Below are positions 1 to 34,354 of a DNA stretch of 34,354 bases, piece after piece. The stretch comes from Coxiella endosymbiont of Ornithodoros amblus (lineage in GTDB: Bacteria; Pseudomonadota; Gammaproteobacteria; Coxiellales; Coxiellaceae). A program made the position numbers and the translations under genes. The stretch spans positions 1-34,354 of the forward strand of contig NZ_VFIV01000009.1 in the NCBI RefSeq assembly GCF_019425495.1, read 5' to 3'. The notes under the pieces were generated by a model. That model did not search any database. It was not told the origin of the DNA and saw only the letters and a list, made by a program, of their open reading frames with translations. How positions within the stretch are numbered: the stretch's first letter is position 1; the number at the start of each line of letters is the position of its first letter.

Positions 1-64
1 CAAGTATTTTAATATCTTTCATCACCTGCTCTTTATTTAAAATAGAAATTCTGTGTTGGCGCAT
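1..64 (-). CDS. IS1111 transposase, N-terminal fragment (cut by window edge)
   Basis: Read from the ATG at 64-62 on the minus strand, 21 codons are visible. They begin MRQHRISILNKEQVMKDIKI and run out of the window open. This matches my memory of the IS1111 transposase N-terminus, just before the first catalytic Asp of the DEDD domain. The catalytic residues lie outside the window, so activity cannot be judged. The same start occurs at 34329 on the plus strand. Confidence 0.8.
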   Translation of the reverse strand, partial: MRQHRISILNKEQVMKDIKIL

Positions 65-107
65 TATAACGCCCCCTTTAAAGAGCGCACTTTTCATTGG
101 GTTGTTT
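1..107 (-). mobile_element. IS1111-type insertion sequence, 5' end (left copy, runs off the window)
   Basis: Positions 39-107 are the exact reverse complement of 34286-34354 (69 bp, no mismatch). Identity stops abruptly at 107 on this side and at 34286 on the other, so these are probably at or near the element tip. The element holds the start of a transposase gene on the minus strand. Naming it IS1111 (IS110 family, DEDD transposase) rests on remembered similarity to the multicopy Coxiella element; only the first 107 bp are visible. Confidence 0.85.
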
Positions 108-540
108 TTTATTATTTTTTGACTTGTGTATTAATATTAGCTATAGAAAGAAATTAAGCTTTGTTAAAAGATAACCGTCTCTATTACAAAATATCACCTT
201 GCTTCAGGAGCTTTTCTTGGCTGCTATATTTTTGATAAGTCTTATATCGCTATCGCTAGTGGTGTGTTTAGACTCTTCACAAAACCCTCCAGAATCGTCC
301 CTGGCAAAACGCTACAGCGCCATTAGCTTCACCTTGAAATTAAAAACTTTGCTAATTACTGGAAAAGCCTCATCAGAGTTAAGGAAGATTGAATATTTTA
401 AAAAGATTTTGTATTGGTTCAATGTAATAGGTTTTATTATATGTCTCGCAGGAAGAGGGCGATCGGCCAACAGTAAAAAGGATTACCTTCCCTTTAGCGC
501 ACAAACCGATGGATAACCTGTGTGATTTTTCATCGAGAGA
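108..540. other. Intergenic / decayed region after the IS end
   Basis: AT-rich DNA with no recognisable gene. A 105-codon plus-strand frame at 199-516 starts with TTG and encodes a hydrophobic segment (LFLAAIFLISLISLSLVVCL) followed by a polar tail. It has no convincing ribosome binding site and no family I recognise. It may be the relic of a small membrane protein or of the 5' part of the decayed gene downstream. Confidence 0.35.
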
Positions 541-2193
541 GGATTTGAACAGTTGGCTGCTATTTATCATGGCTCCCAGGATTCTGTTTACGTGATTAAC
601 GGAGAGTTAATTGGGAAAATTGTGGTGGGGAAGAGTATGCTCATCTCGATAATGGAACAACCGCTTTTGTTAGCGTGACAGTTTGCAGACTGTATAAAAG
701 CCTGCCCTAACAAAAACACTAAAATATTAGTGCTTGAAGGGTTCAAACATATGATTCTAGACGATCATGATCTTGATTGGTGCGTGTGATATGGCCTGCC
801 CCGATAATATGTAAAAAGTCATTATTTGATGAGTTCAAAGATAATACAAAGAAGGGAATTGTTCCTTGCATGCCAGCCTGTCTGGAAGCGGCGATGAAAT
901 TCTATCTTTTTAAGAAAATCAGTTCTCGGATTTTTCTTCCTAAAGAATTTGTATACTTCGTGTGCTGCCTTCCTGATCAAGTCAGGAGAAGTGTCGATTA
1001 TTTTTTCCATTAACCGTACTTAATCTAATTAATTATTTTCTTCAAACACTTACTAACAATTAGAGAATTTCTACACTACCTTCCTAAAAACCGGTGAGAA
1101 TAACGTAAAACAAAATACACAATTTATTGTTCGGCTAACTTTATAGGCTGAAGAAAGCAATTCATTTGATGACTTTATCAAAAAAATTAAAGTAAAACAA
1201 TATTCGGCGCTTTTGCTTATCGATATTTAAGGGGTTTCGATCGCTTGTATTCGAACTTTATTAGACGCGCTGGGATTGATTGCGAGAATGTGCATCGCGT
1301 GACTTTGCTGGCCTACTGTGAAGAGCGGATAAGTAATATAAAGTTTCCTTTTCAATTTTCGAAAGAACTTCAATTTTTCAGAATCTTGTTGAAGCCAGCG
1401 AAATCAAAAGCAAGTTTCCATTCGATTATATTGATCGGATAGAAAATGATAACATTGTTTTTATATCGCACGCCAACTTAGCGTCGGTGTGTGAGGAAAG
1501 TCTCAATCAGAATAGCACTCCTCGTAAAAATGTTCTGGCGGGTGAAGTACTAAATCCTGACGAGCAAAAAGCACAGCGCTTAAGGAAAGGTTTGCCGGGA
1601 ACGGGTAAGACTGCATTGATACGTTATGTGTTAGCAATTAATCGAATTAAATTTATCTAAAATTAGAGCAAAAGATTTTGAAGGCCTTTGAGAAGGGAAG
1701 AAGCATTTGGATCGATGAATAGCTATAGCGATTCCTTAGAGCGCATATTGAATAGTGTTTTATCGGGAATAAGCCTTACACGAGAGCACCACCTAGGCAA
1801 CCTAGTTTTATGGTTTTTTTAGCGGGAATCCGCAGCATTGGCGGTGGGCGTCGAGAATTGAGTCCGGCTTTAGCCAACCGCTGTATCCATTTACAAACTC
1901 AACCGCTAAATAATCAACGGGATATTGAGAGACTTTTGAAAAACTTCGTGAGTAGAAAAGGGAAAGTATATTCTGACGATTTTCCTTTCCTTCAACTAAG
2001 CGCTTTAAGCAATTGTGAAGCAAGACAGTAACGTAAATATCGAACGCTATTGAGCTACTTTGAACAGTTAATCTCAAACGTTCCAAGGGCTTTTCCTGAG
2101 TGCTGCATATTGATCAAGGATTGGAAACACGGTATCCTTTTGAAAAAATTGTCTGTCGGTGTGGATAACCGGTTGATTGACTTCTTTACTTAA
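540..2193 (+). pseudogene. Decayed AAA+ ATPase gene (MoxR/dynein-type AAA_5-like)
   Basis: The hallmarks of one AAA+ module are readable only by joining frames. A long intact stretch from about 1382 leads into a Walker A motif, GLPGTGKTALIRYV, at 1589-1630, and then stops at a TAA near 1658. Further on come KILKAFEKGRSIWIDE (Walker B, about 1675-1720), then RAPPRQPSFMVF (about 1778-1814) and GRRELSPALANR (about 1848-1884). The last block matches the sensor-1/arginine-finger pattern 'TQNP..GRR.LSPAL..R' of AAA_5 proteins. A final open stretch ends at TAA 2191-2193. Several frameshifts and stops separate the blocks. The part upstream of about 1240 is only tentatively the same gene; short coding-like stretches there (for example AAIYHGSQDSVYVINGELIG near 555-615) match nothing I know. 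The original function is unknown. Confidence 0.6.
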
Positions 2194-2211
2194 AAATAAA
2201 GAGAGAAAACC

Positions 2212-2664
2212 ATGAAGAAAATCGCAACTATTGGAGCAATGGCCATGTTAGCCGTGGGTTTGACGGGCTGTACGCCTGGCAACAACGTTCCTGGGGGGAC
2301 CCTTGCTGGGACAGCAGTGGGTGGATTGTTAGGAGCTGCTTTCTTTCATGGGGAGGGAGCGTGGATCGGTGTTTTTGGCAGTGCGCTGATCGGCGGCGTT
2401 GTTGGTAATTTCGTCGGTAAACGAATGGATGAACAAGATCGTATTAATATAGCTCGTGCAGTGACGAACACGCCGATTGGCCAGCAAGCCAGTTGGACTA
2501 ATAGTCACGACGTGACTTATACCGTTCGTCCGATTCGTCAATATCATCAACACCACCGTTATTGCCGGGAATACCAAACTTTAGTTACGATAGGCGGTCA
2601 AACCAAGAAAGCCTACGGGACAGCTTGTCGTATGCCAGACGGACAATGGAAGATCATTCGATAA
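2212..2664 (+). CDS. Glycine-zipper surface-antigen-like lipoprotein (17 kDa antigen type)
   Basis: A 150-aa protein with a lipoprotein signal: a positively charged MKK start, a hydrophobic core and a lipobox LTGC with the lipidated Cys near residue 20. Residues about 28-70 form a glycine-zipper membrane segment (GGTLAGTAVGGLLGAAFF, then GSALIGGVVGNFVGKRMDE), as in rickettsial 17-kDa antigen and related 2TM glycine-zipper proteins. The C-terminus (about 95-150) has the usual polar domain with YCREYQ, two further Cys and a final GQWKIIR. The likely location is the outer-membrane inner leaflet. The start is the ATG after an AAAGAGAG ribosome site. The gene is intact between two pseudogenes, which suggests selection to keep it. 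The molecular function of the family is not established. Confidence 0.8.
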   Translation: MKKIATIGAMAMLAVGLTGCTPGNNVPGGTLAGTAVGGLLGAAFFHGEGAWIGVFGSALIGGVVGNFVGKRMDEQDRINIARAVTNTPIGQQASWTNSHDVTYTVRPIRQYHQHHRYCREYQTLVTIGGQTKKAYGTACRMPDGQWKIIR

Positions 2665-2681
2665 AAGAAAATCACTACGCG

Positions 2682-3569
2682 ATGACTATTGATTCCCTGC
2701 CTGAGGTTCGGCTCCCCCGTTTGCGCCAGCGCTCGCAACTTCGCGAATTAATTAGTGAACATCGTTTGTGCGTAAAAGATATGATTCTGCCTTCATTCGT
2801 GCGAGTGGGACAGAAAATCAAAAGCTCGATACCCGGGCATTTTTAGTGGAGCGTTGATCAGCTGGATGAAGAAGTTGAACGAATTGAGGCTTCTCAATTA
2901 CCGGGGATTATCTTGTTCGACATACCCGATTTTAAAGATGCAACAGGTTCCTCAGCCTTTCAGCCCGATGATGTTGTTCAGCGGGCAATTCAGCGAATTA
3001 AGAATAAAGCACCGCGGCTCTTAATTGCTGCGGATTTGTGTTTTTGCGAATATACTGATCACAGTAACTGTGGTGTTGTGTCTAAAAATATTCGTAGTAA
3101 TGACGATGTCGATAATGACAACGCTCTTAAATTATTTAGTATTAGTGGCTCAAGCCACCAGTTTAGTTCGCGCTGGTGCTGATGTGATTGCTCCAAGTAG
3201 TATGATGGACGGCATGGTTCAGGCAATCCGTCGGGGGCTGAATCATATGGGGTTCACAGGGATTCCTGTTCTCAGTTATGTGGTTAAATACGCATCCAGT
3301 TTTTACGGCCCCTTTCGCGAAGCCAAATTGGACGTAGCTGAGTGCGCGGATTTCTTAATGGTTAAACTCACATTCCATTCAGTGCTTACCAGGTCAGCGG
3401 AGAATTCGGCATGATCAAAGTCTCCGCCCCCGTGGTTGGCTCGATGAAACACAAGTAATGATGGAAGTTTTTGGCTATTAAACGCGCCAGCGGATTTTGT
3501 TATTACTTATTTTTTATTACTACTTATTTTGCTAAAGAAGCGGCTCGATTGTTGTTAGGAAGAGAATAG
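2682..3569 (+). pseudogene. hemB: hemB pseudogene (delta-aminolevulinate dehydratase / porphobilinogen synthase)
   Basis: Translated pieces follow HemB from N- to C-terminus: RLPRLRQRSQLRELISEHRL, then SIPG, LFDIPDFKDATGSSAF, the metal-site block [48 protein letters not shown] (first Schiff-base Lys region), ADFLMVK (second Lys region), [11 protein letters not shown] and a C-terminal AIKRA...YFAKEAARLL. Lesions visible: an in-frame TAG at 2844-2846, a +1 frameshift near 3130-3140 (TTATTTAG where TTATTAG is expected), loss of about 30 residues between FREA and DVAECAD, loss of the stretch between LMVK and YQVSGE, and stops after 3456. The enzyme condenses two 5-aminolevulinates to porphobilinogen in haem synthesis. 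This copy cannot be functional; a working copy, if any, lies elsewhere. Confidence 0.85.
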
Positions 3570-3877
3570 AGGCGCGCTGACCCCTATCATTATCCACATC
3601 CCAGCCATTCGAATTTTAAACTTCGTCATTCCCACCTTTGCAGGACGGCGAGAGTTTTTAGAAATTAAGACTAATAAAAAAACAAGCCAAAATGGAAAGA
3701 ATTCCCAATTAAGGCTACTTCTGTTGACCATTTTAAGTTGCCAACTTAAAATGGTCGTGGGTTTATTCATCGTGATATCGAAGTCTGCTTAACAAACTCT
3801 GCATGGATTCAAACCCTTTTAGGGCCTGGTTCATTTGTTAAAACCTTATTTTAGCAACCTCCGTCGTAAGCGTTTCT
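3570..3877. other. Intergenic region with a 31-bp near-perfect palindrome (3726-3756)
   Basis: There is no gene I can support here. The notable feature is GACCATTTTAAGTTG at 3726-3740, a single C, then its exact reverse complement at 3742-3756 (15-bp arms, 1-nt loop). No T-run follows on either strand, so it is not a standard terminator. The radA promoter should lie between the palindrome and 3878, but I see no convincing -35/-10 pair. Confidence 0.6.
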
Positions 3878-5233
3878 ATGACTAAAAGAAAAATTATTTT
3901 TTCCTGCCAATATTGCGGTGCGCAATACGCGCAATGGCAAGGGCAGTGTCGTGATTGTGAAGAGTGGAATTCCATTGTTGAAGAAGTGGCTGTTAAAAAA
4001 TCCACACATCGTAGAGGTGGATTTGCGGGTGCGCAGTCTGTTCCTGTCTTGCTAGGCAACGTTAGCATGCAATCCAAACCACGGTTGGCAACGGGACTTG
4101 CAGAATTTGATCATGTCCTTGGTGGAGGGTTAGTTTCTGATTCGGTGGTATTAATCGGTGGTGATCCAGGTGTGGGTAAATCCACTTTATTGCTGCAAAT
4201 TTTGTGTGAAATTAGCAGAAATTATTCCACTTTATACATCAGTGGTGAGGAATCATTGCAACAAATTGCATTGCGAGCACAGCGACTGCAATTACCTCAA
4301 GATAAATTAACCCTGTTGGCAGAAACTCATATCGAGAAAATATTAGCGCTGGCGGAACAATCGCATCCGCAAGTGATGGTAATCGATTCCATCCAAACGG
4401 TGTACACTGAGACCGTTCCTTCAGTGCCTGGCGGAGTAGGTCAAGTACGGGAAAGTGCAGCGCAATTGGTGCGTTTTGCGAAACAAAAAGGAATCGCTTT
4501 GTTTATCGTGGGCCATGTGACTAAAGAAGGCGCTATTGCAGGCCCTCGCGTTTTAGAACACATGGTCGATACCGTCCTTTATTTTGAAGGGAAAAATGAC
4601 AGTCGTTTTCGTGTTATTCGCGCGGTTAAAAACCGCTTTGGCGCTGTTAATGAAATTGGCGTATTTGCAATGACTAACGCGGGATTGAAACAAGTGAATA
4701 ATCCATCGGCGATTTTTTTATCGCGCTATGAAACAGCGGTTTCTGGAAGCGTGGTTACTGTAACGTGGGAAGGCAGCCGCCCTTTGCTTGTGGAAGTGCA
4801 AGCCTTACTGGACGAAAGCCATCTTGCAAATCCTCGCCGAGTCACCGTCGGTTTAGAGAAGAATCGTTTATCCATGTTATTAGCCACATTGCATCGCCAT
4901 GGTGGCGTTCCTACCTATGACCAAGACGTATTTGTTAACGCCGTCGGCGGTCTACGCATTGTGGAAACGGGCGCTGATCTTCCTGTTTTATTAGCGGTGT
5001 TATCGAGCTTACGAAGTAAGCCATTACCTCCAGATTTAATCGTTTTTGGGGAAGTTGGCCTCGCTGGTGAAATTCGTCCGGTTCCGAGTGGACAAGAACG
5101 AATTAAAGAAGCGGAAAAACACGGCTTCAGACGCGCGATAGTTCCCAAAGCCAATGCGCCTAAAGATTTTTCGGAAGGGATGGAAATCGTGGCGGCAGAT
5201 AAATTGCAGAGTGTATTAAATTACAATTATTAA
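3878..5233 (+). CDS. radA: DNA repair protein RadA (Sms)
   Basis: A 451-aa protein of normal length. It has an N-terminal zinc finger (Cys10-x2-Cys13 and Cys24-x2-Cys27), then a RecA-like ATPase core with Walker A GGDPGVGKST (about 94-103) and Walker B VMVIDSIQTV. The RadA-specific KNRFG motif is in the sequence AVKNRFGAVNEIG. The C-terminal third is a Lon-protease-like domain (GLRIVETGADLPVLLAVLSS and FGEVGLAGEIRPV). RadA is a hexameric branch-migration helicase acting in recombinational repair. The start is the ATG at 3878; upstream is non-coding. The stop codon lies inside the left end of a palindromic repeat (5231-5329), which may end the transcript. Confidence 0.96.
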   Translation: MTKRKIIFSCQYCGAQYAQWQGQCRDCEEWNSIVEEVAVKKSTHRRGGFAGAQSVPVLLGNVSMQSKPRLATGLAEFDHVLGGGLVSDSVVLIGGDPGVGKSTLLLQILCEISRNYSTLYISGEESLQQIALRAQRLQLPQDKLTLLAETHIEKILALAEQSHPQVMVIDSIQTVYTETVPSVPGGVGQVRESAAQLVRFAKQKGIALFIVGHVTKEGAIAGPRVLEHMVDTVLYFEGKNDSRFRVIRAVKNRFGAVNEIGVFAMTNAGLKQVNNPSAIFLSRYETAVSGSVVTVTWEGSRPLLVEVQALLDESHLANPRRVTVGLEKNRLSMLLATLHRHGGVPTYDQDVFVNAVGGLRIVETGADLPVLLAVLSSLRSKPLPPDLIVFGEVGLAGEIRPVPSGQERIKEAEKHGFRRAIVPKANAPKDFSEGMEIVAADKLQSVLNYNY

Positions 5234-5329
5234 GAAAAACTGGTAGTCTGTATGAAACGTAGCGAAATACAGGATTATGTTTAGTTTCCGGTATTTCGTT
5301 TCGCTACACACGACTACTATTTTTCTTAG
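5231..5329. repeat. Palindromic repeat, copy A (MITE/REP-like, full inverted pair)
   Basis: The ends are inverted repeats: TAAGAAAAA at 5231-5239 against TTTTTCTTA at 5320-5328, with GGTAGT / ACTACT just inside. Each arm carries the same core: left TGAAACGTAGCGAAATACAG, and right, read on the other strand, TGTAGCGAAACGAAATACCG. A half-element with the same core follows pyrH (31034-31067), and another abuts the right IS1111 end (34226-34280). The element folds into a long hairpin and overlaps the radA stop codon. Miniature inverted-repeat elements are described in C. burnetii; assignment to a named family would need alignment. Confidence 0.75.
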
Positions 5330-5542
5330 AGAGTGGCCGTAAAATCAAAAGCATCATCGTTTGATTTATCATTTTCCTTCGCCATTTCCAGAAAGAGATA
5401 TTTTCTTCATTGTTTCGAAATATAGATGAATCATCTTTTTTGGCCCCGTCTTCAGAGCGAAACATATAGACTTATTGGACACTTCCCCATGAGACAGAGT
5501 CCAGGTAAAATGGCAGCTTTCAGTCATTGGCAGGAGTTTGTC
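5330..5542 (+). promoter_or_regulatory. glyA upstream region
   Basis: This is the leader between the repeat and glyA. It contains a small hairpin, AAATCAAA (5342-5349) with TTTGATTT (5360-5367), and a GGAC...GTCC stem near 5478-5503. No convincing sigma-70 promoter stands out. The glyA reading frame is open back to 5426, but that extension has no ribosome site and no homology to SHMT, so it is taken as untranslated. Confidence 0.35.
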
Positions 5543-6802
5543 ATGTACGAGCCTACGTCGACTGTAGAGAGTTTCGATCCCGAATTGGCAGAAGCAATTC
5601 GGGACGAAGCGCGACGACAGGAGCACCACATAGAGTTGATTGCCTCGGAGAACTATGTCAGTCCGCGCGTGTTAGAACTTGAGGGTTCGTTATTGATTAA
5701 TAAGTACGCCGAAGGGTATCCCGGCAGGCGTTATTACGGTGGTTGTGAATTTGTCGATATTGTCGAGCAATTGGCGATTGATCGGGCAAAGGAACTGTTT
5801 GGCGCGGATTATGCGAACGTTCAGCCTCATTCGGGTTCGCAAGCCAATGCGGAGGTCTATATGGCACTAATGAATCCAGGCGATACTTTACTTGCCATGG
5901 ATTTGTCGCATGGAGGCCATTTGACCCACGGCTCTCCCGTCAGTTTTTCAGGTAAGTTCTATAAAGCCGTGCATTACGGTTTAAATTCGGATGGTGATAT
6001 TGATTACGAAAAAGCGGCCAAACTAGCGCAAGAGCGTAAACCAAAAGTTATCCTAGCTGGATTTTCTGCTTTTTCGGGCGTCGTCGATTGGCAACGTTTT
6101 CGTGAAATCGCGGATAGCGTTAACGCCTATTTTATGACTGACATCGCGCATGTAGCTGGTTTAGTAGCCGCCGGAGTTTACCCTTCGCCGGTTCAAATTG
6201 CTGATGTTACGACGACAACGACGCATAAAACATTACGAGGCCCTCGTGCGGGTTTAATTCTAGCAAAGGCCAACCCTGAACTTAAAAAACGCTTAAACTC
6301 TGCCGTATTTCCGGGTTCTCAGGGCGGACCATTGATGCACATTATTGCGGCAAAAGCAGTCGCCTTCAAAGAAGCGATGCAACCGGAATTTAAAACTTAT
6401 GCGCGACAGATTTTAAAAAATGCTAAGGCAATGGCGGATGTGATGAAGGAGCGCGGATATGCGATTGTCTCGGGCGGAACGCAAAATCACCTATTTTTAG
6501 TGAGTTTGTTAGATAAAAACATGTCGGGCAAAGAAGCCGAAGCGGCTTTAGGACGAGCTAATATTACAGTTAACAAAAATACCGTTCCCGGTGAAACCCG
6601 CTCGCCTTTTGTGACTAGCGGCCTTCGCATTGGCACTCCCGCTATTACCACCCGAGGGTTTAAAGAAAAAGAAGCTTCTCAATTGGCGCATTGGGTTTGT
6701 GATATTTTAGATGATATTCATAACGAAAAAGTCATCGCCGATGTCAAACAAAAAGCCCATGAATTGTGTCGGAAATTTCCGGTGTATCAGGAAATCGACT
6801 GA
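5543..6802 (+). CDS. glyA: Serine hydroxymethyltransferase
   Basis: A 419-aa PLP enzyme that interconverts serine and glycine while loading one-carbon units on tetrahydrofolate. The PLP-binding Lys is K229 in [14 protein letters not shown]. Also visible are [11 protein letters not shown] near the N-terminus, the [15 protein letters not shown] substrate loop, HGGHLTHG, and the C-terminal [15 protein letters not shown] chose the ATG at 5543, preceded by CAGGAG at 5531-5536, because it gives the usual family length; the frame is open further upstream but lacks a ribosome site. The stop TGA shares its last base with the nrdR start, and nusB overlaps nrdR, so glyA-nrdR-nusB is one operon. Confidence 0.97.
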
Positions 6803-7275
6803 TGTATTGTCCTTTTTGCAATGCCGAAGACACGAAGGTCATCGATTCCCGGTTAGTGGAAGAGGGTACGCAAGTGCGTCGGCGGCGTGAATGCTTAAAG
6901 TGTCAAGAGCGTTTTACGACATTTGAAATGGCTGAATTAAATCTACCTCGGATTATCAAAAGAGACGGTCGGCGCAGCGCTTTCGATGAAGAAAAATTGC
7001 GTGTTGGATTATTAAAGGCTTTAGAAAAACGGCCGATCAGTACTGAACAGATTGAGACGGCTGTCCAATGGATTATTCATAAATTACGAGCACGGGGGGA
7101 GCGTGAAGTAAGTTCTCAATGGCTAGGTGAATTAGTGATGGATGAATTACGAGCGTTGGATGAAGTGGCTTACGTGCGTTTTGCTTCCGTTTATCGAAGT
7201 TTTCAGGATATTAACGCATTCCGTGATGAAATTCGCCGCTTGCAAAAACAACAGAAGACATCTCATGATAAATAA
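6802..7275 (+). CDS. nrdR: Transcriptional repressor NrdR
   Basis: A 157-aa protein. It starts [17 protein letters not shown] with a zinc ribbon (CPFC and CLKC pairs) and the conserved RRRREC stretch that contacts DNA. An ATP-cone domain follows (about residues 49-139; begins [18 protein letters not shown]). NrdR senses ATP/dATP and represses ribonucleotide reductase genes by binding NrdR boxes. I chose the ATG at 6802 because translation then begins exactly at the family N-terminus. AGGAAA at about 6789 in the glyA 3' end serves as ribosome site. The start overlaps the glyA stop by one base. Confidence 0.96.
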
Positions 7276-7681
7276 AATTCGCCATAATGCGCGGCGCTAT
7301 GCTCTCCAAGCGATTTACCAATGGTCCTTTTGCGAAACGAAGGCGGACGCTTTGATTAGTCAATTTATGGAAGAGCACAAGCTTTTGGATACGGATGTGG
7401 CTTATTTTAAAGAGTTAGTCACAGGGACGATTCAGCAGGTTGGCGTCATTGATGAACTGATGACGGCTCATTTGGACAGGAATATTAGCGCGTTAAATCC
7501 AGTCGAATTATCGGTGTTGCGCTTATCAATTTACGAGTTTCTTCATCGGAAGGAGGTACCATATAAAGTAGTGATTGACGAAGCACTGGAATTGGTGAAA
7601 GAATTCGGGGCCAAAGCAGGGCACAAATATGTCAATGCTGTTTTGGATGTATTAAGTTCTGAGATAAGAAAGGGGGTATAA
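7265..7681 (+). CDS. nusB: Transcription antitermination factor NusB
   Basis: A 138-aa all-alpha protein that, with S10 (NusE), binds boxA RNA in the rRNA antitermination complex. Recognisable are the N-terminal [37 protein letters not shown], the [18 protein letters not shown] stretch and the final KYVNAVLD. The ATG at 7265 lies inside the end of nrdR (11-bp overlap), indicating translational coupling. The frame is open to 7142 but those codons overlap nrdR and match nothing. The 3' end carries AAGGGGG, used as the ribosome site of the small gene that follows. Confidence 0.95.
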
Positions 7682-7682
7682 A

Positions 7683-7748
7683 ATGCCAAGAGGTAGAGGA
7701 CCACATGGTCCAAAAAAGTTTAGAAAGCGCAATAAGAAATTTCGTTGA
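7683..7748 (+). CDS. Very basic 21-aa mini-protein downstream of nusB
   Basis: The ATG at 7683 lies one base after the nusB stop, with a strong GGGGG ribosome site at 7672-7676. It encodes 21 residues beginning MPRGRGPHGPKK and ending KRNKKFR, then TGA. Ten of 21 residues are Arg or Lys, with Gly and Pro and almost no hydrophobics, and no acidic residue. A rho-independent terminator-like hairpin follows at 7771-7811, so it would be the last gene of glyA-nrdR-nusB. I do not recognise it. Nucleic-acid binding is a guess from composition; Coxiella is known to make other short basic DNA-binding peptides (for example ScvA), but this is not that sequence. It could also be a chance frame. Confidence 0.5.
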   Translation: MPRGRGPHGPKKFRKRNKKFR

Positions 7749-7770
7749 GATTCTCAAACACTGCATCATC

Positions 7771-7811
7771 AAAAATTATCGGCCGGTTCCAATTATGGCG
7801 GATAATTTTTT
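7771..7811 (+). terminator. Rho-independent terminator of the glyA-nrdR-nusB operon
   Basis: AAAAATTATC at 7771-7780 pairs with GATAATTTTT at 7801-7810, extended by imperfect GGCC/GGCG pairing, with a loop of about 14 nt. It ends in a T-run. It sits just after the mini-gene and before a minus-strand pseudogene, so it may work for both strands. Confidence 0.6.
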
Positions 7812-7854
7812 AACGGAGAAAATCGATCTTAGCCTGAGTCGTCACACCAAGAAA

Positions 7855-8460
7855 TTAGTCTTCTTCTGCTAAACGCGCGACTTCTAGCTTTTCAAGATCG
7901 GGGTTTAATGATTTTAAGTAGCGATCGTACCTTCTGTAATGATTTGCCTCAAGCGGGCTTTTGGTTCTCCTTCCTTGTAAGCGTACAACCACAAAGTCTC
8001 GATCCTTGGGTTTGTGCGTTCGGGTTCTACAATAATTGTAGTTCCGTTTGGAAATAAAGGTTCCGTCGCACATCCCTGATGGCAACACATACATAACTTC
8101 GTCCGAACTTTGATAATGAGGTAAAGCTTCGGGCCAACTCAACTAGTGGCATCCTTCCAGGAGACTAAAGGCACACGGTTCCATGCGCGATAACTCCCTG
8201 TTACTTCAGAGGACTGATCGCTAGAAATGGGTTCTTCACCAATCAGCTGGCTAATATTCACCATAAAATAGCGAGCGATAGGTTTTATCGTTGCTAACTT
8301 AGGGTTAGTATTTTGTCCCGTTGATAATCGGTGAATGATGAGTTATGCGATCCCCGTTCGTCAGGCTAACTCACTCGCGTTGATTTGGAGCGAGGTCATT
8401 AGCGTTTTAAGGTTTGAACTAGGTGAAGTTATAAAATTTGTCCCTATTATTCCTGTCCAT
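7855..8460 (-). pseudogene. Phage-type repressor pseudogene (XRE helix-turn-helix plus S24 domain)
   Basis: Read on the minus strand, an open stretch with two nonsense codons gives an XRE-type helix-turn-helix: LQINASELA-stop-RTGIA-stop-LIIHRLSTGQNT, then NPKLATIKPIARYFMVNISQ and LIGEEPISS. TGA stands where Arg/Gln (CGA/CAA) is expected and TAA where Gln is expected. It continues into VPLVSWKDATS, the start of a CI/LexA-like S24 domain. After a frameshift near 8143 the other frame carries KDRDFVVVRL and YLKSLNPDLEKLE, which also match the S24 fold. It was probably a 200-residue CI-like regulator. The canonical catalytic Ser (DSM motif) is not readable in either frame. Its relation to any phage is unknown. 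Confidence 0.7.
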
Positions 8461-8587
8461 TCACTTGGGGACTGTCTATTATTTAAAATAATAAACAATT
8501 AAATTATTTCTATTCTCATATCTACTGTCAACTATTTCTTACAATTAATTCTGGCTTAAGCTATTGACATGCATTAGAATTTAAGAT

Positions 8588-8617
8588 TTTTTAGCCCGTA
8601 TTTCTTTGTGGTATAAC
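8588..8617 (+). promoter_or_regulatory. Candidate thiL promoter (possibly leaderless)
   Basis: TATAAC at 8612-8617 lies six bases before the thiL ATG (8624). A weak -35 (TTTAGC at 8590-8595, 16-bp spacer) precedes it. There is no Shine-Dalgarno sequence. The same arrangement, TATACT plus a short pyrimidine run then ATG, is seen at map. The -35 is poor, so this is tentative. Confidence 0.35.
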
Positions 8618-8623
8618 TCTCTC

Positions 8624-9586
8624 ATGCCTTTAACAGAATTTACGATTATTAAAAATTATTTTCACCGACCGAAAAAGCAAGCGAAGAATGTAGTGGTTGG
8701 AATCGGTGACGATGCTGCGGTGATTGAAATACCTAAGGAACAGCAGGTTGTCATTTCTGTGGATACCCTAGTGGAAGGAGTGCATTTTCCAATAAATACA
8801 CCGCCGCGTGATTTAGGATATAAAGCTTTAGCTGTTAGTTTGAGCGATATCGCTTCCATGGGCGCTACTCCCCATACGGCTTTACTCGCTTTAACCATTC
8901 AAAAAACGAATGAGATTTGGCTGAAAGCGTTTGCAGAAGGTTTTTTTTTGCTGGCGGATCGTTATCAAGTTTCGCTCGTCGGGGGTGATGTGACAGAAGG
9001 CCCGCTTTGCATTTCAATTACGGCTACGGGTTTAATTCCAAAGAATGAAATGATTTGCCGTAACAGCGCGACAGTCGGAGATTTGATTTACTTAACGGGA
9101 ACGGTAGGGGACGCGGGTTTAGCATTGGCGTTATTAAAACAACATAAAAAAATAGATCCTTTTTTGTTGGCGCAATTAAACTGTCCCACTCCTCGTATTG
9201 AAGCGGGTGTGGCGTTGCGGGGAATTGCTAGTGCGGCAATCGATATTTCCGATAGCGTTGTGGCGGACCTTGAAAAAATCGCCCGAGCGAGCCAAGTGGG
9301 TGCGAAAATTTACGTCGAACGCTTGCCGTTATCGGACAGCTTTAAACGATACTGCCCTCTAAAAAAAGTGTGGGAATACGCGCTGGCCAGTGGAGATAAT
9401 TATGAACTTTGTTTTACCGTTCCAAAAGAAAGAAGCAAGCCATTAGAAGAAGTTTTTCATTCCTTGGGTTGCGAGTGTCGCTATATTGGAGAAATTATCC
9501 AAGGCAAGGGTGTGACGGTGATCGATCCACAAAACCGGCCCATAAACATAGCGAAAAAAGGTTATGAGCATTTTTCAAATGCGTAA
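8624..9586 (+). CDS. thiL: Thiamine-monophosphate kinase
   Basis: A 320-aa ATP-dependent kinase making thiamine diphosphate, the cofactor of SucA encoded 9 kb away. Family signatures: VVVGIGDDAAVI (about 25-36), ISVDTLVEGVHF, GYKALAVSLSDIASMGATPH, LVGGDVTEG and SDSVVADLEKIARAS, with SGDNYELCF near the end. The usual ISDGL motif reads ISDSV here. The ATG at 8624 gives the family N-terminus MPLTEFTIIKNYF; the frame is open six codons further upstream (TTG at 8606) without a ribosome site. It is flanked by pseudogenes on both sides and has no operon partner. Confidence 0.94.
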   Translation: MPLTEFTIIKNYFHRPKKQAKNVVVGIGDDAAVIEIPKEQQVVISVDTLVEGVHFPINTPPRDLGYKALAVSLSDIASMGATPHTALLALTIQKTNEIWLKAFAEGFFLLADRYQVSLVGGDVTEGPLCISITATGLIPKNEMICRNSATVGDLIYLTGTVGDAGLALALLKQHKKIDPFLLAQLNCPTPRIEAGVALRGIASAAIDISDSVVADLEKIARASQVGAKIYVERLPLSDSFKRYCPLKKVWEYALASGDNYELCFTVPKERSKPLEEVFHSLGCECRYIGEIIQGKGVTVIDPQNRPINIAKKGYEHFSNA

Positions 9587-9685
9587 TCCTCAATTTTAAC
9601 GAGACCCTATATAACTGAGTTATCATGAATAATGAATTATGATGCGGAAAGAATGGATTTTTAAAAGTAGTTTAAGGTGATGAAG

Positions 9686-10341
9686 ATGAAAAGGAGTTTG
9701 AGATCCCTCGCATCGAGAATTTTTATTTTTCCCCTCTTATTGGCATTAACGCCTTTGCAGGTGGTCCAGAATTCCTTATTTTAACCTGTGGATAACATCA
9801 CTTGGTATTTTAGGCTATTTATGGGGCGCATTTCAAATATGAGTCGAGTTATGGCATCGGCTCACGGTTGAATGTTCAAAATTATACATACTATACCAAG
9901 AAATTCGGTGATGGTGGGGGTAGTCAAATAGGCGTTCGCTATCACCTTAAACGTTCTTATGTGGGATTAGAAATGAGTGCGCAAGAGAGTAGTCGTCAGG
10001 GAAGCCATTAAATCATTTATATTTTTAGGCCAATGGCTCTCTTTGTTGTTACAAAGGCAATTTCGTATTAATTCTAATGTCGACCTTGCTAGTATTTTAG
10101 GGACAGACATAACTCCGCGCAGGCATATGTATGGCAAATTGGGCGTTTCATATTCCAAATTAAAGCACAAAGTTACTCAAAGGGTGTGTTCGGTATTGAC
10201 TTACTTCAAACGGTTTTCCAACAGAAGTTGAGTAAAAACCTCTGGTGTTATCTTACAGGATTAGGAATTGCAGAAGACCTTGAGTGAGGCGTGAGTCTTT
10301 TTGCTCAATACGATTATTATGATTATGTGAAAATAACTTAA
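9686..10341 (+). pseudogene. Decayed outer-membrane beta-barrel protein gene, paralogue 1
   Basis: An ATG at 9686 begins a signal-peptide-like stretch (MKRSLRSLASRIFIFPLLLA) broken by a stop at about 9781. Beyond it, spread over frames, are typical barrel strands: VRYHLKRSYVGLEMSAQES, RINSNVDLASILGTDITPR, KLGVSYSKLKHK and a last GVSLFAQYDYYDYVKIT. The same pattern (a G.RY-like strand, then NSN.DL, GVSY-like, and EYDYYDY-type strands) recurs in the next two pseudogenes. The fold resembles opacity-type/OmpA-like eight-stranded porins. Several frameshifts and stops make it non-functional. Confidence 0.65.
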
Positions 10342-10481
10342 AAACATTGAGAAACATCTATTCTTATTTGTTGATGTTTACACTCAAAAAGTACTAGTGG
10401 GTACTTATACTATCGCTTGGTTCTCAATTTTGAGTTTGCAGTGTAGTTCCGTAAGTTCGATGACAAAGGGAGATAAGGTTC

Positions 10482-11248
10482 ATGAATATTAAATAGCGCT
10501 TAAAATATCTGGCCTCATGTCTCTTATTCCGCGCTTTCTTCTGGGTAAATAGCAGCCCATTAGCGGGGGCGGGTTCAGAATACCACCGTCTGGCACCATG
10601 GGTGATTTATATTGGCAGTTTCGGCGGTGTCTATGTGGCTAATTTTGAATATGAAGGGAGGTATTTAGGAGATGGGCCTCCAACTTTTATCGTTCCGATC
10701 TCGCTAGTAATGTTGATCAAAATGGACATACCGCGGATGGGTATATCGGTCTTCGTTATTATTTTTCAAATCCTTGGTTTTTTGGTTTAGAGCTTGCTGC
10801 AATGGGAAATTCAGAAAATTCTGCAGCCGCCGCGAGCCTGCTTTCCCCCTCAATTGAAGATTTGATTTTTAAGTTGATTAATCAATTTAGAATTAAAAGT
10901 AATCTCGATTTAACTGCTCAGCTAGGAGTCAACATTACCTTTTGAACCCGCGTTTATATAAAAGGGGGCTTACGCCAAAATTAGACACATATTGATGGTT
11001 TTCAACCCGGCTGCTTTAACTCCGATCATTAGCCTTCAACAGACGACTCACAAAAATGGATGGGGCTATCTTTTGGGTTTTGAGTTGGGATATGATTTCT
11101 GTCCTTGGTTCGGCATTTTTACTGAATATAATTATTAAAGTAATATTTTAGTTTGAGTAATGGAGGCGATACTTATCGTCAAAATGTCCGTGTTCATGCT
11201 TATCCGGCCCTCCTAGGGTTAACCTCAATTTTTCAATCTAGGTTGTGA
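10482..11248 (+). pseudogene. Decayed outer-membrane beta-barrel protein gene, paralogue 2
   Basis: The ATG at 10482 is followed by an in-frame TAG at codon 5, then a signal-like stretch RLKYLASCLLFRAFFWVNSS and PLAGAGSEYHRL. Then come IYIGSFGGVYVANFEYEG and, in another frame, DGYIGLRYYFSNPWFFGLEL, INQFRIKSNLDLTAQLGVNI, RVYIKGGL, FGIFTEYNYY and a C-terminal VRVHAYPALLGLTSIFQSRL. The stretch FRIKSNLDLTAQLG lines up with FRINSNVDLASILG in paralogue 1, showing common origin. Multiple frameshifts and stops are visible. Confidence 0.65.
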
Positions 11249-11281
11249 GAGGGATTATCGATGATAAAAGGAGAAAGATTC

Positions 11282-11975
11282 ATGGATAGGAGAAGAAGAG
11301 TCTGGTTATCAATCACATTAGGAATTTTATGGGGATATTTTTCTCTCGCCGGGAGCGGGAGCACGTTAGCTGACGGATACGAACCTTTACCGCAATGACG
11401 GGGTATCGCGAAATGAATTGTGCAAAAGTGAATTTGGCAGTGGGGTGCATTATGGGGTCCATGTTGGGGGTTCAAATCATTTTGTTCGCCCGTATTATTT
11501 TGGATTGAATTTTTCGGGGATGAGCAACTCACGAAAAGCGCGATTTAACGGCTCTTTATTCCTGGGCTTTGGCAGTACAGTACCACCGCCACCGTCATTG
11601 ATAGCGCACTGTGTTTAAAATGTAACCTCGGTTTGATCGGAATTTTGGGATTGATATTACACTGGCTCTGCGCTTGTATTTGAAATAGGGTGCCTCTTAT
11701 GCAAAATTGGTGGAGGATTTCGCAGTCTTACAATCAACGATGAGTGGAGGCATTTCCTAGCAAGATCAAACGTACCATAGTTTATGGGGCCCCTAGTTCT
11801 AGGGGTGGTTTTAGCGCGAAATTTGTGTCGATGGGTTAGCTTATTTGCGGAGTATGATTTTACGATTACGGTAACCATACGTCAAATACTGCCAATAACA
11901 TCTCTGTGGATCCCGTCATTGCTTCACCAGATGTTTATATCTAGGAAAAGAAACTTTAGTTCTTTTGTGCTGTTA
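11282..11975 (+). pseudogene. Decayed outer-membrane beta-barrel protein gene, paralogue 3
   Basis: The ATG at 11282 follows an AAAAGGAG ribosome site (11266-11273) and opens a signal-like stretch, RVWLSITLGILWGYFSLAG, ended by a stop near 11396. Later pieces include VHYGVHVGGSNHFVRPYYFG, YLK-stop-GASYAKLVEDFAVL and VSLFAEYDFT followed by YGNHTSNTANNISVDPVIAS. SYAKL and FAEYDF match the corresponding strands of paralogues 1 and 2. The 3' end runs up to the end of gltA, which is on the opposite strand. It is broken by many stops. Confidence 0.6.
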
Positions 11976-13265
11976 TGTTCGACGTTTATTCAACGAGACT
12001 ACTTCTCGCTCTATTTTGCCGGTATATAATTGTCTTGGGCGAGCGAGGCGATGATCAGGGCTGCTCATCATTTCCATCCAATGTGAAATCCAGCCCACTG
12101 TTCGTGATAATGCGAAAATTACTGTAAACATATTAGAAGGGATGCCAATGGCATTTAGCGTCAGACCGGAATAAAAATCCACATTTGGATAAAGTTTTTT
12201 CTCGATAAAATAATCATCCTCTAGAGCAATTTTTTCTACTTTCATCGCTAATTTAAATAAAGGTTCATTGTGGCGGCCAACGGCATCGAGGACTTCATAG
12301 CAGGTTTTCTGCATGACTTTGGCACGGGGGTCGTAATTTTTGTAAACGCGATGACCAAAGCCCATCAGACGAAAGGGGTCATTTTTGTCTTTAGCTTTTT
12401 TAATATATTGGCTGATGTTTTTTTCGTCACCAATTTTCCTCAACATATTTAAACAAGCTTCATTAGCACCGCCGTGGGCAGGGCCCCAGAGAGCACTAAT
12501 ACCCGCCGAAATACAAGCAAACGGATTTGCTCCCGTAGAACCGGCGACTCGAACGGTAGTCGTTGACGCATTTTGTTCGTGATCGGCGTGAAGGATAAAA
12601 ATACGATCCATCGCGCGAGCTAAGACGGGGTCGGGTTCTGTCTTTTCGTAAGGGGTGCCAAAGAGCATATGTAAAAAGTTTTCTGCATAATTCATCGCCC
12701 GGCGAGGATGCATAAACGGTTGGCCAATGGAATATTTATAACTCATAGCGGCCAGCGTGGGCATTTTGGCTATTAATCGGATGGCGGATAATTCGCGGTC
12801 GGCTGGTTTAGTGATGTCTAACGCATCATGATAGAAAGCTGAAAGTACGCCGATGGTGCTTAGCACCATCGCCATGGGATGGGCGTCATAGTGAAAGCCA
12901 TTGAAAAATTTTGTCACTTGCTCATAAACGCTGCTGTGTTCTTTAATCGTGCGAACAAATTTTTCTTTTTCTCCTTTGTTTGGGAGCTCGCCATACATAA
13001 GTAAGTAACAAACTTCCATATAATCCGATTTGTCAGCCAATTGATCAATTGGATACCCACGATACAGCAAAATACCTTTCTCGCCATCGATAAAGGTAAT
13101 TTTTGACTCACAGGTTGCTGTAGAGTAAAAACCAACATCCAGCGCATAGGCACCATGATTGCCCAATGTCTTTACGTCAATCACATCCTTGCCAAGGGTA
13201 GGTGAATAAGTGGGGAGTTCAACCGACTGATTTTCAAAAGAAAGTTTAGCTTTACGATTGCTCAT
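11973..13265 (-). CDS. gltA: Citrate synthase (type II, hexameric)
   Basis: A 430-aa protein that condenses oxaloacetate and acetyl-CoA to citrate. Catalytic residues are H264 ([10 protein letters not shown]), H305 ([15 protein letters not shown]) and D363 (NVDFYSG). The N-terminal small domain of type II (NADH-sensitive) enzymes is present. The start ATG (13265-13263) has AGGAG at 13271-13275 and a good promoter at 13295-13323. It is divergent from sdhC, with 1.15 kb between. Its 3' end abuts outer-membrane-protein relics on the other strand. Confidence 0.97.
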
Positions 13266-13294
13266 TCGTGCTCCTGGCAGGTCTGGTGCTTGTA

Positions 13295-13323
13295 ACTATA
13301 ATGAATTTTAGTGGGATTTTCAA
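13295..13323 (-). promoter_or_regulatory. gltA promoter
   Basis: On the minus strand TTGAAA (13323-13318) and TATAGT (13300-13295) are separated by exactly 17 bp, a near-consensus sigma-70 promoter. Transcription would start near 13288, giving a leader of about 22 nt that includes the AGGAG ribosome site. Confidence 0.65.
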
Positions 13324-13515
13324 AATTTGCCCACATCGATAGGTCGGTAGTACTTTTTTCTGGTGAGTTTTCTGACAGTTTCTCTTCTGATAAAGAATGG
13401 CAGAAGCGAAGTTCCTCGTTGCCATTTTGCGAACGGCATTTAGGAAGATAAGCTAGAATCTCTGTTTCTTGAGTTCTTATCCAGTGAAGAATTAATAGGT
13501 TTCAAATTATCCGAG

Positions 13516-13533
13516 GCTTAAATTAATTTAAGC
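13516..13533. repeat. 18-bp perfect palindrome
   Basis: GCTTAAATTAATTTAAGC reads the same on both strands with no loop. It spans the stop codon of the possible 51-aa gene. It could be a protein-binding site or a weak bidirectional terminator stem, but no T-run follows. Confidence 0.6.
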
Positions 13534-13673
13534 TCTCCTCCAAGCCCTTCTAATACCGTAGAAAATAAATTCATTTTTTCTACGTTACCCAGGAATATAA
13601 CTAATTGTGTTAATGGGCTTAATTCCCCCGTCATTTTTTCGTGGTATTTTCCATCGGTATCCTCATCTCCCAT
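13518..13673 (-). CDS. Possible 51-aa protein, unrecognised
   Basis: On the minus strand an ATG at 13673-13671 follows AAAAGGAAT about nine bases upstream, a good ribosome site. The frame encodes 51 residues, from MGDEDTDGKYHEKMTGELSP to a C-terminal EGLGGELKLI. It has an acidic N-terminus, a central hydrophobic LTQLVIFLGNV and an amphipathic end. The stop lies in an 18-bp perfect palindrome (13516-13533). An 11-bp inverted repeat sits just upstream of the ribosome site. I recognise no family. It could be a real small gene or the remnant of a larger one. Confidence 0.4.
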   Translation of the reverse strand: MGDEDTDGKYHEKMTGELSPLTQLVIFLGNVEKMNLFSTVLEGLGGELKLI

Positions 13674-13695
13674 CTTGAAATTCCTTTTAAAATAT

Positions 13696-13724
13696 TTTTA
13701 AACTCATTACTAGTGAGTTTAAAA
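13696..13724. promoter_or_regulatory. 11-bp inverted repeat, possible operator
   Basis: TTTTAAACTCA (13696-13706) and TGAGTTTAAAA (13714-13724) are perfect inverted arms around a 7-nt centre. It lies 22 bp upstream of the ATG of the possible 51-aa minus-strand gene. This fits a dimeric repressor site; a terminator for leftward transcripts is the alternative. Confidence 0.45.
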
Positions 13725-14324
13725 TTAAATAACAAAAGCGCCTTCATCTTGAGAAAGTTTAGGCAATCTGTGAATATGATAGTAGGGGTCCGGCACAGGA
13801 GTTTAGTTTCAAAATAAAAACGAAAAGCAGCATCAAAAAAAGAAAAGGTATCCCCTCGCTAAGATTAATGTTCAGTTCGGAAATAAAACTATCAAATGAG
13901 CCCCTTCGTAGCATCGGTTCTTTTTCTTTTTTTGATGAGGCGCTTTGACTTGCCGCAGGGTAGGCATGATTATTGCAGGGGAAGGGCTCACTAAGCGCAG
14001 GTTCTTTTCTTTGACAAGAGGGAAGAAACTCGAAGGATTATTGTAAAATCCATGTGAATCGGATATGGTTTCTGAATTCGGGAGGATGGAGAAGACAATT
14101 TAAAGTCATTAGAAAAACCATCATCGAGATTATCGGTGTGGCGTCTGGGATTATTGTGATTAAGGGTTCGAGACATGGGAGTTACCTTTATTTGTTTATG
14201 GGTTTGTTGATGGAAATTCAAACAACCCAAGCTTAGGCTAACCTTAACCATCCTACTCCCAGGGATATTTTTTGAGGAAGCCCTTATCTTGGTTACCAAA
14301 ACTTAGCAAGAAGCTAAAGCAGAG
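13725..14324. other. gltA-sdhC intergenic region, remainder
   Basis: I can support no gene. A 16-bp inverted repeat, CATCAAAAAAAGAAAA (13831-13846) and its reverse complement (13922-13937), encloses about 75 bp. A 60-codon plus-strand frame from a GTG at 14054 and an overlapping minus-strand frame (13991-14299) have no family resemblance and are probably chance or relic sequence. Confidence 0.5.
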
Positions 14325-14354
14325 TTGCATTACCGAATGTAATCCCGTTATAAT
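14325..14354 (+). promoter_or_regulatory. sdhC operon promoter
   Basis: TTGCAT at 14325-14330 and a perfect TATAAT at 14349-14354 are 18 bp apart. Transcription would begin near 14361, leaving about 60 nt of leader before the sdhC ATG at 14422, with a TAAGGA ribosome site at 14411. It is the best candidate for driving sdhCDAB and possibly sucABCD. Confidence 0.6.
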
Positions 14355-14421
14355 CAGCACGCGTTTGCAACGCAAGTATTTTCACTATCTTCATGTTTTT
14401 ATTGAAAAAATAAGGAATGGT

Positions 14422-14799
14422 ATGAACACCATGCGCCCTGTCAACCTTGATTTGACGAAATTTCATTTTCCACCAATGGCCATCTTATCGATCGGGCATC
14501 GTATTTCTGGGTTTGTACTCTTTCTATGTATGCCCTTAATGTTTTATCTATTACATTGGGCGACGGCTTCGGCGGAGAGATTTTATCATCTGCACCAATT
14601 GTTGTTGCATAACGGCTCGATAAAACTGGCCGTGTGGATCATGCTATCAGCCACTTTATTTCATTTATTCGCCGGCATACGCCATTTAGTCATGGATCTG
14701 GGTTTTTGGGAATCCGTTCCTGAAAGCCGAATTAGTGCCTATGCCGTTTTTGTGGCTTCGTTTATTGCCATTGTTTTAGCAGGAGTATGGATATGGTAG
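14422..14799 (+). CDS. sdhC: Succinate dehydrogenase cytochrome b556 subunit
   Basis: A 125-aa membrane anchor of complex II. It begins with the family's RPVNLDL..F.FP..AILSIGHRISG, including the Ser and Arg near the quinone site. It has three predicted transmembrane helices (about 28-48, 70-92 and 105-124). The haem-site helix carries LFHLFAGIRHLVMDLGFW. The ATG at 14422 has the TAAGGA ribosome site; the next ATG, three codons on, is an alternative. It overlaps sdhD by a few codons. Confidence 0.94.
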   Translation: MNTMRPVNLDLTKFHFPPMAILSIGHRISGFVLFLCMPLMFYLLHWATASAERFYHLHQLLLHNGSIKLAVWIMLSATLFHLFAGIRHLVMDLGFWESVPESRISAYAVFVASFIAIVLAGVWIW

Positions 14800-15134
14800 A
14801 TAGGACTAGTCGTCGCGGCTATCGTGACTGGTTCGTTCAGCGGATTACCGCCTTATTAAGCGGTATTTATGCGGTTTTTGTCATCGTTTTTTTGCTCGTC
14901 CGCCATCCCATTTCTTACCCTCAATGGCACGCATTATTTAGTCATTTAATAGTGAAAATATTTACCATTATCGTTATTTTCAGCATTTTATGGCATGCTT
15001 GGGTTGGCATGTGGACAATCTTTACCGATTATGTAAAAAAAAAACCCATACGGCTCGTTTTAGAGACTCTGGTTTGTTTATTGTTAGCGGGCTATTTCGT
15101 ATGGGCCATTAAATTTTTGTGGATAGCGCGTTAA
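14793..15134 (+). CDS. sdhD: Succinate dehydrogenase hydrophobic membrane anchor subunit
   Basis: A 113-aa second anchor of complex II, with three predicted transmembrane helices. The haem and quinone motif HAWVGMWTIFTDYVKKK is present; its His and the Asp-Tyr pair correspond to the E. coli haem ligand and quinone contact. Two ATGs are possible, at 14787 and 14793. AGGAG at 14781-14785 is only one base from the first and seven from the second, so I take 14793. It overlaps the end of sdhC. Confidence 0.93.
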   Translation: MVDRTSRRGYRDWFVQRITALLSGIYAVFVIVFLLVRHPISYPQWHALFSHLIVKIFTIIVIFSILWHAWVGMWTIFTDYVKKKPIRLVLETLVCLLLAGYFVWAIKFLWIAR

Positions 15135-15146
15135 ACGAGGTAAAGA

Positions 15147-16910
15147 ATGAGCTCTATTAGAGTCAAACAATACGATGCTGTCATCGTAGGAGCGGGCGGG
15201 GCGGGCTTACGCGCCGCATTGGAAATGGCGCAATCTCGTCAGTATAAAGTAGCCGTTGTATCAAAAGTTTTCCCTACTCGATCGCACACCGTTTCTGCGC
15301 AAGGCGGCATAGCGGCCGCTTTGGGCAATGTGGTTCCGGATAAACCGATTTGGCATATGTTCGATACGGTTAAAGGATCGGACTATTTAGGCGATCAAGA
15401 TGCCATTCAATACATGTGTGAACAAGCCCCACCTTCTGTGTACGAATTGGAACATTATGGACTTCCCTTTTCTCGATTGGATGACGGTCGCATCTATCAA
15501 CGCGCTTTTGGGGGGCACACGTGCGATTTCGGCAAAGAAATGGCCCGGCGCACATGCGCCTGTGCGGACCGAACCGGCCATGCTATGCTCCATACGTTGT
15601 ACCAAAAAAATGTAGAAGCAGGCACCCATTTTTATTATGAATGGTATGGGATCGATTTAGTCCGCGGTGCACAAGGCGGGATTGCCGGCATGGTCGCAAT
15701 GAATATAGAAACCAGTGAGTTGGTTTTTTTCAAATCACGAGCGACGATTTTCGCCACCGGGGGAGCGGGCCGTATTTATGAAGCAACCAGTAACGCTTAT
15801 ACCAACACGGGTGACGGGATTGGTATGGTGTTGCGAGCTGGGTTGCCTGTGCAAGACATGGAGTTTTGGCAATTCCATCCGACGGGTATTTACGGTGTGG
15901 GTTGTTTGATTACAGAAGCCGCACGTGGCGAGGGTGGTTACCTTATCAATAAACACGGCGAACCTTTTATGGAACGTTATTCTCCTCATTTAAAAGACCT
16001 CGATTGCCGCGACGTCGTTTCCCGTTCTATCTTACAAGAAGTCATGGCCGGCGGTGGTGTGGGCCCGAAAAAGGATCACGTCCTACTTAAATTGGATCAT
16101 TTGGGAGAAAAAGTATTACGAGAGCGACTCCCTGGTATTATCGAATTATCCGAAAAATTTGCAAACGTCGATATCACAAAAGAACCCATCCCTATTTTAC
16201 CGACATGCCATTATATGATGGGCGGCATTCCCACCAATATTCATGGCCAAGCACTCACCGTGGATGAAAACGGTAGGGACCAAATTATCGAAGGCATGTT
16301 TGCCGCGGGAGAATGCGCGTGTGTCTCTGTCCATGGCGCAAATCGGTTAGGAACTAATTCATTATTAGACTTAGTTGTCTTTGGCCGTGCCATTGGATTG
16401 CATTTGGAAGAGGCCTTAAAAACGGAATTGAAGCATCGTTCTGAAAATCCTGATGATATTGATGCTGTTATTGCTCGGTTAGAACGCTGGGAAAAACCCA
16501 ATAATGTTGAAAATCCCGCATTACTTCTACAGGAAATACGAAAAGCTATGTCGGAAGACTTCGGCGTGTTCCGCGAAGAGCGGAAAATGGAGCAAGGACT
16601 GAAGCGCCTACAAAAATTGAATGAACGGTTACAGCGCGCGAAATTGACCGATACCAGTCGCACTTTCAACAATGCCCGAATTGAGGTATTAGAACTCGAT
16701 AATTTAATCGAGGTTTCTTACGCCACTGCCGTTTCAGCACGGCAACGTACGGAAAGCCGGGGCGCTCATTCTCGTTATGATTATAAAGAACGCGACGATG
16801 CAAATTGGTTAAAACACACCGTTTATTTTCGCGATGGGCGCATCGCTTACCGTCTTGTTAATATGAAACCCAAAGGGATGGATCCGTTTCCACCTAAATC
16901 GAGAGATTGA
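15147..16910 (+). CDS. sdhA: Succinate dehydrogenase flavoprotein subunit
   Basis: A 587-aa catalytic subunit that oxidises succinate to fumarate. It has the FAD Rossmann motif [14 protein letters not shown] (about 15-28), covalent-FAD His47 in [12 protein letters not shown], the substrate-site regions HPTGIYG and [11 protein letters not shown], and the C-terminal domain ending YFRDGRI..R-VNMKP. Length and motifs are normal. It begins 12 bp after sdhD and is followed 7 bp later by sdhB. Confidence 0.98.
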
Positions 16911-16917
16911 TAAAAAA

Positions 16918-17649
16918 ATGAATTCTAAAAAATTACGAATCATGGCTTTCTCAATTATGCGCTTTAATCCAGAAACAGATAAAAAACCTTATATGCAAGA
17001 TTTTGAATTGGATGTTTCTGCCATTCAGGGAAAAATGTTACTTAACGCCTTGGAAGCACTTCGAGAAAAACACCCCGATATCGGTTTGCGACGTTCGTGT
17101 GCGGAAGGCGTTTGTGGCTCGGATGGAATGAATATCAATGGCAAAAATGCCTTAGCTTGCGTGACCCAATTAAAAGATTTGCCCGACCGTGTCGTTATTC
17201 GACCGTTGCCGGGCTTTCCTATTATTCGCGATTTAATTGTGGATATGGAGCAGTTTTATGCTCAATATAAAAAAGTAAAACCTTATCTTTTAAATGATCA
17301 GGAAGCTCCTCAAAAAGAACGGCTGCAAAGCCCAGAAGAACGGGTTAAATTGGATGGATTGTACGAATGCATTTTATGCGCTTGTTGTTCTTCTTCTTGT
17401 CCTTCCTATTGGTGGAATCCAGACAAATTTATTGGACCGGCGGGTTTATTATGGTCGTATCGATTTATTGCCGATAGTCGCGACTCCAAGGAAAAAGAAC
17501 GCCTCGACGCAATGAAAGACCCGTACAGTGTTTTTCGTTGTCGTACTATTATGGATTGCGCGACGGTATGCCCTAAAAATCTTAACCCTGCTAAAGCGAT
17601 CAGGAAAATCCGCACCGAAATGCTTCAGGAAACAGAAAGCGGGGAATAA
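16918..17649 (+). CDS. sdhB: Succinate dehydrogenase iron-sulfur subunit
   Basis: The electron-transfer subunit of complex II. The 2Fe-2S site is RSCAEGVCGSDGMNINGKNA..C; as in E. coli, the third ligand position is Asp, not Cys. The 4Fe-4S and 3Fe-4S ligands lie in CILCACCSSSCPSYWW and CRTIMDCATVCPKNLNP. The start is uncertain: the ATG at 16918 (243 aa) follows sdhA closely with a purine stretch 10-15 nt upstream, while the ATG at 16942 (235 aa) matches the usual family N-terminus but has no ribosome site. Confidence 0.96.
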   Translation: MNSKKLRIMAFSIMRFNPETDKKPYMQDFELDVSAIQGKMLLNALEALREKHPDIGLRRSCAEGVCGSDGMNINGKNALACVTQLKDLPDRVVIRPLPGFPIIRDLIVDMEQFYAQYKKVKPYLLNDQEAPQKERLQSPEERVKLDGLYECILCACCSSSCPSYWWNPDKFIGPAGLLWSYRFIADSRDSKEKERLDAMKDPYSVFRCRTIMDCATVCPKNLNPAKAIRKIRTEMLQETESGE

Positions 17650-17673
17650 TCGGAAAACGAGAAGATAAAGAAC

Positions 17674-20478
17674 ATGTCAAAAATCACAATGCAACAGTTT
17701 CAAAAAAGTTCTTATTTAGCGGATAATAACGCCGGCTATATCGAAACCCTTTACGAAAACTTCTTAAAAGATCCTCACAGTGTTAATCAGGAGTGGCGCA
17801 GTTATTTTGAAACATTGACAAACGGTGCTTCAACGCCTGATATTTCGCATGCGACCATTCGCGAAGAGTTTCGCGGATTAGCGTGTAAACCGCGTTCTAT
17901 TTCCGCAACCACCATTACGCCCACTCCTGAGCAAGCGGCAGTGGACTTATTAATTGAGGGTTATCGTCGTTTTGGTCATATCAACGCTAAAATTAATCCG
18001 TTGGGCGATAACTGTCCGGTTGATAGCCGATTGGAATTGGGGCATTATAACTTAACAGAATCCGATTTTAACAAAACATTTGCCACTTATGGCCTTTTGA
18101 ATAAACCAAAAGCCACTTTAAAAGAAATTTACACGCAATTGCGAAAAATTTATTGCGGTTCAATTGGCATACAATATAGCACTATTTCCAATGAACGCGA
18201 GCGAAATTGGTTGCGGGACTATGTGGAACAGCGTCTACCGTTGATTGAATTTGATAAAGAAACGAAACGTAATATCCTACAACAACTGGTGGCTGCCGAA
18301 TCTTTAGAAAAATATTTAAATACCAAATATGTCGGCCAAGTTCGCTACTCATTAGAGGGCGGCGATAGTTTAATTCCCCTTTTAGACGAATTAACCAAAC
18401 GCGCACGGTATCAAAAAATTGAAGAAATTGTTATTTGTATGGCGCATCGCGGACGCATGAATGTATTGTTAAATATAATGGGGCAATCCGCTGCCGAATT
18501 GTTTCAAGAATTTGAAGGCAAAAAAGATTACGGTTTGGTGTCGGGTGATGTGAAATATCACCGTGGTTATTCACGCGATGTAGAAACTGACGCAGGGCCG
18601 ATTCATTTATCATTAGCATTTAATCCATCCCATCTAGAATTCATTTGCCCGGTAGCCATGGGTTCGGCGCGGGCGCGCCAAGAGCGAAAAAATGGACACA
18701 AACGCGATTATGCGATGACCGTGATGATTCACGGCGACGCTTCTTTTTCGGGTGAAGGTATTGTGATGGAAGCGCTCAGCATGTCACAAACACGTGCGCA
18801 TCACGTGGGTGGTTCCATTCATATTATTTTAAATAATCAAGTGGGTTTCACAACGAGCGATCCCCAAGATGCTCGCTCCTCGATGTATTGTTCGGATATC
18901 GCAAAAATGTTAGATGCGCCAGTATTTCATGTTAATGGGGACGACCCTGAAGCGGTTGTGGCAGTGACACAATTCGCCCTTGATTATCGCATGGCTTTTC
19001 ATAAAGATGTCTTCATCGATCTTGTTTGCTATCGCCGTCACGGCCATCAAGAGGTTGATGATCCGATGCCGACACAGCCTGCCATGTATAAAATCATTCA
19101 AAAACATCCTACAGCCCAAACGCTTTACGCAAAAAACCTGATAGAAAAAGAGTTATGTACTGCAAAAGAGGTCGATCGATGGATTGACGATTATCGCGAC
19201 CGCCTGGACCAGGGTCGGCAATTGGTTGAAATCTTACCCGAAGGATTATCGGCTCATTATGCCGCTAATTGGACGCCTTATTTGGGACAGGATTGGACTA
19301 CGGTCGTAGACACTACGCTTCCTTTAAAAAAGTTAAAAGCGTTAGGGAAAAAATTCTCAACTTTACCAAACACCCTTCATTTACATCGTAAAGTCGAAGC
19401 TATCTATAAAGCGCGCCTGGAGATGACAGAAGGAAAAACGCCGATGGATTGGGGGTTTTCTGAGATGTTGGCTTACGCGTCGTTGTTGGAGGAGGGGTTT
19501 TCTGTTCGACTTGTTGGTCAAGATTCCCGACGAGGTACTTTCTTTCATCGCCATGCCGTTGTGTTTGATCAAGAAACAGGAAAAGAATACGAGCCGTTAA
19601 AACATTTAAGCGACAAGCAAGCGACGCCCCATATTTACGATTCATTGTTGTGTGAGGCAGGTGCGCTAGGATTTGAATATGGTTACTCCACCGCAGATCC
19701 CAATTCCTTAGTTATTTGGGAGGCTCAGTTTGGTGATTTTGCAAATGTCGCCCAAGTCATTGTAGATCAATTTATCAGCTCAGGCTGGCAGAAATGGAAT
19801 CGTTTATCAGGAATCGTTTTATTTTTGCCGCACGGTTACGAAGGTAAAGGTCCGGAACACTCTTCAGCGCGTTTAGAAAGATATTTGCAATTGTGTGCTC
19901 AAAATAATATGGAAATTTGCGCCCCGACGACTCCCTCGCAAATTTTCCATTTATTGCGCCGTCAAGTCCTACGGCCTTATCGGAAACCCTTGATCGTTTT
20001 GACACCCAAAAGTGTGCTGCGTAATAAATTAGCGGTTTCATCATTGGAAGATTTAGCTCGTGGTCAATTAAAATTATTGATTCCGGAAATTGAGAAACAC
20101 GATCCAAAAAAAATTACCCGCGTAATTTTGTGCAGTGGAAAAGTGTATTACGATTTATTAGCAAAACGCCGTGAACACAAAGGAAAATTGAATCATATTG
20201 CGATGATTCGCATCGAACAGTTATATCCATTTCCTTACGATGAATTAAAAGCGGAATTGAAAAAATACCCAAACGCCAAGCAAGTTATCTGGTGTCAAGA
20301 AGAGCCTAAAAATCAAGGTGCGTGGTTTTGTACGCGCCATCGATTAATAAAGTGCATATGGAACGATCAAACGTTAGAGTATGTTGGGCGCTCGGCCTTC
20401 GCTGCCCCCGCGGCTGGCTATTCGGCACTTTATGTAAAATTACAAGAACAATTAGTTAACCAAGCGTTAGAAATTTGA
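17674..20478 (+). CDS. sucA: 2-oxoglutarate dehydrogenase E1 component
   Basis: A 934-aa thiamine diphosphate-dependent decarboxylase of the 2-oxoglutarate dehydrogenase complex. The N-terminal segment (SSYLADNNAGYIETLYENFL...DP.SV...W..YF) targets the E2 core. Motifs: MAHRGRMNVL, HGDASFSGEGIVMEAL and NNQVGFTTS at the ThDP/Mg site, CYRRHGHQEVDDPM, and GHGYEGKGPEHSSARLER-type sequence (here PHGYEGKGPEHSSARLER) in the transketolase-like domain. Length is normal. It lies 24 bp after sdhB and 9 bp before sucB, so it is probably cotranscribed. Its cofactor is made by ThiL, encoded nearby. Confidence 0.97.
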   Translation: MSKITMQQFQKSSYLADNNAGYIETLYENFLKDPHSVNQEWRSYFETLTNGASTPDISHATIREEFRGLACKPRSISATTITPTPEQAAVDLLIEGYRRFGHINAKINPLGDNCPVDSRLELGHYNLTESDFNKTFATYGLLNKPKATLKEIYTQLRKIYCGSIGIQYSTISNERERNWLRDYVEQRLPLIEFDKETKRNILQQLVAAESLEKYLNTKYVGQVRYSLEGGDSLIPLLDELTKRARYQKIEEIVICMAHRGRMNVLLNIMGQSAAELFQEFEGKKDYGLVSGDVKYHRGYSRDVETDAGPIHLSLAFNPSHLEFICPVAMGSARARQERKNGHKRDYAMTVMIHGDASFSGEGIVMEALSMSQTRAHHVGGSIHIILNNQVGFTTSDPQDARSSMYCSDIAKMLDAPVFHVNGDDPEAVVAVTQFALDYRMAFHKDVFIDLVCYRRHGHQEVDDPMPTQPAMYKIIQKHPTAQTLYAKNLIEKELCTAKEVDRWIDDYRDRLDQGRQLVEILPEGLSAHYAANWTPYLGQDWTTVVDTTLPLKKLKALGKKFSTLPNTLHLHRKVEAIYKARLEMTEGKTPMDWGFSEMLAYASLLEEGFSVRLVGQDSRRGTFFHRHAVVFDQETGKEYEPLKHLSDKQATPHIYDSLLCEAGALGFEYGYSTADPNSLVIWEAQFGDFANVAQVIVDQFISSGWQKWNRLSGIVLFLPHGYEGKGPEHSSARLERYLQLCAQNNMEICAPTTPSQIFHLLRRQVLRPYRKPLIVLTPKSVLRNKLAVSSLEDLARGQLKLLIPEIEKHDPKKITRVILCSGKVYYDLLAKRREHKGKLNHIAMIRIEQLYPFPYDELKAELKKYPNAKQVIWCQEEPKNQGAWFCTRHRLIKCIWNDQTLEYVGRSAFAAPAAGYSALYVKLQEQLVNQALEI

Positions 20479-20487
20479 GGAAAGAAA

Positions 20488-21696
20488 ATGGCTATAGAAA
20501 TTAAAGTACCTACGTTGCCTGAATCGGTTAGCGATGCTACGGTTGCAAAGTGGTATAAAAAAGAAGGCGATTCCATTTCACGGGATGAAAATCTAGTCGA
20601 TTTGGAAACGGATAAAGTCATGTTGGAGGTTCCCGCCCCAAAAGACGGTGTGGTTGAAAAAATCGTCGTGAAAGAAGGTAAGGTTGTTAAAGCCGATCAA
20701 ATCCTTGCTCTTTTAAAAGAAGACAGTGCTGTTGTCAAAGAAAAAGAAAAGAAAGACGAAAAAGAAATGACAAAAGAAAAAGAGAAAAAAGAAGAAAAGA
20801 AAGATAAGGAAAAAACCGGAGAAAAAGAATCTGACCTCAGTCCCGCCGTGCGACGTATGACTTGGGAAAAAGACGTTGATGTTGAGGAAATTGAAGGAAG
20901 TGGAAAAGGAGGGCGGGTTACAAAAAAGGATGTGGAAGATTATTTAGAAAAACAAAAAGAGAAATCTTCCGAAGGAAAAGAAGGGACTCCCGACGAACGC
21001 ATGGAAAAACGCGTGCCTTTATCCCGCATCCGACAACGTATTGCGGAGCGGTTAGTGCAAGTCCAACAAGAAGCGGCGTTATTAACGACGTTTAATGAAA
21101 TTAACATGCAACCGGTAATGGAGTTGCGAAAAAAACATCGCGAAAAGTTCGAAAAAAAATTCAAAGTTCGATTGGGTTTTATGTCCTTTTTTACCAAGGG
21201 CGTCGTTGAAGCGTTAAAGCGTTTTCCCATGGTAAACACTTCCATCGATAGCAGTAATATTATTTATCACAATTATTACGACATCGGTATTGCTATTGGC
21301 ACTGAACGCGGATTAATTGTCCCTATTCTTAGAAACGCCGAAAAAATGAATATGGCCGATATTGAAAAACAAATTCGTGAATACGCTTCTCGAGCTCAAG
21401 AAGGTCGTTTGAATATTGAAGAGCTAACGGGAGGCACTTTTACAATTACGAATGGCGGAACTTACGGCTCGCTTCTCTCAACCCCTATAATTAATCCGCC
21501 CCAAACCGCTATTTTGGGGATACATAAAATAATGGACCGTCCAACCGTTGAAAACGGAGAAATTGTAGTTCGCCCGATCATGCAAGTGGCATTATCTTAC
21601 GACCATCGAGTGATTGACGGTCGAGAAGCCGTGTTATTTTTAGTGACTATTAAGCAGCTTTTGGAAGATCCAGCTCGAATGATTTTAGAGTGTTAA
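20488..21696 (+). CDS. sucB: Dihydrolipoamide succinyltransferase, E2 of 2-oxoglutarate dehydrogenase
   Basis: A 402-aa protein with one lipoyl domain (1-80; lipoyl Lys43 in [11 protein letters not shown]), an E3-binding domain (about 117-153, [19 protein letters not shown]) and a catalytic acyltransferase domain (about 175-402) with active-site [12 protein letters not shown]. The linker between lipoyl and E3-binding domains, residues 84-115, is extraordinarily charged: 27 of 32 residues are Lys, Glu or Asp, where most E2s have Ala/Pro-rich linkers. The ATG at 20488 follows GAGGAAAG. Confidence 0.97.
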
Positions 21697-21723
21697 AGTT
21701 TCACTTATTAAAAAGAGAAAACC

Positions 21724-22914
21724 ATGAACCTACATGAATACCAGTCAAAACATTTACTAAAAGAATACAAAATCCCCGTTCCGGCCGGCGCAGTGGTTTT
21801 CAATTCCGACGCGGTTGTTGATGCGACCGCTAAAATCGGTGGCGACCGTTGGGTTGCTAAAGCCCAAGTGCACGCTGGAGGACGCGGTAAAGCAGGCGGT
21901 GTGTGTTTGGTAAAAAATAAAGAAGAATTAAAATCCGTGGTCAAGTCATTATTAGGTACGCGGTTAGTGACTTATCAAACCGATGAACGTGGTCAGCTGG
22001 TGAATCAGATTCTCGTTGAACAAGCTTCTGATGATATAGTACGGGAATTGTATCTAGGTGCAGTGATTGACCGTGCTTCTCAACGTATCGTTTTCATGGC
22101 GTCGACCGAAGGCGGTGTGGAAATTGAAAAAGTTGCTGAAAAATCGCCTGAAAAAATACTAAAAGTCACTGTTGACCCGGTCATTGGTTTACAACCCTTT
22201 CAATGTCGCCAATTATTTTTTGGTTTAGGGTTCCAAGACTTAAAACAAATGCGCTCATTCACCGATATTGTGATTGGCTTATACCGATTATTTACCGAGC
22301 GCGATTTAAGCTTATTAGAAATTAATCCATTGGCCATCACTGGCTCAGGCGAACTTATTTGTTTGGATGCTAAAATAAATATCGATGACAGCGCGCTTTA
22401 TCGTCAATCTGAATTGCGAGAAATGCGAGACACGTCTCAAGAAGATGAGCATGAAACGATGGCCCAACAATGGGAATTAAATTACGTCAAACTGGATGGC
22501 AATATCGGTTGTATGGTAAATGGGGCTGGACTTGCCATGGCAACCATGGATTTAATCAAACTGTCCGGTGGCGATCCTGCCAATTTCCTTGATGTTGGCG
22601 GTAGCACTACTAAAGAACGCGTGACAGAAGCATTTAAGATTATTGTATCCGATAAAAACGTTAAAGGCATTTTGGTTAATATTTTCGGTGGTATTGTTCG
22701 TTGCGATCTCATTGCTGATGGAATTATCAGTGCAGTAAAAAAAGTTGGTATTGATGTGCCAGTGGTTGTTCGGCTTGAAGGAAATAATGCTCAGTTGGGT
22801 GCAAAAAAATTGGCAGATAGCGGCATGAATATTATCGCCGCCAAGGGGTTTGCCGACGCAGCGGAACAAATTGTCAAACAAGTAGGGCGATCGCATAATG
22901 AGTATCTTAATTGA
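21724..22914 (+). CDS. sucC: Succinyl-CoA synthetase beta subunit
   Basis: A 396-aa ADP/GDP-forming ligase subunit with an N-terminal ATP-grasp domain ([35 protein letters not shown]) and a C-terminal CoA-ligase domain ([45 protein letters not shown]). It makes ATP or GTP from succinyl-CoA. The start has an AAGAGA ribosome site. The last 17 bases overlap the sucD start, which should couple their translation in the needed 1:1 ratio. Confidence 0.97.
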
Positions 22915-23773
22915 TAAAGAAACAAGAGTTCTATGCCAAGGGTTTACCGGCAAGCAAGGAACATTTCATTCAGAACAAGCGATAGAGTATGGAACTCAAA
23001 TGGTAGGCGGCGTCACGCCGGGCAAAGGCGGTCAATCGCACTTAGGGCTTCCTATCTTTAATAGGGTTTATGAGGCGATAGAAGAGACGAGCGCTGATGC
23101 GACAATGATTTTTGTTCCAGCCCCTTTTTGCAAAGATTCCATCATTGAAGCCGTTGACGCCGGTGTTCGATTAGTCGTGTGCATCACCGAAGGTATTCCA
23201 GTTTTGGACATGCTAGAAGTGAAAGCTTATTTGAGACAACACCCAGGTGTCTGTGTGGTTGGTCCAAATTGCCCTGGGGTTATCACACCGGGTGAGTGTA
23301 AAATCGGCATCATGCCGGGACACATTCACCAATGTGGTAAAGTAGGTATTGTTTCGCGTTCGGGCACATTGACTTACGAAGCGGTTAACCAAACCACTCA
23401 GATGGGTTTTGGCCAAAGCACCTGTGTTGGGATTGGTGGAGATCCTATTCCAGGTACTAGTTTTATCGACGTCTTGGAAATGTTTGAAAAAGATTCTCAA
23501 ACACAAGCTATCATTATGGTTGGGGAAATTGGGGGCACGGCAGAAGAAGAAGCGGCTGAATTTATTCGCTCAAATGTAAAAAAACCGGTCATTTCTTACA
23601 TTGCGGGTGTTACGGCGCCACTGGGTAAACGAATGGGGCACGCAGGCGCTATTATTGCTGGTGGAAAAGGCACCGCCGCTGATAAATATGCTGCTTTAGA
23701 AGCGGCTGGTGTATTTGTCGTAAGATCGCCGGCTGAAATTGGTAAAGGCGTTGCTGAGGCAACAGGCTGGTAA
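22898..23773 (+). CDS. sucD: Succinyl-CoA synthetase alpha subunit
   Basis: A 291-aa subunit carrying the phosphohistidine. It has the CoA-binding N-domain ([39 protein letters not shown]), the active-site His in [17 protein letters not shown], and [16 protein letters not shown]. It is the last gene of the sdhC-sucD block. No clear terminator follows; the next DNA is a pseudogene cluster. Confidence 0.97.
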
Positions 23774-23833
23774 CTCATTGAGGTCTAAACTAAGACTGCG
23801 AGTGTTGAGCCCCTATGTAGAGTCGCTGAAGTT

Positions 23834-24225
23834 TACTTTGTTTTCCTTCGATACACCGTGGCGAGTTTGTCCTCATTTGTAATTGACGTCGGTGTTTTTG
23901 TGTTAATTTATTGGTTAAGTAAAGAAAAATCTACTTCTTTAATTAATAATTGGCTGCTTGGTTTCTGGTGATTTTAATTTTTTTTAATAAATATTTAGTT
24001 TACCGTTCGCTGGATAAAGTTTTATCTAAGCGAGAAGCTTTCCTTTATGAAATTCTAGCCATCGGTATCTTCTTCGTTTCCTATTGTTCTATATCAGCAT
24101 TGACGGTTGATTTCCATTTTCACGTTATTGAATCTAAAATTCTGGTCGATATCGTTTTATTTTGTATGAATTTTTAATTCAACGTTTTTTATTTCGAACA
24201 GGAATGATAAAAACAGCGAATTGTG
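23834..24225 (+). pseudogene. GtrA-like membrane protein pseudogene
   Basis: Three frames together give FLRYTVASLSSFVIDVGVFV, LAAWFLVILIFFNKYLVYRS, EILAIGIFFVSYCSISALTV and AT-rich C-terminal pieces ESKILVDIVLFCMNF then FLIQRFLFRTG. This four-helix layout, with ...NF(L).QR..FR at the end, is that of GtrA-like proteins, which often help transfer lipid-linked sugars. Frameshifts lie near 23950 and 24172. It overlaps the minus-strand comB relic at its 3' end. Confidence 0.55.
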
Positions 24226-24690
24226 AACAAAATTCTATATTGGCTTCGTAGCCCAGTCGTAATAACTGTTTCCCAGTGGGGGATTGCCACAAAAGCGTTT
24301 TTATTTCCAGAGATAGGCGCTATTGTCCCACTTATTCGAAAAGGAGCCAGTTTAGAAAAAGCCCGTTAGCCAATCATCCGTTCAGCATATGGTGACGACG
24401 GCTAGGACAATGTAATTGTCTTTTTTATAGCGTTCAGCCAGTTGTTTGGCTGCGGCACTTACCGCGGAACAATTACGCAAACAGCCTATTAAAATAGGAA
24501 TGGCGCTACCGCCTGCATTTAATATACAAGGGCCGTTACTTGAAAAAGAACGAGTATTTTCCTTTTTTGTGCCTGCGATTAATTTTGTCGAGGAATTACG
24601 CTAATCGACATTTCGCAGTTTTTTCTTCTTTCTCGCGAGCGGTAATAAAATCTATCCGTTTTTCTATCGTTAAAACCGGTTTAACCTTGC
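24179..24690 (-). pseudogene. comB-like pseudogene (2-phosphosulfolactate phosphatase)
   Basis: Minus-strand pieces follow ComB: VLTIEKRIDFITAREKEEK, GNSSTKLIAGTKKGKYSFFS, SNGPCILNAGGSAIPILIGC, LRNCSAVSAAAKQLAERYKK, DNYIVLAVVTI, then a stop where the E.W region should be, and a C-terminal LLRLGYEANIEFCSQFAVFI ending at TGA 24181-24179. These match the family signatures GNSP.E, TTNGTRAL, L.NASAVA and SG.EL...GY..DIE. The first 60-70 residues of ComB are missing, apparently by a deletion joining it to comA. The enzyme removes phosphate from phosphosulfolactate. Confidence 0.65.
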
Positions 24691-25182
24691 ACCCACAGCC
24701 AGTTGACGTGAAACTTGAAGGATGCTCCGTTGCGTGATGTTGTATTCCGCATCTATCGCAGGATCTTTCCGCCCTACCTCAGAAAAAACGGTAATCCCAA
24801 TTGTTTTTCTTTTTTAACAACATTAACTTTGATTTCGATATCAATTGCATCGACTCCATCAGAAATCAATTCCGTTAAAACCTAATTGCTGACATGCCTC
24901 GAAGTGTTCAGCTATTTTATTTTGAAAATAGGCTATTTCAAAAAACGCTCCGCCCGTACAAACAATTATTCCTGCCTTTTTAAGTAAACTTAATTTCTGC
25001 AATAATTTTTTCCCGGAATAAATCCGGCTCGTGCCAAATCCTAGTTTGAGGATATCGATAAAACTCGATCCCCTATCCAAGAGCGCTTCTGTTTTTTGTA
25101 GACTCAAGCCTTTATCAATTACAGAAGTTAACCCTTCTTGTTGCGGTTTAGGAGCCCGTTGCAGCAAAAGAGATAAAATCAA
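24691..25182 (-). pseudogene. comA-like pseudogene (phosphosulfolactate synthase)
   Basis: The open stretch 25182-24859 reads APKPQQEGLTSVIDKGLSLQ, then FIDILKLGFGTSRIYSGKKL, KKAGIIVCTGGAFFEIAYFQ and LGFNGIDF before a stop. After a frameshift come GITVFSEVGRKDPAIDAEYN, ITQRSILQVSRQLAVGAR. This is an almost complete ComA/PSL-synthase pattern (GLT.VIDKGL, DILKLGFGTS, VC.GG.LFE.A, E.GRKDP). The enzyme adds sulfite to phosphoenolpyruvate. The 3' end has been lost into the adjoining comB relic, and the 5' end lies beside a 10-bp tandem duplication (CAAAAGCTAA twice, near 25179-25198). Confidence 0.75.
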
Positions 25183-25241
25183 AAGCTAACAAAAGCTAAT
25201 CGTTTCTACATAAGGGATTCCCTACCAAATTCTTTATTACC

Positions 25242-25920
25242 TTAAGCAGCTGCTTTTTTAATTGAATGAATCCCATATTCTCCACCTTGGAGTGAGGTAC
25301 CGCGCCAACGTTCATCACTTTCGCTTTGATCATTACTACGTTCAGGAGTAGAGCACAATCTGCAACCCAAACTACGATAGTCTTTGCTATACAAGGTATG
25401 AGCCGGAATATTATATTGATCCGCAAGATACTGCCAAATATCGGCTTCTGAAAAAGCTAAAATAGGATTTATCTTCAAAAGATTAGAAACTTTCACGCTG
25501 AGAAAAATTTTTTCGTTCAGCACCTTCGTCGTCTCTAACCCCGAAATCCAATAATCGAGTTCGGCTAAAACGCTTTGCATAGCAGGAAACTTTTAGCCCA
25601 TTGTAACAGTTACCTGGAGAATCGCTTAAATCCTTCTGCATAAAATCGTATTGATGCTAATTGAGATTCCAAGTTTCAACAATAAATCGGATGTATTTTT
25701 AGGTTTCATCGAATTCAGTATCTGAAACCAGAGAATACACTTTTATATTTGGATCGATTTTACGGAAAAGGTGAAGTAAGAGCATAGAATCCTTAGCAAA
25801 TGAAATGAGTATAAGAGTCCAACTCGCTTATTCACAAATTCGTTTAAAGTATCGCGAATAAGCGCTTTTACTTGCTTAATTTTCTTTAAGAAAGTTTTTT
25901 CAGATATTTTTAGACCTCAG
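25242..25920 (-). pseudogene. cysH-like pseudogene (APS/PAPS reductase)
   Basis: Minus-strand pieces: ISFAKDSMLLLHLFRKIDPN (PP-loop region), KVYSLVSDTEFDET, IVETWNLN and HQYDFMQKDLSDSPGNCYNG, then an open stretch from 25580: LAELDYWISGLETTK, KINPILAFSEADIWQYLADQ, YRSLGCRLCSTPERS, RWRGTSLQGGEYGIH. The family's catalytic ECGIH is EYGIH here. The GCRLC pair, and a C-Y where APS reductases have C-C, suggest the iron-sulfur APS type. Breaks lie around 25580, 25640-25690 and 25830. The enzyme would reduce activated sulfate to sulfite, the substrate of ComA next door. Confidence 0.7.
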
Positions 25921-26214
25921 CTTAACTTTTAAAATTCAAAATGTTAGCGTTACCTTGAAATATGGCAGATTAAAGCAGAATTTTTCTATAACCCATCAAA
26001 AAATAATAATATATTTATTTCCATTTTTCTGCGTTTGTCGGAAAAGTTATCATCAGGAGGATGGCAACAATGGAATTTAATGTTTTAATTTAAGTGTTTG
26101 ATATTTTTTATAATTATTCGATATCCTATCAGCCGGCCTTCAGACTCATTACCTATCTTTTGATAGGTTTAAGGCTTATTTTCATCTCCGAGTTTTAGAG
26201 GAGGGAATTTCTTT
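25921..26214. promoter_or_regulatory. Divergent spacer between cysH-like and decarboxylase-like relics, with hairpin
   Basis: It contains a TATAAT at 26109-26114 without a good -35. A hairpin, ACCTATC (26151-26157) TTTT GATAGGT (26162-26168), is enclosed by an outer GCCTT/AAGGC pair. A perfect AGGAGG ribosome site at 26055-26060 precedes an ATG whose frame ends after seven codons; this may be a leader peptide or a dead gene start. The layout suggests the two decayed transcription units shared this control region. Confidence 0.35.
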
Positions 26215-27120
26215 ATGAGTTATTATTTGATGTTTAAGACTTATCTGAATTACGCGGTTCGTACTCACCATAAACAGTTTTTTAATCAATTATTTTCTGC
26301 GACAACCACGGCCGCTCCAATGGGTGAAATGCTGACGAACTATCACTAACACGACGAGACCGCTACTTTTTAAGCGGTGCCAACGGCGGTAGTCAAGCTA
26401 ATATGGTTGCCGCGCTTTACGCACGCAATCAGTCGCTTCCGGCTGTAAAGGTAGAGGGATGCTGGAATGAACCAAAACCGTTAGTGATGTTTGTTTCCGA
26501 TCACGCCCATTATTCCGTCTTTAGTGTAGCCGATACTATTCAGAATTAGAGAGAAAAACGTGGTGCGTGTAGAGCAATAAACGCCTCAGGCCAAATGTTA
26601 CCTCATGCGTTAGAAATGCAAATTAATCGCACGCTTTCCGAAGAAAAACAGCCTTTTTAATTATAGGGACGACGGGTGCATGGCTAACGGGTGCATTCGA
26701 TCCTTTGGTCGAAATTTCTGAGATTGCTCATAAAAATGCTTTGGATTCATGTAGATGTTGTTTCTGGTGGTTCTTTATTGTTAAGTTCACGTTATCGCTC
26801 GATGTTTACCAGCATTGAAAAAGTCAATCGGTCTGTTGGGATGCGTATAAATTATTAGGTGTTCCCTTATTTTGTTCGGCTCTTCTAGGGAACGAAAAAG
26901 AAATCTTATTTCAAGCATGTAGTAATAACACTGCTGATTATCTTTTTCATAAGCCGCAAGCAGGCCACGACTTTGGAACGATATCGGTGCAATGTGCAAA
27001 ACAGGCAGATGTTTTAAAATTAAGGTCATTTTTCGCTTAGCGATTACTAGCCACGAATTGTCGGAAGCTGACATTGACCAATGTATTAAAAATATATTAC
27101 AAATAACAGGACGCTATTAA
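26215..27120 (+). pseudogene. PLP-dependent decarboxylase pseudogene (glutamate / cysteine-sulfinate decarboxylase type)
   Basis: The ATG at 26215 has a GAGGAGGG ribosome site. Pieces: GGSQANMVAALYARN, PLVMFVSDHAHYSVFSVADT, INASGQMLPHALEMQINRTL, LIIGTTGAWLTGAFDPLVEI, WIHVDVVSGGSLLLSSRYRS, SVCWDAYKLLGVPLFCSALL (PLP Lys region; the usual His before Lys is Tyr), YLFHKPQAGHDFGTISVQC, and C-terminal RLAITSHELSEADIDQCI ending at 27120. This is the group II decarboxylase pattern shared by glutamate, cysteine-sulfinate and cysteate enzymes; the substrate cannot be told from the relic. Stops and frameshifts are numerous, and the N-terminal third is largely lost. Its stop codon overlaps the stop of map on the other strand. 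Confidence 0.7.
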
Positions 27121-27893
27121 ACGCTAATTTTTTCACCCTTTCGTAAAGTAAACACTTCGCAACCGGTTTCTGTTACGGCGAGAGTATGCTCCCATTGGGC
27201 AGAGAGGCGACGATCTTTTGTAACTACTGTCCAATCATCATTAAGTAATTTCACATAGCGTTTTCCGGCGTTGATCATAGGTTCGATGGTAAAAGTCATC
27301 CCGGGCCGTAAAACAGCACCGGTGCTGGGACGACCATAGTGAAGCACTTGCAATTCAGGTTCGTGAAAAACGCTTCCAATGCCATGCCCGCAATATTCTC
27401 GAACAACAGAATAATGATTTTTCTCCGCATGCGCTTGAATGGCCGCGCCAATGTCACCAAGCGGTGTGCCCGGCTTAACCATGCTGATGCCGATGTAGAG
27501 ACATTCCTGTGTAATTCTAACTAAACGCTCCGCATGAGAAGGAATTTTGCCAATAGCAAACATTTTGCTGGTATCTCCGTGATAACCGTCTTTAATGACG
27601 GTGATGTCAATATTGATGATGTCGCCATCTTTTAATTTTTTGTTGCTGGGAATGCCGTGACAAACGACGTGATTAACCGAAGTGCAAATAGATTTGGGAA
27701 AGCCGCGATAGTTAAGCGGTGCTGGAATAGCCTTCTGTATTTGTGTGATGTAATCGTGACAAATCGCGTTGAGTTCATTGGTGGTAATTCCCGCTTTCAC
27801 GTAAGGGTCAATCATTTCGAGCACTTCCGCCGCCAACTGGCCAGCAACGCGCATTTTTTTCAGCTCTTTGGGTGTTTTAATCGATATTGGCAT
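27117..27893 (-). CDS. map: Methionine aminopeptidase, type I
   Basis: A 258-aa metalloprotease that removes the initiator Met from nascent proteins. It has the metal ligands of the family: the two Asp in NIDITVIKDGYHGDTSKMF, His in CGHGIG, Glu in FTIEPM and Glu in QWEHTLAV. MPISIKTPKELKKMRVAGQ is the family N-terminus, so I start at the ATG 27893-27891; the frame is open to a TTG at 27929 with no homology. There is no ribosome site before this ATG, and a promoter places the transcript start at or next to the A of ATG. Its stop overlaps that of the plus-strand decarboxylase relic. Confidence 0.96.
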   Translation of the reverse strand: MPISIKTPKELKKMRVAGQLAAEVLEMIDPYVKAGITTNELNAICHDYITQIQKAIPAPLNYRGFPKSICTSVNHVVCHGIPSNKKLKDGDIINIDITVIKDGYHGDTSKMFAIGKIPSHAERLVRITQECLYIGISMVKPGTPLGDIGAAIQAHAEKNHYSVVREYCGHGIGSVFHEPELQVLHYGRPSTGAVLRPGMTFTIEPMINAGKRYVKLLNDDWTVVTKDRRLSAQWEHTLAVTETGCEVFTLRKGEKISV

Positions 27894-27900
27894 GAGAGGG

Positions 27901-27929
27901 AGTATAAAAGTTAGCGGATGAGCAGGCAA
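27901..27929 (-). promoter_or_regulatory. map promoter, apparently giving a leaderless mRNA
   Basis: On the minus strand TTGCCT (27929-27924), a 17-bp spacer and TATACT (27906-27901) form a good sigma-70 pair. A start 6-8 bases downstream falls at 27895-27892, the first bases of the map ATG. No Shine-Dalgarno precedes the ATG. Confidence 0.5.
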
Positions 27930-28351
27930 GCTAACTTAAAATTTTGGTAACGGATCGAGCCTGTCAGTTCCTCTGCTTACTTATCTTTGGAGGCAACCTT
28001 GTGGGCGTCAATCTACTCGGTGTTAATCTCCTCAAGAAAGCGATTTTCATCTGAAGATTACTCTTCGATATTATAAGGGTGGAGTGGGAAACTGAGTAAG
28101 TTGGATGCCTGGATGTATAAGCGACTCCCTCAAATTTCCTTAGGCTTTTTGCAGTATTGAAAAAGCCCCCTTTCTATCACTTCTGAGCCGCCTGTTTGCT
28201 CCACTTTTTTCTCTTCGGTCTCCTGAATATAACCTTCTTTCACGAGGATATGACATAATCTTCGCATGGATTGACTTATTTCTGCGGTGTTTCTCTGTAC
28301 TGAAAAGGTTATATGAAGGGTGCTTTTCTTCCATCGCGGGCCTCTTTATGG
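27930..28351. other. map-rpsB intergenic region
   Basis: Divergent spacer with no gene I can support. A minus-strand 90-codon frame overlapping its end (28140-28412) lacks a ribosome site and homology. TTGACT at 28271 has no good -10 partner (TGTACT, 19-bp spacer). Confidence 0.4.
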
Positions 28352-28457
28352 TATAAAAGCGCGGAAAAATACACACACTTCTCGGTACATGATCCCGGGT
28401 GCCCTGTTTCAACGGGTCGTGTCATGGGATAAGTGGAGGTTTAACCCGGAGAAAAAA
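28352..28457 (+). promoter_or_regulatory. rpsB promoter -10 and structured leader
   Basis: TATAAA at 28352-28357 is followed by a GC-rich discriminator (AGCGCGG), a feature of stringently controlled translation-gene promoters; the -35 is weak. The roughly 95-nt leader can fold: ATCCC (28392-28396) with GGGAT (28426-28430), and inside it CCC (28402-28404) with GGG (28414-28416). In gammaproteobacteria ribosomal protein S2 is known to repress rpsB-tsf through a leader structure; whether this is the same element needs structural comparison. Confidence 0.4.
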
Positions 28458-29357
28458 GTGACTGATATAACTATGCCTCAACTGCTGGATGCTGGTGTTC
28501 ATTTTGGGCACCAGACTCGCTATTGGAACCCTAAAATGGCTCGTTATATTTACGGAGCCCGACAAAAGATTCATATAATTAACCTTGAAGAGACCTTGTC
28601 CGCCTTTCGTGATGCCTTGAAATTCGTAAAGGAAGTCGCTTCCAAAAACGGCAAGGTGCTGTTTGTGGGGACAAAATTTGCGGCACGCGAAATTGTAAAA
28701 GAGGAAGCCACCCGTTGTGGTATGCCCTACGTGGATTATCGCTGGTTAGGCGGAATGTTGACTAACTACAAAACCATTCGCCAGTCAATCAAACGACTTA
28801 AGGAGTTAGAAGAACGTCTAGAGAATGAAGAAAACTTAGTCGGCATGATGAAAAAAGAAATCTTAAATTTGATGCGCGAAAAAGAAAAATTGTCAGCTAA
28901 TTTGGCGGGCATTAAAAATATGGGCAGCTTGCCAGACGCGTTGTTTGTTATTGACGTGAAACACGAGAGAAACGCCGTTCAGGAGGCAAATCGTTTGGGC
29001 ATAACGGTTCTGGGAATCGTGGATACCAATGCCAGTCCCGATAACATCGATCATGTTATTCCGGGTAATGATGATGCCATTCGCGCCATTCGACTTTATT
29101 GCAAAGCGATAGCGGATACTATTATTGACGCTCGCAGCGTGTTGGATTTGCAAAAGGACGAGGAAGCTAAAGAAGAAAAAACCAAGGCAAAAACCACAGC
29201 CAAGAAAGTCGTCACTAAGAAAGCAAAAGTAGTTGAAAAGGAACAAGCCGCAGTGGAGAAAAAATCTGAAAAACTGACAACTGAGAAAAGAGCAACGAAA
29301 GAAGCTGCTGAAACGAAAAAAACTTTTGAAGACTCTAAGAATAAAGAAGTGCTCTAA
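28458..29357 (+). CDS. rpsB: 30S ribosomal protein S2
   Basis: A 299-aa S2. It begins at GTG 28458 with GGAG at 28448-28451; the ATG five codons later has no ribosome site. The core, residues about 6-230, has all S2 landmarks ([86 protein letters not shown]). The C-terminus is extended by about 65 Lys/Glu/Ala-rich residues. After the TAA (29355-29357) the same frame stays open for 15 codons (EQPVQASKAEAEEGK) to TAG 29403-29405, so the extension may have been shortened by a point mutation. It is cotranscribed with tsf. Confidence 0.95.
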
Positions 29358-29414
29358 GAACAGCCCGTACAAGCCAGTAAAGCTGAGGCGGAAGAAGGCA
29401 AATAGGAGAGAACG

Positions 29415-30305
29415 ATGACAACAATTACACCAATTATGGTTAAAGAGCTGCGCGAACGTACCGGCGCTGCGGTGATGGCGTGTAAGAAGGCGCTCCAAGA
29501 AACCAACGGCGATATGGAGGCTGCCATCGATCTTTTGCGCAAAGCGGGAGACGCAAAATCAGCAAAACGCGCTGGAAAAAGGGCGGCTGAGGGAGTAATT
29601 GCCATTGCTATCAGCAAAGATCAAAAGAAAGGTTTTATGGCCGAAGTAAATAGCGAAACCGATTTTGTGGCTCGAGACACTAATTTTATCGCTTTTGCTT
29701 CCAAGGTGGCCGAGCGGGGTTTAGCAGAAGGGGTGAGCGACGTTGCTGCCATGTTAGCGCTTCCGATTGAACCGAATTCTTCTTCGATCATTGAAGACGA
29801 GAGAAAAGCGTTTGTTAATAGGGTTGGTGAAAATATTCAAATTCGCCGGGTAGCAAGCTTATCTTCGGACGGCGTTGTTGGTCATTATATCCACGGCGGC
29901 CGTATTGGTGTTTTGCTCGTACTCGATGTACCTAACCTTGAATTGGCGAAAGGACTTGCCATGCACGTTGCGGCTTTTAACCCGCAAGCGGTGAGTGCTA
30001 ATCAGGTTTCCACCGAATTCGTGGAAAAAGAAAAGGAAATCTTTTTAGTGCGAGCCCAAGAAACAGGGAAACCGGCAAACATTATCGAAAAAATGGTTAA
30101 AGGTCAGGTGGAAAAACTCTTAAAGGAGATCAGCTTGGAAGGCCAATCTTACGTGAAAGATCCTGAAAAGTTGGTCGGTGATTTGTTGAAAGCAGAAAAA
30201 GCAAAAGTGTTAGCATTTCTTCGCTTTGAGGTGGGTGAGGGTGTTGAAAAAGAATCACAAAATTTTGCTGATGAGGTAATGGCACAAGTACAAGGAAATC
30301 GTTAA
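29415..30305 (+). CDS. tsf: Translation elongation factor Ts
   Basis: A 296-aa nucleotide exchange factor for EF-Tu. It has the N-terminal UBA-like domain ([20 protein letters not shown]), the TDFVARD signature ([19 protein letters not shown]) and two core subdomains ([23 protein letters not shown]). The start has an AGGAGAG ribosome site inside the end of the extended rpsB frame. The stop TAA shares its final A with the pyrH ATG. Confidence 0.97.
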
Positions 30306-31033
30306 TGACGAATGGACCCCAACCACTCTATCGGCGCGTACTCTTGAAAATGAGTGGTGAGGCGCTTATGGGAAAGGGTCTTCATGCCATTGACCCAAAT
30401 GTTTTGGACCGAATGGCGAAAGACATTACCCAGGTTTACCAATTGGGTGTACAGATAGCCATTGTTATCGGCGGAGGTAATTTTTTTCGGGGCGCTGCGC
30501 TTCAAGCCGCTGGCATTAACCGCATTACCGGCGACTATATGGGGATGTTGGCGACGTTAATGAATGCTTTAGCGCTCCGCGATGCTTTTGAACGTTCCAA
30601 TTTGCCCATACGGATTTTATCAGCCATCCCGATGACAGGTGTTGCCGATGCCTTTCATCGACGCAAAGCCATTCATCATTTACAACAAGGGCGAGTCGTT
30701 ATATTTGCCGCTGGTACGGGGAATCCTTTCGTGACGACAGATTCGGCGGCGAGCTTGCGAGGTATTGAGATCAATGCAGATGTCGTTTTGAAAGCCACCA
30801 ATGTGGACGGGGTTTATTCTGACGATCCAGAAAAAAACCCACAAGCCAAGTTGTATAAACATTTATCTTATCAAGAAGCGCTAAAAAAAGAATTAGCAGT
30901 CATGGACTTGGCGGCGTTTTGCCAATGCCGCGACTATAACATGCCCCTTCGAGTTTTTAATATTAATAGGCGAGGTGCGCTGCTCAGCGTTATTATCAAC
31001 CAAGAAGAAGGAACGCTGGTTGATCAAGGCTAG
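30305..31033 (+). CDS. pyrH: Uridylate kinase (UMP kinase)
   Basis: A 242-aa amino-acid-kinase-fold enzyme making UDP from UMP. Motifs: [14 protein letters not shown] at the N-terminus, [11 protein letters not shown], the [18 protein letters not shown] loop, [20 protein letters not shown] and [12 protein letters not shown]. Its start overlaps the tsf stop by one base. The stop TAG touches a copy of the dispersed palindromic repeat (31034-31067), which separates it from frr. Confidence 0.97.
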
Positions 31034-31067
31034 TAGTCATGTGAAGCAAAGCGTAATACGGGAACTA
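31034..31067 (+). repeat. Palindromic repeat, copy B (half-element)
   Basis: Begins TAGTCATGTGAAGCAAAGCG and continues TAATACGGGAACTA. It matches one arm of copy A (TAGT..GT.TGA..C..AGCG.AATAC.GGAA.CTA) and, in reverse, copy C. It lies between pyrH and frr inside an otherwise tight operon. Confidence 0.65.
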
Positions 31068-31113
31068 AGAAGGGCATTCTTCCTCGGGAGAGCGACTATT
31101 TTAGGAGAAAATG

Positions 31114-31671
31114 ATGATTAACGACATTATTAACGATTCAAAATCGCGAATGGAAAAAAGTTTGGGTTCTTTGAAAACGGAATTAGCGAAATTGCGAACG
31201 GGCCGAGCACACCCAAGTTTACTCGAACATATTAAAGTGGATTACTACAATGTTTCAACCCCGCTAAGTCAAGTAGCAACGATCGCCATTGAAAATCCAC
31301 GAACGCTGTCCATTACCCCGTGGGAAAAAAATATGGTGAGGCCAATCGAAAAAGCCATTCGAAAAGCTGATTTAGGCCTAAATCCTGCCACAGTAAGAAT
31401 GGTTATTCGCGTTCCCTTACCTCCTTTAACCGAAGAGCACAGAAAAGAGTTAGCGCGGATGGCGCGAGATGAATCAGAACGCGCTCGAGTCGCTATACGG
31501 AATATTCGTCGAGAAGCCAATAACGATTTAAAGGAATTAATGAAGGGAAAGGAGATCAGTGAAGATGAGGAGCGTCGTGCACAAACGGCTATTCAAAAAC
31601 TGACGGACGCACAAATCTCTGAAGTGGATAAAATGGCTGCCCAAAAAGAAGTGGATTTGATGGCTCTATGA
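31114..31671 (+). CDS. frr: Ribosome recycling factor
   Basis: A 185-aa protein that with EF-G splits post-termination ribosomes. The sequence is collinear with the family ([71 protein letters not shown]). Two ATGs are adjacent, at 31111 and 31114. AGGAG at 31103-31107 is 3 nt from the first and 6 nt from the second, and the second gives the usual length, so 31114 is preferred. The stop overlaps the uppS start (ATGA). Confidence 0.95.
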
Positions 31672-32390
31672 TGCCAAGACATGTTGCAATTATAATGGAC
31701 GGCAATGGTCGGTGGGCTAACAGTCGTGGCTTGCCGCGTGTGGCGGGACATCGTGCGGGCGCTAAAGTTGTTCGCCGAATAGTTGAATATGCGGCTGAAA
31801 AGCCGCTCGAAGTGTTAACGCTTTTTGCTTTTAGCATTGAGAATCGGGCGCGGCCGCCATCAGAAGTCAATTTTTTGATATCATTATTTTTAGATTCTCT
31901 CAAAGGGAATACTGAGGAATTGCATAAAAACAATGTGCAGCTTCGCGTAATTGGTGATCACCAAGAGTTTGGTAAAAAAATGCTGACGCAAATTCAGACC
32001 TCTCAAGATCTCATGAAGTACAATACCGGTTTAAAATTAATTATTGCCCTGAATTACAGCGGCCGCTGGGATATCCTGCAGGCCGTTCAGCGAATGGCTG
32101 AGAAAATAAAAAATCAAGAGCTTACTTCTGAATTAATGAGCGGGGAATTATTTCAAAACTATTTATGTTTAAGTGATCTACCAGAACCAGATTTGTTAAT
32201 CCGAACGAGTGGGGAACAACGGTTGAGCAATTTTATGTTATGGCAATTTGCCTATACTGAAATTTACTTTACGCCTGCCCTATGGCCTGATTTTAATGAA
32301 GAAACTTTTGATCAAGCTTTGACGTTTTACTGTACTCGTCAACGCCGATTTGGCTTAACGCCTGAACAGGTTGGAAAACAACATGTTTAA
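31668..32390 (+). CDS. uppS: Undecaprenyl diphosphate synthase
   Basis: A 240-aa cis-prenyltransferase making the C55 lipid carrier for peptidoglycan and LPS. Motifs: [20 protein letters not shown] with the catalytic Asp11, [37 protein letters not shown], and [19 protein letters not shown]. The family's ENW.RP motif reads ENRARP: a Trp is replaced by Arg (CGG, one transition from TGG). The start ATG overlaps the frr stop and the end overlaps cdsA by 8 bases. Confidence 0.94.
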
Positions 32391-33186
32391 ATATCGCGTC
32401 CTTACGGCGTTAGTTTTATTTTTTTTCGTATTATTAGCCACTTGGTTTTTACCCATGCCTTGGTTCGCTGTTTTAATTGGGGCTATTATGATTTTGGCTG
32501 CGTGGGAATGGTCTGCTTTGGGAGGCATTAAAAATAAATACTGGCGCGGCTTTTACGTGGTATTAGTGGGAATCACGTTATTTTCTGTTTATTATTTACC
32601 TATTTTTTTGGTATTAATCGCCTCAGTAATCCTTTGGTTGTGGGCGGCAGTAGCCATTCTTTGTTATGCCTTTAATATAGCACCGTTGGGGTTTCAATAT
32701 CCGGCAGTAAAATTGATTGTCGGGTTTTTTGCTTTAATTTCTTGTTGGTTGGCTATCGATGCTTTGCGAGAAGATATCGGCGGACCAGGCTGGTTATTTT
32801 TTGGGTTGATGTTAGTTTGGGCGATGGACACAGGCGCTTATGCAGCAGGACAACTCTGGGGAAAACATACATTGATTGCTCGTGTCAGCCCTAAAAAGAC
32901 TTGGGAAGGATTGGGCGGGGGAATAATTTTATCACTATTGATTGCGGTTATCGGGGAGATTTTATTCCATTTGCCTTTCTCTCAATTATGTTTGGTAATC
33001 TTGCTTGCGTTGATTACAGTGTTTTTTGCTGTCATCGGTGATCTTTTTGAAAGCATGTTAAAACGCCAGGTGGGAGTTAAAGATAGTGGTCAATTTTTAC
33101 CTGGACATGGTGGTATACTTGATCGTGTCGACAGCTTGATTGTTGCATTACCCATTTTTACACTGGGGTCTTCATTAATAAAATAA
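32383..33186 (+). CDS. cdsA: Phosphatidate cytidylyltransferase (CDP-diglyceride synthase)
   Basis: A 267-aa polytopic inner-membrane enzyme making CDP-diacylglycerol. It has about seven hydrophobic helices, the VSPKKTWEGLGGG motif and the C-terminal signature around SMLKRQVGVKDSGQFLPGHG and GILDRVDSL. I chose the ATG at 32383, which overlaps uppS; an upstream TTG (32371) adds four residues without support. In many gammaproteobacteria dxr, rseP and bamA follow; here the conserved order stops at cdsA. Confidence 0.95.
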   Translation: MFKYRVLTALVLFFFVLLATWFLPMPWFAVLIGAIMILAAWEWSALGGIKNKYWRGFYVVLVGITLFSVYYLPIFLVLIASVILWLWAAVAILCYAFNIAPLGFQYPAVKLIVGFFALISCWLAIDALREDIGGPGWLFFGLMLVWAMDTGAYAAGQLWGKHTLIARVSPKKTWEGLGGGIILSLLIAVIGEILFHLPFSQLCLVILLALITVFFAVIGDLFESMLKRQVGVKDSGQFLPGHGGILDRVDSLIVALPIFTLGSSLIK

Positions 33187-33405
33187 GCGGCCAAAAATTT
33201 TGGCACAGTTCTGTAAACTAGAGTCTGTCATCAATTCACTAGGTTGAGCCAGAAATCGTTGATTTTCGAGGATCGCAGCATACATAGAAGGTAAGAGTGG
33301 GCCACAGAAAGTCAACGAACGAGTTATGGGTAGATAGTAGAGAGTTGTGACAGGCCATAGAGAGGAAGGCTTGTTGATAAAGAATTATTACTTTGGAATG
33401 ATTAC
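33187..33405. other. Intergenic region after cdsA
   Basis: No gene I can support. A 15-bp palindrome, GCCAAAA-A-TTTTGGC (33190-33204), lies four bases after the cdsA stop but has no T-run. A TGTCA...TGACA pair (33228 and about 33350) may mark an old insertion but is weak. Confidence 0.4.
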
Positions 33406-34083
33406 ATGATTACGGCTAGTTTGCTGTTAGCGTTTCTTACTTTAATCTCATCGTTATTATTAATTTTTTTAATATCCCTATCGCTTCCTCTGTTTCTTAT
33501 TTTTTCTCTTATTTGGACTGTAGCGGTGATTTTATTTTTGATTATGACTTATAAAGCACCGCGGGTGGTTTTTTGCTTTCCGTTTTTTGTATCCTCACCG
33601 TGATTAGAATTCTGGGTGTGAATGGTTTATATATCGCGGTTGCGCCTGTTTGTCTTGCGTTTTTATTCTTAAATAATTCTTTTCCTATATACGATGTACA
33701 TCGGCTACGATTTGATTGCCCACTTCACCGAGAAATTATTTTCTGGTCCTGTTTCTTTTCAAGGAGATATCAAAGCTTTTGGGCTTAGGAATAACAAATC
33801 CCAATTTTTTGTGAGATTAGCAGGTCTTTGTGAATTGGGGGAGCACGATAGCCATCAGCCTTGGCTTTTTAACACGTTTGGGATCATTGGACATCACACT
33901 TTATTTAATAATCGCTACGGTACTAAGCAATCATTTTTAAAAAGGGTTTATATGGGCAAACTCAGGCGGCGGTTGGAATACTGTTTTATGTGGGCCGTAC
34001 TATTATTGAGTTTCTACATTCTAGGCGAGGATAAATATTCCATTGATGCCTTGCTCCAACAAAAATTTAAACTACCGCAATAA
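33406..34083 (+). pseudogene. Broken membrane-protein gene, unrecognised
   Basis: Three successive frames seem to be one gene. The first is 33406-33603, two hydrophobic helices (ITASLLLAFLTLISSLLLIF and LIWTVAVILFLIMTYKAPRV). The second frame, about 33573-33700, continues with ILGVNGLYIAVAPVCLAFLF. The third, 33694-34083, is soluble: GYDLIAHFTEKLFSGPVSFQ, LAGLCELGEHDSHQPWLFNT, GIIGHHTLFNNRYGTKQSFL, then a last helix (FMWAVLLLSFYILG) and stop. The third frame is long and clean, so decay is recent or the break is a single frameshift near 33690. I do not recognise the family; the HH and ELGEHDSHQPW stretches would be the best search probes. Confidence 0.5.
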
Positions 34084-34119
34084 CTCCAAAAATTAATGGG
34101 CGTACCACTTCCACAAAGT

Positions 34120-34157
34120 AAAACTTGAAGATATTCTAAGAAACGCCTTCAAGTTTT
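34120..34157. repeat. Hairpin, 11-bp stem
   Basis: AAAACTTGAAG (34120-34130) and CTTCAAGTTTT (34147-34157) are perfect inverted arms around 16 nt, ending in a short T-run. It lies 37 bp after the broken gene and could be its terminator on the plus strand. Confidence 0.55.
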
Positions 34158-34225
34158 AAACGGTTTTCTGAAAAAATAAGCTAATGAAATTGGCTTGAAG
34201 GCTACATTTCAGGGATGAATCAGCG

Positions 34226-34280
34226 GTTTCCCGTATTTCGCTTCGCTCCATGCAAGCTACTTTCTTTTAAATAGTAGTTA
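34226..34280. repeat. Palindromic repeat, copy C (half-element beside IS1111)
   Basis: GTTTCCCGTATTTCGCTTCG then CTCCATGCAAGCTAC is the reverse orientation of the core seen in copies A and B. An outer CTACT...AGTAG pair follows to 34278. The IS1111 end begins only a few bases later, at 34286, so the element may have served as the IS target. Confidence 0.65.
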
Positions 34281-34285
34281 TTTTT

Positions 34286-34354
34286 AAACAACCCAATGAA
34301 AAGTGCGCTCTTTAAAGGGGGCGTTATAATGCGCCAACACAGAATTTCTATTTT
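34286..34354 (+). mobile_element. IS1111-type insertion sequence, 5' end (right copy, runs off the window)
   Basis: An exact inverted copy of 39-107. Both copies have their 5' ends facing into the window and are transcribed outward, so the 34-kb segment is bracketed by an inverted IS pair. Confidence 0.85.
34329..34354 (+). CDS. IS1111 transposase, N-terminal fragment (cut by window edge)
   Basis: The first eight codons (MRQHRISI) plus two bases are visible, identical to the left copy. Confidence 0.75.

What the first reader, a model, noticed from the sequence alone, without database searches (positions are those of the whole stretch)
24179..27120. Ghost of a sulfonate-biosynthesis cluster (cysH-comA-comB relics plus a divergent decarboxylase relic)
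Seen: minus-strand relics in the order APS/PAPS reductase, phosphosulfolactate synthase, phosphosulfolactate phosphatase, with a divergent group II PLP decarboxylase relic. Known: ComA joins sulfite to phosphoenolpyruvate and ComB dephosphorylates the product, giving sulfolactate; from memory, Bacillus subtilis has a sporulation-linked yitABCD operon with the same combination of activities, and spores hold sulfolactate. Inference: an ancestor of this bacterium made sulfolactate or a related sulfonate, possibly also taurine or a similar amine by the decarboxylase, and the lineage has lost it. This is unexpected in a gammaproteobacterial pathogen, and intriguing because Coxiella forms a resistant, spore-like small cell variant.
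Basis: partly seen in the sequence, partly recalled or inferred. Interest (0 to 1): 0.82.

Follow-up and report, generated by a model that had tools for sequence, protein, structure and literature searches.

The report
Dead sulfolactate gene cluster in tick symbiont
A bacterium living inside a soft tick carries the broken remains of genes that probably once turned sulfate into the small sulfur acid sulfolactate, a compound best known from Bacillus spores, which tells us of a lost ability in its ancestor.

Summary
On the minus strand lie relics of cysH, comA and comB; on the plus strand, divergent, a relic of a group II PLP decarboxylase. Chance is excluded: ComA piece E 3.6e-28, CysH piece E 3.2e-12, and for each of nine intact queries 0 of 300 shuffles reach the real score. 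ComB is the weakest. The genome matches the Coxiella-like endosymbiont of the tick Ornithodoros amblus by size and contig count, not C. burnetii. Among 10 genus genomes held, the cluster was found in this one and the O. maritimus symbiont, broken in both. The same two of 10 hold relics of ATP sulfurylase, with APS kinase fused. The enzyme set for sulfate to sulfolactate therefore probably once existed here, as in B. subtilis. ComA is nearest to Legionella homologues. The decarboxylase belongs to the cysteine-sulfinate/glutamate decarboxylase group; 2 of 6 intact relatives are followed by cysteine dioxygenase, so taurine-type chemistry is plausible but unproven. No support for a link to the spore-like cell form was found. 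Two other ComA relics occur in the genus, one beside an XcbC-like relic.

The parts
24185..24624 (-). comB relic (2-phosphosulfolactate phosphatase), about residues 67-226 of intact homologues; the 5' part was not found
   Evidence: tblastn with intact ComB of Legionella sp. (L049, 48% over 50 aa, E 7e-5), of G126 (E 0.008) and of L. rowbothamii (E 0.12; a second piece at 24292-24185, E 0.29); PF04029 E 0.025, below cut-off; 0 of 300 shuffles reach the real best score of each query
24685..25161 (-). comA relic (phosphosulfolactate synthase), profile positions 2-160 of 243; longest open piece 24862-25185; the 3' part was not found
   Evidence: PF02679 E 1.7e-32 over the stretch with 4 stops; open piece E 3.6e-28, TIGR03849 E 7.3e-29 (below that model's full-length cut-off); solved ComA 1qwg E 1.2e-13
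25245..25827 (-). cysH relic (APS/PAPS reductase), in open pieces 25245-25592 and 25702-25827
   Evidence: PF01507 E 3.2e-12 and 0.0015; NCBIfam PRK02090 6.6e-19 and TIGR02055 APS_reductase 1.1e-14, both below full-length cut-offs
26176..27037 (+). group II PLP decarboxylase relic, CSAD/GAD group, divergent from cysH; the C-terminal part was not found
   Evidence: PF00282 pieces 4e-5, 4.3e-5 and 1.6e-7; best solved relatives of the last piece GAD2 8.5e-10, GAD1, CSAD 3.4e-7, GADL1; full-length relatives match between 26176 and 27022, best E 3.6e-13
23778..24201 (+). context only: GtrA-family membrane protein relic between sucD and the cluster; open over 147 aa in the sister genome and also found next to sucD in G001, G003 and G007
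   Evidence: tblastn; PF04138 E 1.5e-8 for the sister copy

Best explanation
This is a pseudogene cluster. It no longer makes anything. In an ancestor, SAT/APS kinase (its relics lie elsewhere in the genome) activated sulfate to APS/PAPS, and CysH reduced this to sulfite. ComA added the sulfite to phosphoenolpyruvate, and ComB removed the phosphate to give sulfolactate. The divergent decarboxylase most likely acted on an acidic sulfur amino acid (cysteine sulfinate or cysteate, giving hypotaurine or taurine) in the same sulfonate economy. Sulfolactate would have been an end product, solute or exported sulfonate. When the lineage settled in Ornithodoros ticks these genes lost their use and decayed. 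Shown: the relics, their families, order, strand, decay, and the matching SAT/APS-kinase relics. Inferred: that they once worked together, the product, the decarboxylase substrate and the reason for the loss. The reactions are established knowledge of these families.
For: Family matches. Same cluster, also broken, in the O. maritimus symbiont. ATP-sulfurylase relics in the same 2 of 10 genus genomes, with APS kinase. ComB next to ComA in four of the nearest intact ComA relatives (L038, L039, L049, L051; in L039 ComB runs off the contig). B. subtilis yitCD plus yitBA-yisZ are inferred to make phosphosulfolactate, and sulfolactate is 5% of spore dry weight (PMC517825, passages). Neutral decay: 27 gaps, 20 not multiples of 3, in 2.4 kb, and 7% divergence, close to the dS of 0.06-0.13 in 7 neighbouring genes.
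Against: SAT/APS kinase lies in what looks like a polysaccharide cluster beside CysQ-like and sulfotransferase pieces, so it may have served sulfation rather than CysH. The ComC family was found in 0 of 10 genus genomes. The decarboxylase pieces match none of about 89 other ComA loci held, so its tie to the pathway rests on position and group. PF04029 does not reach its cut-off in this genome; the ComB call rests on tblastn and on the sister genome.
Confidence: 0.8

Rival explanations
1. ComA and ComB made the head group of a sulfonolipid (capnine-like) rather than free sulfolactate. In Legionella, whose ComA is nearest, ComA is fused to a fatty acyl-AMP ligase and acyl carrier domain next to an alpha-oxoamine synthase and ComB.
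For: L. rowbothamii L051: aminotransferase-class oxoamine synthase, then AMP-ligase, carrier and ComA in one protein, then ComB and DUF6356. L049 shows the same ORF order, and its ligase and synthase regions match the same CRt relics. Window ComA is nearest to these two by tree path. CRt keeps synthase-ligase-carrier relics; synthase pieces up to 58% identical, end pieces 28-39%.
Against: The window ComA is preceded by cysH, with no ligase found between. The best synthase match in this genome is 34% identical over its length, which I take for a BioF/Kbl-type enzyme. The CRt relic has no ComA part.
Confidence: 0.12
2. The decarboxylase is unrelated to sulfonates: it made beta-alanine or GABA from aspartate or glutamate (or acted on another amino acid), and sits beside cysH-comA-comB by chance.
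For: Best solved match of one piece is glutamate decarboxylase 2 (8.5e-10) ahead of CSAD (3.4e-7); for another piece glutamate decarboxylase 1 (0.0021) and DOPA decarboxylase (0.0026) rank ahead of CSAD (0.025). The relative L145 scores on the PanP model (151 bits, cut-off 606). The decarboxylase pieces match no other ComA locus held.
Against: 2 of 6 intact relatives are followed by cysteine dioxygenase, and one of these two, the only one searched, is nearest to CSAD (2.9e-71). The relic shares the fate of the cluster in both genomes.
Confidence: 0.35
3. The cluster is a laterally acquired block that entered only the Ornithodoros symbiont lineage and may never have worked long there (compatible with the best explanation of what it encoded).
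For: Found in 2 of 10 genus genomes. In G001 and G007 the sucD-map interval holds other relics. G+C is 38.3% against 43-44% in neighbouring genes.
Against: ComA groups with two Legionella and one uncultured gammaproteobacterial ComA rather than distant donors (92% SH-aLRT, quick tree, window row only 40% filled). SAT/APS-kinase relics lie at a separate locus, which a single block would not explain. Low G+C also fits decay.
Confidence: 0.3

Closest known systems
Bacillus subtilis yitCD and yitBA-yisZ (phosphosulfolactate/sulfolactate genes; PMC517825, passages seen; which gene is which enzyme is recalled)
   Same: Same enzyme set: ComA, ComB and CysH here, plus ATP sulfurylase and APS kinase relics elsewhere in the genome.
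   Different: Here cysH-comA-comB form one strand-wise run with a divergent CSAD/GAD-like decarboxylase; SAT and APS kinase are fused and lie elsewhere; all are broken; sporulation control was not looked for.
Legionella oxoamine synthase / ligase-carrier-ComA / ComB / DUF6356 cluster (L049, L051)
   Same: Nearest ComA relatives by tree path, ComB next to ComA.
   Different: Legionella ComA is fused to a ligase and carrier, with no CysH or decarboxylase match beside it. No paper on this cluster was seen among the 12 of 23 listed.
Coenzyme M biosynthesis (ComABC; bacterial XcbB-E, pathway recalled)
   Same: First step, ComA/XcbB.
   Different: ComC family in 0 of 10 genus genomes; no XcbC match in the window. 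An XcbC-like relic occurs beside a different ComA relic in G001 and G007.

Membership tests
Phosphosulfolactate synthase ComA (PF02679) | Profile match above curated cut-off | tested here: met
   99.1 bits against 25.2 for one open piece
Phosphosulfolactate synthase ComA (PF02679) | Intact reading frame | tested here: not met
   4 stops inside the match; no match after position 160
2-phosphosulfolactate phosphatase ComB (PF04029) | Profile match above curated cut-off in the window | tested here: not met
   14.1 bits against 26.4, no match at E 0.001 in the genome search; the sister genome piece reaches 28.6; intact ComB matches the window piece at E 7e-5
APS/PAPS reductase CysH (PF01507) | Profile match above curated cut-off | tested here: met
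   47.3 bits against 22.5
Sulfate-to-sulfolactate pathway (B. subtilis type) | Sat, APS kinase, CysH, ComA and ComB in one genome | tested here: met
   As relics only: window and C77 SAT fitting the bifunctional SAT/APS-kinase model; the APS-kinase domain itself was profiled only in the sister genome (PF01583 3.7e-33)
Sulfate-to-sulfolactate pathway (B. subtilis type) | Sulfolactate made by the cell | not testable with these tools
   Extinct pathway; needs metabolite data on a relative
Cysteine sulfinate decarboxylase (CSAD) | Group II PLP decarboxylase of the CSAD/GAD group | tested here: met
   For the best piece the solved matches up to E 1 are GAD1, GAD2, CSAD and GADL1; for a weaker piece DOPA decarboxylase also ranks high and titin appears at E 0.2
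Cysteine sulfinate decarboxylase (CSAD) | Preference for cysteine sulfinate or cysteate | not testable with these tools
   GAD scores higher than CSAD on the pieces
Coenzyme M biosynthesis | ComC (PF02615) or XcbC with ComA | tested here: not met
   PF02615 in 0 of 10 genus genomes; no XcbC match in the window or L018
Link with Coxiella small cell variant | Gene set expressed or intact in SCV-forming Coxiella | tested here: inconclusive
   No C. burnetii genome among those searched; the main text of the SCV paper has no 'sulfolactate'

The most novel reading that the evidence does not exclude
Sulfonate chemistry was once a general trait of the Coxiella lineage. At least three separate sulfonate-type routes left relics in tick symbionts: a sulfate-to-sulfolactate route with a taurine-type decarboxylase (this window), a ComA-XcbC route like the start of bacterial coenzyme M synthesis, and a Legionella-like oxoamine synthase/acyl-carrier route (without its ComA part). 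They decay on becoming a nutritional tick symbiont, while C. burnetii still expresses a ComA homologue (CBU_1954) and may still make a sulfonate.
Probability: 0.3. Interest if true: 0.72.

Novelty: new member of a known kind. Interest (0 to 1): 0.5.

Why it matters
It adds a lost metabolic ability to the reconstructed ancestor of soft-tick Coxiella symbionts, close kin of the Q fever agent. It also points to a little-noticed sulfonate biology in Legionellales: the Legionella ligase-carrier-ComA fusion cluster and the annotated comA of C. burnetii seen in its proteome. Whether any of these bacteria make sulfolactate, taurine or sulfonolipids then becomes a concrete question.

Tried and rejected
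The spore-like-cell idea was checked in the main text of the SCV transcriptome paper and found no support. A coenzyme M reading of the window was rejected because no XcbC or ComC match was found. The sulfonolipid reading was kept only as a rival, because no close Legionella-type oxoamine synthase was found here (best 34%). A search for a cysteine dioxygenase relic in the window and seven other fetched Coxiella stretches gave one hit, E 0.57, on another contig. Neighbourhood clustering around 80 ComA loci gave no recurrent partner that explains the cluster. C. burnetii could not be examined directly: no genome of its size is among the 10 held for the genus, and it is not among the 80 of 127 related loci listed, which may leave out near kin of the window. 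dN/dS of the open pieces (0.49 comA, 0.30 and 0.64 decarboxylase, 0.87 cysH, one not computable) was not used as evidence, because the pieces were chosen for being open and the cysH comparison probably loses register.
Full report
What the window is. The genome has 1,561,173 bases in 101 contigs, the figures given for CLEOA, the Coxiella-like endosymbiont of the soft tick Ornithodoros amblus (PMC8290121, passages and Table 1 seen). It is described as a sister taxon of C. burnetii, with 660 pseudogenes and 889 functional genes. The relics lie between sucD and map.

Are the relics real? Each open piece was scanned on its own. ComA: 24862-25185(-) hits PF02679 at E 3.6e-28. CysH: 25245-25592(-) hits PF01507 at 3.2e-12, with an upstream piece at 0.0015. 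The decarboxylase: three + strand pieces hit PF00282 at 4e-5, 4.3e-5 and 1.6e-7. ComB is weak by profile (0.025; no match at E 0.001 in the genome search), but an intact Legionella ComB matches 24546-24400(-) at 48% identity, E 7e-5. Nine intact relatives used as queries against 23774-27116 all beat every one of 300 dinucleotide shuffles. The decarboxylase piece keeps a lysine opposite that of the SVTWNPHK stretch of glutamate decarboxylase (alignment; its role in PLP binding is recalled).

Decay. The O. maritimus symbiont (G009; named through L048) has the same cluster in the same place, 90% identical over 24689-27300 by blastn, and also broken. In a MAFFT alignment of 24689-27116, identity is 92.8% over 2392 aligned bases, with 27 gaps, 20 of them not multiples of three. 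Seven flanking genes have dS 0.06-0.13, so the relic diverges about as fast as silent sites. The two relics have lost different parts. CLEOA lacks the end of comA and start of comB. The sister has a comB-start piece on the opposite strand to its comA, with a weak comA-end match beside it (E 0.008) and a 30-base inverted match to the window. The simplest reading is that comA and comB were neighbours and that the sister suffered a small inversion.

Where else in the genus. Of 10 genus genomes, ComA-family matches occur in 4. They fall into three kinds: the window type (CLEOA and CLEOmar); a longer type on contig C96 of CLEOA and C3 of CLEOmar, 64% identical over 108 aa to an intact gammaproteobacterial protein; and a third in CRt (G001, by length) and G007, beside genes that look by eye like a polysaccharide exporter. 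Every match over the ComA cut-off in the genus is broken or partial. In the order, 5 of 36 genomes match, with one intact (G028). In the class sample, 14 of 369 match (13 over the cut-off). At the sucD-map position the cluster was found in CLEOA and CLEOmar only, of 10; for G003 the contig ends before map, but G003 has no ComA match anywhere.

The upstream step. PF01747 (ATP sulfurylase) matches 2 of 10 genus genomes, CLEOA and CLEOmar, both broken. The CLEOA piece fits the bifunctional SAT/APS-kinase model (E 1.7e-42), and a CLEOmar piece carries APS kinase (PF01583 3.7e-33). Nearby are weak inositol-phosphatase-family pieces, which I read as CysQ-like (PF00459 about 4e-5, below cut-off), and a sulfotransferase piece (PF00685 1.2e-5, over cut-off in CLEOmar; 2.8e-4 in CLEOA, below it), among ORFs that look by eye like polysaccharide genes. 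So sulfate activation existed in the same lineage, but it may have served sulfation too. No CysD was found: the other 8 PF01507 matches in the genus outside the cluster are below cut-off, 7 of them in frames of 443-536 aa.

What it did. ComA, ComB and CysH together with SAT and APS kinase are, by recall, the enzymes of B. subtilis yitCD and yitBA-yisZ, which are inferred to make phosphosulfolactate; sulfolactate is 5% of spore dry weight there (PMC517825, passages seen). The window ComA groups with two Legionella and one uncultured gammaproteobacterial ComA (92% SH-aLRT in a quick tree of 48 rows; 38 of 80 named loci were used, 2 of those dropped as duplicates; the window row fills 40% of columns). 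In the four nearest intact relatives (L038, L039, L049, L051) ComB follows ComA, running off the contig in L039, and a DUF6356 gene is adjacent (profiled on one). Among about 89 other ComA loci held, tblastn found ComB in 11, a relative of the CysH piece in 2, and of the decarboxylase pieces in none (the CysH and decarboxylase queries are decayed pieces, so these are lower bounds).

The decarboxylase. Solved-structure matches of the best piece are glutamate decarboxylases 1 and 2, cysteine sulfinic acid decarboxylase and GADL1; a weaker piece also matches DOPA decarboxylase. Of six intact relatives outside the genus in the class sample (8 of 369 genomes match), two (G081, G357) are followed directly by a cysteine dioxygenase gene (PF05995 3e-19 and 3.5e-9). 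A third neighbour profiled is an ATP-grasp protein, and the neighbours of the other three were not profiled. The G357 enzyme is nearest to CSAD. None of the six reaches the cut-off of an NCBIfam model. Cysteine sulfinate or cysteate is therefore a reasonable but unproven substrate. The ComC family (PF02615) is in 0 of 10 genus genomes, so a continuous route from sulfolactate to cysteate is not supported.

The pathogen and spore-like-cell link is not supported. C. burnetii has an annotated comA (CBU_1954, 33.4 kDa, listed as a seroreactive protein; PMC3386016, passages seen). Its size fits the longer C96 type (intact relatives of 294 and 316 aa) rather than the window type (256 and 258 aa), an inference from length alone. 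Paper searches for Coxiella with phosphosulfolactate gave 0 papers and with sulfolactate gave this 1. The main text of a comparison that includes CLEOmar has no 'sulf', 'cysteine' or 'taurine' (PMC12152204), and that of the CLEOA paper has 'sulf' twice, in passages not shown to me. Only open-access papers in that library were covered.

Verdict. A real, decayed cysH-comA-comB cluster with a divergent CSAD/GAD-type decarboxylase, most likely the ghost of a sulfolactate pathway in a soft-tick Coxiella lineage. The pathway kind is known; its presence and loss here, and the hints of wider sulfonate chemistry in Legionellales, are the new part.

Noticed in passing
L020 9684-11580 (G001, CRt by length) and L022 9737-11654 (G007): A different ComA relic directly followed by a relic of XcbC, an enzyme of bacterial coenzyme M synthesis (NCBIfam NF052535 E 1.1e-51, below the full-length cut-off; 34% over 411 aa to G213 XcbC). 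No XcbD or XcbE match in the fetched 19 kb. In G001 the 18.5 kb stretch occurs twice, identical.
   Followed up: partly
L051 4589-9468 and L049 4577-9451 (Legionella): Oxoamine synthase, then one protein joining fatty acyl-AMP ligase, acyl carrier and ComA, then ComB and DUF6356: a possible sulfonolipid-type cluster (domains profiled for L051 only).
   Followed up: partly
L170 8043-11313 (G001, CRt by length): Relics of the Legionella-type oxoamine synthase (pieces up to 58% identical), acyl-AMP ligase and acyl carrier, without a ComA match.
   Followed up: partly
L164 about 7888-9765 (CLEOA C77) and L165 about 7751-10829 (CLEOmar C28): Pieces of a CysQ-like phosphatase, fused SAT/APS kinase and a sulfotransferase inside what looks like a polysaccharide cluster: the lineage may once have made a sulfated surface glycan.
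   Followed up: partly
L017 about 8210-8926 (CLEOA C96) and L019 (CLEOmar C3): Second ComA-family relic of a longer type, resembling plant HSA32 by recall only; 64% identical over 108 aa to an intact G075 protein. Possibly the counterpart of C. burnetii CBU_1954, by size only.
   Followed up: partly
L128 1887-2141 (G001) and L135 6790-8870 (G007): In these relatives the sucD-map interval holds different relics, 81-83% identical between the two; the G001 piece has an SHGCIR motif like L,D-transpeptidases (recalled, not profiled). C. burnetii has such a gene, CBU_1394 (EnhA.5), near its suc genes by locus number.
   Followed up: no
window 28354-28445 (+): t44 RNA upstream of rpsB, 62 bits, the only Rfam match at gathering score in the window.
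   Followed up: no
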